Part shown: one piece after another, positions 1-39,338 of the stretch | How the letters are laid out: each line of letters opens with the position of its first letter | Numbering within the stretch: position 1 is the stretch's first letter | IMG/VR virus record: IMGVR_UViG_3300032770_000054 | Location: 1-39,338 of that record | Origin: a virus | Length of the DNA stretch: 39,338 nucleotides | Reading direction: 5' to 3' (one strand) | Notes under the pieces: generated by a model | The model's input: only the letters and a program-made list of their open reading frames with translations | Told to the model about the DNA's origin: nothing | Databases searched by the model: none | Translations under genes and position numbers: made by a program

Positions 1-97
1 GACTCATAGCGCCCCGAAAGTGGTGCGCCATTTGAGATCAGAGCACAGCCGCATTCACCGCAAGATGATGGCGGCCGGGGTAAGCGATGGAGACAGC
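1..97 (+). repeat. 97-bp direct repeat, copy 1
   Basis: Bases 1-97 match 38640-38736 without a mismatch. Similarity continues weakly past the repeat into the start of the next gene: both downstream proteins begin with a Val-Ser-Pro segment (MKVSPKS here, MSVSPES there). The repeat covers the end of one small gene and the ribosome site of the next. Confidence 0.9.
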
Positions 98-103
98 GAG
101 TGA
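2..103 (+). CDS. C-terminal end of small mosaic protein (partial)
   Basis: The window opens inside a gene. The visible 33 residues run from THSAPKVV to the tail GVSDGDSE and a TGA at 101-103. They are nearly identical to the end of the 98-residue protein at 38446-38742, so this is a paralogue of that gene. If the molecule is circular, the open gene at 39115-39338 continues in frame into this stretch (the split codon is 39337, 39338, 1). The function is unknown. Confidence 0.7.
   Translation, partial: THSAPKVVRHLRSEHSRIHRKMMAAGVSDGDSE
73..102 (+). promoter_or_regulatory. Start-associated repeat, copy a
   Basis: GGCCGGGGTAAGCGATGGAG followed by ACAGCGA lies directly before the GTG at 100. GGAG is the ribosome-binding core. 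The same bases encode the tail GVSDGDS of the upstream gene. Further copies are at 2336, 2554, 38712, 38953 and 39103. Confidence 0.7.
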
Positions 104-279
104 AGGTTTCTCCCAAATCAAGCAATCGTGACGAGTCTACTGCCGCGTATGCCAACAACATCGTCCTTCGCAACGTTGTCCAGACCGTGCTTCTGAAGGC
201 CGCGAATGGGCCGGTGCTGAAGGCGGATTACGACGCTGCAATCGACGCGCTCAACGAGCTTTTCAGGAGGGCAGCATGA
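100..279 (+). CDS. Small hypothetical protein (59 aa)
   Basis: Starts at GTG 100, chosen because the start-associated repeat places GGAG 7 bases upstream and the start overlaps the preceding stop (GTGA). The product is helical and soluble-looking, MKVSPKSSNRDES at its start and ALNELFRRAA at its end. Its first residues resemble those of the 38739 gene, which follows the other copy of the 97-bp repeat, so the two may be diverged paralogues. No known family recognised. Confidence 0.6.
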   Translation: MKVSPKSSNRDESTAAYANNIVLRNVVQTVLLKAANGPVLKADYDAAIDALNELFRRAA

Positions 280-304
280 AGTCTGCCGCACATACGGAAT
301 CTGC

Positions 305-643
305 TTGGAGTGCGGAGTCCTGCTGAGTTGGCTGGTCGCAATCGTTCTCACGTTTTCGCCGCACCATCACAGCCACCCCGGCTGGCATCCGTCCAAAGCG
401 TGGTTGCGGGCGTCGGACTGCATCGTCTACCACGAATCCCGATACCACTGGCACATCAACACGGGGAACGGCTATTACGGCGGCTTCCAGTTCCTCGAGT
501 CGACCTGGACGAGCGTTGGCGGACGCGGTCTACCTTCGGATGCGAGTCCGCGGGAGCAGCGGTACAGGGCGTGGCGGGTGTGGCGGCGTGACCACAATAG
601 CTGGATCGAGTGGGGAACAGCCGGTGTCTGCGGCCTTCGTTGA
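305..643 (+). CDS. Rpf-like transglycosylase (cell-wall lysozyme)
   Basis: The 112-residue product has a hydrophobic N-terminus (residues 4-18), then a resuscitation-promoting-factor-like transglycosylase domain. E44 in CIVYHESRYHW is in the place of the catalytic glutamate, followed by NGYYGGFQFLESTW and a terminal Cys (C109) that could pair with C39 as in Rpf proteins. Such enzymes cut the glycan strand of actinobacterial peptidoglycan. The start TTG 305 is the best in-frame choice, but its ribosome site is weak and translation may be coupled to the gene before. It lies far from the peptidase/holin lysis cassette at 29-31 kb, so it could serve entry or late lysis. Confidence 0.75.
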   Translation: MECGVLLSWLVAIVLTFSPHHHSHPGWHPSKAWLRASDCIVYHESRYHWHINTGNGYYGGFQFLESTWTSVGGRGLPSDASPREQRYRAWRVWRRDHNSWIEWGTAGVCGLR

Positions 644-2366
644 CGACCCCGACTTCACGCTCTATGTCGGCGATGTGTCCGAGGTGCTGCGCGAGCTGCC
701 GGACGAGTCGGTGCATTGTGTCGTCACCTCGCCGCCGTACTGGGGCCTGCGCGACTACGGCACCGGCGAGTGGGAGGGCGGCGACCCCGACTGCGACCAC
801 CTGACAGGACGCACCGCCCGCAATGACGGTGACAGAAACGGAACTGATGGCTTCGCCGGCAGTCGAAACCTAGAAGGCCACGCCGACATGGGAGCACTGG
901 CCTACCGCGATGTCTGCGGCAAGTGTGGCGCTCGTCGCGTCGACCACCAGATCGGCCTCGAACCCACACCGGACGCCTACGTCGCCCGGATGGTCGAAGT
1001 GTTCCGCGAGGTCCGTCGGGTGCTGCGGCGGGATGGGACGTGCTGGCTCAACCTCGGAGACAGCTACGCCGGAAGCGGCCCGAGCGGCGCGAGCTATCAA
1101 TCGGAGACGACGAAGCGCCGCGCTGAAGGAGACGGAACGGACGGCAAGTTTCGTGTCAGCAAGACGCTCGCAGATCGCGGCCTGACCTACGCCGAAAAGA
1201 AGCCCGTCGCGCCTCCCGGTCTGAAGCCGAAGGACCTCGTCGGCATCCCCTGGCGGGTCGCGTTCGCCCTCCAAGCAGACGGCTGGTATCTCCGCAGCGA
1301 CATCATCTGGGCGAAGCCGAACCCGATGCCCGAGAGCGTGACGGACAGGCCGACGAAAGCCCACGAGTTTCTTTTCTTGCTAACGAAGGCTCCGTGGCGT
1401 GGCCGCGAGCCCGGGCTGATTGAGAGTCGTCTGAGTGCCGAGGATGCGCGATGGCTCGCGCTGCTGGTCGATGCCGAAGGCAACATCTGTGTGAAGCGCA
1501 ACGCACGCGAAGGACGATCACCCAGCTACGGAGCGCAGATCGCCATCGGCTCGACATCGCGTGCGCTGCTCGAGCGAGCGCAGGAACTCGTCGGAGCCGG
1601 GAACATCCTCGAGCGCGGCGGCACGAACGCGCCGATGTTCTACTGGCAGGTGTCTAACAAGGTCGCACAGGATCTTCTCTACGCGATCTATCCGCATCTG
1701 ATCGTGAAGCCGCGTCAGGCCCGGATTGTGATCCACCTGGAATCGCTGCTCTATCACCGCGGCACACAAACAGCCAAGGAGCGCACCGCGGACGAGAACG
1801 CACAGCTCGAATCTCTCTGGCAACGCAACAAGGAGTGCAACCAGTTCGGCTCTCCTGACCTTTCGGATGTTCCTGAGCCGACGTACGGGAAGTACGGCCC
1901 CACGCGGTATTTCTATGACGCGGACGCGATCCGGGAGGAACACACCTCGACGCGATGGGGCGGTCGGTATCACACGCAGCCAGAGAACGGGAAATACACG
2001 CCTGACTCGGACATTCGGATTGCGGCAGCCGCCAAGGCTCGCGCGGATCGGCCAGACTTCGACCACTACCCCGACGGTGGCCGCAACGCTCGTTCGGTGT
2101 GGGAGATCGCCACCCAACCCTACCCTGAAGCGCATTTTGCGACGTTCCCGGAGGAGCTACCGAGACGATGCATCGCCGCGGGCTGCCCACAAGACGGCGT
2201 AATCCTCGATCCGTTCATGGGCAGCGGGACGACGGCTCTGGTGGCGCGGAGGCTTGGCCGCAAGAGCATCGGCATCGAGTTGAACCCTATCTATGCGGAG
2301 CTCGCGGCCAAGCGTTTGTCGCAGTTGAGTTTGTTGGCCGGGGTAAGCGATGGAGACACCACATGA
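624..2366 (+). CDS. DNA methyltransferase with internal LAGLIDADG-type domain
   Basis: Beta-type site-specific DNA methyltransferase (N4-cytosine or N6-adenine), 580 aa from GTG 624 (GGAA just upstream, overlapping the lysozyme gene by 20 bases). The catalytic motif TSPPYWG is at residues 35-41 and the AdoMet motif DPFMGSGTT at 529-537, the permuted order typical of the beta group. Between HEFLFLLTKA and RYFYDADAI, which are adjacent in ordinary relatives, lies an insert of about 150 residues. It holds WLALLVDAEGN (W277-N287), a LAGLIDADG-type motif. No intein ends (Cys/Ser start, terminal His-Asn) are evident, so this appears to be a permanently fused homing-endonuclease-like domain. Likely role: protecting phage DNA from restriction. 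Confidence 0.85.
   Translation: MSAAFVDDPDFTLYVGDVSEVLRELPDESVHCVVTSPPYWGLRDYGTGEWEGGDPDCDHLTGRTARNDGDRNGTDGFAGSRNLEGHADMGALAYRDVCGKCGARRVDHQIGLEPTPDAYVARMVEVFREVRRVLRRDGTCWLNLGDSYAGSGPSGASYQSETTKRRAEGDGTDGKFRVSKTLADRGLTYAEKKPVAPPGLKPKDLVGIPWRVAFALQADGWYLRSDIIWAKPNPMPESVTDRPTKAHEFLFLLTKAPWRGREPGLIESRLSAEDARWLALLVDAEGNICVKRNAREGRSPSYGAQIAIGSTSRALLERAQELVGAGNILERGGTNAPMFYWQVSNKVAQDLLYAIYPHLIVKPRQARIVIHLESLLYHRGTQTAKERTADENAQLESLWQRNKECNQFGSPDLSDVPEPTYGKYGPTRYFYDADAIREEHTSTRWGGRYHTQPENGKYTPDSDIRIAAAAKARADRPDFDHYPDGGRNARSVWEIATQPYPEAHFATFPEELPRRCIAAGCPQDGVILDPFMGSGTTALVARRLGRKSIGIELNPIYAELAAKRLSQLSLLAGVSDGDTT
1425..1860 (+). other. LAGLIDADG-like insertion inside the methyltransferase gene
   Basis: The in-frame insert begins near SRLSAEDARW and ends near SDVPEPTY. 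The acid of the single LAGLIDADG-type motif is D283. Following residues (YGAQIAIGSTSRALLERA, then FYWQVSNKVAQDLL) have the alpha-beta rhythm of homing endonuclease half-domains. One motif implies a homodimer or a DNA-recognition role. Boundaries are estimates from where the methyltransferase sequence resumes. Confidence 0.7.
2336..2365 (+). promoter_or_regulatory. Start-associated repeat, copy b
   Basis: GGCC at 2336 starts the repeat; GCGATGGAGACACCACATG occupies 2347-2365 and ends in the start codon of the next gene. It also encodes the methyltransferase tail LAGVSDGDTT. The ATGA overlap couples the two genes. Confidence 0.75.
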
Positions 2367-2587
2367 GCGACCGCCGCAAAGAAATCTCTGGGCAGCTTCG
2401 CACCGGCAACCCAAGCGCACGAGAGGCTGCATTGTTGGCCGAGAACCAGCGTCTAAGAGACGCGGCGCGGCCCCTCGCAAATCTGCCGATCCCGATCACC
2501 CCTGACGAGCGGGTGCAGTGGCTCACTCACCAGAATCGGCTGGTGGATGCGCTGGCCGGGGTAAGCGATGGAGACACCAGTGGCTAA
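2363..2587 (+). CDS. Small mosaic protein with AENQRLRDA coiled-coil segment
   Basis: A 74-residue protein whose ATG 2363 is set by the start-associated repeat and overlaps the methyltransferase stop. The middle part LLAENQRLRDAARPLANL looks like a short coiled coil. Its DNA (about 2433-2462) is nearly identical to 38557-38586 in the 98-residue gene. It ends in LAGVSDGDTSG, the tail shared by this gene family. Function unknown. Confidence 0.65.
   Translation: MSDRRKEISGQLRTGNPSAREAALLAENQRLRDAARPLANLPIPITPDERVQWLTHQNRLVDALAGVSDGDTSG
2554..2582 (+). promoter_or_regulatory. Start-associated repeat, copy c, defining a GTG start
   Basis: The repeat runs GGCCGGGGTAAGCGATGGAG then ACACCA and GTG 2580. 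By alignment with the other copies, the start is this GTG and not the ATG at 2568, which lies within the ribosome-site part of the repeat. Confidence 0.75.
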
Positions 2588-2960
2588 ACGCTACTGGCTC
2601 TGCCGCAAATGCTCGACAAGGAATCTGCGGACGTCGCAGAAGTGTGGTTGCGGCCAGAAACGGCCACCAGCACGCGTCCCGAAGCACGCTTTGACGTTGC
2701 AGAAAGACTCCTACGACGTCTACAACCAGGTGAACGGCCTGATTCACGGGGTTTCGGATGAGTCGTGTGGGGTGTGCGGGAAGCCGAGAAGCCGGGAGCG
2801 CCGGCACGACCGCGACCACGACCACGTAACCGGGAAGCCGCGCGGGTTGGCGTGCCACATCTGCAATCGGGTGATGGTGCGCCAGTTGTCGTTGCAGCGT
2901 GCCAGGGCGGTTGTGGCGTATTTGGAGCGTGTCGAAACCTACTACCAGGACGCCGCGTGA
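2580..2960 (+). CDS. Recombination endonuclease VII-like protein
   Basis: The 126-residue product has an N-terminal zinc-knuckle-like segment (C8, C11, C22, C24), then the endonuclease VII/HNH signature: C63xxC66, then H76-D77-R78-D79-H80-D81-H82, GKPRGLACHICN (C92, C95). In T4-type enzymes this fold cuts branched DNA such as Holliday junctions; here it may trim recombination or packaging intermediates. The start GTG 2580 is chosen from the repeat alignment; ATG 2568 would add four residues encoded by the repeat. Confidence 0.8.
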   Translation: MAKRYWLCRKCSTRNLRTSQKCGCGQKRPPARVPKHALTLQKDSYDVYNQVNGLIHGVSDESCGVCGKPRSRERRHDRDHDHVTGKPRGLACHICNRVMVRQLSLQRARAVVAYLERVETYYQDAA

Positions 2961-2970
2961 GAGTCAGAGA

Positions 2971-3099
2971 GTGGCTCTTGTTCTGGGCCATCGTTTGGTG
3001 ACCGCGGCCACAATCATCGGTCTTGTGTTCGCTCTGAATTGGTGGGCGATCCCGATCATCCTCATCTCGCTGATGGTCCTCAGCTACCGCTATATATGA
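2971..3099 (+). CDS. Small membrane protein
   Basis: Forty-two residues from GTG 2971; an alternative start is GTG 2998, giving 33 residues. The sequence from IIGLVFALNWW to IILISLMVLSYRY is almost wholly hydrophobic, so one long or two short membrane segments are likely. A 14-codon reading frame (2957-3001), overlapping the endonuclease stop, could serve as a coupling peptide. Function unknown. Confidence 0.45.
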   Translation: MALVLGHRLVTAATIIGLVFALNWWAIPIILISLMVLSYRYI

Positions 3100-3106
3100 G
3101 AGACGC

Positions 3107-3550
3107 GTGAACTATCTGCGTGTGAAGGATTGGCCGACGTTCCAGCACTACTCCAAGCGGCGGCCGTTGTGGATCAAACTCTACGCCAGGCTTCTACTAG
3201 ATGACAGGTTCAACGAGCTCGACGAGACGAAGCAGGCGCAGCTGATCAAGTTGTGGCTTGTCGTCTCGCAATCGTCGAGATTCACGCTGGACTCTGACGA
3301 CAAGGTTGTTCCCGTGATCCCGAACGACGAGCGTGCGCTGCGGCAGGCGATCCGCAGCAGCCGAAAGGTGCCGATCGGTGAGTTCGTGCAGGATGGCTGG
3401 CTCGTCGAGGTTCTCGAGTCGGAACTCATCGACGAAGAGATTGGGCGTTCAATCGAGCATTCGCTGGCCGTCGTGAAGGAGTTGAGAGGCAAGAACGTCG
3501 ATGTGTACGTCTGGGAAGGTGGTTCTGAGGTTGTAGTGAACGATGGCTAG
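3107..3550 (+). CDS. Replication-type N-terminal domain protein (phage wing-helix family)
   Basis: The 147-residue product from GTG 3107 begins LRVKDWPTFQHYSKRRPLWIKLY, then LLLDDRFNELDETKQAQLIKLWLVVSQS. This pattern is typical of the N-terminal domain of phage replication or replication-associated proteins. The family usually carries a low-complexity Glu/Arg-rich tail. Here the frame stops at 3550, and the next 65 bases still look like a decayed tail (LEQRTENI in another frame), so the gene may be shortened. No helicase or primase gene is nearby, so DNA synthesis probably depends on the host. Confidence 0.6.
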   Translation: MNYLRVKDWPTFQHYSKRRPLWIKLYARLLLDDRFNELDETKQAQLIKLWLVVSQSSRFTLDSDDKVVPVIPNDERALRQAIRSSRKVPIGEFVQDGWLVEVLESELIDEEIGRSIEHSLAVVKELRGKNVDVYVWEGGSEVVVNDG

Positions 3551-3615
3551 GTTTTGTCTAGTTTTTTGCTAGCAGGATGCTAGTCGCCTAGAACAGAGAA
3601 CAGAGAACATAAAGA
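3547..3615 (+). repeat. Phased CTAG sites followed by AACAGAG heptamers
   Basis: CTAG occurs at 3547, 3558, 3569, 3580 and 3588: four sites exactly 11 bases apart and a fifth 8 bases further. Two tandem AACAGAG heptamers and an AACATAA follow. T-runs lie between the first sites. CTAG is usually scarce in GC-rich bacterial DNA, so the cluster stands out. It may be a protein-binding array or a decayed coding repeat. Confidence 0.6.
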
Positions 3616-3620
3616 CCTAA

Positions 3621-4100
3621 GTGCTCTTAGACTGGAGACCTGTGGAAAACCCGCCTGAGAAGTGGACACGCATCCAGAAGATCCAATACCTGCTCGAGAT
3701 GTGGGACGCGATCTTCGACGGAGCCGCATCATCAACAAGACCGGGTGAGAGTCTTGGACTACGCCTTCTGCCGGCGATGGCCAACCATCCGAGTGTGAAA
3801 GAGCTCGACAGGTGTCTGATCCTGCTCCAGGAGCATGCGCCGAAGCAGTACCAGCACCTGAAGTCGTACCACTGCGGCTCAGAGTGGAGGATCCAGACCA
3901 TCCACGTCCGGAAACGGCGTCCGTCTGGGAAGGGCTTCGAAACCGTCGAGATCCGGCAGCGGCAGAAGCTGTATCCGCGTTGGGTTGTGCTCGAGAAGGT
4001 CCGCCGCGGCGAACAGTTCCTCTCGGACAGGTTCCGTGGCGAGGTGTTCATTCCGGACGAGTTGTGGGACGCGTTACACAAACCAGCGATGGCCGCATAG
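3621..4100 (+). CDS. Conserved phage protein of unknown function (159 aa)
   Basis: GTG 3621 follows a weak purine stretch (AAAGACCTAA). The product has a central helical part, LPAMANHPSVKELDRCLILLQEHAPKQYQHLKSYH, then a basic strand-rich part (HVRKRRPSGK) and a C-terminus LSDRFRGEVFIPDELW. The pattern resembles helix-turn-helix-like or sigma-region-like phage proteins of this size found near terminase genes, but I cannot name a family with confidence. A DNA-binding role is plausible from the basic middle. Confidence 0.6.
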   Translation: MLLDWRPVENPPEKWTRIQKIQYLLEMWDAIFDGAASSTRPGESLGLRLLPAMANHPSVKELDRCLILLQEHAPKQYQHLKSYHCGSEWRIQTIHVRKRRPSGKGFETVEIRQRQKLYPRWVVLEKVRRGEQFLSDRFRGEVFIPDELWDALHKPAMAA

Positions 4101-4102
4101 TG

Positions 4103-4124
4103 CCGTCCGACGGATTGGTAGAAT
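4103..4124 (+). promoter_or_regulatory. Possible extended -10 promoter with palindrome
   Basis: TAGAAT at 4119-4124 is preceded by TGG (TGN extended -10). A perfect small palindrome, CCGTC-C-GACGG, sits just upstream at 4103-4113 and could be an operator. No good -35 box is present. A GGGCTC/GAGCCC inverted repeat (4139-4144 and 4171-4176) would fold in the leader before the TTG start at 4201. Confidence 0.35.
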
Positions 4125-4200
4125 CACACGCGTACCCCGGGCTCACTGCGTCCAAAAACACGCCAAGTTCGAGCCCAACAGCCTAGAAGCGAGGTGAATC

Positions 4201-4476
4201 TTGACCGAAGATGACGTCAAGAACCTCGACATGGCCGTCGCCATCAGCTACCGCGCCGAAATGGCGAAACTGAAACTCCAGCTCGTCCTCTACCGCGACA
4301 CGCTCCTAGCAAACGGGATCGAACCACCAGACCGCGACGGCGAAGAACTCCTCGAACTCTGGCGCCAATCAGCCCGTGTCATCACCGCCGCATCAGACTT
4401 CGTCCACAACCTCGGCAGCGGCAAGGAGATGATGTTCGGGTGGAAACCCGCATCACACTCGACGAGCACGGCCTAA
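4201..4476 (+). CDS. Small hypothetical protein (91 aa)
   Basis: TTG 4201 is preceded by GAGGTGA at a usual distance. The product is acidic-to-neutral and helical (DVKNLDMAVAISYRAEMAKLKLQLVLYRDTLLANG), consistent with a short coiled coil. It overlaps the next gene by 37 bases. The top strand here is rich in C and poor in G, unlike the region after 5.1 kb. Function unknown. Confidence 0.6.
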   Translation: MTEDDVKNLDMAVAISYRAEMAKLKLQLVLYRDTLLANGIEPPDRDGEELLELWRQSARVITAASDFVHNLGSGKEMMFGWKPASHSTSTA

Positions 4477-4661
4477 CCGCTGACGAAGCCTTCGTCATGG
4501 ACTCGCTAGTCGAAGCCTACAACACGTATACAGACCTCCCGGTACAACACTCAGACGAGCCAGCAGAGTTCCGCTACCACATCCACATGCTCCAAGGACT
4601 ACTCGCCACCCGTGTCTGCCGTAGAACCTACCCCCAGGGTTGGGCCAATGCTCAAAGCTAG
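4440..4661 (+). CDS. Small helical-hairpin protein, possibly Acb2/Tad1-like
   Basis: A 73-residue product from GTG 4440. The core FVMDSLVEAYNTYTDLPVQ, then HSDEPAEFRYHIHMLQGLLATR, matches the layout of small phage proteins with two helices joined by LPxxHxDxxEFxxxIHxxQ. Some proteins of this shape have been placed with the hairpin domain of anti-CBASS/anti-Thoeris nucleotide sponges. That link is from memory of family patterns only, and no binding residue can be confirmed here. Confidence 0.5.
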   Translation: METRITLDEHGLTADEAFVMDSLVEAYNTYTDLPVQHSDEPAEFRYHIHMLQGLLATRVCRRTYPQGWANAQS

Positions 4662-4839
4662 CGGCTCCTGCAAATCCTCCAAATCCCACAGCAAAGCAGG
4701 CCGACCCAAACACAAAGGCTCAGCCAAGCGCAAGGTCCACCACACCAAGGTCAAACACCACCCCAAGACCAAAGCCCACCGCAGCAAGACCAGCGGCCGG
4801 CCACGGAAAGGCGGCGGCTGCGGCACCGTCCACCGCTGA
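4648..4839 (+). CDS. Very basic Lys/His-rich peptide (63 aa)
   Basis: From ATG 4648 the product has 14 Lys, 6 Arg and 8 His and no acidic residue, with motifs such as SKSHSKAGRPKHKG and HHTKVKHHPKTK. Third codon positions are almost all G or C, which supports this frame over a longer overlapping one (4640-5161). It overlaps the preceding stop by 14 bases. A histone-tail-like DNA or RNA condensing role is possible. An upstream GTG at 4612 would add 12 residues. Confidence 0.6.
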   Translation: MLKASGSCKSSKSHSKAGRPKHKGSAKRKVHHTKVKHHPKTKAHRSKTSGRPRKGGGCGTVHR

Positions 4840-5111
4840 TACGCGACCCAGCCAACACGCGACCGCTACACGACCCCCATACGCGAAACTCCCACGATTT
4901 CACGGCTACGCGAACCCTCATACCATCCACCCGCCACCACCCCAACACAGACCCCCCAAGTTTTTACGGTACCCTACCCCCAACTACCAGACCCCTACAA
5001 CAGACCACCCACCCTCGGGATGGTGGTCAGTGTTGCCAAAACAGTTGACGGGGGCCGGTATGGGTACACGAAAGTTCCGGCCGACCCCAGTCATCGACCA
5101 AAATCTCCCCG
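4840..5111 (+). other. Non-coding block before packaging genes (possible cos/pac or origin)
   Basis: The top strand is strongly depleted of G up to about 5030 and then changes to G-rich. ACGCGA occurs at 4841, 4857, 4881 and 4908, iteron-like. A 7-bp perfect inverted repeat (GACCACC 5003-5009, GGTGGTC 5022-5028) follows. TTGACG at 5045 lacks a good -10. Position directly before the HNH and terminase genes fits a packaging site. Confidence 0.45.
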
Positions 5112-5615
5112 ATGATTTCAAGTCCCGAAAAACGGTACAGCTGCTACGTCTGCGGGCGTAAGCTTCCGCGCGACGGGTTCTACCGCGACGGCTCGCGTCG
5201 GTCTGGGCTCGCGTCGAAGTGCAAGGCTTGCGCGGACGCGCGGGCGCGGCAACGCATCCTCGAGAAGCGGGCAAAAGCGCCATCACCCGCGAAGCGTCCC
5301 AAGCGTGTGGGGAAATGGGTTGATCGCCGCAAGAAGTCAAACGATCGTGGTTACGACGGAAAGCACCAGAAGCGCCGGAAGCGATTGAAGCCGTTGGTTG
5401 CAACGGGGACGGTCAGGTGTGCGCGCGGCGCGGACTGTTTCTATCGGGAGTGGGTCGGTGGGAGCTGGGTTGGAGGGTTCATCAGGCCTGGTGAACCATG
5501 GGATCTCGGCCACGACGACTTCGATCGGTCTCGCTACTCAGGTCCGGAGCATCGAAGGTGCAATCGGTCGACATGGGCGCGAAGATTCAGGAGGAGAAGT
5601 TCACGGGCATGGTGA
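5112..5615 (+). CDS. HNH endonuclease (packaging-associated)
   Basis: The 167-residue product has an N-terminal zinc ribbon (C11, C14, C37, C40), a basic linker (KRAKAPSPAKRPKRVGKW) and a C-terminal HNH-like nuclease: CARGADC, then PWDLGHDD, then GPEHRRCNRST. HNH proteins next to terminase genes commonly help the large subunit cut cos or pac DNA in HK97-type phages. ATG 5112 is taken as start; the upstream ribosome site is weak (CCCCGATG). It overlaps the small terminase candidate. Confidence 0.8.
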   Translation: MISSPEKRYSCYVCGRKLPRDGFYRDGSRRSGLASKCKACADARARQRILEKRAKAPSPAKRPKRVGKWVDRRKKSNDRGYDGKHQKRRKRLKPLVATGTVRCARGADCFYREWVGGSWVGGFIRPGEPWDLGHDDFDRSRYSGPEHRRCNRSTWARRFRRRSSRAW

Positions 5616-5893
5616 CTGAGGCGGTTGAGCGCGACCTGGCGGAGTGGGAGAAGCGGAAGCCTGGTGTGAGCGATTCGCTGTTGGCGGCGGCGTGTTTGTC
5701 GTTGGCGGCGGCGTGCGACGACCCGGGGACGCATCCGACGGCGTTGTCGAACTGTTGGAACAGTCTGTTGGCGATCCGGCAGGCGCTTGTGGCCGAGTTG
5801 CCGCCTGAGAAGTTGGAGGATTCACCTCTTGACGAGATCCGCGCTCGCAGAGCGGCCAAGCTTGCAAGAGCCGCGGGTGGTGTGGGTTCCTGA
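5573..5893 (+). CDS. Putative small terminase subunit
   Basis: The 106-residue product contains the segment HPTALSNCWNSLLAIRQALVAELPPEKLEDSPLDEIRARRAAKLA, similar in layout to small terminase subunits of actinophages, which bind the packaging site and hand DNA to the large subunit. The start is ambiguous: ATG 5573 (used here) or ATG 5609, which has AGGAGGAG 12 bases upstream. It overlaps the large terminase start at 5829 by 65 bases, supporting coupled expression. Confidence 0.6.
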   Translation: MGAKIQEEKFTGMVTEAVERDLAEWEKRKPGVSDSLLAAACLSLAAACDDPGTHPTALSNCWNSLLAIRQALVAELPPEKLEDSPLDEIRARRAAKLARAAGGVGS

Positions 5894-7262
5894 TGGTTCG
5901 CCGCACCCGGACGGTGTCGCTGCTTCTGAGCTGATCGCGGCTGCGGGGATCAAGCTCGAGCCGTGGCAGCAGTGGATTTTTGAGTCGTCGATGCTGGAGC
6001 GCGACGGGAAGTGGGCTGCGCCGGAGGTTGCGGGGGTGATCCCGCGCCAGAACGGCAAGTCGGAGCTCGCGATCGCCCGGATCCTGGCCGGCCTCTACGT
6101 TCTCGACGAGAACTTGATCATCTATACGGCCCATCTGGCGGACACGTCGTTGGAGATGTTTCGCCGGCTGATCGATTTGATCGATTCGCAGGATTGGTTG
6201 GCGCGCGAGGTGAAGCATGTGTGGCGCGCGAACGGGAAAGAACAGATCGAACTCAGGTCTGGGCAGCGTGTCCGGTTTCGAACCCGGACGAAGGGCGGCG
6301 GTCGCGGGTATGCGGGTGTCGACTGTGTGATCTTCGACGAGGCGATGATCTTCCCTGAGGCGTCGTTGGGGTCGATCTACCCGGTCGTTTCGAGGAGTTT
6401 GAACCCGCAACTCTGGTTTTTGGGGTCTGCGGTCGACCAGTTGGTCCACGAAGAGGGCCGCGTGCTCTCGAGGGTCAGGGATCGGGGGTTGGCGGCGGAT
6501 GATCCGTCGCTCGCCTACTTCGAATGGTCGCTCGAGTACGAGAAACCCGAGGATGTGCCGCACGAGGTCGCGAAGGATCCTGCGTCTTGGAAGGCCGCGA
6601 ACCCCTCGCGGATGATTCCGATGTCGCATATCGCGAACGAGCAGCGCACCCTGGAGCCCAGATCGTTCGCCGTCGAAAGACTTGGGGTTGGTGACTGGTT
6701 CGACCTTGAGGGTGAGGGGTCGGTCATCAACATCAACAGCTGGCAGAGGCTTGCTGACCCTGACGGACAGGTCGCCGGCGACCATGTTTTCGCGTTTGAC
6801 GTGTCCCCAGACCGCGCGTGGGCGTCCGTGTGCGTCGCTGGGAAGCGTTCTGACGGCCTCGCACAGGTCGAGGTGGCGGAACACCGTCGCGGGACCGGCT
6901 GGGTCGCAGAATGGCTCTCAGAACGCCAAGGAAACCGGGTGATCTGTGACGCGCGAGGCCCGGCAGGCTCGCTGATCCCTTCTTTGGAGCGTTTCGGGGT
7001 CCAGGTTGAGCCGGTTTCGACGCCGGAACACGTCAAAGCGTGCGGAATGCTCTATGACGCCGTCTCCCAAGGCACCATCCGCCACCTCGGAGACCCACTT
7101 CTGTCGGCGGCGGTGGTTGGGGCGAAGAAACGGCCGCTCGGAGACGCTTGGGCGTGGGCCAGAAACCCCTCGAGCGCCGACATTTCGCCTCTGGTCGCCT
7201 GCACGCTCGCTCTTTGGGGTTTGGAGCAGGCGACTGCGGAGGTTTGGGTAGGTAACTGGTAG
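5829..7262 (+). CDS. terL: Large terminase subunit
   Basis: DNA-packaging motor, 477 aa. The ATPase domain has the Walker A-like PRQNGKS (residues 72-78) and Walker B VIFDEA (167-172; D170, E171). The C-terminal RNase H-like nuclease shows FAFDVSPDR (D324), VICDARG (D374) and LGDAWAW (D439), the acid triad expected for metal-dependent cutting. TTG 5829 is chosen because GGAGG lies 9 bases upstream and homology begins soon after; the frame stays open further upstream inside the small-subunit gene. Confidence 0.95.
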   Translation: MTRSALAERPSLQEPRVVWVPDGSPHPDGVAASELIAAAGIKLEPWQQWIFESSMLERDGKWAAPEVAGVIPRQNGKSELAIARILAGLYVLDENLIIYTAHLADTSLEMFRRLIDLIDSQDWLAREVKHVWRANGKEQIELRSGQRVRFRTRTKGGGRGYAGVDCVIFDEAMIFPEASLGSIYPVVSRSLNPQLWFLGSAVDQLVHEEGRVLSRVRDRGLAADDPSLAYFEWSLEYEKPEDVPHEVAKDPASWKAANPSRMIPMSHIANEQRTLEPRSFAVERLGVGDWFDLEGEGSVININSWQRLADPDGQVAGDHVFAFDVSPDRAWASVCVAGKRSDGLAQVEVAEHRRGTGWVAEWLSERQGNRVICDARGPAGSLIPSLERFGVQVEPVSTPEHVKACGMLYDAVSQGTIRHLGDPLLSAAVVGAKKRPLGDAWAWARNPSSADISPLVACTLALWGLEQATAEVWVGNW

Positions 7263-7281
7263 CCCTGACGGGAGGGAAACC

Positions 7282-8247
7282 ATGCGAGTACGTGTTCTGG
7301 GTGCCGGCGGACCCGCCGGTGTCAACTGGTGCCGCGCCCTGCACAAGGCCGGCCACGAAGTGTTCGCCGAAGACGACGACCCGACCCACTTGGTCTGGGC
7401 TGCGCCGTACACGATGGAAGATCCGGGGATTTTCGGGCCGGACGTCGTCCATGCTGTCCCTGATTCGCTTGTCCGGGATCTTGTGTTGCGGAAGAACGTG
7501 GGCGCCTACCTGCCCGCAACGCTTCTCCCGGACCTCAGAGTTGTTAGCCGCTGCCAGCACAAGCTCGACACCATCCGGATACTGGAGCAGGCAGGCTGCC
7601 GCAGCGGCCCAGTTCTCATCCGCAACCCGCTACCCGACCATCTCCACCTCGCGAAGGACAAGTTCGGGCTCCCGTTCTGGCTCCGAGTGACTGTTGGCGC
7701 TGGTGCGAAGGGCGCGACCCTCGTCGAGGATCTCCGTACGGCGTTCCACTGGATCCGCTACTGGGAAACCAGGGGTGTGGAGTGGGAGTGGATCGCTGAG
7801 GAATACCTGCCCGGCCGCGACTATGCCTGGACTGGGATCTACAAGGACGGCGAGCTCGTGACGTCGTTCGCGCGGGTGCGGCTCGAGTACATCTACCCGA
7901 ACCTCGCACCATCCGGGCTGACGGGGACGCCGGCCAGGGCTCAGGTCGTCCACGACAGTCTGGTCAACAAGACAGCCGAAAAGGCTGTCGCTGCGGTTGA
8001 TGAGAAGCCGAACGGGATCTACGGGGTCGACCTGAGGGAATCCGGCCACCACACTCCTGTGGTGACAGAGATCAACGCTGGCCGGGGCGGCACAACGACG
8101 GGGTTGTGGGCACTCCACAGTGTGAATTTCGCTGACATCCACGCCAGATTGGCGGTCGGCGAACCTGTGGAGGCTCCGCAACGTGACGCGCTACCGGAAG
8201 GACTCGAGTTGAGACGCCACATCGACTGCGCAGCGGTGTTCGTATGA
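7282..8247 (+). CDS. ATP-grasp family ligase
   Basis: The 321-residue product resembles carbamoyl-phosphate-synthase/D-Ala-ligase-type ATP-grasp enzymes. It has an N-terminal Rossmann-like VLGAGGPAG (residues 5-13), a nucleotide-binding EEYLPGRDYAW (E174 onward) and catalytic metal-site elements YGVDLRE (D250) and EINAGRGG (E263, N265). Such enzymes join a carboxylate to an amine or thiol through an acyl phosphate; the substrate here is unknown. It has a good ribosome site (GGGAGGGAAACC) and overlaps the next small gene by ATGA. Its place between terminase and a glycosyltransferase suggests a role in modifying the virion or a precursor. Confidence 0.8.
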   Translation: MRVRVLGAGGPAGVNWCRALHKAGHEVFAEDDDPTHLVWAAPYTMEDPGIFGPDVVHAVPDSLVRDLVLRKNVGAYLPATLLPDLRVVSRCQHKLDTIRILEQAGCRSGPVLIRNPLPDHLHLAKDKFGLPFWLRVTVGAGAKGATLVEDLRTAFHWIRYWETRGVEWEWIAEEYLPGRDYAWTGIYKDGELVTSFARVRLEYIYPNLAPSGLTGTPARAQVVHDSLVNKTAEKAVAAVDEKPNGIYGVDLRESGHHTPVVTEINAGRGGTTTGLWALHSVNFADIHARLAVGEPVEAPQRDALPEGLELRRHIDCAAVFV

Positions 8248-8399
8248 GAGTCACCGTAGAAGACGACGCCGGGTTCGAGCTCTACTCGCACCAGTGCGAA
8301 TGCAACTCCATCCTCCAAGCCCTCCACCAGACCGCCGAACAGTTGCAGCAGGAGTTGTTGCGGCTTGGCGAGCTGCACATCAGGGCGAACCCGAAATGA
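8244..8399 (+). CDS. Small hypothetical protein (51 aa)
   Basis: ATG 8244 overlaps the ATP-grasp stop (ATGA) and the frame ends in ATGA with the next gene. The product MRVTVEDDAGFELYSHQCEC leads into a helix LQALHQTAEQLQQELLRLGEL. It is a typical small linker gene of tightly packed phage operons. Function unknown. Confidence 0.6.
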   Translation: MRVTVEDDAGFELYSHQCECNSILQALHQTAEQLQQELLRLGELHIRANPK

Positions 8400-9211
8400 A
8401 TCTTGTCCTGTTGTTGTCGTGGTATGAGGAGTCGCCGGCGTGGCTCGCGACGGTTGTGGCGGGGTACGGGAGGATGGTCGACCATGTTGTTGCTGTTGAC
8501 GGCGCCTACGCGTTCTTTCCGCAGGGCAAGCCGCGGTCGCATCCGGAGCAGGCGGAGGCGATCATGCAGACCGCCGAAGCGGCCGGGATCGGCTGCACGA
8601 TCCACCGGCCAAACTTCTTGTGGGACGGCAACGAAGTCCACAAACGCAACATGACCCTGAAGTTGGCGGCAGCCCATGACCCGGACTGGGTGATGGTCGC
8701 CGATGGCGACTATCACGTCACGAACTGTGACCCGCCGACCGTGCGCGGGATGCTCGAGGTGACCGACCTGAACGTCGCCACCTACACATTGGTCGACCAG
8801 CAGGACCCGTTGGCGCAGCCGGAGTTTGCGGCAGCGGCGATCCAGTCGCAGATCGAGACGGAGTGGCGCGACGAGATCCGCGACATCTACCGGTGGACAC
8901 CAGACCTCCAGTACGGGCCAGCCCACTACACCATCAGCGGGACCTACGGCGGGAAGAAACGCTGGGTGAAAGGATTCGGGACGAAAGGCCATGTCGCCCC
9001 CGACTACAAGGGCAGAATCGCCGACCCCTGTCTCGACCTCCGCGGCTCCCTGGTCGTCGTGCACCGGAACCGCGCCCGGCCGCTGCTACGCCAGGAGGCG
9101 GCCAAGAGGTATTACGCGGCTCGAGACGACGAGGCGATCGAGGACGTGACCGAACTGTACAAGGCCGAAGACGAAGCGGCGGAGGCCGAACGTGCGGCTG
9201 CGGCAGGCTAA
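8396..9211 (+). CDS. Glycosyltransferase (GT-A, family 2-like)
   Basis: The 271-residue product begins with a GT-A-like beta strand (MNLVLLLSWYEESPAWL), then VDHVVAVDGAYAFFP and a DxD-type metal and nucleotide-sugar site DGD at 103-105 (VMVADGDYHV). The C-terminus is charged and helical (KAEDEAAEAERAAAAG). It likely transfers a sugar to a virion protein or host surface polymer. ATG 8396 overlaps the preceding stop by four bases. Together with the ATP-grasp gene and the second glycosyltransferase at 12691, it suggests a virion-decoration pathway. Confidence 0.75.
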   Translation: MNLVLLLSWYEESPAWLATVVAGYGRMVDHVVAVDGAYAFFPQGKPRSHPEQAEAIMQTAEAAGIGCTIHRPNFLWDGNEVHKRNMTLKLAAAHDPDWVMVADGDYHVTNCDPPTVRGMLEVTDLNVATYTLVDQQDPLAQPEFAAAAIQSQIETEWRDEIRDIYRWTPDLQYGPAHYTISGTYGGKKRWVKGFGTKGHVAPDYKGRIADPCLDLRGSLVVVHRNRARPLLRQEAAKRYYAARDDEAIEDVTELYKAEDEAAEAERAAAAG

Positions 9212-9410
9212 ACGCGTCCGGATCCACCTCACAGACCCCCACCTACCCTCAGTCGAAGGACTGCTCCTGTCGAAAAGACACCGAGAACTCGCGGTCGGTG
9301 TCCCTGAACTGATTTCGGAGGCTGTTGCGGCGGGCGGCAAGCCAACCATCCTCGAATCCAGGCTTCTGGTCGTGCCCCTGGATCGTGTCGCTTTCTACGA
9401 GGTGATCTAG
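9192..9410 (+). CDS. Small conserved-looking phage protein (72 aa)
   Basis: Starts at GTG 9192, overlapping the glycosyltransferase end by 20 bases. Strand-rich sequence, VRIHLTDPHLPSVEGLLLS near the start and LESRLLVVPLDRVAFYEVI at the end. The ending resembles small proteins found just before the portal gene in other actinophages. Function unknown. Confidence 0.6.
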   Translation: MRLRQAKRVRIHLTDPHLPSVEGLLLSKRHRELAVGVPELISEAVAAGGKPTILESRLLVVPLDRVAFYEVI

Positions 9411-9616
9411 TGGTTGAGTTGAAGTTCACTGGCAATCTGCGGCGCTTACGCCTGCGCCCTGGTGACACGATCATCTGTGAATTACCCCCGGACTCCTATC
9501 CTGAACAGGCGGAGCGTTTACGAGAATGTTTACTGGAGTGTTTCCCCGACAATAAAGTCCTCTTGGTGGGCGGTGGCGCGCATCTTGTGGGGACGTTGAG
9601 AGGGGAAGAAGCATGA
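9410..9616 (+). CDS. Small hypothetical protein before portal (68 aa)
   Basis: GTG 9410 shares its G with the preceding TAG stop. The product alternates strands and a helix: LKFTGNLRRLRLRPGDTIIC, then PEQAERLRECLLECFPDNKVLLVGGGAH. It overlaps the portal start by four bases (ATGA). Its position suggests coupling to portal translation. Function unknown. Confidence 0.6.
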   Translation: MVELKFTGNLRRLRLRPGDTIICELPPDSYPEQAERLRECLLECFPDNKVLLVGGGAHLVGTLRGEEA

Positions 9617-11277
9617 TCGTCAAGGAGCGCGGCGGCCGCGAGGTCGAGCTCTACTCGTTTGCTCTCACCGACATGGTCCGGTGGGGGTACAACCAGCTTC
9701 GCACGCTCCAGTCCGGGTTCGGCGAACGCGAAATGCGTGGCGTCCCCGCCATTGCGCGGGCCGCCAGGATCCGCGCCGAAGCCGTCGCGAACCTCGACCT
9801 CGGCGTCTGGAAAGGCATGGGGCCTGACCGGGTCAAGGTCGAGACGTGCTGGCAGGACAAACTGTTCGACAACAGCCCCAACGACTGCCAGACCCGGTTC
9901 GACTTCTGGGAGACCGTCGAAGAATCGTTGGCGTACCGGGGGAACGCGTTCATCTGGAAGAACACGTCCGGCTCGAAGATTGTGGAGTGGTGGGCGCTCC
10001 ACCCGGACCAGGTGACACCGAAGAACGACGGCACCTATTCGGTGAAGGTCGCCCCCGGCTATGTCGATCCGACCAACAAAGGCCCGGGCGACTATCCCGG
10101 CCTGACGAACACGACGATCCTGCATATCCGTGGCCACGGCCAGGGCGGACAGTTGTTGGCGCCGTCGCCGGTGGAGCAGTTCCGGGATGCGATGGCCGGC
10201 CCCGTCGGCCGGCAACGCCACGAGGCACGCATGTGGCGCAGAGGTGTCGCAGGCCAGTTGGCGGTCACGTTCCCCGCGGGGATCTCCAAGGATCAGGCCG
10301 ATCAGTGGCGCGAAGCGTACCGCGCGAACTATGAGGGGACCGAGGGCGAAACCACCCTGGTGATGGGTGGTGGCGCCGAGATCAAGCCGATCGGGTTGAC
10401 GCCGGCGGACGCTGAGTTCGTCGAGATGAAGGTGTTGACCGCCCAGGACGCCTCCCAGATCATGGGCGTCCCCGCCAACCTCCTCGGGGTCAGCGTCCAG
10501 CAGAAGGGTACGCCGAACCTCGAACAGGACCTGATGGAGTGGCTCCGGTTCGGGCTCGGCCCCGAACTGAAACGCATCGAAGAAGCTTTGAAGGCGGACG
10601 AGCAGCTGTTCGGTTTCATGGGACGGCTGCAGTCGAACGTGGTCGGGTCGATGGGGATCTACCCGAAGTTCAACACCGACGACTTCGTCCGCGGCGACAA
10701 CCTCACGGAGGCGACGATCCTGGTGTCAGACGTACAAGCAGGCATCCTTTTGCCGGACGAGGCCCGCAACATCAAGGGCTACCCGCCACTCCCGGGCGGC
10801 GCAGGCAAGATCCCGCAGATCACCCCGGTTGGTGGAGCACCGAACGCCACCCCGCCAGCCCCTGGTGGGCATGCAGGCCCGCCGTTGCAGGCGCCCAAGG
10901 ACACCCCGGACGACATCCAGGCGGCACGTGTCCCGGATGTGCATGTGCATGTGCCGAACGAGATCCGGATGGACGGGTCGTCGTTGACGGAGGCGTTCAT
11001 GCGCCGCGACGAACAGATCGAAGACGCCCTCGAAAGGCTGGCTGTCCCGCCGATCGTGAACGTCCATGTCCCGGAGACGACGCTGCCGACCCCGGAGGTT
11101 CATGTGCCCGCACCGGAGGTGACGGTGAACGTCCAGCCGACCCCGGTCGAGATCCATGTGCCGGAGCAGCAGCTGCCGGACATCCACGTGAACGTTCCGG
11201 AGCAGGGAGACATGGAAGTCGAACGCGACAAGCGCGGCTTCATCACCCGCGTACGACGCGGACGAAAGGAGCAGTAA
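9613..11277 (+). CDS. Portal protein (HK97 family) with HVP-repeat tail
   Basis: The 554-residue product forms the dodecameric portal at the capsid vertex. Typical segments are VPAIARAARIRAEAVANL, AYRGNAFIWKN, EWWALHPDQVTP and the stretch from MKVLTAQDASQIMGVPANLLG to KGTPNLEQDLMEWL. After about residue 415 the tail turns into repeats with the theme V-H-V-P (VPDVHVHVPNEI, VNVHVPETTLPTPEVHVPAP, IHVPEQQLPDIHVNVPE), which likely form a beta-rich fibre-like extension. It ends with a basic segment TRVRRGRKEQ. ATG 9613 has GGGGAAGAA upstream. Confidence 0.9.
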   Translation: MIVKERGGREVELYSFALTDMVRWGYNQLRTLQSGFGEREMRGVPAIARAARIRAEAVANLDLGVWKGMGPDRVKVETCWQDKLFDNSPNDCQTRFDFWETVEESLAYRGNAFIWKNTSGSKIVEWWALHPDQVTPKNDGTYSVKVAPGYVDPTNKGPGDYPGLTNTTILHIRGHGQGGQLLAPSPVEQFRDAMAGPVGRQRHEARMWRRGVAGQLAVTFPAGISKDQADQWREAYRANYEGTEGETTLVMGGGAEIKPIGLTPADAEFVEMKVLTAQDASQIMGVPANLLGVSVQQKGTPNLEQDLMEWLRFGLGPELKRIEEALKADEQLFGFMGRLQSNVVGSMGIYPKFNTDDFVRGDNLTEATILVSDVQAGILLPDEARNIKGYPPLPGGAGKIPQITPVGGAPNATPPAPGGHAGPPLQAPKDTPDDIQAARVPDVHVHVPNEIRMDGSSLTEAFMRRDEQIEDALERLAVPPIVNVHVPETTLPTPEVHVPAPEVTVNVQPTPVEIHVPEQQLPDIHVNVPEQGDMEVERDKRGFITRVRRGRKEQ

Positions 11278-11712
11278 ATGGCGAGCTTCGTCAAGTTCTA
11301 CCAGTTCGCTTACGACCTCTCGGAGAAGGTCCACAACCTCAACAGCGACACCATCAACGTCGGACTGACGAATACCGCCCCCACAGCGTCGTCGAACAAG
11401 TTGTGGGCCGACATCACCGAGATCACCGCCCATAACGGCTACTCCGCTGGCGGCGCGTCCACGGGCGCGTCGGGTGGGACAGCGTCGGGGACGTTCACGC
11501 TGACCGGGACGAACGTCACCTGGACGGCGTCCGGGGGGACGATCGGGCCGTTCGAATGGGTGATCCTCTACAACACGTCCACCAGCCCGAACACGAAACC
11601 GCTGATCGGATACTGGGACTACGGGTCCGCGCTCACCCTCAACTCGGGTGACAGCTTCACCGTCCAGTTCAACGGTGGCGCGTCGTCGGGGACGATGCTG
11701 ACGGTCGCGTGA
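11278..11712 (+). CDS. Virion structural protein, possible decoration protein
   Basis: The 144-residue product is strand-rich: VKFYQFAYDLSEKVHNLNSD, INVGLTNTAPTAS, WADITEITAHNGYSAGG, then a beta part ending WVILYNTSTSPNTKPLIGYW and DSFTVQFNG. The same layout occurs in many phage structural proteins of about 140 aa that are often annotated as capsid or tail decoration. ATG 11278 follows the portal stop directly with AAAGGAG in the upstream coding sequence. Confidence 0.65.
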   Translation: MASFVKFYQFAYDLSEKVHNLNSDTINVGLTNTAPTASSNKLWADITEITAHNGYSAGGASTGASGGTASGTFTLTGTNVTWTASGGTIGPFEWVILYNTSTSPNTKPLIGYWDYGSALTLNSGDSFTVQFNGGASSGTMLTVA

Positions 11713-11867
11713 ACGACTGCTGCCAGGAAGAAGGCAGCCTGACCGAACCACAGCCCGTCGGGGACAGAGAGGATCTGCGTGTCCGCGAGTGTGTGGTGTG
11801 CGGCGCGAAACACTACGAGCTCGACGCAGACGCGTTCGAGCTGTTCGGTGAGGGCGCCGACCTCTAG
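11709..11867 (+). CDS. Small Cys-containing protein (52 aa)
   Basis: GTG 11709 overlaps the previous stop (GTGA). The product has an N-terminal CC and a CxxC knuckle (CVVCGAKHYELDADAFELF). It is too short for a complete zinc finger unless it dimerises. Small proteins of this type sit among head genes in related phages; function unknown. Confidence 0.6.
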   Translation: MNDCCQEEGSLTEPQPVGDREDLRVRECVVCGAKHYELDADAFELFGEGADL

Positions 11868-11875
11868 GAGGCCCG

Positions 11876-12694
11876 ATGGCTGACGTCAAAATCTCGGCGC
11901 TCCCCAGCGCATCCTCGGCCGCAGGCACTGACATCCTGGCCGCCGACCAGTCCGGGACGACCCGTGGTGTTACGGCTTCTCAGCTCGGCACCTATGTCGC
12001 AGCGAACTTCCCGGGCCTGTTGAACGTCCAGGTGTTGACGTCGACGTCGGCGAACCAGACCTACACTCCCACAGCGGGTACGGCGTCGTTCCTCGCCGAG
12101 TGTATTGGTGGTGGGGGTGCGGGCGGCAACACCCCGGGCGCCGCGTCCACGAACAACAAAGGCTGCGGCGGTGGCGGCGGCGGCGGCGCGTGCGTCCAGT
12201 ATTTCAACAACGCGATCGGCGGCACCTACTACTACTCGTGTGGCACGGGCGGGACTGTGGGGGCAGCCAACACGGTCGGCGGCAACGGTGGCAACACTAT
12301 TTTCGGCAACACTTCCAATAACTGCTTCTACGCGAACGCGGGCGGCGGTGTCGGCGGCGGATTCAACAACGCGACGGGCGCAGGATCGGGGTTCGCGGCT
12401 GGCGGCTCGGGTGGAACTCCGAACACCGGGATCGCGCTGATGCGCGGCATGGACGGCGAGGGCGGCTGGAAGGCCGGCAACAACGCGGCAGTCTCGGGCC
12501 TCGTCGAAGGCGGCGGCGGAGGCGCTGCTGCGAGAGGCGGCGGCGGCGGCCAGGGCGGCGGCGGAAGCGCGAACGCCTCGACGGCCGGAGGCAACTACGG
12601 TGGTGGCGGCGGCGGGAGCGGCTCCAACAACAACGCCACGAGCGCGGCTTCGGCGGGCGCCCAGGGCGTCATCGTCGTCTACGAGTTCCAGTGA
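11876..12694 (+). CDS. Glycine-rich virion protein (adhesin-like)
   Basis: The 272-residue product has an N-terminal segment MADVKISALPSASSAAGTDI, LAADQSGTTRGVTASQLGTY, common in phage fibre proteins, then a long Gly/Asn/Ala-rich region (for example GGGGAGG, GCGGGGGGGAC, GGGGGSG) and an ending GAQGVIVVYEFQ. Such regions can form polyglycine-II bundles like phage tip adhesins. An AGGAGG site precedes ATG 11876. It is unusual to find it among head genes, between portal and protease. Confidence 0.7.
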   Translation: MADVKISALPSASSAAGTDILAADQSGTTRGVTASQLGTYVAANFPGLLNVQVLTSTSANQTYTPTAGTASFLAECIGGGGAGGNTPGAASTNNKGCGGGGGGGACVQYFNNAIGGTYYYSCGTGGTVGAANTVGGNGGNTIFGNTSNNCFYANAGGGVGGGFNNATGAGSGFAAGGSGGTPNTGIALMRGMDGEGGWKAGNNAAVSGLVEGGGGGAAARGGGGGQGGGGSANASTAGGNYGGGGGGSGSNNNATSAASAGAQGVIVVYEFQ

Positions 12695-13458
12695 TGAGAA
12701 AGACAGTCTGGACTCTCAACATCGACGACTACGCCCCCGAACTGTGCGCGTGGACGTACCCGCTGTTGCGCCACTACGCCGACAAGATCGGCGCCGACTT
12801 CCAGATCATCGACGAACGCTGGTACCCGGACTGGCCGGTCGTCTACGAGAAACTCCAGATCCACGAGCGCGGCGCCAGCAACGACTGGAACATCTACATC
12901 GACTCGGACGCGCTCGTGCACCCGGACATGTACGACCTGACCGACCACCTGTCCAAGGGCACGGTGATGCACAACGGCCGCGACATCGCCGGCAACCGCT
13001 GGCGCTACGACAGATACTTCCGCCGCGACGGCCGCCATATCGGGTCGTGCAACTGGTTCACGATCGCCTCCGACTGGTGTATTGACCTGTGGGAGCCACT
13101 CGACCTCACCTATGAGGAGGCGCTCGAGAACATCTCGCTCGCCCACTGCGAGACCGCGAGCGGCGTGATGGATCCGGGCCACCTGATCGACGACTACACC
13201 CTCTCACGGAACATCGCGAAGTACGGGCTCAAGTTCCAGACGTTCCACGAATACAAGCAGACGATCGGCGATGGTGGCGACTATCTGTGGCACATCTACA
13301 CCGAACCCGTCCCGAAGAAGGTTGTGCAGATGATGAGTGTGCTGGTCAGTTGGAACATTGACCCCGATGATCTTCTCGAGGGACGGATCGGGCCGGTACG
13401 GGAAGAGACACGGGCTGCGATGGAGGCAACCAGTGAGCTGGCCGCCGTCGGCGGGTAG
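12691..13458 (+). CDS. Second glycosyltransferase (GT-A with DSD motif)
   Basis: The 255-residue product begins TVWTLNIDDYAPELCAWTYP, HYADKIGADFQIIDERWYP, then WNIYIDSDALVHPDMYDL, where D71-S72-D73 is a DxD-type site. This is like eukaryote-type GMA12/MNN10 or GT8-like enzymes that add hexoses. A Cys/Trp-rich middle (GSCNWFTIASDWCIDLW) follows. The start is GTG 12691 or ATG 12694; both overlap the preceding stop. Being between two structural genes suggests it glycosylates a virion protein. Confidence 0.75.
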   Translation: MMRKTVWTLNIDDYAPELCAWTYPLLRHYADKIGADFQIIDERWYPDWPVVYEKLQIHERGASNDWNIYIDSDALVHPDMYDLTDHLSKGTVMHNGRDIAGNRWRYDRYFRRDGRHIGSCNWFTIASDWCIDLWEPLDLTYEEALENISLAHCETASGVMDPGHLIDDYTLSRNIAKYGLKFQTFHEYKQTIGDGGDYLWHIYTEPVPKKVVQMMSVLVSWNIDPDDLLEGRIGPVREETRAAMEATSELAAVGG

Positions 13459-13461
13459 CCG

Positions 13462-14976
13462 ATGGCCATCACCTATGTAGGCGAGCGCGGCACCGGGGCC
13501 GCCACTCAGGCGAACCCCGCCACGCTGTCTGTCTCGTCGAACGCCACAGCCGGGAACACGATCATCCTGATCCTCGGCTGTCGCAACCAGCGCAACCTCC
13601 CGTCCGGTGTGACGATCACGGACTCCAGGTCTAACACCTGGAATCTCGACAACGCCGAAGAGGACAACTCTCTCAACAACCTGTCTCTGATCGCGTCGAC
13701 GAAACAGGACGGCGGCACTCTCCAGTCCGGCGACACGATCACGGTCACGTTCGGAACCGCCCCGACAGGGAACGTCTGCTACTTCCTCGAAGAGTTCAGC
13801 GGCATCCAGACGTCCGCGTACGCCCTCGACCGGACCGGCCAGGGCATCGACGACGTCACCACGAACGGCGCCACCGTCACCGTCGGCAGCACAACCCGGC
13901 AGGGCGTCGAGCTCGCGATCGTCGGGATGATGGTGAACGGCGGCCCCGGAGCCGTCACTCGGGACGCCACCTGGTCGAACTTCACGACCAGCGAACAGTA
14001 CGACACCGTCACTGGAAAATCCCTAGACGCCCAGTACCAGATACAAGCGTCGAAGGGGACGCCGTCCGCCACATACACCTGGACTTCGCAGGGCTCGAGC
14101 CGTGTCATCACCACCTATTTCTCGGTCGTCAACGGGCACATCCTCACCGAGGGTGGCGACTACATCGACACCGAGGGCAGCGACAGGCTCGTCACAGAGG
14201 ACTTCGTTGCCGCTGGCGGCACACTCAACGCCACAGCAGGGTCGGTAGCGGTCACCGGGTCGCAGGCAACATTAGCCGTACACCGCGTCTTCACCGCCTC
14301 GGCCGGTTCTATCGCAGTAACCGGGGCGTCGGCCACCCCGAACGTCAAGATCACCGCCACAGCAGGATCTGCCGCGATCAACGGGACCGCGGCAACGTTC
14401 GCGATACACCGCACACTCTCCGCCGCCGCGGGGTCTGTGACGGTAACAGGCGCCGCGGCGACACCCAACGTTGGGATCACCGCCTCGGCTGGTTCGGTAG
14501 CGATCAACGGGAGCCCGGTCACCCCGGCTCCGAAGATCACCGCTACCGCAGGAGCCGTTGCTGTTACGGGGTTCCAGGCGACGCTCGCAGTCCACAGGGT
14601 CTTCTCGGCTCTACCCGGCACCTTCACCATCACCGGGGACAACGCGACCCCGAACGTTGCGATCACCGCGTCGGCGGGGTCTGTCGCGATCAACGGTACC
14701 GCCGCCACACCAGCCGTAGCCATCACCGCCTCGGCTGGTGCGGTAGTGATCACCGGGAGCCCGGTCACCTTCTCCGGACTCCATGCCTACACGCTCAACG
14801 CGACAGCCGCGTCTGTGACGGTTTCGGGTAACGCAGCAACCCTGACGAAACAGACCGCCGGGGGTGGCGGGGCGACACCCACAGATGGCGGCGCCGTCGA
14901 ACAGCAACGGATCAGCCAGTACGTGAGCCGGCTCCGCGCAGAAGACGACCTAGTCACTGTCCTAGCGGGCTTGTAA
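13462..14976 (+). CDS. Repeat-containing virion protein, paralogue of the 23043 gene
   Basis: The 504-residue product has an N-terminal domain of about 225 residues (AITYVGERGTGAATQANPAT, then WYxxLEEFSG-like YFLEEFSGIQTS and DDVTTNGATVTVG). That domain is clearly homologous to the whole protein at 23043-23747. It continues with HILTEGGDYIDTEGSDRLVTED, ten repeats of 20-24 residues (next entry), a Gly-rich hinge and a charged end (QYVSRLRAEDDLVTVLAGL). It is probably a head or neck fibre. ATG 13462 lies four bases after the previous stop. Confidence 0.7.
   Translation: MAITYVGERGTGAATQANPATLSVSSNATAGNTIILILGCRNQRNLPSGVTITDSRSNTWNLDNAEEDNSLNNLSLIASTKQDGGTLQSGDTITVTFGTAPTGNVCYFLEEFSGIQTSAYALDRTGQGIDDVTTNGATVTVGSTTRQGVELAIVGMMVNGGPGAVTRDATWSNFTTSEQYDTVTGKSLDAQYQIQASKGTPSATYTWTSQGSSRVITTYFSVVNGHILTEGGDYIDTEGSDRLVTEDFVAAGGTLNATAGSVAVTGSQATLAVHRVFTASAGSIAVTGASATPNVKITATAGSAAINGTAATFAIHRTLSAAAGSVTVTGAAATPNVGITASAGSVAINGSPVTPAPKITATAGAVAVTGFQATLAVHRVFSALPGTFTITGDNATPNVAITASAGSVAINGTAATPAVAITASAGAVVITGSPVTFSGLHAYTLNATAASVTVSGNAATLTKQTAGGGGATPTDGGAVEQQRISQYVSRLRAEDDLVTVLAGL
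14224..14853 (+). repeat. Ten tandem 20-24-residue AGSVAxxGxxAT repeats
   Basis: The units share the pattern ITASAGSVAINGTAATP with variants such as FTASAGSIAVTGASATPNVK and LNATAASVTVSGNAAT. Units ending in AVHRV or AIHRT occur as the first, third and sixth. The pattern of Ala/Ser/Thr/Val strands suggests small beta hairpins stacked into a rod. The DNA is diverged, so copy number is probably fairly stable. Confidence 0.75.
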
Positions 14977-14993
14977 CCAGAGAAAGGGAAACG

Positions 14994-16043
14994 ATGTTGG
15001 AGATCACCTCGACGACGGCGGGGTCGTCCGAACAGTTCGCCGTCTGGAGTACGGCGTACATGAACGACCTCCCGGACTCGGCGTTCCTCTACATCGAGCC
15101 GGGCGGCAAGAAAGACTCGGACGGCAAAACGACGCCCAGGTCGCTCAGGCATTTCCCGTACAAAGACGCCACTGGCAAAGTCGACCTCGCCCATTTGCGG
15201 AACGCGCTGGCGCGGATTCCGCAGTCGAACCTGCCCCAGTCGGTCAAGGACGCGGCAACGGCGAAGGCGAAGAAGCTGCTCGCCTCCGCGAACTCCTCGA
15301 GCATGGCTGCGGACAACTTCGAGTTCTTCGCGTTGGACGCGCCGTTGGCGCATACGGAGATCCGGGACCCGTCCCAGAACCCCGACAACACCTGGACCAT
15401 GTCCGGGTACGCCGCGGTGTTCAACCAGGAGGCCGTGTTGCGGAAGATCGGCGACAACGAGCTCCGCGTCACCATCGACCCCAAAGCGTTCCGCAAGGTC
15501 CTGAAGACGCAGCAGTTGGCGTCTCCGGACGGTGTCGTCCACCTGAACCTTGGGCATGACATGAACCGTGTGGTGGCGTCGACGAACGTCCCCGCCGGCC
15601 AGCCAGGCTCCCTGATCCTCGACACCGATCGGCACGGGCTCAAGTTCCTCGCGAAAACCTCGAGGGATGATCCGGATGCGCAGAAGATGGCTGTCGGGAT
15701 GCGCGACGGGTATATCGCGCAGGCGTCGATGGCGTTCGCCACGTCCCCGGACGGCAACGAGTACTCGGAGGTCGACGACACCACGTATCTCCGCAAGATC
15801 AACGAGATCAACATGCTTATGGACGTCTGCGCCACCCCACAGGGTGTGTTTCCGCAGACAACCTCCAGACTTGAGTCGTATGCACTCAAGTACGGTCAGC
15901 CCGTCCTGTACGGGGGCCGCCTCGATCAGCCCACCATGGGGGTCGAGATTCCGATCAGCGACGAACCGTCGGGTCGGATGGTGAAGCCGCGTCTCAGCGC
16001 AGACGAACTGTCGCGAATCAAGCGACACCTTCGCCGCCGCTAG
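14994..16043 (+). CDS. Prohead protease (HK97/S78 type) with N-terminal extension
   Basis: The 349-residue product starts with a region seen in phage and other small proteins (DLPDSAFLYIEPGGKKDSDG, RSLRHFPYKDATGKVDLAHL). The protease domain follows: WTMSGYAAVFNQEAVLR, NLGHDMNRVVAST with catalytic H188, and YIAQASMAFAT with catalytic S245. It would cleave scaffold and capsid precursors during head maturation. It lies directly before the capsid gene. AAAGGGAAACG upstream supports ATG 14994. Confidence 0.85.
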   Translation: MLEITSTTAGSSEQFAVWSTAYMNDLPDSAFLYIEPGGKKDSDGKTTPRSLRHFPYKDATGKVDLAHLRNALARIPQSNLPQSVKDAATAKAKKLLASANSSSMAADNFEFFALDAPLAHTEIRDPSQNPDNTWTMSGYAAVFNQEAVLRKIGDNELRVTIDPKAFRKVLKTQQLASPDGVVHLNLGHDMNRVVASTNVPAGQPGSLILDTDRHGLKFLAKTSRDDPDAQKMAVGMRDGYIAQASMAFATSPDGNEYSEVDDTTYLRKINEINMLMDVCATPQGVFPQTTSRLESYALKYGQPVLYGGRLDQPTMGVEIPISDEPSGRMVKPRLSADELSRIKRHLRRR

Positions 16044-16074
16044 ACGCTTCACCGAAGAAAGGCAGGACTGACCC

Positions 16075-17418
16075 GTGGATATTCAGGGTTTGTCCGAGGC
16101 GTACAACGCCGCCGTCGACAAGGTCGAAGAGTTCTCGGCCGAGTGGGACGGATTGGCGGAGGACGCCGACGAAGACGCCGTCACAACGGCGAAAAAGAAC
16201 CTCGACGACGCCCTCCAGGTCGCCGACGAGGCGAAAGAGGCACTCGACCACGCCCAGAGCGTGAAGAAGGCGCGCGAGAAGCACGCCAAGGTCGAGCTCG
16301 CCAAGGAAGACGCAGAGAAACTGGACCTGGCCGTCCGCGAACCGGACATGTACCAGAAGCCGCGCGGCGGCGTCCCGGGCCAGTTCCTCCAGGATCTGTA
16401 CTTCTCGCAGATCAAGCATGACCCGGCCGCCACCGAGCGGATCGGGAAGCACCAGGCGTACGAGATGGAGCGGTACGCGATCGCCACCGGCACCCTCGGC
16501 GGCATCATTCCGCCCCAGTATCTCGTCGACCTGTACGCGAAGGCGCAACGGTACGGCCGCGTGTTCGCAGACCAGTGTCGCAGCGTCCCGCTGCCGCCTG
16601 AGGGCATGTCGCTCGTTGTTCCGCGTCTCACCCAGGGCCTGTCGGCCGCGGTGCAGACGTCGGAATCTTCGACGGTGTCCACCCAGGACGTCACCGAGAC
16701 GGACCTGACCGTCAACGTCCGCACCGTCGCCGGCTACAGCCCGGTGTCGAGGCAGACGCTCGAGCGGGCCTCCTACTCGGAGCAGATCCTGTTCGAAGAC
16801 CTCATCGCCCGGTACAACGCTGCCCTCGACACGCAGTGCATCTCCGGGACCGGGGCCTCCGGCCAGCATCTCGGCGTCCTCTACACGGCGTCGATCTCGA
16901 CGGCAACCGTGTCGTCGTGGACGGTCGGCAACTTCTACAGCGCGCTCGTAGGAGAAACCGGCGTCATCCAGGCGATCAACAGCTGGGTTCCCACCACGGG
17001 CGCCCTCGCCGACAAGATCGTCATGCACCCGCGGCGTTGGGGAGCAGTCCTCAACCTGCTCGACTCGAACAGCCGCCCGCTGTTCGCGGTCGACTCCATG
17101 CCGAACTACGCCCCGATGGGCGAAGGACAGGCCGCAGGGTACGGGCTGGTCGGCCACATCGCCGGCCTCGACGTCTACATCGACGCGAACATCAGCACCA
17201 CCTACGCCAACCCGGGCACCAACCAGGACTACATCATCGTGATGGCGTCCCAGGCCGCTCTCCTGTGGGAGCGGGCAGATGATCCGGTCACGCTGGCGTT
17301 CGAGCAGCAGGCCGGCACCAGCTTGCAGACGCAGCTGGTGTGTTACGGCTACTCGGCCTTCACGGCGGGTCGCTACCCGGCAGCGGTCGGCGTCATCAGT
17401 GGCGCAGGCCTGACCTAG
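16075..17418 (+). CDS. Major capsid protein (HK97 fold)
   Basis: The 447-residue product has an N-terminal coiled-coil delta domain rich in Glu/Lys/Ala (residues 1 to about 95), which acts as built-in scaffold and is usually removed by the protease encoded upstream. The HK97 fold follows: TGTLGGIIPPQYLVDLYAKA, SLVVPRLTQGLSAAVQTSE, VAGYSPVSRQTLERA, ISGTGASGQHLGVLY, KIVMHPRRWGAVLNLLDSN. GTG 16075 has GGCAGGAC upstream. Confidence 0.9.
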   Translation: MDIQGLSEAYNAAVDKVEEFSAEWDGLAEDADEDAVTTAKKNLDDALQVADEAKEALDHAQSVKKAREKHAKVELAKEDAEKLDLAVREPDMYQKPRGGVPGQFLQDLYFSQIKHDPAATERIGKHQAYEMERYAIATGTLGGIIPPQYLVDLYAKAQRYGRVFADQCRSVPLPPEGMSLVVPRLTQGLSAAVQTSESSTVSTQDVTETDLTVNVRTVAGYSPVSRQTLERASYSEQILFEDLIARYNAALDTQCISGTGASGQHLGVLYTASISTATVSSWTVGNFYSALVGETGVIQAINSWVPTTGALADKIVMHPRRWGAVLNLLDSNSRPLFAVDSMPNYAPMGEGQAAGYGLVGHIAGLDVYIDANISTTYANPGTNQDYIIVMASQAALLWERADDPVTLAFEQQAGTSLQTQLVCYGYSAFTAGRYPAAVGVISGAGLT

Positions 17419-17437
17419 GACTGGGGGTAGCTGACCA

Positions 17438-17857
17438 ATGGCTATCACCGTCCTCACCAACGCCCAGGTCATCGTCAACGGCGTAGACCTCAGCGACCAC
17501 GTAGACCAGGTCACCGTGGAAGACATGCGTGACTCGGTCGACATCACCGCGATGGGCGCATCAAACAAGGCGTACACGAAGGGTCTCGGTGACGCGAAGA
17601 TCACCGTGGAGTTCTTCCAGGACTTCGCAGCCGGGAAGACGTACGCCACCCTCCAGCCGCTGATCGGCAACACCTCCACCGTCCAGGTCGAGGTGCGCCC
17701 CGTGAACGCTGCGAGGAGCTCGACGAACCCCGGAATGGTTCTTCAGGCGTACCTGATGACGTTCAACTCGTTGGACGGCAAGGTCGGGGACGCTTCGAAG
17801 ATCAGCGCGGAGTTCATCAACGGCAGCCAGTCGGGTCTTACGTACCAGACGAGCTGA
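17438..17857 (+). CDS. Putative major tail (tube) protein
   Basis: The 139-residue product, TVLTNAQVIVNGVDLSDHVD, then VDITAMGASNKAYTKGLGDA, KITVEFFQDFAAGKTYATLQ and PGMVLQAYLMTFNSL, matches the pattern of siphovirus tail tube subunits in which a beta barrel is assembled around a central channel. In many phages this gene lies after the connectors, but here it follows the capsid gene directly. ATG 17438 follows GGGGGTAG. Confidence 0.6.
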   Translation: MAITVLTNAQVIVNGVDLSDHVDQVTVEDMRDSVDITAMGASNKAYTKGLGDAKITVEFFQDFAAGKTYATLQPLIGNTSTVQVEVRPVNAARSSTNPGMVLQAYLMTFNSLDGKVGDASKISAEFINGSQSGLTYQTS

Positions 17858-17869
17858 CCTGTTCCACCG

Positions 17870-17910
17870 GGGGGCCGGATCCCAGCCTACGGGCGCAGGG
17901 CCCGGCCCCC
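17870..17910 (+). terminator. GC-rich stem-loop after the tail tube gene
   Basis: GGGGGCCGG (17870-17878) pairs perfectly with CCGGCCCCC (17902-17910) around a 23-base loop. No T-run follows (AAACCTTTGG), so it may act as an attenuator, an RNA stabiliser or a processing site that keeps capsid and tail tube messages abundant, and not as a complete terminator. Confidence 0.45.
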
Positions 17911-17928
17911 AAACCTTTGGAGGCACCA

Positions 17929-18093
17929 ATGGACCGTGTCGAGAACCTCACCCGCACCTCGGAAAGCATCTCTTGGGAATGGGAGGTCGAGGGATGGCGC
18001 AACGCGATCGCCGTCGCCGCACCTCTCCTCTTCCGGATCGTTGACGGTGTAGTCGTTGACAAAGACGACGACGAGGACGACGAGGAGGAGTAG
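17929..18093 (+). CDS. Small acidic-tailed protein (54 aa)
   Basis: ATG 17929 is preceded by TTTGGAGG. The product ends in a strongly acidic tail (KDDDEDDEEE) after a strand-rich core (ESISWEWEVEGW, APLLFRIVDGVVVD). It stops directly next to the connector start. The acidic tail could contact basic virion proteins, but no function is known. Confidence 0.6.
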   Translation: MDRVENLTRTSESISWEWEVEGWRNAIAVAAPLLFRIVDGVVVDKDDDEDDEEE

Positions 18094-18711
18094 GTGCCCT
18101 ACACGAACTCCGACTACACGTCCCTAGCCTCCGTCAAAGCGTCCCTCGACATCAGCGAGACGACGTTCGACACCGACATCGCGCTTTGTGTCACCGCGGC
18201 GTCGAGGATGATCGACCAGCTTGGCGGCCCTGGCCGGACGTTCTACCCGTACTACACGGGGACGCTCAAGTTCCTGCCGGAGAACAACGGGTACTGCATC
18301 ATCTACGACTGCTCGAGTTTCACGTCGCTGGTCGCCCAGAACGACACGTGGACGCTCAACAGCGACTTCTATCTGGAGCCGATCAACGCCGCGGCGGACG
18401 GGATCCCGTATACGGCGATCCGGACTATCGCTAGGCCGTTCATTTTCACGAAAGCTGAGATTTCGCCTGGCGGCTGGGCCGCGTTCGACGGCCGGATCAG
18501 CGTCACCGGCACGTTCGGGTTCGCCTCCGTCCCGGAACCGATCCAGACCGCCGCGTCGCTGTTGGCGGCGAGGTTGTTCAACAGGATCCGCCAATCCCCG
18601 TACGGGTCGGGGAGCCTTGGCGATGAGGCGGCCGCCTACCGGCTTGGTGATGTCGACCCGGACGTGTTGAACCTTGTCGAACCGTATTCGCGCGGGTCGC
18701 TGATCTCTTGA
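18094..18711 (+). CDS. Head-tail connector (gp6-like adaptor)
   Basis: The 205-residue product has the helix layout of phage head-tail adaptors: SLASVKASLDISETTFDTDI, ALCVTAASRMIDQLGG, then a strand part and the C-terminal QTAASLLAARLFNRIRQSPY and SLGDEAAAYRLG. It would form the ring below the portal. GTG 18094 directly follows the previous TAG. The preceding GAGGAGGAG is both the end of that coding sequence and a ribosome site. Confidence 0.75.
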   Translation: MPYTNSDYTSLASVKASLDISETTFDTDIALCVTAASRMIDQLGGPGRTFYPYYTGTLKFLPENNGYCIIYDCSSFTSLVAQNDTWTLNSDFYLEPINAAADGIPYTAIRTIARPFIFTKAEISPGGWAAFDGRISVTGTFGFASVPEPIQTAASLLAARLFNRIRQSPYGSGSLGDEAAAYRLGDVDPDVLNLVEPYSRGSLIS

Positions 18712-19145
18712 GCAGCAACACCGAACTGATCCGCAACGGGTTCGTAACGAGCTTGGCGCCGCTCCTGGTGTCGAACGGGGGTCCGCTCGGCCAGATCACC
18801 GCCTATGTGATGTCGAACCCGTCGCCGCCGTGCGCCTATATCAGCGCCGGCCCGATCGTCTACGACCGCGCCATGCACCGGGGTCTGGACGAGGCCGAGT
18901 TCACCGTCACCGTCATCTTCCCGTTCAACGTCGACATCAGCCAGCAAGCCACCCTCGACGAGCTCCGCGACGGGGACGGCGCATTGTCGGTGAAAGCGTT
19001 GGTTGAGGCGGACAGGACTCTGGGCGGTGTCGTCCAGAACCTGCGTGTTACGCAGTCGACGGAACCACGGTTGTACACCCGCCAGTCTGGGCCGCTGGTG
19101 TTCGGGTGCGAATGGCAAGTCGCGGTCTACCCCATCACAGACTAG
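18708..19145 (+). CDS. Putative head closure or tail terminator protein
   Basis: TTG 18708 overlaps the preceding stop (TTGA). The 145-residue product (TELIRNGFVTSLAPLLVSNG, PSPPCAYISAGPIVYDRAMH, AEFTVTVIFPFNVDISQQAT, FGCEWQVAVYPITD) has the alpha-beta pattern of tail terminator or neck proteins. Its place between connector and tail genes supports this, but the exact role is not certain. Confidence 0.6.
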   Translation: MSSNTELIRNGFVTSLAPLLVSNGGPLGQITAYVMSNPSPPCAYISAGPIVYDRAMHRGLDEAEFTVTVIFPFNVDISQQATLDELRDGDGALSVKALVEADRTLGGVVQNLRVTQSTEPRLYTRQSGPLVFGCEWQVAVYPITD

Positions 19146-19158
19146 AAAGGAACCAAGC

Positions 19159-19497
19159 ATGGCTGCTCTGTCCACCCAGACCGTCAACCGGACTGGAATC
19201 ACTCTCTCGTTCTCGTCGTGTGCCGGTGGCGGCGACACGTTCACCCCCGGGCCACAGACGATGCTGTATGTGAAGAACGGCGGCGGCACCGCCCAGACCG
19301 TCACGGTCGCGGCGAACTCGTCCGTCTACAACGACATCGCCCTCCCCAACCTCGCCGTCTCCGTCTCCGGCAGCTCGGAGAAGACGTTCGGGCCGTTCCC
19401 GCCCGCCGTCTATGCGGGCTCGTCGGGGACTGCGGCGATCACCTATACGGGTGTGTCGTCGCTGACGATCGCCGTCATCAACATGGAACAGCCCTAA
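19159..19497 (+). CDS. Beta-rich virion protein (112 aa)
   Basis: ATG 19159 has AGAAAGGAA upstream. The sequence TQTVNRTGITLSFSSCAGGG, MLYVKNGGGTAQTVTVAANS, SEKTFGPFPPAVYAGSSGTA is entirely strand-forming with turns, like a small jelly-roll or Ig-like decoration protein. It sits where many siphoviruses keep a tail tube or decoration gene. I consider it a structural protein without a firm assignment. Confidence 0.6.
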   Translation: MAALSTQTVNRTGITLSFSSCAGGGDTFTPGPQTMLYVKNGGGTAQTVTVAANSSVYNDIALPNLAVSVSGSSEKTFGPFPPAVYAGSSGTAAITYTGVSSLTIAVINMEQP

Positions 19498-19892
19498 TGC
19501 CGAAGAGCACGCTCGGGTCTGGCTATGAGATCAAGATCAAGGGCCAGAAAGAGCTCGAGCGTGCGTTCCAGAACGAGAAGAAAGAAGTTCTCGCAGGCCT
19601 GAAGAAAGAGATCCTGGCGATCGGCGCGTTCGTGAAGAAGGACGCCCAGTCGAACGCGCTCGCCGAGATTTCGAACATCGGGCCGACCTGGTATCGGATG
19701 CGGATGGGCGTCACCCCGGTCATGGCGTACATCGTTCCCAGTTCACGGAATCGGGGCGGGTCGCCGAGGCCGAACCTTGCGGGTCTGCTGTCGAGGTCGA
19801 TGCAGGAGGCCGCCGACAAGGATGGCGCGGAGTTCATCACCCGCGTGGACGCGCTGATCGACGCGACGTCGGCGAAGAACGGGTTCCTCTAA
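19497..19892 (+). CDS. Neck protein (HK97 gp10-like)
   Basis: ATG 19497 overlaps the previous TAA by one base. The 131-residue product has a strand start (YEIKIKGQKELERAFQNEKK), a helix EVLAGLKKEILAIGAFVKKD, and GPTWYRMRMGVTPVMAYIVP. The pattern of an N-terminal strand, a long helix and a basic loop resembles HK97 gp10-type head-tail joining proteins. Confidence 0.6.
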   Translation: MPKSTLGSGYEIKIKGQKELERAFQNEKKEVLAGLKKEILAIGAFVKKDAQSNALAEISNIGPTWYRMRMGVTPVMAYIVPSSRNRGGSPRPNLAGLLSRSMQEAADKDGAEFITRVDALIDATSAKNGFL

Positions 19893-19914
19893 ACACACGG
19901 AAGGACGGGATTCT

Positions 19915-20355
19915 GTGAAGTCTCTAGTGATAAAGGGGCTGCCGCCCTATGACGGCGAATACCCACTCGACTTTGGCGACGGTTTCTCGCTAGGCGAGGG
20001 CCACAAGATCAAAGAGATCTTCGGGCTTACGGCGGGCGAACTTGCACCGGCTGTGGAGAGGGGCGACTCGGACCTGTTGGGCGTGTTTGCTTGGGTTCTT
20101 CTCACCCGGGCAGGGCACACGGTCGACATGAACGTTCTGTGGGATGCGCCACAGTCGGCGTTCGACATGGTCGGAGAGGACGACCCGACGGAGGATGATG
20201 ATCGCCCCCCGGCTTCAGCGACGACTGGTGGCGACTCGAACAGGACCGCCGTCGTCGCAAATCAGAGCTCCGAACCAGGGCCTTCTGGGCCGGATGGGGA
20301 CACAGGTGGGGCAGACAGTCAGCCCGACCCGAATCCTATTGGCAGCCCTGGCTAG
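19915..20355 (+). CDS. Tail assembly chaperone, short form
   Basis: The 146-residue product from GTG 19915 (GGAAGGACGG upstream) has a folded N-terminal part (IKEIFGLTAGELAPAVERGD, FAWVLLTRAGHTVDMNVLWD) and a long disordered, acidic tail. This is the G-type chaperone that coats the tape measure protein during tail assembly. The tail contains the slippery site that yields the longer form. Confidence 0.8.
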   Translation: MKSLVIKGLPPYDGEYPLDFGDGFSLGEGHKIKEIFGLTAGELAPAVERGDSDLLGVFAWVLLTRAGHTVDMNVLWDAPQSAFDMVGEDDPTEDDDRPPASATTGGDSNRTAVVANQSSEPGPSGPDGDTGGADSQPDPNPIGSPG

Positions 20356-20462
20356 GCGGGATCTGTGGGCTGCGGCCGGGCGATCTCGAGTTGTTGACGC
20401 CGGTCCAGTTGGACGCGTGCCGCGACTATGCGGAGAAGCAGGGAGTGAGGTTCGTTGCCTAA
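19915..20462 (+). CDS. Tail assembly chaperone, long form by -1 frameshift
   Basis: At 20205-20211 the message reads C CCC CCG. A -1 slip moves ribosomes from the short-form frame to a frame open from 20202 to the TAA at 20460-20462. The fused protein, about 182 residues, would continue RPPGFSDDWWRLEQDRRRRK and end in WLGGICGLRPGDLELLTPVQ, then LDACRDYAEKQGVRFVA. This is the familiar T-domain pattern, conserved across long-tailed phages. The second frame has no good start of its own, which supports frameshifting. Confidence 0.8.
20205..20211 (+). promoter_or_regulatory. Slippery heptamer for programmed -1 frameshift
   Basis: C CCC CCG in the zero frame allows both P- and A-site tRNAs to re-pair as CCC CCC. 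It lies in the acidic tail (DDDRPP), three bases after the second frame opens. Confidence 0.75.
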
Positions 20463-23043
20463 CAGCCTGATAGTCGAGATTCTCGGCAACGGGAAACAGT
20501 TCGCCCAGTCGATCGACGAGGCGTCGAACAAGACCGCGAGGCTGGGGAAAGCCGCCAAGATCGCCGGGACAGCGATCCTCGGCGGCCTCGCCTACGGGCT
20601 CGACAAGTCCGTGGAAGCGGCCGTCAAGGCTCAGACGTCGACCGCGCGGATGGACCAGGCGTTTAAGCAGTCGGGGTTGTCGGCGAAGACGTTCGCAGGC
20701 CAGATCGACCATGCCGAACAGTCCGCGCGGAATCTGGGATTCGCGAACTCCGATGTGCGGGAGAGTCTCGGCAGCCTGGTGATCGCAACCAAGAGCGGCA
20801 AGGAGTCGTTCAAAGATCTCGGCATTGCTGAGGATCTCGCGAGGTTCAAACATATCGGCCTGACTGACTCGACCAAGATGTTGACGACAGCGATGGCCGG
20901 ATCGACGAAGGCCGTCCACGCGCTCGGCCTCAACATCATCCCCGTCACGTCTGCGGTGGACAGGGTCAACCAAGAGTTCAAGGTTCACACTGGCCGCGCC
21001 TACGAGGCGGCGAAGGCAACCGCCGAACTGGCCGACAAGCAGGCAACCGCGAAAGAGATCATCGCCGCAGTCACCGACAAGGTTCATGGACAGGCGCAAG
21101 CGTTCGCCGAGACGGCCGCCGGGAAGATGCAGACATTCAAGGCGCAACTCGAATCCATCGGCGAGTCCATCGGCCAGGTGGTTCTGCCGGCGCTCGAGTC
21201 GTTCGCCAGCGTGTTGGCCAAGGTTGCGGGCTGGCTGGCGCAACACCAGACAGTCGCCAAGATCCTTGTCGCCGGCCTCGCCGCGCTCGGGGTGACTCTG
21301 GTCGCGATCATTCCGCTGGTGACCGCGTTCGGGACGGCGCTCGCGTTCGTAGCAGCCAACCCGATCGTCCTCCTCGTCGCCGGTATCGCCCTCCTCGCCG
21401 GCGCAATCGCCGCTGCCGTCCTCGCCCCCCAAAAGTTCGAAGCCGCCCTCGAAAAAATGGGGGTGTCGGCGGGGACAGCTAAGGCCATCGTCACCGACCT
21501 TCAAGGCGTGTTCACGGATTTCAAGGCGGTGGTTGAGGCGCTGCTTCCCACCATCGAAGCGATATTCGAGGGGATCGTCGAGGAGATCAAGGGCGCGTTC
21601 ACCGTTATCAAGGGCATCTTCGACGTGATCGACGGGCTCCTCCACGGCAACTGGTCCCAAGTCTGGACCGGGCTCAAGGACATCGTCTCCGGCTCCCTCC
21701 AGGCGATTGAGGGGTTGTTGCAGGCTGCGACGGCGGTGTTGGGGTCGATCATGACCGCGATCCTCGGCGCGATGTGGTCGGCTGTCCAGTCCGGTTGGCA
21801 GACCATCGAGAACTTCTTCGGCGGGATCGGCGGCGACATCACCTCAGCTATCGGCGACCTCGGCAGCCTCCTCGCCACCGCAGGCACCGACGTCATCTCG
21901 GGCCTCTACAACGCCGCCGTCACAGCATGGAACACGGCTACCTCCTGGTTCAAAGGGATCCCGCAGGCCATCCTCGCCGCGATCGGCGGGGTAGCCACCT
22001 TGCTCGCCCAGAAAGGCCAAGACATTCTGACGGGACTCTGGAACGGCGCGAAGAACGTGTGGTCGAACGTGGCCAGTTGGGTCGGCGGGATCCCAGGCAA
22101 GATCAAGGACGCCATCGGCGGCGTAGCCCAACTCCTCACCGACAAAGGCAAGGCGGTCCTCAACAGTCTCTGGGACGGCGCGAAGGACGTCTGGAACACC
22201 GTCAAATCATGGTTCGGCGATCTTGGTTCCAAAGCCCGTACCGCTGTCGGTGATGTGGGACGCCTTCTCTATGACAAGGGCAAACAGGTCCTAACCGGAC
22301 TCTGGGACGGCGCCAAGAACGTGTGGGCGACTGTGACCGGCTGGTTTAGAGACCTCGGCGGCAAGATCAAGGACGCGCTTGGTGATCTCAGCCGCCTGCT
22401 TTACAGCTCCGGGATCGCGCTGCTCAAAGGACTCGAGAGCGGAATCGTTTCCGAGGCGAAACACCTCTACAGTGTCGTGTCTGGGATCGCCGGCAAGATC
22501 GCCGGCTTCTTCCCGCACTCGCCTGCGAAGGAGGGGCCGCTCTCGGTTCCGATCAACTGGGGCGCCTACCTGACCGATGGACTCTCCCAGGGAGGCGAAG
22601 TCCTCTATTCGGGGATGGCGGCGATCCTCGGCACCCCGCTCGCGAACATCATGAGCGCGGCTCTCTCCTCCACGATCGTGGGCGTGATCCAGGCGGCCGC
22701 AGCCGGGATCCCCGATCTGGTTACGGCGACACTCGGCCAGCAGGCCGCAGGCGCTCCGCATGGCACGCTCAACCCGACTCCGCCACCCACGAAAACAACA
22801 GGCGGGACAGGCCTCATCCCGCATATGGCTGTCGGCGGGATCGTCCGCACCCCAACCCTGGCGCTGATCGGCGAGAAAGGCCCCGAAGCCGTTGTCCCGC
22901 TCAACCAGATGAACGGCGGCCCGCCCGTCTACAACTTCAACTTCCCGAACTATGTGGGGTCGAAGCAGGAGTTGACGAACATGATCCAGCAGCAGCTGCT
23001 CCGATTGCAGCTGCGCGGCGGCCAAGCCCTCCTGCCCGGCTAA
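20455..23043 (+). CDS. Tape measure protein
   Basis: The 862-residue product sets tail length. It starts at TTG 20455, overlapping the frameshift product by eight bases. Order: helical N-terminus, a hydrophobic stretch near residues 272-330 (ILVAGLAALGVTLVAIIPLV), four exact-length 44-residue repeats (483-658), then FFPHSPAKEGPLSVPINWGA, typical of tape measure C-termini, and GEKGPEAVVPLNQM. Hydrophobic segments may help make a DNA passage through the host membrane. Confidence 0.9.
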   Translation: MPNSLIVEILGNGKQFAQSIDEASNKTARLGKAAKIAGTAILGGLAYGLDKSVEAAVKAQTSTARMDQAFKQSGLSAKTFAGQIDHAEQSARNLGFANSDVRESLGSLVIATKSGKESFKDLGIAEDLARFKHIGLTDSTKMLTTAMAGSTKAVHALGLNIIPVTSAVDRVNQEFKVHTGRAYEAAKATAELADKQATAKEIIAAVTDKVHGQAQAFAETAAGKMQTFKAQLESIGESIGQVVLPALESFASVLAKVAGWLAQHQTVAKILVAGLAALGVTLVAIIPLVTAFGTALAFVAANPIVLLVAGIALLAGAIAAAVLAPQKFEAALEKMGVSAGTAKAIVTDLQGVFTDFKAVVEALLPTIEAIFEGIVEEIKGAFTVIKGIFDVIDGLLHGNWSQVWTGLKDIVSGSLQAIEGLLQAATAVLGSIMTAILGAMWSAVQSGWQTIENFFGGIGGDITSAIGDLGSLLATAGTDVISGLYNAAVTAWNTATSWFKGIPQAILAAIGGVATLLAQKGQDILTGLWNGAKNVWSNVASWVGGIPGKIKDAIGGVAQLLTDKGKAVLNSLWDGAKDVWNTVKSWFGDLGSKARTAVGDVGRLLYDKGKQVLTGLWDGAKNVWATVTGWFRDLGGKIKDALGDLSRLLYSSGIALLKGLESGIVSEAKHLYSVVSGIAGKIAGFFPHSPAKEGPLSVPINWGAYLTDGLSQGGEVLYSGMAAILGTPLANIMSAALSSTIVGVIQAAAAGIPDLVTATLGQQAAGAPHGTLNPTPPPTKTTGGTGLIPHMAVGGIVRTPTLALIGEKGPEAVVPLNQMNGGPPVYNFNFPNYVGSKQELTNMIQQQLLRLQLRGGQALLPG
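21901..22428 (+). repeat. Four tandem 44-residue repeats in the tape measure protein
   Basis: Each 132-bp unit encodes the theme GLWNGAKNVWSNVASWVGG, then IPGKIKDAIGGVAQLL, DKGKAVLN. The four units all have 44 residues and conserved tryptophans at positions 10 and 16. Changing the number of units would change tail length. Confidence 0.8.
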
Positions 23044-23747
23044 TGCCTGTCACCTATGTAGCCGAACGCGGCACCGCGGCCGCCACACAGGCCAACCCCG
23101 CCACCCTCTCGGTCACGTCGAACTGTGTCGCCGGTAACACGCTGATCCTGTGCATGGGCTGCCGCGACGCGCGCAACCTCCCCTCCGGGATCACCATCGC
23201 CGACTCCCGGTCAAACACCTGGAACGCCGACATCGAGGAGCAGGACAACTCGCTCAACAACTATGCCGGGATCTGGTCCACCCGGTACGACGGGGGGACG
23301 CTCCAGAACGGTGACAGCCTCACCGTCACGTTCGGGACGAGCCCCACCGGCCCGATCTGTTACATGCTCGAAGAGTTCAACGGCCTCTTGATCAGCGGGG
23401 CATTGGACCAGACCGGCCGGGCGATCGACGACGTCACCACCAACGGCGCCACCGCCATATGTAACGGCCCGATCGCGCAGCCTGAGGAGCTCGGGATCGT
23501 CGCGATGATGGTCAACGGTGGGACGGGAGTTGTTACCCGGGACGCGACGTGGACGGATTTTACGACGAGCGAAGTACTCGATTCGACGAACGGCAAGACG
23601 CTCGACGCGCAGTACAAGATCATCACGACTGGCGGCACACCGTCCGCGACGTACACATGGTCGGCCCAGGGGGCTGCACGGGTGATCGCGACCTATCGGT
23701 CTGTGGGGTCGGCAGGCCGCCCCCACCGTATGCCCCTCGGAGTCTAA
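23043..23747 (+). CDS. Virion protein, paralogue of the 13462 N-terminal domain
   Basis: The 234-residue product (PVTYVAERGTAAATQANPAT, NLPSGITIADSRSNTWNADI, YMLEEFNG, AIDDVTTNGAT, TRDATWTDFTTSEVLD) aligns along nearly its full length with residues 1-225 of the 13462 protein, which lies on the head side. It lacks the ten-repeat tail and ends RSVGSAGRPHRMPLGV. A beta-sandwich (concanavalin-like) carbohydrate-binding shape is possible. ATG 23043 overlaps the tape measure stop by one base. Confidence 0.7.
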   Translation: MPVTYVAERGTAAATQANPATLSVTSNCVAGNTLILCMGCRDARNLPSGITIADSRSNTWNADIEEQDNSLNNYAGIWSTRYDGGTLQNGDSLTVTFGTSPTGPICYMLEEFNGLLISGALDQTGRAIDDVTTNGATAICNGPIAQPEELGIVAMMVNGGTGVVTRDATWTDFTTSEVLDSTNGKTLDAQYKIITTGGTPSATYTWSAQGAARVIATYRSVGSAGRPHRMPLGV

Positions 23748-23757
23748 GGAGAACCGC

Positions 23758-24486
23758 ATGAGCTGGAGAATGGACAGCACGGCAGGCGCGACGATCTGGG
23801 ACACCCAGCCCCTGACCACGGACGAGCTTGCGCTTCGCGACGAAGAGATCCGCTGGCTGATCGACAACGAACGCCAACAGTGGGGACTCATCAACGGACG
23901 CCTCGCCGGCCAGAAAGACCCAGAGTTCTACGGCACCTACGCCGGCCTCGCCGCCGTCCCGCCCTCCGGCACGTTGGCGAACGTCGCCTCGCTGAACGGC
24001 GAAGCATCGTTGTGGACGACCTCCCTGTATACGCCTTGGCTGGCGAACAGTCTGGTGGCGCCGTCGGCGTGGCAGTTGTACGCCTCGTTCCAGGCGACCA
24101 CGTCGACGTCACCGGGCAACCTGACGATGATCCCCAGGGTCGGGTCGATCGCGGCGGGCTCGTCGAGCACCGGAGGGGTCACGCTCGGCACCGACGCCGC
24201 CATCACGTTGACCGCGTCGATCACCACCGATTGGATCGTTTCTGGACGGCTCACCGTCCAGTCGATCGGTCTGCCGGGGGCGAACTCGAAGGCGATCGGG
24301 TCGTTCATCACCACCGCCAAACCAGCCTCCACAGGTACTGGCGCGGCGACGATCAACGACATCTACGGATACACCCAAGCATCCTTTGATGCGTCTGTCG
24401 CGTCGGGGTTCGTGATGGGGATGGCGAACACGGTGACCACGATCACCTATGCGGTCACGCAAGTCCATTGGCTGAGTTTGTTCTAA
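23758..24486 (+). CDS. Minor tail or fibre protein (242 aa)
   Basis: AAGGAGAACCGC precedes ATG 23758. The N-terminal part is helical (LTTDELALRDEEIRWLIDNE), like an attachment or trimerisation segment. The rest is strand-rich with small residues (SWTTSLYTPW-like region, TSPGNLTMIPRVGSIAAGSS, TLTASITTDWIVSGRLTVQS). The pattern suggests a trimeric virion fibre domain. No family recognised. Confidence 0.6.
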   Translation: MSWRMDSTAGATIWDTQPLTTDELALRDEEIRWLIDNERQQWGLINGRLAGQKDPEFYGTYAGLAAVPPSGTLANVASLNGEASLWTTSLYTPWLANSLVAPSAWQLYASFQATTSTSPGNLTMIPRVGSIAAGSSSTGGVTLGTDAAITLTASITTDWIVSGRLTVQSIGLPGANSKAIGSFITTAKPASTGTGAATINDIYGYTQASFDASVASGFVMGMANTVTTITYAVTQVHWLSLF

Positions 24487-24506
24487 CCCTTTAGGGGGCT
24501 TGTCAG

Positions 24507-27413
<2,907 letters not shown>

Positions 27414-27779
27414 ATGGCCCAGGTGTATGTGAACCACGGCCGCTGGGTCGTGGACTGTCCCAACCCCGAATGTTTCCACGCCTACAGGGCACTGGGTCGT
27501 GGCGGACGGATGATCGCGAAGATCCGGTGTCGCGGCGGCGCAGGACTCGTCCTCGGCCGACCACACCTACGCCACAAGCGGGGTTGCGGGATCGCGTTCG
27601 AGCTCGAATGGCCCGACAACAAAGCCGACATCGAACAGATCCTTGCGTTGCGGCCGGCGAAGGCGAACCGGAACTGGCGTCCCCCCGAAACCGTCGCCAC
27701 CCTCATCAGTGAGAACGAGACGTTCCTGGTCGGATGGACCCTCAAAGACCTAGTAGAGAAAGGAATCGGGACGGTATGA
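27414..27779 (+). CDS. Zinc-ribbon-like protein (121 aa)
   Basis: ATG 27414 immediately follows the tailspike stop. The sequence has DCPNPECFHA, KIRCRGGAG and HKRGCGIAFELEWP: four or five Cys and several His, consistent with one zinc site. The ending NWRPPETVATLISENETF matches small proteins common next to tail genes of actinophages. Function unknown. Confidence 0.6.
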   Translation: MAQVYVNHGRWVVDCPNPECFHAYRALGRGGRMIAKIRCRGGAGLVLGRPHLRHKRGCGIAFELEWPDNKADIEQILALRPAKANRNWRPPETVATLISENETFLVGWTLKDLVEKGIGTV

Positions 27780-28462
27780 GTTGGACAGCCCCGGTCACCT
27801 GGACAAGCGGCGAAGTGCTAACCGCCGCGGACATGAACCAGCAGCTGCGCGACAACATGAACGCCGCGTTCCCGATCGGCGGCCTCCACTACTTCATGCA
27901 GAACGGGACATCGGTGGAAACCCAGATCAACGGGTTCGCCCTCGAAACCAACGGCGTCGCAGTCTCCAGGACCACCTATGCGAACCTGAACACGTTGCTG
28001 TCGGGGATGTCGTACCCGTTCGGGACGGGGGATGGGTCGACGACGTTCAACCTGCCGGACACGCGCGGCCGGGCGTTGTATCACATGGCTGCGTCGGGGA
28101 ACGCTGATGTGAACGGGATCGGCGACAACGATGGCGTCGCATTGGCGTCGCGGTCGCCGAAACACAACACCACCGTCGCGGCCCACACCCACGGAGTGGG
28201 GACACTGTCGGCCACCGACTCCGGGCACGTCCACGGCCCAGGGTCCGGGACGAACTTCGTCAACGCTCAGAGCGGGTCGCAGCAGCTCACATCCGGCGGC
28301 GCAGTATCCCAGCCTCAGTCTGCGACCACGGCGAGCGGGACAGCCAACATCTCTCTGAGTGGGGCCACCGCGTCCACCGCACCGGCCGGTGGTCCTGGCG
28401 GGTCGCGGCCAACGGATCTGTCACCGTGGATCGTTTGCGGCTGCTACGCAGTCAAGTTCTGA
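27776..28462 (+). CDS. Tail-collar domain fibre protein
   Basis: ATG 27776 overlaps the previous stop (ATGA). The 228-residue product begins WTSGEVLTAADMNQQLRDNM, a common fibre N-terminus, then the phage collar motif SYPFGTGDGSTTFNLPDTRG. It continues with histidine pairs (AAHTHGVG, SGHVHGPG) as in metal-binding trimeric short tail fibres, and ends TDLSPWIVCGCYAVKF. It likely contacts the host surface. Confidence 0.75.
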   Translation: MSWTAPVTWTSGEVLTAADMNQQLRDNMNAAFPIGGLHYFMQNGTSVETQINGFALETNGVAVSRTTYANLNTLLSGMSYPFGTGDGSTTFNLPDTRGRALYHMAASGNADVNGIGDNDGVALASRSPKHNTTVAAHTHGVGTLSATDSGHVHGPGSGTNFVNAQSGSQQLTSGGAVSQPQSATTASGTANISLSGATASTAPAGGPGGSRPTDLSPWIVCGCYAVKF

Positions 28463-28471
28463 GGGGGTCAC

Positions 28472-28786
28472 ATGAACACAGGGGATGCCGGGTTCACGGT
28501 CAAAGAGATCGTGATCGACATTCGTGACACGCTGAAAAGCCTGGACGCGAAGGTCGACCGTATCGACCGCGAAGGCGCAATCGGGACTAGGGACCAGCTT
28601 GCCGAGTATGGCCGGGTGAGCCGCGACAACACCCAGCGTCTCGAACGCGTCGAGAAGTGGCAGTCGGATCGTGATGCTGTCGCCGTGTTGAAGCGGTGGC
28701 AGTTGACGGTTGCGCTCGGCCTCCTCCCGCTGGTGATCGCGTTTCTTACTTCTTGGCTCACCTACTACTGGATCAACCACGGGTGA
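28472..28786 (+). CDS. Hemolysin XhlA/holin-like membrane protein
   Basis: ATG 28472 follows GAGGGGG. The 104-residue product has a coiled coil (IRDTLKSLDAKVDRIDREGA, RDNTQRLERVEKWQSD) and one C-terminal membrane segment (LTVALGLLPLVIAFLTSWLT). This layout matches XhlA-like proteins that assist holins in lysis. It opens the lysis-associated cassette. Confidence 0.6.
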   Translation: MNTGDAGFTVKEIVIDIRDTLKSLDAKVDRIDREGAIGTRDQLAEYGRVSRDNTQRLERVEKWQSDRDAVAVLKRWQLTVALGLLPLVIAFLTSWLTYYWINHG

Positions 28787-29085
28787 GCCACCTCTTACTG
28801 GTGGGTCTGGCGATCGGCGTCAGCATGTTCGCACGCGACATCGCCTACACCACGTCGACGGCGTTCATCGCCCACGGGAAAGGATGGCCCGCAGCAGCCT
28901 GTGACGTGTTGGGGGACTGGGCGACGCTGATCTCGATCGGCGGGGGCGCCACTGAGGCGTGGCACGGCGGCACAGAAACCCTGTTGGTGGTGGCTGTGGC
29001 GATCGCGATCGGTTCCGCGCTGGGGACGCATAGCGGTGTCTGGATGGAAGCGTGGCTTGAAAAGAAGTTTGCGGATGAGCTGTGA
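28783..29085 (+). CDS. Small membrane protein, holin-like (100 aa)
   Basis: GTG 28783 overlaps the preceding stop (GTGA). Hydrophobic segments at the start (LLLVGLAIGVSMFARDIAY) and near the end (LLVVAVAIAIGSALGTHSGV), separated by WATLISIGGGATEA, suggest two or three membrane spans, as in class II holins. Which of the three membrane proteins here forms the pore cannot be decided. Confidence 0.55.
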   Translation: MSHLLLVGLAIGVSMFARDIAYTTSTAFIAHGKGWPAAACDVLGDWATLISIGGGATEAWHGGTETLLVVAVAIAIGSALGTHSGVWMEAWLEKKFADEL

Positions 29086-29348
29086 TCCACCTGGTCAGTC
29101 ACTTCCTCGGGATCGACACCCAGTCGTCCCCGTTCTATGACTTTTGGTCGGGACTCGGGCCGTGCGTTGTCGCGGTCGTGGTCGCCGTCCTGGTTTACCG
29201 GGTTGAGCGTGCGATGACGTTGCGCAGCCTCGAGTTCGAACGCCGCAGCCTTGAACTCGAGGAGCGGCTTTTCGAGATGGAGAAACAGCTACTGGAGAAG
29301 GAGGACCCGGATGCTGCATCTGGGCAAACGCCCGGCCACCGAACCTAG
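29082..29348 (+). CDS. Membrane-anchored coiled-coil protein (88 aa)
   Basis: GTG 29082 overlaps the preceding stop (GTGA). One membrane segment (LGPCVVAVVVAVLVYRV) is followed by a regular coiled coil (RSLEFERRSLELEERLFEME). It overlaps the peptidase gene by 38 bases and may be a spanin- or antiholin-like lysis partner; no sequence signature proves this. Confidence 0.55.
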   Translation: MIHLVSHFLGIDTQSSPFYDFWSGLGPCVVAVVVAVLVYRVERAMTLRSLEFERRSLELEERLFEMEKQLLEKEDPDAASGQTPGHRT

Positions 29349-30120
29349 ATTCCCGCGCTACAGCGAGCTCCGCGCCCCGTTGAAGCGGGCGGGTGTGTTG
29401 CCGAAGGTCCCAGCCCATTTCGGCCACGCGACCGCGTTCACGAACTGGCTGATGTTGGGCAACGGCCCCGACGACAGCGTGTTCAAAGGGTTCGAAGGCT
29501 GCGGCGACTGCGCGTGGGCGGGGCCCGGCCATGCCGAGATGGAAGCCGCCCGCACCGGCAAACGGCCAGCACCGAACTTCACCGGCAAAGTCATCGTCGA
29601 GCAGTACTCCGAGTACTCCGGCTACAACCCGCACACCGGGGCGAACGACAACGGCTCCAACCCACAAGACGTCTTCGAATGGCGCCAAGAGAAAGGCCTG
29701 AAAGACGCCGACGGGAACGTCTTCAAGATCGGCCACGTCGTCGCGCTCGAACCGGGCAACCTGACCGAGCTGTGGGAGGCCGCCTACCTGTTCGAGGACT
29801 GCGGGATCGGGTTCGTCGTCCAAGAAGCCCAGGAAGACCAGTTCGCCCGCGGGCTCCCCTGGAACTACGTCAACGGATCACCGGAGGTTGGCGGCCATTG
29901 GGTCGAAGTCATGGGAAAGCCGAACGGAACTTACGGCGCTCTCATCACTTGGGGGCAACGACAGCTGTTCACTCACTCGTTCTACGCGCAACTCAATGAC
30001 GAGTCGTTCGCGTGGATCGACCCCGAACGCTACAACCGCGTCACCGGCGAAACCGCCGAACACTTTTCTGACCAGGACCTCGAGAAGTACCTGACATTGG
30101 TCGCGAAAGCGAGGCAGTGA
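29311..30120 (+). CDS. Papain-like cysteine peptidase, possibly lytic
   Basis: ATG 29311 has AAGGAGG upstream. The 269-residue product shows GFEGCGDCAWAGPGHAEME, where C64 or C67 is the likely nucleophile, GGHWVEVMG with H196, and ALITWGQRQLFTHSFYAQLN supplying the third site. The layout is of the C39/papain type found in phages of soil bacteria. It sits directly before an NlpC/P60-like peptidase and could cut peptide cross-links in the wall or process a virion protein. Confidence 0.65.
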   Translation: MLHLGKRPATEPRFPRYSELRAPLKRAGVLPKVPAHFGHATAFTNWLMLGNGPDDSVFKGFEGCGDCAWAGPGHAEMEAARTGKRPAPNFTGKVIVEQYSEYSGYNPHTGANDNGSNPQDVFEWRQEKGLKDADGNVFKIGHVVALEPGNLTELWEAAYLFEDCGIGFVVQEAQEDQFARGLPWNYVNGSPEVGGHWVEVMGKPNGTYGALITWGQRQLFTHSFYAQLNDESFAWIDPERYNRVTGETAEHFSDQDLEKYLTLVAKARQ

Positions 30121-30809
30121 TGGGCAAACTAGTCATCAGCCCAGCCGCGCGTAAGCGGGCGAAGAAGTTGAAGCACTCCCACGTCCATGTGGGCTGGAAC
30201 AGCCACCACAAGTTCTACGCCAACGTGCGCCCGTTCTGGCCACGCCAGATCCGGGTCGGCTCAACCGCCAAAAAGAAGCTGAAAGAGTCTGCTGGCGATG
30301 TGGTGTTGTCGTGGTCGTCGGCGAAGGGGTTCCGGTGCAAAGAAACCGCCCCACCGAAACCGTCGAAGCGTCAGGTTGCGGTCAAGTACGCGGTCGAGTC
30401 GTTGAAGTATGCGGGCCGAATGGTTTACACCGAAGGCCCCGGACGGTCCGAACTGTTCAACCGGCCACCCGGCGACTTCGTCGGTGCCGGCGCGGACTGT
30501 TCGCAGTTCGTGTCGTCGATCATGCACTGGGCTGGGATCGACAACGTCAACGAGTTCGACGACACCGGTTCACTCCTCGAGAAAGGCAAACACGTCCAAG
30601 GCCCAGCCTACGGTCGTCTGGTCGTGTTCGGGCCAGGCTACGGCGTCCACACAGGCATGTTCACCCGCCACGACCTGAAAGGCGGCCACTGGTATCTGAC
30701 CGAGTTCGGCGCTCAAGACCAGCCGAACGAGATCGAACTGACAGACGCGGAAGAGTACTTCCGTGAACGGGGGGAGCCTGGCGTCCGGTTCCTCGACTTC
30801 TTCGAATAG
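30120..30809 (+). CDS. NlpC/P60-like peptidase (endolysin candidate)
   Basis: The 229-residue product from ATG 30120 (GTG 30117 is an in-frame alternative) has a basic N-terminal part (SPAARKRAKKLKHSH) that might bind the cell wall, then VAVKYAVESLKYAGRMVYTE and GADCSQFVSSIMHWAG with nucleophile C127. GVHTGMF supplies H177 and HWYLTEFGA follows. These enzymes hydrolyse stem-peptide bonds of peptidoglycan. No signal peptide is visible, so it would need a holin. Confidence 0.75.
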   Translation: MGKLVISPAARKRAKKLKHSHVHVGWNSHHKFYANVRPFWPRQIRVGSTAKKKLKESAGDVVLSWSSAKGFRCKETAPPKPSKRQVAVKYAVESLKYAGRMVYTEGPGRSELFNRPPGDFVGAGADCSQFVSSIMHWAGIDNVNEFDDTGSLLEKGKHVQGPAYGRLVVFGPGYGVHTGMFTRHDLKGGHWYLTEFGAQDQPNEIELTDAEEYFRERGEPGVRFLDFFE

Positions 30810-30818
30810 GAGGTCTAA

Positions 30819-30977
30819 GTGAGCACCTACTACGACCCGACCAAGGTCACCGCGGCCCCGAGATTCCAGGGCGTCATCTCAACCACCACCTACAACCCGC
30901 CAACCACGAAGGAGCGGATCGCATCCGCATTGGAGCGCATCGCGGCAGCACTTGAGGCCCAGACAGGAGACAATTGA
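30819..30977 (+). CDS. Small hypothetical protein (52 aa)
   Basis: GTG 30819 is preceded by a consensus AGGAGG. The product MSTYYDPTKVTAAPRFQG leads into a short amphipathic helix (KERIASALERIAAALEAQTG). It overlaps the holin start by one base. Function unknown, but its strong ribosome site and place suggest high expression with lysis genes. Confidence 0.6.
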   Translation: MSTYYDPTKVTAAPRFQGVISTTTYNPPTTKERIASALERIAAALEAQTGDN

Positions 30978-31201
30978 TGTTCAGCGAAAAGATCCTCGAA
31001 AAGCTCGGCATCACGTTCGCCCGCGCGTTCATCGGCGCGTTCGTCGCCGCAGTCGCAGCATCGAACATCGCCAACGTCCCGTCTCTTGATGGAGCGAAGG
31101 CGCTTCTGTTTGCTGCGCTCTCGGCTGCTGTCGCGGCTGGTGTGCACGCGGTGAGTGACGCGGTTGGTGTGAACGCCCAGAAGGAAGCAGCGAAGAAGTG
31201 A
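30977..31201 (+). CDS. r1t-type holin candidate
   Basis: The 74-residue product from ATG 30977 (TTG 30974 is in frame) has two hydrophobic helices: FARAFIGAFVAAVAASNIAN and KALLFAALSAAVAAGVHAVS, joined by a short PSLDG turn and ending in a charged tail (NAQKEAAKK). This layout fits the r1t family of phage holins. GGAGAC precedes the start. Confidence 0.7.
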   Translation: MFSEKILEKLGITFARAFIGAFVAAVAASNIANVPSLDGAKALLFAALSAAVAAGVHAVSDAVGVNAQKEAAKK

Positions 31202-31602
31202 GCAGCCCGTCCCCCGCCGACGTCCAGGCGAAACTCGACGCTGCCGTAAAGGCGTTGGCGAAGACGACGTCTAGCTACCAGCAGATGGTCGTCCGGTACG
31301 GGCCGACCGTGTCGAAGTGGCCGGCGACAACTCAGTGGTCGGTCGCGCTCGCGGCTATCGCTGCAGCGAGGGCTGAGGCTGGGCAACTCTCACCGCCCGC
31401 ACCACCTCCTCCGCCTCCACCACCACCACCGCCACCTCCGCCGTCGGGTGTTGCAACCCCGACGCCTCCGAGCCCGTACACCGTCCCCAGTGGTACACAG
31501 GTGGCGACTGGGGCCGCACTCGACACGGCGTTGGCGGCGAAGAAACAAAACATCATCCTCGAGAACGCCAGTTTCGATTCGGAGTCTGCGTTCGAGCAAT
31601 GA
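31198..31602 (+). pseudogene. Truncated second beta-helix/tailspike gene
   Basis: GTG 31198 overlaps the holin stop. The 134-residue product has a helical N-terminus (DVQAKLDAAVKALAKTTSSY), a run of 14 prolines, then SPYTVPSGTQVATGAALDTA, LAAKKQNIILENASFDSESA. This last part matches the start of the tailspike beta-helix (SSYSLPNTYTLVTTSAQLIT, ALAAAQQNIVLANGIYDNSS). It then stops at 31602, where the tailspike continues for about 340 residues. It therefore looks like a shortened paralogue with a proline linker in place of glycine; it may still be translated. Confidence 0.65.
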
Positions 31603-31614
31603 ACGAAAGATGGC

Positions 31615-31815
31615 ATGCCACCCGAGCAGCCTGAGCGTCGACTCTGTTCCTGTTGTGGGGAGCCGATGGACCGGAACCGTGGCTCGAAGGGTGGCTGGAC
31701 GTGCGCTGTGAAACGGCGGGCCAAACAGTTGGCCTGGTACCACGAGCACAAGCACGACCCCGACTATGAGCTAGCCCGGCAACTCCGCAACATGACGCGT
31801 ATCCGTGTCCGCTAA
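31615..31815 (+). CDS. Small zinc-knuckle protein (66 aa)
   Basis: ATG 31615. The product has LCSCCGEPMDRNRGSKGGWT, C, then a basic helix VKRRAKQLAWYHEHKHDPDY. The Cys cluster plus His could bind one zinc. It could be a nucleic-acid binding peptide. ATG 31611 in another frame is an alternative but gives a less protein-like sequence. Confidence 0.5.
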   Translation: MPPEQPERRLCSCCGEPMDRNRGSKGGWTCAVKRRAKQLAWYHEHKHDPDYELARQLRNMTRIRVR

Positions 31816-31835
31816 CTAGGAGGCCGTAAACTCCG

Positions 31836-32114
31836 ATGGCAGCCCTCTCCGACCACGCCCGCCGGGATGCTGAGCATTGGGCTCGCATCACGATCGCAGG
31901 GCACGTCCAGATGTATGTGCGCAGGCTGACCGAGTTCAGCAAGACAGACATCAAGGAGGCTTTGGATGCGGCAGCTCAGTCCGGAGGAGACGTCGACGCT
32001 ATTGCCCTCGGTCGCGCCGCTGCGGACCGCGCCTTCCACTTCTACGGGTTCGGAGTCGAGGCCCCCCAGGCCGCTCTCGAAAGTAGAACCGATCCCGGCG
32101 ACGGGTTCGCCTGA
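31836..32114 (+). CDS. Small hypothetical protein (92 aa)
   Basis: AGGAGG lies upstream of ATG 31836. The product is helical (RRDAEHWARITIAGHVQMYV, SKTDIKEALDAAAQSGGDVD, IALGRAAADRAFHFYGFG). Its last 149 bases overlap the start of the exonuclease gene in a different frame. Function unknown. Confidence 0.6.
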   Translation: MAALSDHARRDAEHWARITIAGHVQMYVRRLTEFSKTDIKEALDAAAQSGGDVDAIALGRAAADRAFHFYGFGVEAPQAALESRTDPGDGFA

Positions 32115-32661
32115 CCGGATCCTCGGAATCGATATCGAAAACAAGCCCCTCTGGTACGGAGGAGGGGATTACGTGTACGACAACGTCGTCTGCGTCACAG
32201 CCAAACAGGTCGGCGAACCACCAGCGGAGACGTTGTGGCTGGACTGGACGTTGTCGGACCGGACGCTCGTCCGGCGGCTCCGACCACTCCGGGAGATGAT
32301 CGAGGCTGCGGATGCGCTGCTGGGACACAACTTCCGCCACGACTGGAAGGGCTTGCAGTCGGTGTTCAACCATCTCAAGCAGCCGTTCCTGCCCAGGAAG
32401 CCGATGTTGGACACGATGCGGTGTATCCCCGCCGGCATGCCACGCGACTTGGAGTGGTTGTGCGACATGTTCGAGTTGGGCGAGAAGCCGCATGTGCCGA
32501 AGCGGGTGTGGATCGCCGCGATCGAACGCAAAGACCCCGCCGCGATCCAGAAGGTGAAAGACCGCAACCGCGCCGACGTCATCTTGACCGAGCGGTTGTT
32601 CGAGCGGGAGAAGGAGTTGGGGTGGCTGACACCGAGGATCACGAAGAGGACACCGTCGTGA
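31966..32661 (+). CDS. DEDD-type 3'-5' exonuclease-like protein
   Basis: The 231-residue product has RILGIDIENKPL with D56 and E58 as the first metal ligands, LLGHNFRHDWKGL (D126) and RNRADVILTERLFE (D204), the acid pattern of RNase H-fold proofreading-type exonucleases. ATG 31966 is chosen because AAGGAGG ends 6 bases before it; this puts the first 50 residues, rich in Ser/Pro/Thr, over the preceding gene. A role in replication or recombination with the ERF protein is plausible. Confidence 0.6.
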   Translation: MRQLSPEETSTLLPSVAPLRTAPSTSTGSESRPPRPLSKVEPIPATGSPDRILGIDIENKPLWYGGGDYVYDNVVCVTAKQVGEPPAETLWLDWTLSDRTLVRRLRPLREMIEAADALLGHNFRHDWKGLQSVFNHLKQPFLPRKPMLDTMRCIPAGMPRDLEWLCDMFELGEKPHVPKRVWIAAIERKDPAAIQKVKDRNRADVILTERLFEREKELGWLTPRITKRTPS

Positions 32662-32738
32662 TCTTCACCCCCTCCTACCATCTCGAGTGGCTGCTGGGTG
32701 ACGAGGTCGTGGTTGTGTTTGAGCCGGAGGATGAGTGA
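32658..32738 (+). CDS. Very small acidic peptide (26 aa)
   Basis: GTG 32658 overlaps the previous stop (GTGA) and the frame ends in a GTGA overlap with the next gene. The sequence is MIFTPSYHLEWLLGDEVVVV followed by FEPEDE. The paired overlaps suggest it is translated. Function unknown. Confidence 0.4.
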   Translation: MIFTPSYHLEWLLGDEVVVVFEPEDE

Positions 32739-32962
32739 GCGTCGTCCGGGTGTGGCGGCTGTTCGCGTACATGATCGACGACGAATCAGGCGACAGCGAC
32801 CATCGGCGGGCGCTCGCGGACTGGCAGATCGAAGACGAAGTCCGCCGGTGCGTCTCACGGGGCTTCGACATGATCATCCTGGACCGTGATCCGTCGGCGA
32901 CAGCCCAGTGGCCGACACGTCCCGGGGGAGCAGATGGCAACCAAGAAGGAACCGCCGCCTGA
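32735..32962 (+). CDS. Small hypothetical protein (75 aa)
   Basis: GTG 32735 overlaps the previous stop. The product begins VRVWRLFAYMIDDESGDSDH, with ADWQIEDEVRRCVSRGFDMI, ILDRDP. It has an alpha-beta look but no family was recognised. It overlaps the next gene by 29 bases. Confidence 0.55.
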   Translation: MSVVRVWRLFAYMIDDESGDSDHRRALADWQIEDEVRRCVSRGFDMIILDRDPSATAQWPTRPGGADGNQEGTAA

Positions 32963-33158
32963 AGACTTTCGGACTCCGCCGGACCTCACCGACGCCCAGC
33001 GCAGCCTTCGCCGTTGGCGGTGGAAAGAAGCCCGCAAGGCCGGGTTCTCGTTCGTGGAGGCTGACCTGTTCGCCGACAGTCACGCCGACATCGGCGAGCT
33101 CCGCCGCCTGAAAGAGAAGGGCTGTCCGGCCGCCTTGATCTTTCAGATCCTCAACTAA
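32934..33158 (+). CDS. Small conserved-looking protein at operon end (74 aa)
   Basis: GGGGGAG precedes ATG 32934. The product has a basic helix-turn-helix-like middle, RRWRWKEARKAGFSFVEADL, FADSHADIGELRRLKEKGCP, AALIFQIL. Proteins with this FADS-x-DIGxLRRLxxxGCP theme recur in phages of GC-rich bacteria. It is the last gene before the tandem hairpins. Confidence 0.6.
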   Translation: MATKKEPPPEDFRTPPDLTDAQRSLRRWRWKEARKAGFSFVEADLFADSHADIGELRRLKEKGCPAALIFQILN

Positions 33159-33277
33159 AGCTGGCCGTATCCCCCGTCGGGTATGGCCTCGAGCCCCCCG
33201 GTTTCGGCCGGGGGGCTTTCGACGTTAGCAGGAGCGAGTAAGAACGCGACGATGATCGCGCAGACGGCGTATCTCAT
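33155..33277 (-). CDS. Leftward small secreted/membrane peptide (40 aa)
   Basis: On the minus strand, ATG (33277-33275) is preceded by a consensus AAGGAGG (33289-33283) with 5-base spacing and ends at TAG (33157-33155). The product MRYAVCAIIVAFLLAPANVE then SPPAETGGLEAIPDGGYGQL has a signal-peptide-like start: Arg2, a hydrophobic core and small residues near APA. It is the only leftward gene found. A minus-strand promoter (33335-33307) is in place. The terminator hairpins are contained in its coding sequence. A role at the cell surface, such as blocking superinfection, is conceivable but unproven. Confidence 0.6.
   Translation of the reverse strand: MRYAVCAIIVAFLLAPANVESPPAETGGLEAIPDGGYGQL
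33163..33217 (+). terminator. Tandem hairpins ending the rightward late operon
   Basis: Hairpin one: GGCCGTATCC (33163-33172) with GGGTATGGCC (33179-33188), ten pairs including two G-U. Hairpin two: AGCCCCCCGG (33192-33201) with CCGGGGGGCT (33208-33217), ten perfect pairs, followed by TTC. The T-run is short, so termination may be partial or Rho-assisted. Both hairpins lie inside the leftward gene. Confidence 0.75.
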
Positions 33278-33287
33278 CTGTTCCTCC

Positions 33288-33316
33288 TTGACACCATCCG
33301 ACAGGCATGGTACATA
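33288..33316 (+). promoter_or_regulatory. Rightward sigma-70-type promoter
   Basis: TTGACA (33288-33293), a 17-base spacer, and TACATA (33311-33316). A start near 33322-33323 would leave a leader of only about 6 bases before ATG 33328, so the message is nearly leaderless, as is common in actinobacteria. Confidence 0.7.
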
Positions 33317-33331
33317 TGGGGACAGCGATGG
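33300..33331 (+). promoter_or_regulatory. Direct-repeat operator candidate
   Basis: GACAGGCATGG (33300-33310) and GACAGCGATGG (33321-33331) match in 9 of 11 bases and lie 21 bases apart, two helical turns. They flank both -10 boxes, so a protein on them would block both promoters. The adjacent ribbon-helix-helix protein is the obvious candidate binder. Confidence 0.45.
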
Positions 33332-33335
33332 TCAA
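33307..33335 (-). promoter_or_regulatory. Leftward promoter overlapping the rightward one
   Basis: Read on the minus strand: TTGACC (33335-33330), a 17-base spacer, and TACCAT (33312-33307). Its -10 overlaps the rightward -10 by two bases. A start near 33300 gives a leader of about 23 bases that carries AAGGAGG before the leftward ATG. Confidence 0.55.
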
Positions 33336-33492
33336 GATTCCCTACAAGTTCACATGCGGCGAGGACCTCGCCGAGTGGCTCGAGAGGAAGGCCGAGACCG
33401 AACAGCGGCCGATCGCGTCGATGATCCGCGTCCTCCTCTACGAAGCCAAGGTGCGTGAGGAAGAACGGGACAGGAAGGAGATGTTGGCGTGA
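33328..33492 (+). CDS. Ribbon-helix-helix DNA-binding protein (54 aa)
   Basis: The product MVKIPYKFTCGEDLAEWLER, KAETEQRPIASMIRVLLYEA, KVREEERDRKEM has a short N-terminal strand and two helices typical of Arc/CopG-type repressors, with the strand (KIPYKF) as DNA-contacting ribbon. ATG 33328 is preferred over ATG 33307, which lies upstream of the -10 box; GGGGA is placed 5 bases before 33328. It likely controls its own promoter and the leftward one. Confidence 0.65.
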   Translation: MVKIPYKFTCGEDLAEWLERKAETEQRPIASMIRVLLYEAKVREEERDRKEMLA

Positions 33493-33578
33493 CTGTCCGC
33501 GCGAAAGCCGCCACTCTTTTGGCTGTCCTGGTGTTTGCGAACCTCGCCATCTACGGGTTGAAGGAGATTCTGTCGTGA
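33489..33578 (+). CDS. Single-span membrane peptide (29 aa)
   Basis: GTG 33489 overlaps the previous stop (GTGA) and the end overlaps the next start (GTGA). The sequence MTVRAKAATLLAVLVFANLA then IYGLKEILS has one hydrophobic helix with positive residues ahead of it. Function unknown. Confidence 0.5.
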   Translation: MTVRAKAATLLAVLVFANLAIYGLKEILS

Positions 33579-33772
33579 AGCGGCCGCAGAAGTATGTGTG
33601 CGCGGATTGTGGCCGCTGGTTTTACAACCTCGGCTGGCACGCCGAAGCGTGCGGCTCCTCGAATTTCAAGGCTGTTCTGGACGGGGTAGCTGCTTCCTCG
33701 CGGGTGGCTGCTTCCTCGCGGCCCTCCTCTCCCTCGATGCCGGCGGCTGCCCCGTCGAGAACAGCCCGATGA
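33575..33772 (+). CDS. Small zinc-finger-like protein (65 aa)
   Basis: GTG 33575 overlaps the previous stop. KYVCADCGRWFYNLGWHAEA, C gives C-x2-C-x9-H-x4-C, a likely zinc site. The C-terminal half is low-complexity Ser/Ala/Pro (VAASSRVAASSRPSSPS), encoded by a short repeated stretch GCTGCTTCCTCGCGG (two copies 21 bases apart). Confidence 0.55.
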   Translation: MKRPQKYVCADCGRWFYNLGWHAEACGSSNFKAVLDGVAASSRVAASSRPSSPSMPAAAPSRTAR

Positions 33773-33963
33773 ACGAACCCCTTACACGCGAAGAGATTGA
33801 GGAGTTGGCTCGCTTCAATGCCGAGGTTCATCGAGGCATCGTCCACACGGATCAATGGAACGCCTTCATGGCCGATCTTCAGAAGCGGTTCGATCGCGCT
33901 GGTTGGATGTCGAACAGCGGGCAGATTTGGAAGTCGAATAGTCGGCAAGTAGGCCGGGCGTGA
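33769..33963 (+). CDS. Small hypothetical protein (64 aa)
   Basis: ATG 33769 overlaps the preceding stop (ATGA). The product is helical (REEIEELARFNAEVHRGIVH, QWNAFMADLQKRFDRAGWMS) with a polar C-terminus. No family recognised. It overlaps the next gene by GTGA. Confidence 0.5.
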   Translation: MNEPLTREEIEELARFNAEVHRGIVHTDQWNAFMADLQKRFDRAGWMSNSGQIWKSNSRQVGRA

Positions 33964-34064
33964 TCCGCGTCTACTGTCACGGCGTCCTATCGGTTGCTCT
34001 CCTGTTGCGGGATGGGACAGCGGTGTGTGGGTGCGGCCAACGGTTCAAGGCAGTGTCTCCGTGA
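33960..34064 (+). CDS. Tiny Cys-containing peptide (34 aa)
   Basis: GTG 33960 overlaps the preceding stop; the end overlaps the next GTG. The sequence MIRVYCHGVLSVALLLRDGT then AVCGCGQRFKAVSP has a CxC motif. Translation is inferred only from the overlaps. Confidence 0.4.
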   Translation: MIRVYCHGVLSVALLLRDGTAVCGCGQRFKAVSP

Positions 34065-34177
34065 AGCTGCGCCTCGATCACGCACATCTCGGCTGGAGCT
34101 CACCAGTCCCGCCCGAGGAGTCTTTGAAGCGGACGGTGGAATGGACTCTTGGGCATCCAGAATGGTTGTTGCCGTGA
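34061..34177 (+). CDS. Tiny peptide before second methyltransferase (38 aa)
   Basis: GTG 34061 overlaps the preceding stop; the end overlaps the methyltransferase GTG 34174. The sequence MKLRLDHAHLGWSSPVPPEE, SLKRTVEWTLGHPEWLLP has no recognised family. It may be mainly a coupling device. Confidence 0.4.
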   Translation: MKLRLDHAHLGWSSPVPPEESLKRTVEWTLGHPEWLLP

Positions 34178-34866
34178 TCTCGTACTATCAGGATGATTCG
34201 GTGACGATCTACCACGGCGACTGCCGGGAGATTCTGCCGACTCTTAGCGGGATCGGACTGGTTGTGACTGATCCGCCGTACACGTTCGGGTTGGCGTCCA
34301 CGGATCAGGAAGGCAAAGCTGGCGGCTGGGGCGACCTGATGAATAACGCCCTGTTCTACGGTGCGTGGCTCGCCGAGACGCGAAAACTCACGAACGCGCA
34401 GCAAGGCGCGGTTTGGGTGTTCAATTCGTGGCGGTCGTTTCCAGTGTTGGCTCGTGCTTCGTTTGAGATCAGATGGCCGATCACGTCACTGCTCGTCTGG
34501 GACAAGCGCGCACTTGGACTCGGCGGAGCGAAGGGGTTACGGCCAACCTATGAGCTAGTCGCCCTGTTCGCCCACGACACGTTCCAGATCAAGGACCGCA
34601 CAGTGAGAGATATCTGGACGGTTCCGCAGGGCGGCAGCAGACAGACGGAACATCCGGCCGAGAAGCCCGTGGATCTGCTTGGTCGCATCGTCCGCGAGTC
34701 CGGGATGAATGGTGCGGTTCTTGACCCGTTCGCAGGGTCAGGCTCCACGCTTGTCGCCGCTAAACGCGAAGGCCGCTGCGCGATCGGAATCGAGATCGAG
34801 GAACGCTGGTGTGAAGTTGCGGCTCAACGGTGCGCCCAGAATGTTCTAGATCTGGAGGTCGCATGA
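34174..34866 (+). CDS. Second DNA methyltransferase (DPPY type)
   Basis: The 230-residue product from GTG 34174 has VTDPPYTFG (D33-P34-P35-Y36), typical of N6-adenine or N4-cytosine enzymes, then a target region and DPFAGSGSTLVAAKREGR (184 onward), the AdoMet site. It is compact and lacks the LAGLIDADG insert of the 624 gene. HPAEKPVDLLGRIV before motif I is the usual family element. It likely modifies phage DNA against restriction. Confidence 0.85.
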   Translation: MISYYQDDSVTIYHGDCREILPTLSGIGLVVTDPPYTFGLASTDQEGKAGGWGDLMNNALFYGAWLAETRKLTNAQQGAVWVFNSWRSFPVLARASFEIRWPITSLLVWDKRALGLGGAKGLRPTYELVALFAHDTFQIKDRTVRDIWTVPQGGSRQTEHPAEKPVDLLGRIVRESGMNGAVLDPFAGSGSTLVAAKREGRCAIGIEIEERWCEVAAQRCAQNVLDLEVA

Positions 34867-35156
34867 CCCATCAACATCGCTACGGGTGGACGTCTGTCTG
34901 GTGCGGCATCACGGTTGGCGCGCATGTCGGCGTCTGTGAATGTGGTGCTCGCTGCGAAGAACTCACGGCCGCTGGGATGCAGCAACTCAACTGGTGGGGC
35001 CAACTCGGACTCGACTACCCAGAGGCCCGTGCCCGGATCTTGGACGGCGACTATCCGTGGGAGTTGACTCCCGACCATCGCCGCCCGACCATCGCCGCCC
35101 GACCATCGCCGCCCGACCATCGCCGCCGCCGGCCGCGTCTTGGGAGGGCCGCGTGA
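34863..35156 (+). CDS. Small protein with frame-cycling repeat tail (97 aa)
   Basis: ATG 34863 overlaps the methyltransferase stop (ATGA). The first part is Cys/Trp-rich (TSVWCGITVGAHVGVCECGA, RCEELTAAGMQQLNWWGQ). The tail is encoded by four 14-bp units, so residues cycle through PDHRR, PTIAA, RPSP, PDHRR. Gain or loss of one unit would shift the frame and change or extend the end of the protein. Confidence 0.55.
   Translation: MTHQHRYGWTSVWCGITVGAHVGVCECGARCEELTAAGMQQLNWWGQLGLDYPEARARILDGDYPWELTPDHRRPTIAARPSPPDHRRRRPRLGRAA
35070..35125 (+). repeat. Four perfect tandem copies of a 14-bp unit
   Basis: CCCGACCATCGCCG occurs four times in a row with no mismatch. Because 14 is not a multiple of 3, slippage would alter the reading frame of the 34863 gene near its 3' end and its overlap with the next start. 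Confidence 0.9.
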
Positions 35157-35356
35157 ACTACGAAGACCTTGACGCTGTGGAGCTCCGCGCGGAACTGGAC
35201 GACTGGACCGCCCGCACCATCAAGTGGGCCGACGACCTGGCGAACGCTATCGACGGCCACGATCTGATCGAGGCGGCGTTCATGGTGCACGGCTACCGGC
35301 AAGCCAGGATGCAGGTCAAGAAGATCCGCCATGCCATGCAGGTGAGTGTGGCGTGA
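35153..35356 (+). CDS. Small helical protein (67 aa)
   Basis: GTG 35153 overlaps the preceding stop and has GGGAGGG upstream. The product NYEDLDAVELRAELDDWTAR, TIKWADDLANAIDGHDLIEA, AFMVHGYRQARMQVKKIRHA is all helical with heptad-like spacing. Function unknown. Confidence 0.55.
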   Translation: MNYEDLDAVELRAELDDWTARTIKWADDLANAIDGHDLIEAAFMVHGYRQARMQVKKIRHAMQVSVA

Positions 35357-35511
35357 CTCCGCGGCAGGCGAGATTGTGGCTCGAGGCCGAGGAACTCAAC
35401 CGCGAGGCGGACGAGCTTATGCGCCTGAACCCGGTCATGTTGCGGAAAGCCGCAACCCAAAAACGGCTACAGGCGATCCGGCTGAAACAACAAGCAAAGG
35501 AGACGGTGTGA
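35353..35511 (+). CDS. Small helical protein (52 aa)
   Basis: GTG 35353 overlaps the preceding stop (GTGA). The sequence TPRQARLWLEAEELNREADE, LMRLNPVMLRKAATQKRLQA is a charged amphipathic helix. It also overlaps the next gene by GTGA. Function unknown. Confidence 0.5.
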   Translation: MTPRQARLWLEAEELNREADELMRLNPVMLRKAATQKRLQAIRLKQQAKETV

Positions 35512-36302
35512 GCGTCATAGACGAAAGGCTCGTCTACCTCGGACCACTCAAGCTCGAGAAAGGCTCGCACGATCCGCCGAACAACGGGCTCGTCCACGCC
35601 TGCGTCATGGAAGCCGTCGCCTATGTGGCCGGGGAACCGTTCTCGGATCATCCCGAGTGCGCGTCACCCGTTCTTGGCGCGTTCCTGCGGTCGTGGAACG
35701 ACTCGCTCCTGGACGCGGACAGGCAGATGTTGAAGCCGCTGATCCCGCGGCTCGTCGGCACGAAAGCACCCGCCAGGGTTGAGGAGAAGCGGGCGTGGAT
35801 GGCGACCGACTGGCTCGCCCGCGAATGCGCACCCGCGTTCCTGCGGCTCGCTGGGCTGACCGAGCATGCCGAGACGCTGGAGGGGCTCGCGGCGTTGACG
35901 ACCGCGAAGCGCGCCGAGAAGGCACAGCCTCAGTTGACCGCAGCCAGGGACGCAGCCAGGGCCGCAGCCTGGGACGCAGCCTGGGCCGCAGCCGGGGCCG
36001 CAGCCAGGGACGCAGCCTGGGCCGCAGCCAGGGACGCAGCCAGGGCCGCAGCCGGGGACGCAGCCTGGGCCGCAGCCGGGGACGCAGCCTGGGCCGCAGC
36101 CGGGGACGCAGCCGGGGACGCAGCCGGGGACGCAGCCGGGGACGCAGCCTGGGCCGCAGCCTGGGCCGCAGCCTGGGACGCAGCCTGGGCCGCAGCCGGG
36201 GCCGCAGCCAGGGCTGCAGCCAGGGCCGCACTCGAACCGACCGTCAAGCAGCTACAGCAGTCGGCGCTGCTGCTGGTCGACCGGATGATCGAGGCCAGAT
36301 GA
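35508..36302 (+). CDS. Conserved phage protein with Ala-rich 12-bp repeat domain
   Basis: The 264-residue product from GTG 35508 (AAGGAGACG upstream) has an N-terminal domain of about 140 residues (PPNNGLVHACVMEAVAYVAG, PECASPVLGAFLRSWNDSLL, PLIPRLVGTKAPARVEEKRA, WMATDWLARECAPAFLRLAG) and a tail of 24 four-residue units AxxA (next entry), then VKQLQQSALLLVDRMIEAR. The N-terminal theme occurs in other phages of GC-rich bacteria, next to recombination genes. Function unknown. Confidence 0.7.
   Translation: MSVIDERLVYLGPLKLEKGSHDPPNNGLVHACVMEAVAYVAGEPFSDHPECASPVLGAFLRSWNDSLLDADRQMLKPLIPRLVGTKAPARVEEKRAWMATDWLARECAPAFLRLAGLTEHAETLEGLAALTTAKRAEKAQPQLTAARDAARAAAWDAAWAAAGAAARDAAWAAARDAARAAAGDAAWAAAGDAAWAAAGDAAGDAAGDAAGDAAWAAAWAAAWDAAWAAAGAAARAAARAALEPTVKQLQQSALLLVDRMIEAR
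35940..36227 (+). repeat. 24 tandem 12-bp units encoding Ala-Ala-[R/W/G]-[D/A]
   Basis: Every unit reads GCA GCC nGG GnC, where the first n is A, T or G (never C) and the second is A or C; one unit ends GCT. Variation is confined to these two bases. The encoded tail is Ala-rich with Arg, Trp or Gly at one site and Asp or Ala at the next, likely helical. Copy number is probably unstable. Confidence 0.85.
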
Positions 36303-36964
36303 GCGTCCATCTTGCGAAGGCGTTGCACGCGTTCCAGAAGGACGCGCCACCAATCCACTTCGACGCGGAGAACGATCACTACCACCACAAGTTCGTGTCT
36401 CTGTCGAAAGTGATCGCCGAGATCCGACCCGCACTCAACAAGCAGGGCCTCGTCTACACACAGTTCCTCACGAACATCGATGGCCTGCCTGCGTTGGAGA
36501 CGATGCTGATCCACGCCGAATCGGGTGAGGACATCGCCGCCGTGGCGCCGCTGATTCTGGCGAAGAACGATCCGCAGGGTTGGGCGTCGGCTGTGACGTA
36601 TGCGCGACGGTACGCGCTCCTGTCGATGCTGGGACTGGTTGGTGAGGAGGACGATGACGCGCAGCGGGCGTCTGATCCTCATGGTTTGCGGGCGTCCCGT
36701 GCGGACGCCCCACAGGATCGCGGCGCCACGGATCTGGGCCAGTCGAGCACCACGGCGGCTCCTGGCTCTGGCGCCGCGACCCCCAAACAGAAAGCCATGA
36801 TCCGCGCCCTCTGCAAAGAGCTCGGCCTGAAGGCCGACGACTTGAACGTGTTGACGAAGCAGGGCGCGTCGGAGCGGATCAGCGAGTTGATGGGCGTGAA
36901 GGCGGCCGCGGACGAGGCGGCAGCGATGGCGACCGAAGACGATCTCGCGGACGTGCCCTTCTAG
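36299..36964 (+). CDS. ERF-family single-strand annealing protein
   Basis: The 221-residue product begins MSVHLAKALHAFQKDAPPIH and contains the ERF core HKFVSLSKVIAEIRPALNKQ, GLVYTQFLTNIDGLPALETM, KNDPQGWASAVTYARRYALL, SMLGLVGEEDDDAQ. ERF proteins anneal single strands in phage recombination. A flexible linker precedes a helical module (TPKQKAMIRALCKELGLKAD). The tip DDLADVPF resembles the acidic-Pro-Phe end of SSB proteins that recruits repair partners. ATG 36299 overlaps the previous stop (ATGA). Confidence 0.85.
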   Translation: MSVHLAKALHAFQKDAPPIHFDAENDHYHHKFVSLSKVIAEIRPALNKQGLVYTQFLTNIDGLPALETMLIHAESGEDIAAVAPLILAKNDPQGWASAVTYARRYALLSMLGLVGEEDDDAQRASDPHGLRASRADAPQDRGATDLGQSSTTAAPGSGAATPKQKAMIRALCKELGLKADDLNVLTKQGASERISELMGVKAAADEAAAMATEDDLADVPF

Positions 36965-37164
36965 TGAAGACCGAACCCAAACCACGCGCGGACGGTCGGT
37001 GTGTGATGTGTGGGAAGCCGAAGCGGCGTACTCGTGCCGCGGCGAGCGGGAGCAAACGGCTCAAGTCGGGGTTCACCCGCCAGAACCGGCGGTTGTGGCT
37101 TGTCCATCTCGACTCGGACCCGTTCTGTTCCCGTTCCTGTCTCGAACAGTACGGAGAGAAGTAG
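36964..37164 (+). CDS. Small zinc-finger protein (66 aa)
   Basis: GTG 36964 shares its G with the ERF stop TAG. GRCVMCGKPKRR and DPFCSRSCLEQYG give a CxxC...CxxxC zinc site with a strongly basic middle (TRAAASGSKRLKSGFTRQNR). It looks like a nucleic-acid binding protein. It overlaps the next gene by one base (TAGTG). Confidence 0.6.
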   Translation: MKTEPKPRADGRCVMCGKPKRRTRAAASGSKRLKSGFTRQNRRLWLVHLDSDPFCSRSCLEQYGEK

Positions 37165-37652
37165 TGGCGAGGGTGAGACGGAAGCTGTTGTGGATCCCGG
37201 CGGACAGGCTCCTGCACGTCCTTGACGTGAACGGCGTCACGAACGTTGACCTGTCCCAGGCGGGTATTCGGCGCGTGTTCGGGTTGCGGAACGGGGAGGC
37301 GCGGTTTATCAGCCTTGACGCCGCCGACCGGATCTTGACGAAGGTTGGGTTGCAACATTGGTTCCATCGTCCCAAGGCGGACGGCGGCCTGGCCGACATC
37401 TACGAGGACGGAGCCCAGTATGGGCGGCCATCGTTCGGCGAGATAACGTCGGGCGACCGGCGGGCACGGCCGTGTGTCGAATGCGGCAAACCCGCAAGAG
37501 GCAGACGGTGTATGGCGTGTTACCGGGATCGGCCGCGCCAGCCCTGTGGGACTCGTGGTGCGTATAAGCGCGGCTGCCGGTGTCTCGCGTGTTGTCGCGC
37601 GTCTGCTGCGTATCAGCGCGAACTGGTGCAGAGAAGAAAGGAAGCAGCATGA
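37164..37652 (+). CDS. HTH plus zinc-ribbon protein
   Basis: The 162-residue product from GTG 37164 has a helical N-terminal part (IPADRLLHVLDVNGVTNVDL, SQAGIRRVFGLRNGEARFIS, LDAADRILTKVGLQHWFHRP), compatible with a helix-turn-helix. C-terminal Cys motifs follow: CVECGKPARGRRCMACYRD, then PCGTRGAYKRGCRCLACCRA, SAAYQRELVQRRK. The last motif recurs in actinophage proteins. It is a candidate transcription factor of the early region. Confidence 0.6.
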   Translation: MARVRRKLLWIPADRLLHVLDVNGVTNVDLSQAGIRRVFGLRNGEARFISLDAADRILTKVGLQHWFHRPKADGGLADIYEDGAQYGRPSFGEITSGDRRARPCVECGKPARGRRCMACYRDRPRQPCGTRGAYKRGCRCLACCRASAAYQRELVQRRKEAA

Positions 37653-37852
37653 GCTACGCAATCTGTTTCGACTATCCCGAAGCCGACGAGCCCGTGTTCG
37701 CCGGAATGCACAAAGGCGGACTCGGCTGGGCACCGACTCTCAAGACCGCGCTGATCTTCGAGAACGAAGAAGACGCGGCGCGGACCCTCGAGAACGGGTA
37801 TGGCGAACACACCCGCGCCTACGGGGCTGTCGTCGAGGTGGTATCCGCATGA
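37649..37852 (+). CDS. Small hypothetical protein (67 aa)
   Basis: ATG 37649 overlaps the previous stop and has GAAAGGAAG upstream. The product SYAICFDYPEADEPVFAGMH, KGGLGWAPTLKTALIFENEE, DAARTLENGYGEH has an alpha-beta look. No family recognised. Confidence 0.55.
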   Translation: MSYAICFDYPEADEPVFAGMHKGGLGWAPTLKTALIFENEEDAARTLENGYGEHTRAYGAVVEVVSA

Positions 37853-38016
37853 GAACCCTTACTTTTGTGGCGGTTGTGGGGTTGGCGTATGGCCTGTGGG
37901 TCCACGATTGGCAGACCATCCTGGCGTCGTTGGCTGTTGCGGTGATCTGGCCGCTCATCCGAGACGACGTGGGTTCGGCTGGTGAGTTGGAGCGGGCGTG
38001 GGGCGACGACCTGTGA
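37849..38016 (+). CDS. Small membrane protein (55 aa)
   Basis: ATG 37849 overlaps the previous stop (ATGA). Two hydrophobic stretches (LTFVAVVGLAYGLWV, ILASLAVAVIWPLI) flank HDWQT, and the tail is acidic (SAGELERAWGDDL). Likely a two-span membrane protein of unknown role. Confidence 0.55.
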   Translation: MRTLTFVAVVGLAYGLWVHDWQTILASLAVAVIWPLIRDDVGSAGELERAWGDDL

Positions 38017-38099
38017 GGTGTACGTGTTCTAAGGGGCGTCGTTGTCTGGCGTGTATTCTCAGGGACGGGTTGACCAGGCCACAGGAGAACCAGCAGTGA
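38013..38099 (+). CDS. Tiny Cys-rich peptide (28 aa)
   Basis: GTG 38013 overlaps the previous stop. The sequence MRCTCSKGRRCLACILRDGL then TRPQENQQ has a CxC...CxxC pattern that could bind zinc. It contains the ribosome site (AGGAGAA) of the next gene and overlaps it by four bases. Confidence 0.45.
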   Translation: MRCTCSKGRRCLACILRDGLTRPQENQQ

Positions 38100-38449
38100 G
38101 CCACGAAGACACGATTCGCAGCCTGATCGAGAAGTACCGCCAGTTGGACATTTATCACCTCGGCGAACCAGATTTCCCGAAGGCTGAGGCTGCTCTGGAC
38201 GCGCTTGTGGCCGAGAGAGACGAAGCACGCGACGAGGAGAACGTCTGGCACGACATCGCTACTGAGCGGGCGCAGCAACTCGATATATTCAAGGCTGAGA
38301 TCCAACGTCTACGAGACGCACTGGAACACGCAGATGTTCACTTGGCAAAGGCTCTTGGCGGCGGGATTTCGTTCATGACGGTCAAGCACGACGTAGACCA
38401 CGCCCGTCAAGTCATTGCTGCTGCCCTGGCCCGCGAGGAGGACACATGA
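38096..38449 (+). CDS. Mosaic coiled-coil protein (117 aa)
   Basis: GTG 38096 follows AGGAGAA. The product starts SHEDTIRSLIEKYRQLDIYH and has AEAALDALVAERDEARDEEN and EIQRLRDALEHADVHLAKAL. The segments DTIR, LDALVAE and QRLRDALE are shared with the next gene, with which it overlaps by ATGA, so these are paralogues with swapped parts. Function unknown. Confidence 0.6.
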   Translation: MSHEDTIRSLIEKYRQLDIYHLGEPDFPKAEAALDALVAERDEARDEENVWHDIATERAQQLDIFKAEIQRLRDALEHADVHLAKALGGGISFMTVKHDVDHARQVIAAALAREEDT

Positions 38450-38742
38450 CCGACCACGCCGACACGATCCGCCGCGTGCTGAGTAGCCTCGGCCTCGTTC
38501 GTTACGGACGCTTTGAGCGACCGCAGGCCCAGGAAGGACTAGATGCCCTGGACGCGCTTGTGGCCGAGAACCAGCGTCTAAGAGACGCGCTGGAGCAGGC
38601 GCTAGGCGTTATGGGTTACTCGGCGCAGACGCTCACCCTGACTCATAGCGCCCCGAAAGTGGTGCGCCATTTGAGATCAGAGCACAGCCGCATTCACCGC
38701 AAGATGATGGCGGCCGGGGTAAGCGATGGAGACAGCCAGTGA
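38446..38742 (+). CDS. Mosaic coiled-coil protein with GVSDGDS tail (98 aa)
   Basis: The product starts TDHADTIRRVLSSLGLVRYG, continues GLDALDALVAENQRLRDALE and ends HSAPKVVRHLRSEHSRIHRK, MMAAGVSDGDSQ. Its last 97 coding bases up to the final codons are identical to 1-97 of the window. The central DNA matches the 2363 gene. It is the best full-length example of the mosaic family. Function unknown. Confidence 0.65.
   Translation: MTDHADTIRRVLSSLGLVRYGRFERPQAQEGLDALDALVAENQRLRDALEQALGVMGYSAQTLTLTHSAPKVVRHLRSEHSRIHRKMMAAGVSDGDSQ
38640..38736 (+). repeat. 97-bp direct repeat, copy 2
   Basis: Identical to 1-97. It includes the end of the 98-residue gene and most of the start-associated repeat of the gene that follows. 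Confidence 0.9.
38712..38741 (+). promoter_or_regulatory. Start-associated repeat, copy d
   Basis: GGCCGGGGTAAGCGATGGAG, then ACAGCCA and GTG 38739. It has the same 27-base distance from GGCC to the start codon as copies a and b. Confidence 0.7.
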
Positions 38743-38972
38743 GTGTTTCGCCCGAATCAGCCGCGATGCCGCGTCTCATCCGCTCCAGGCTAGAGGACGC
38801 GAGGGATACGGCCCTGCGGAACATCGAGTACCTGCGGAAGGAGAACGGGAAAGCGGTCGTCAAGATCGACGCGCTCCGCGCTGAGATCGCCCACAACGAC
38901 GCCGAGATCGCTGACAACGAAGCTGCGGCGGCGGAAGCTAAGCGGCTGCTGGGCGATGGAGACACCACATGA
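38739..38972 (+). CDS. Small coiled-coil protein with GDGDTT tail (77 aa)
   Basis: GTG 38739 is set by the start-associated repeat and overlaps the previous stop. The product SVSPESAAMPRLIRSRLEDA, RDTALRNIEYLRKENGKAVV, KIDALRAEIAHNDAEIADNE is a regular coiled coil. It ends AAAAEAKRLLGDGDTT, a shortened version of the family tail. Function unknown. Confidence 0.6.
   Translation: MSVSPESAAMPRLIRSRLEDARDTALRNIEYLRKENGKAVVKIDALRAEIAHNDAEIADNEAAAAEAKRLLGDGDTT
38953..38971 (+). promoter_or_regulatory. Start-associated repeat, copy e (short)
   Basis: GCGATGGAGACACCACATG, identical to the end of copy b, without the GGCCGGGGTAA part. It ends in ATG 38969-38971. Confidence 0.7.
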
Positions 38973-39118
38973 GGTACTTCGGCCAGCTTTCATTCTGGCG
39001 CTGCACGCTTCACCCTTGGATCTATCTGCGCTGGCTCGATGACTTGCAGACCGGGAAGCGACTCATTGGCGACCCGCCGCCCGACGAGATTCGCTATCGG
39101 GGTGGAGACACCACATGA
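38969..39118 (+). CDS. Small Trp/Arg-rich protein (49 aa)
   Basis: ATG 38969 overlaps the previous stop (ATGA). The sequence MRYFGQLSFWRCTLHPWIYL, RWLDDLQTGKRLIGDPPPDE ends in RYRGGDTT, again the family tail. The aromatic, basic N-terminal half could associate with membranes. Function unknown. Confidence 0.55.
   Translation: MRYFGQLSFWRCTLHPWIYLRWLDDLQTGKRLIGDPPPDEIRYRGGDTT
39103..39117 (+). promoter_or_regulatory. Start-associated repeat, copy f (short)
   Basis: TGGAGACACCACATG, the last 15 bases of copy b, ending in ATG 39115-39117. Confidence 0.65.
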
Positions 39119-39338
39119 GCGGCGACTATGTGACGGTCAGCGATGCGAATAGACTCGTTCATGACAATCCGAAGCAGTACCGAGCCGCCATGGTTGAGGC
39201 TCCCGGTACACCACTGCTCGATCATCCCGATGCTACCGTCATGCTGTACGCCAAGATAGGGGATGCGACCAACGATCTTCGATCACGTAAGGAAGCCCTC
39301 GTAAACGAGGGTTGGCGCGTGACCTGGGGCAATCTTGG
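39115..39338 (+). CDS. Open gene at right end, probably continuing at position 1
   Basis: ATG 39115 overlaps the previous stop. The visible 74 residues are SGDYVTVSDANRLVHDNPKQ, YRAAMVEAPGTPLLDHPDAT, VMLYAKIGDATNDLRSRKEA, LVNEGWRVTWGNL. Two bases of the next codon remain. Joined to base 1, the frame continues as G-THSAPKVV to the stop at 103, giving a protein of about 108 residues. A perfect inverted repeat CCCTCGT-AA-ACGAGGG lies at 39296-39311. Confidence 0.6.
   Translation, partial: MSGDYVTVSDANRLVHDNPKQYRAAMVEAPGTPLLDHPDATVMLYAKIGDATNDLRSRKEALVNEGWRVTWGNL

Follow-up and report, generated by a model that had tools for sequence, protein, structure and literature searches.

An ATP-grasp ligase paired with a glycosyltransferase among the head genes of an uncultivated virus, a candidate for a mobile virion-glycan cassette

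Phage heads are known to be glycosylated, and the chemistry of their decoration has mostly been guessed from glycosyltransferases. In mycobacteriophages, capsid and tail proteins are reported as glycosylated (PMC12363180, citing Freeman 2023). The head operons of Omegavirus (cluster J) mycobacteriophages (Thibault gp11-gp19, Courthouse gp15-gp21) lie 3′ of the capsid gene and contain a glycosyltransferase surrounded by sugar-tailoring enzymes, with no gene annotated as ATP-grasp. An ATP-grasp enzyme and a glycosyltransferase do meet in a surface-glycan pathway of Campylobacter jejuni. There, the C-terminal ATP-grasp domain of Cj1438 couples glucuronic acid through an amide to serinol phosphate or ethanolamine phosphate, after which the phosphate is removed by the HAD enzyme Cj1435 (PMC11800379); Cj1438 is described as TupA-like, an ATP-grasp family other than that of the ligase reported below, is fused to its own glycosyltransferase and acts on capsular polysaccharide. 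In the open-access literature, searched by title and start of the abstract, we found no description of an ATP-grasp/glycosyltransferase pairing at phage head genes, and the accessible part of a jumbo-phage survey (PMC7824862) refers to R2K ATP-grasp peptide ligases and to RNA ligases, and not to the family studied here.

The window, that is, the whole stretch of DNA that was analysed, is an entire virus record of 39,338 bases (IMGVR_UViG_3300032770_000054). Like the Omegavirus operons, it carries a homologous glycosyltransferase (∼32-34% identity, tblastn) among head genes; unlike them, it places this gene between terminase and portal together with an ATP-grasp ligase. The genes of the locus that are given here with coordinates lie on the + strand. 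The left flank is the terminase large subunit (5787-7262; phrog_9, 1.8e-64), whose listed ORF begins at TTG, the true start being unsure, and the right flank is the portal gene (9613-11277; PF04860, 1.1e-57); both identities are secure. Between them come the ligase gene (7282-8247, 321 aa), an ORF of 51 aa with no function assigned (8244-8399), the glycosyltransferase gene (8396-9211) and two small genes, of 72 aa (9192-9410) and 68 aa, that separate it from the portal, so that the glycosyltransferase stands among head genes. The ligase ORF is open throughout without internal stop, and a Shine-Dalgarno-like GGGAGGG (7270-7276) precedes its ATG by five bases. An ATGA overlap joins the ligase stop to the start of the 51-aa ORF, and another joins the stop of the latter to the glycosyltransferase ATG at 8396, which is most likely the true start rather than the in-frame GTG further upstream used by the mechanical ORF. 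A first-pass annotation of this DNA had proposed an ATP-grasp ligase between terminase and portal, coupled through the 51-residue gene to a glycosyltransferase; the open frame, the overlaps, the neighbours and the profile and model described below bear out both statements. Terminase relatives among annotated phages belong mostly to actinobacteriophages, which makes an actinobacterial host likely.

Comparison with another viral contig (L007) revealed the borders of the inserted or deleted unit. L007 carries a terminase, a 72-aa gene and a portal that are 63%, 61% and 56% identical to their window counterparts; the three genes are consecutive, the 72-aa homologue lying directly 3′ of the terminase with nothing between. 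Since L007 has the flanking genes without the ligase, the 51-aa ORF and the glycosyltransferase, we regard these three genes as a cassette. Judged from gene order, the trio is an insertion at, or a deletion from, the junction between the terminase and the 72-aa gene, which overlaps the glycosyltransferase end and forms the right border. The window ligase gene and its 97%-identical copy in contig L002 are separated by 40 synonymous and 16 nonsynonymous changes (dN/dS 0.12). For the glycosyltransferase gene the comparison with L002 gives 42 and 3, respectively, whereas the 2 synonymous and 0 nonsynonymous differences of the 51-aa gene are too few to weigh. By these substitution counts, purifying selection is acting on both the ligase and the glycosyltransferase genes.

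When searched as a single protein (P0001), the ligase produced a weak match to PRK12767 (NF009402), with an E value of 7.5e-5 and a score of 21.7 bits where the cut-off is 218. By sequence it is a distant relative of this equivalog, below the curated cut-off, and not a member. To our knowledge, PRK12767 proteins have no established function. The same single-protein searches gave no match in Pfam, PHROGs, the genome contigs or the phage records (where relaxing the limit to E 10 brought up one chance match alone). In the PDB they hit antibody chains alone, and among the viral contigs one near-identical contig. Cellular homologues then supplied a usable profile, from which a 27-member family alignment (A9) was built. 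The AlphaFold model obtained with this alignment shows a complete two-lobed ATP-grasp fold (pLDDT 91.2), and the top rows of both Foldseek and VIA are all ATP-grasp enzymes. The structure search that had been suggested to find the nearest family led to amino-acid ligases (YwfE/BacD, 3wnz, VIA Z 24.4), the CarB-like 2pn1 (24.2), through which the fold is shared with the PRK12767/CarB-like proteins, and PylC (4ffr, 22.9), with PurK-type enzymes also among the best. Because VIA rows within 1 of each other count as tied, the fold leaves the ligase substrate unfixed. On the strength of the model, 7282-8247 is predicted to encode a complete ATP-grasp ligase, for which we propose ATP-dependent carboxylate-amine ligation. 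Conservation across viral copies is consistent with an active-looking enzyme: R135, P177, G178, G190 and R200 are kept in 34/34 copies, K94 in 33/34, and D250, E263, N265 and R268 in all 33 copies that reach them, one contig (L145) ending before the acids. K94, R135, D250, E263, N265 and R268 are presumably the ATP/Mg residues, an assignment that follows the general pattern of the ATP-grasp fold. Loss of the key acids in relatives, named at the outset as a ground for rejecting the ligase, was therefore not what we found.

We next considered how widely the family occurs. Two profile scans of viral contigs returned 11 and 31 loci and yielded 33 further copies on uncultivated virus contigs, that is, 34 with the window, in 19 clusters at 85% identity. 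Five family members, used as queries against 50,697 phage records, gave no match, and no PHROG is matched as a ligase; thus, annotation based on isolates misses this family. The earlier view that such an enzyme is unusual in a head module holds for the isolate records searched and fails for uncultivated viruses. In 22 of the 34 copies and 8 of the 19 clusters (window/L002, the L147 cluster, L151, L154, L155, L158, the L160 cluster and L163), the ligase is followed by a phrog_7009 glycosyltransferase, either adjacent or after one gene, which answers the question of co-occurrence in other viruses raised by the first-pass annotation. A small methyltransferase takes the place of the 51-aa gene in L154, L155 and L158, whereas in the L147 cluster, the L160 cluster and L163 the two genes adjoin directly, with 4-base overlaps in the latter two. 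A terminase lies directly before the ligase in 15/34 copies and 5/19 clusters (window, L002, L145, L155, L158 and ten of the L160 cluster), and in the L147 cluster and L163 the pair is immediately 5′ of the capsid gene. Overall, one or more matches to terminase, portal, protease or capsid occur at 28 of the 34 viral loci, although for L172 and L173 this rests on a capsid match of only ∼1e-4. Head-gene matches are missing from L146, L159, L174 and L175, whose surroundings are nucleotide-sugar clusters with a DegT match, as well as from L156 and L162, located beside other glycosyltransferase-like genes. Some of the head-gene, methyltransferase and nucleotidyltransferase queries derive from loci inside this tally, or inside the tally of glycosyltransferase loci given below, and are self-matching; independent confirmation exists for the L147 capsid, the L151 terminase and the L153 portal, the L153 terminase not being among them. 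Neighbour genes were called with a home-made gene caller that mis-called some frames.

Eleven of the 19 viral clusters have no phrog_7009 gene next to the ligase. Among these, L145 ends inside the ligase and L144 ends ∼500 bases after it, and the other nine carry other glycosyltransferases or sugar genes, some of them recognised by eye or below Pfam cut-offs (as are some neighbours in L146, L153, L156, L157, L159 and L172-L175). Glycosyltransferases, sugar-tailoring enzymes and head genes thus adjoin the ligase elsewhere, and not the unrelated neighbours that would have spoken against the coupling. Two further observations concern these loci. L153, from an unrelated virus, has a terminase-to-portal cassette (7131-14497) with acyltransferase-like, deacetylase-like, ATP-grasp and GT-B-like genes, most of these names being given by eye. 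A second small family of GT-like phage proteins (LVILNPREI... / LLVLNPRDI...), below the Pfam cut-off, is present in L157 (11319-11978) and, upstream of the glycosyltransferase, in L059 and L069.

The partner enzyme of the window matches phrog_7009 with an E value of 1.2e-32 over residues 1-197 of 271 and contains a DGD motif (D103, D105). Its model has a GT-A fold (pLDDT 87.3) whose nearest solved structures are the ThuS/SunS peptide glycosyltransferases, the S-glycosyltransferases of glycocins (Z 16.7 and 14.7; next other family, 13.7), yet the best superposition (rmsd 3.1 over 196 residues) has 9% identity. This likeness of the model would suit a protein acceptor without proving one. Homologues among the phage records are all from mycobacteriophages (49 records). 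In the three neighbourhoods examined (WXIN, Thibault and Courthouse) the homologue lies among head genes, and in the two Omegavirus genomes, Thibault and Courthouse, it closes the annotated glycosyltransferase/methyltransferase operon of the head module. We extended the analysis to 85 further phrog_7009 loci, made up of the best 80 of 144 viral matches plus 6 genome loci, minus L003 (the same contig as L002), and not dereplicated. A terminase, portal, protease or capsid gene was found within 7 kb at 84 of them, from which we conclude that phrog_7009 is a head-module family. The ligase was present at none of the 85, while a Gfo/Idh/MocA oxidoreductase occurred within 2.5 kb in 12 and a nucleotidyltransferase-like gene in 2. 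The ligase is hence dispensable for the glycosyltransferase and is one of several interchangeable tailoring modules. In L005 (virus) and L095 (a Streptomyces contig), a nucleotidyltransferase-like gene (9282-10010 in both) with identical starts lies 5′ of the phrog_7009 gene. The structural module of the window holds a second glycosyltransferase-like gene (12691-13458, + strand) unrelated to the phrog_7009 partner, recognised by eye from a YIDSD motif and with no Pfam, PHROGs or NCBIfam match; phage records yield a single match to it, from a marine virus without annotation (38% identity over 72%), and its product is a candidate further glycan enzyme.

Outside viruses, we searched 396 genomes, all from the bacterial phylum to which the Fodinicola genome belongs and which we take to be Actinomycetota. 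Ligase homologues were detected in 9, and all 7 strong ones were taken for analysis. Where context was available, the strong copies are surrounded by genes for surface sugars, including glycosyltransferases, epimerases and DegT aminotransferases. Of 6 evaluable loci, 5 have a HAD hydrolase directly 3′ of the ligase (L107, L108, L109, L111 and L112, and not L113; L110 ends), as with the HAD partner Cj1435, and the setting as a whole resembles, by analogy, a uronic-acid amide pathway. Queries with these HAD proteins gave no match in the window or in any of the 8 ligase-glycosyltransferase clusters, and neither a uronic-acid pathway gene nor a HAD phosphatase was found beside the window ligase. 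Lacking the HAD gene, unlike Cj1438/Cj1435, the phage cassettes would require a non-phosphorylated amine or a host phosphatase. The closest cellular copy (L107, 45%) has a Gfo/Idh/MocA gene directly 5′ of the ligase, as does phage contig L151. In the tree, the window, L154, L155, L144 and L157 form a well-supported viral group next to L107; the L147/L151/L160/L163 group is placed elsewhere, and cellular rows separate these two glycosyltransferase-partnered groups. We do not claim that two viral lineages captured the ligase independently, as an AU test did not reject a single viral clade (p 0.305). Over the 8 clusters, the distances of ligase and glycosyltransferase are weakly correlated (r 0.44, Mantel p 0.03), in keeping with a pairing that persists while its parts get exchanged.

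Taking all this into account, we put at about even the chance that the gene encodes the carboxylate-amine ligase (amidoligase) of a mobile virion-glycan cassette. The product of this cassette is probably an unusual sugar that decorates the virus particle. In the mechanism that we propose, and for which we infer the substrate, the step order and the virion protein that gets modified, ATP would activate a carboxylate as an acyl phosphate, most likely on a host-derived sugar acid or sugar-acid nucleotide. An amine, which might belong to an amino acid, an amino alcohol or an amino sugar, would attack the acyl phosphate to give an amide, and the metal-dependent GT-A enzyme would transfer the tailored sugar to a head protein; alternatively, the glycosyltransferase may add the sugar first and the ligase then amidate it. 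This proposal draws on the predicted fold, the kept active-site residues, the overlapping genes, the phrog_7009 pairing that recurs at head genes and the sugar-pathway surroundings of relatives in viruses and cells, and also on the ThuS/SunS-like partner, the Cj1438/Cj1435 analogue and mycobacteriophage virion glycosylation. Counted against it are the missing uronic-acid and HAD genes beside the window ligase, the 0/85 phrog_7009 loci with a ligase, the 11/19 clusters with no phrog_7009 neighbour, the r of 0.44 and the TupA-like nature of Cj1438. From the three options originally offered for the ligase, namely a peptide or amino-acid conjugate, a sugar or peptide donor and modification of a virion protein, the evidence thus favours a route in which a sugar is tailored and then placed on a head protein.

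The head-module site might instead serve merely for late expression, with the cassette tailoring the host surface or making a diffusible metabolite during infection or lysogeny, as in superinfection exclusion. PHROGs files phrog_7009 under moron/host takeover, and the cellular relatives, like viral L146, L159, L174 and L175, sit in nucleotide-sugar clusters with DegT aminotransferases. We nevertheless consider this unlikely, given the head genes within 7 kb at 84/85 glycosyltransferase loci, the fact that we noticed neither a flippase nor a membrane gene in the cassette, and the little time that late expression would leave for a surface change. Another reading, to which we assign a distinctly small probability, is that the ligase attaches amino acids directly to a virion protein, in the manner of RimK or tubulin ligases, and that the glycosyltransferase is a separate decoration enzyme of the same cassette. 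Profile A9 matched RimK/LysX-type and CarB structures in the PDB (best E 1.7e-8 and 1.8e-8), as well as 2pn1 chains, and the best single match was a RimK/LysX-type ligase (3vpd, 1.7e-8); the location among head genes would also agree with such an activity. But RimK family matches concern 3/27 members, compared with 18/27 for NF009402 (E up to 0.01), the structure resembles small-molecule ligases (YwfE/BacD, PurK, 2pn1, PylC) more closely, and the cellular relatives have HAD and Gfo/Idh/MocA enzymes as neighbours within polysaccharide clusters.

The 51-aa gene had been given a special role as the link between the two enzymes, and this part of the first-pass annotation is not supported. The gene occurs only in the window virus and the near-identical L002; no counterpart was found in the other 7 ligase-glycosyltransferase clusters, among the tested genes upstream of other phrog_7009 loci (best E 2) or in the 50,697 phage records, and other cassettes have a methyltransferase, or nothing, at this position. 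This distribution makes it very improbable that the 51-aa product is a ribosomal peptide modified by the ATP-grasp enzyme and a SunS/ThuS-like glycosyltransferase, as a phage-borne RiPP or peptide tag, despite the enzyme-peptide-enzyme order with overlapping frames, the closeness of the partner model to glycocin glycosyltransferases and the two cysteines (CEC) of the 51-mer; a conserved precursor peptide beside the ligase, as in graspetides and other RiPPs, is not seen in the other clusters or the phage records. We also considered the 51-aa gene as a remnant of the methyltransferase present in its place elsewhere and rejected this, as no similarity between them was seen. Finally, some phages glycosylate modified bases and the window has two N6/N4-type DNA methylase genes, but hypermodification of viral DNA bases by the ligase and glycosyltransferase is scarcely credible, as the relatives are located in surface-sugar clusters and a scan covering part of the window ORFs turned up no gene for a hydroxymethylase, TET/JBP or C5-methylase.

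Returning to the virion-glycan cassette, we tentatively suggest, at somewhat less than even confidence, that many uncultivated tailed viruses carry an enzyme making amide-linked (aminoacyl or amino-alcohol) sugars as their own head-glycan module, related to bacterial surface-polysaccharide enzymes, with phrog_7009 as the hub for swapped modules (ATP-grasp, methyltransferase, Gfo/Idh/MocA and nucleotidyltransferase). If this were true, heads would carry a class of amide-sugar decoration new for phages; we know of no description of such a decoration on phage heads. The link between a ligase and one glycosyltransferase family, seen in several viral lineages, points to amide-altered sugars, and shows a head-module locus that gathers sugar enzymes like those of cellular polysaccharide clusters. 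The ligase and the glycosyltransferase form a two-enzyme system that is small enough to be rebuilt in vitro.

Other features were observed along the window. The two N6/N4-type methylase genes (PF01555) lie near each end of the record (516-2366 and 33994-34866), and the first product (616 aa) has an insert between two methylase stretches that looks by eye like a LAGLIDADG-type homing element or an intein. The proteins encoded at 13462-14976 and 23043-23747 share their start (TYVGERGTGAATQANPATLSV / TYVAERGTAAATQANPATLSV), a duplicated domain that in one copy is followed by repeat units. At 35346-36302, where other frames are open too, the C-terminus is highly repetitive and rich in alanine, aspartate and tryptophan (AAWDAAWAAAGAAARD...).

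What the first reader, a model, noticed from the sequence alone, without database searches (positions are those of the whole stretch)
33155..33277. Hidden leftward gene for a 40-residue signal-peptide-like protein
Every other gene reads rightward, yet here the minus strand has a consensus AAGGAGG 5 bases before an ATG, a promoter-like TTGACC-N17-TACCAT further up, and a product with a textbook hydrophobic signal core. It is short enough to be missed by gene callers. Small surface peptides made from a divergent promoter often act in superinfection exclusion or lysogeny-like states; that role is inference.
Basis: partly seen in the sequence, partly recalled or inferred. Interest (0 to 1): 0.75.

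Follow-up and report, generated by a model that had tools for sequence, protein, structure and literature searches.

The report
Short leftward gene for exported phage peptide
A phage from an uncultured sample very probably carries one tiny gene read against all its neighbours, encoding a 40-residue membrane or secreted peptide in the spot where related phages keep their dormancy-control genes; what the peptide does is not known.

Summary
The minus strand at 33277-33155 encodes MRYAVCAIIVAFLLAPANVESPPAETGGLEAIPDGGYGQL*, with AAGGAGG 5 nt before the ATG and TTGACC-N17-TACCAT upstream. No feature is rare alone in 39 kb, but their coincidence is: of about 518 ribosome-site-preceded ORFs in 120 simulated strands, none had as good a promoter and none had even a weaker hydrophobic N-terminus (cut-off 2.2; ours 2.69). 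Codon usage resembles this phage's genes. I think the gene is real (about 0.75).

Correction: the 3' half of the ORF lies in the rightward gene's intrinsic terminator, the ribosome site abuts a rightward -35, and the two promoters share overlapping -10s. A non-coding divergent transcript remains the main rival.

Context: in distant syntenic IMG/VR relatives this slot starts a leftward lysogeny module (HTH gene with a two-TM protein in L003; HTH gene and integrase in L004). The window record has neither integrase nor HTH_3 repressor. Best reading: the only leftward gene left in a lysogeny-module slot, making a membrane or secreted peptide; superinfection exclusion is the leading but untested role. 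No conserved homologue exists in the collections searched; apparent similarity to the L003 membrane protein is not significant.

The parts
33155..33277 (-). 40-aa ORF: n-region MRY, hydrophobic core AVCAIIVAFLL, possible signal-peptidase site APA|N, short acidic tail; helix 2-18 in a single-sequence AlphaFold model
   Evidence: the cleavage site is my reading of the AxA rule, not a SignalP run
33283..33289 (-). Ribosome-binding site AAGGAGG, 5 nt before the ATG (shares 2 bases with the rightward -35)
33307..33335 (-). Leftward sigma70-like promoter TTGACC-N17-TACCAT; predicted start about 33300, 5' leader about 22 nt
   Evidence: start site inferred
33288..33316 (+). Rightward sigma70-like promoter TTGACA-N17-TACATA, -10 overlapping the leftward -10; predicted start about 33323
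   Evidence: rank 6 of both strands; start site inferred
33192..33222 (+). Rightward intrinsic terminator (AGCCCCCCGG stem, short T run) after the 74-aa gene; lies inside the minus ORF
33160..33194 (-). Second hairpin (GGCCATACCC...GGATACGGCC) followed by TTTAGTTG; weak candidate leftward terminator at the end of the ORF
32934..33158 (+). Convergent rightward 74-aa gene, conserved in L002 and L003 (about 50% identity); its stop overlaps the minus ORF's stop
33328..33492 (+). Divergent rightward gene, probable ribbon-helix-helix (CopG/Arc-like) regulator
   Evidence: Pfam RHH_5 E 3e-4 and RHH_1 E 2e-3, both under the curated cut-off; structure search did not confirm it
33489..33578 (+). 29-aa single-TM peptide; homologous to the peptide after the Cro-like gene in L003
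   Evidence: E 0.002; 0 of 500 shuffles

Best explanation
The ORF is a real, independently transcribed gene. RNA polymerase starts leftward at about 33300 from TTGACC-N17-TACCAT; the 22-nt leader carries a perfect ribosome site; the product is exported or inserted through its N-terminal hydrophobic helix, leaving either a single-pass membrane peptide or a secreted peptide of about 23 residues. It lies where related phages start their leftward lysogeny module, opposite a rightward early operon headed by a small probable DNA-binding regulator, and is the only leftward gene seen in this phage. The most likely job is a cell-envelope function in the infected or carrier cell, with superinfection exclusion (blocking DNA entry or adsorption) the leading candidate. 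Shown: the ORF, its signals, gene-like codon use and the slot's contents in relatives. Inferred: transcription, translation, export, function, and that the slot is a reduced lysogeny module.
For: Coincidence of ribosome site, promoter and hydrophobic N-terminus far beyond simulation; codon-position GC and codon score of a gene; the ORF and its signals fill the gap between the two neighbours and its stop overlaps the convergent gene's stop. L003 has the same upstream genes, then leftward from beside a terminator a small two-TM protein and an HTH repressor, facing a Cro-like gene and a TM peptide shared with the window; L004 has a leftward HTH gene and integrase after the same exonuclease. Precedent: Ltp of TP-J34 and Sie2009 are small exported or membrane proteins of lysogeny modules (PMC3952083; PMC7693887); repressor-linked membrane proteins act in defence in Gordonia and mycobacterial phages (PMC6426606).
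Against: No homologue and no conservation evidence. Similarity to the L003 membrane protein is not significant: it is one of 4 among 146 hydrophobic segments reaching that score. L002 has no leftward gene in the slot. The 3' half sits on terminator hairpins. The record lacks integrase and HTH_3 repressor, so a prophage role is doubtful.
Confidence: 0.55

Rival explanations
1. Non-coding divergent transcription. The intergenic stretch is built for rightward traffic: a terminator after the 74-aa gene and a promoter for the regulator. The shared, near-symmetrical -10 fires leftward as a by-product; the ORF is an accident, with CCTCC beside the rightward TTGACA looking like a ribosome site.
For: Rightward TTGACA is a perfect -35 and its -10 overlaps the leftward one; predicted starts about 23 bp apart fall in the 7-25 bp range that defines bidirectional promoters (PMC10268837). 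Terminator inside the ORF. Single features are not rare window-wide.
Against: The leftward promoter scores better than the rightward one. The joint ribosome site and hydrophobic N-terminus were not met in 200,000 simulations. Codon use is gene-like also in the first 20 codons, outside the hairpins.
Confidence: 0.22
2. Relic of a lysogeny-module membrane protein: the ORF is a decayed, truncated piece of a protein like that of L003, still framed but no longer selected.
For: Same slot, same orientation, same place against the terminator; window lacks integrase and HTH_3 repressor that relatives have; DNA alignment beside the terminator, 1.3% of base shuffles as good.
Against: Protein similarity not above that of unrelated hydrophobic segments. 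A relic would not be expected to keep a 7/7 ribosome site and the window's best-scoring promoter.
Confidence: 0.13
3. Secreted signalling or modulator peptide: the 23-residue tail is released and signals infection, the divergent regulator being the responder, by analogy with arbitrium AimP.
For: Length, signal-peptide-like N-terminus and place beside a regulator recall AimP-type pre-propeptides (my knowledge; papers listed, not read).
Against: No AimR-like gene adjoins it; the tail overlaps terminator hairpins; no homologue.
Confidence: 0.05

Closest known systems
Ltp superinfection-exclusion lipoprotein of Streptococcus thermophilus phage TP-J34 (PMC3952083)
   Same: Exported protein encoded leftward against an otherwise rightward genome, in the lysogeny-module position facing cro
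   Different: About 142 aa, a lipoprotein; here 40 aa, no cysteine at the likely cleavage site, no repressor or integrase seen, no homology shown
Sie2009-type membrane proteins of lactococcal P335 phages (PMC7693887)
   Same: Small, hydrophobic N-terminus, lysogeny module
   Different: Between integrase and repressor of a temperate phage; tested function; no homology shown here
Leftward two-TM protein of IMG/VR relative L003 (7504-7289, minus)
   Same: Syntenic slot, orientation, position against the terminator
   Different: 71 aa, two TM helices, adjoined by an HTH repressor gene; similarity not significant
Bidirectional bacterial promoters (PMC10268837)
   Same: Opposed promoters with overlapping -10s, predicted starts about 23 bp apart
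   Different: Most common spacing is 18 bp; here each side has its own good -35; starts unmapped

Membership tests
Superinfection-exclusion protein of a lysogeny module | Membrane-inserted or exported small protein | tested here: inconclusive
   Hydrophobic N-terminus and predicted helix 2-18; no topology assay
Superinfection-exclusion protein of a lysogeny module | Gene lies in a lysogeny module with integrase and repressor | tested here: not met
   No PF00589, PF00239 or PF01381 match in this record; only the syntenic slot matches, and the record may be incomplete
Superinfection-exclusion protein of a lysogeny module | Expression blocks infection by other phages | not testable with these tools
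   Needs a plating assay
Sec signal-peptide-bearing protein | Positive n-region, hydrophobic core, AxA cleavage site | tested here: inconclusive
   Pattern present by eye (R2, AVCAIIVAFLL, APA); no SignalP-type tool available
Arbitrium-type signal peptide (AimP) | Adjacent AimR receptor gene | tested here: not met
   The divergent neighbour encodes a 54-aa RHH-like protein; AimR is a large TPR protein (my knowledge)
Bidirectional promoter | Two mapped starts 7-25 bp apart on opposite strands | not testable with these tools
   Only predicted starts, about 23 bp apart
Ribbon-helix-helix regulator (neighbour gene) | Match to RHH profiles above the curated cut-off | tested here: not met
   RHH_5 20.9 bits against a cut-off of 26; RHH_1 18.3 against 20.5; so 'probable' only

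The most novel reading that the evidence does not exclude
A phage that has lost integrase and repressor has kept, in the emptied lysogeny slot, a single promoter-driven gene for a secreted peptide of about 23 residues that works during lytic infection as a signal or exclusion factor under control of a divergent ribbon-helix-helix regulator.
Probability: 0.07. Interest if true: 0.75.

Novelty: new member of a known kind. Interest (0 to 1): 0.38.

Why it matters
Genes under 50 codons on the minority strand are routinely missed. This case shows how joint evidence (ribosome site, promoter, codon use, hydrophobic core, syntenic slot) can raise one above noise, and it marks a lysogeny-module position where small envelope-acting proteins deserve a look even in phages that seem to have lost lysogeny.

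Tried and rejected
Homology of the peptide to the L003 leftward membrane protein: looked good against shuffles, but among 146 hydrophobic segments four (it included) reach that score, so dropped. A better-scoring hit, L093 2386-2207 minus (score 43), is antisense to a rightward ORF and was rejected as chance. Operator-like direct repeats GACAGNNATGGT at 33300 and 33321: by my own rough estimate such a pair arises by chance in about one of four such regions, and the repeat finder does not report it. Non-coding RNA family: nothing above threshold. Closer relatives: a 99% terminase contig (L005) does not reach this region; wider terminase-based relatives gave no exonuclease or 74-aa gene match; bacterial genomes gave none; annotated phages gave none for the regulator, 74-aa gene or exonuclease, and only chance-level hits for the peptide. 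PDB searches for the regulator: nothing.

Full report
What is there. The finding's coordinates and translation are right. Reading leftward from 33335: TTGACC, 17 nt, TACCAT (33312-33307), then a predicted start near 33300, AAGGAGG (33289-33283), 5 nt, ATG at 33277, 40 codons, TAG at 33157-33155. The stop overlaps that of the convergent rightward 74-aa gene (32934-33158).

Chance. Over the whole window there are three minus-strand starts with a ribosome site of at least six matching bases and an ORF of at least 30 aa; random sequence gives 4.3 per strand, so the ribosome site alone means little. Nor is a best promoter of 13.0 bits unusual for a random 39-kb strand (33%). The combination is unusual: of about 518 such starts in 120 simulated strands, none had a promoter of 12.9 or more within 80 nt and none a hydrophobic N-terminus of 2.2 or more; this ORF has 13.0 and 2.69. 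Simulating the 172-nt region 200,000 times gave no case with both a good ribosome site and such an N-terminus. Codon-position GC 0.66/0.49/0.76 matches this phage's genes, and the codon score is gene-like in both halves, though the second half is shaped by hairpins. A control found in the relative's record, an antisense stretch with a signal-peptide look-alike behind a G-rich run, warns that such things do occur by chance when enough sequence is examined.

The ORF's 3' half carries a strong rightward terminator hairpin (33192-33217 with a short T run) and a second hairpin. On the plus strand TTGACA(33288)-N17-TACATA is a good rightward promoter (rank 6 of both strands). Its -35 shares two bases with the leftward ribosome site, and the two -10s overlap. 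The predicted starts are about 23 bp apart, inside the 7-25 bp range used to define bidirectional promoters (PMC10268837). The rightward product (33328-33492) is a likely ribbon-helix-helix regulator, but below Pfam's cut-offs and unconfirmed by structure.

Relatives. The window is a whole IMG/VR record with an actinophage-like terminase at most about 36% identical to those of isolated phages. Three distant relatives show the locus or part of it. L003 (39.8-kb record) keeps the exonuclease, two small genes and the 74-aa gene in order, then a terminator-like hairpin, then leftward a two-TM 71-aa protein and an HTH repressor, facing a Cro-like gene and a TM peptide homologous to the window's 33489-33578. 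L004 has, after the same exonuclease and further rightward genes, a leftward HTH gene (weak match) and a tyrosine integrase. L002 has an HTH gene rightward and no leftward gene in the slot. The window itself has no tyrosine integrase, serine recombinase or HTH_3 match, though the record may be incomplete. So the slot is a lysogeny or regulatory module with fast-changing content, and the window carries only this small leftward ORF there.

Homology. No relative of the peptide was found in Pfam, PHROGs, NCBIfam, annotated phages or, for its exact core AIIVAFLLAPA, IMG/VR. Its resemblance to the second TM helix of the L003 protein is not above that of unrelated hydrophobic segments. There is therefore no conservation evidence for or against the frame.

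Mechanism. Most likely a leftward promoter makes a short mRNA, translated into a peptide that inserts in or crosses the membrane. By position and size it resembles exclusion proteins of lysogeny modules such as Ltp and Sie2009 and repressor-linked defence genes of actinophages. Only the DNA features and synteny are shown; expression, export and exclusion are inference. The main rival is a non-coding divergent transcript of the rightward promoter.

Verdict. Probably a real, short, overlooked gene (about 0.75), ordinary in kind, function open.

Noticed in passing
window 77, 2340, 2558, 33318, 38716 (+): GGGG[TA][AC]AGCGATGG occurs five times, all on the plus strand, expected 0.11. It includes the start codon of the regulator gene at 33328 and of the gene at 2568 and may mark gene starts elsewhere: a start-associated sequence that may share control or translation signals.
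   Followed up: partly
window 516-2366 (+): N4/N6 DNA methylase gene with an in-frame insert (about residues 300-460) matching an HNH-family profile and weakly LAGLIDADG, between conserved methylase parts; no obvious intein splice residues by eye.
   Followed up: partly
window 33489-33578 (+): 29-aa TM peptide conserved in L003 (8321-8446), itself easily missed by gene callers.
   Followed up: partly
window 35855-36298 (+): About 25 head-to-tail 12-bp repeats overlapping the reading frames at and before the Erf-like annealing protein; also a 14-bp array at 35070-35125.
   Followed up: no
window 13462-13761 and 23043-23342 (+): 300-nt stretches 74% alike, 9.6 kb apart, at the starts of two genes of the structural region: a duplicated module.
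   Followed up: no
window 1-120 and 38640-38759 (+): 96% identical 120-nt repeat near the two ends of the record; may bear on genome ends or duplicated small genes.
   Followed up: no
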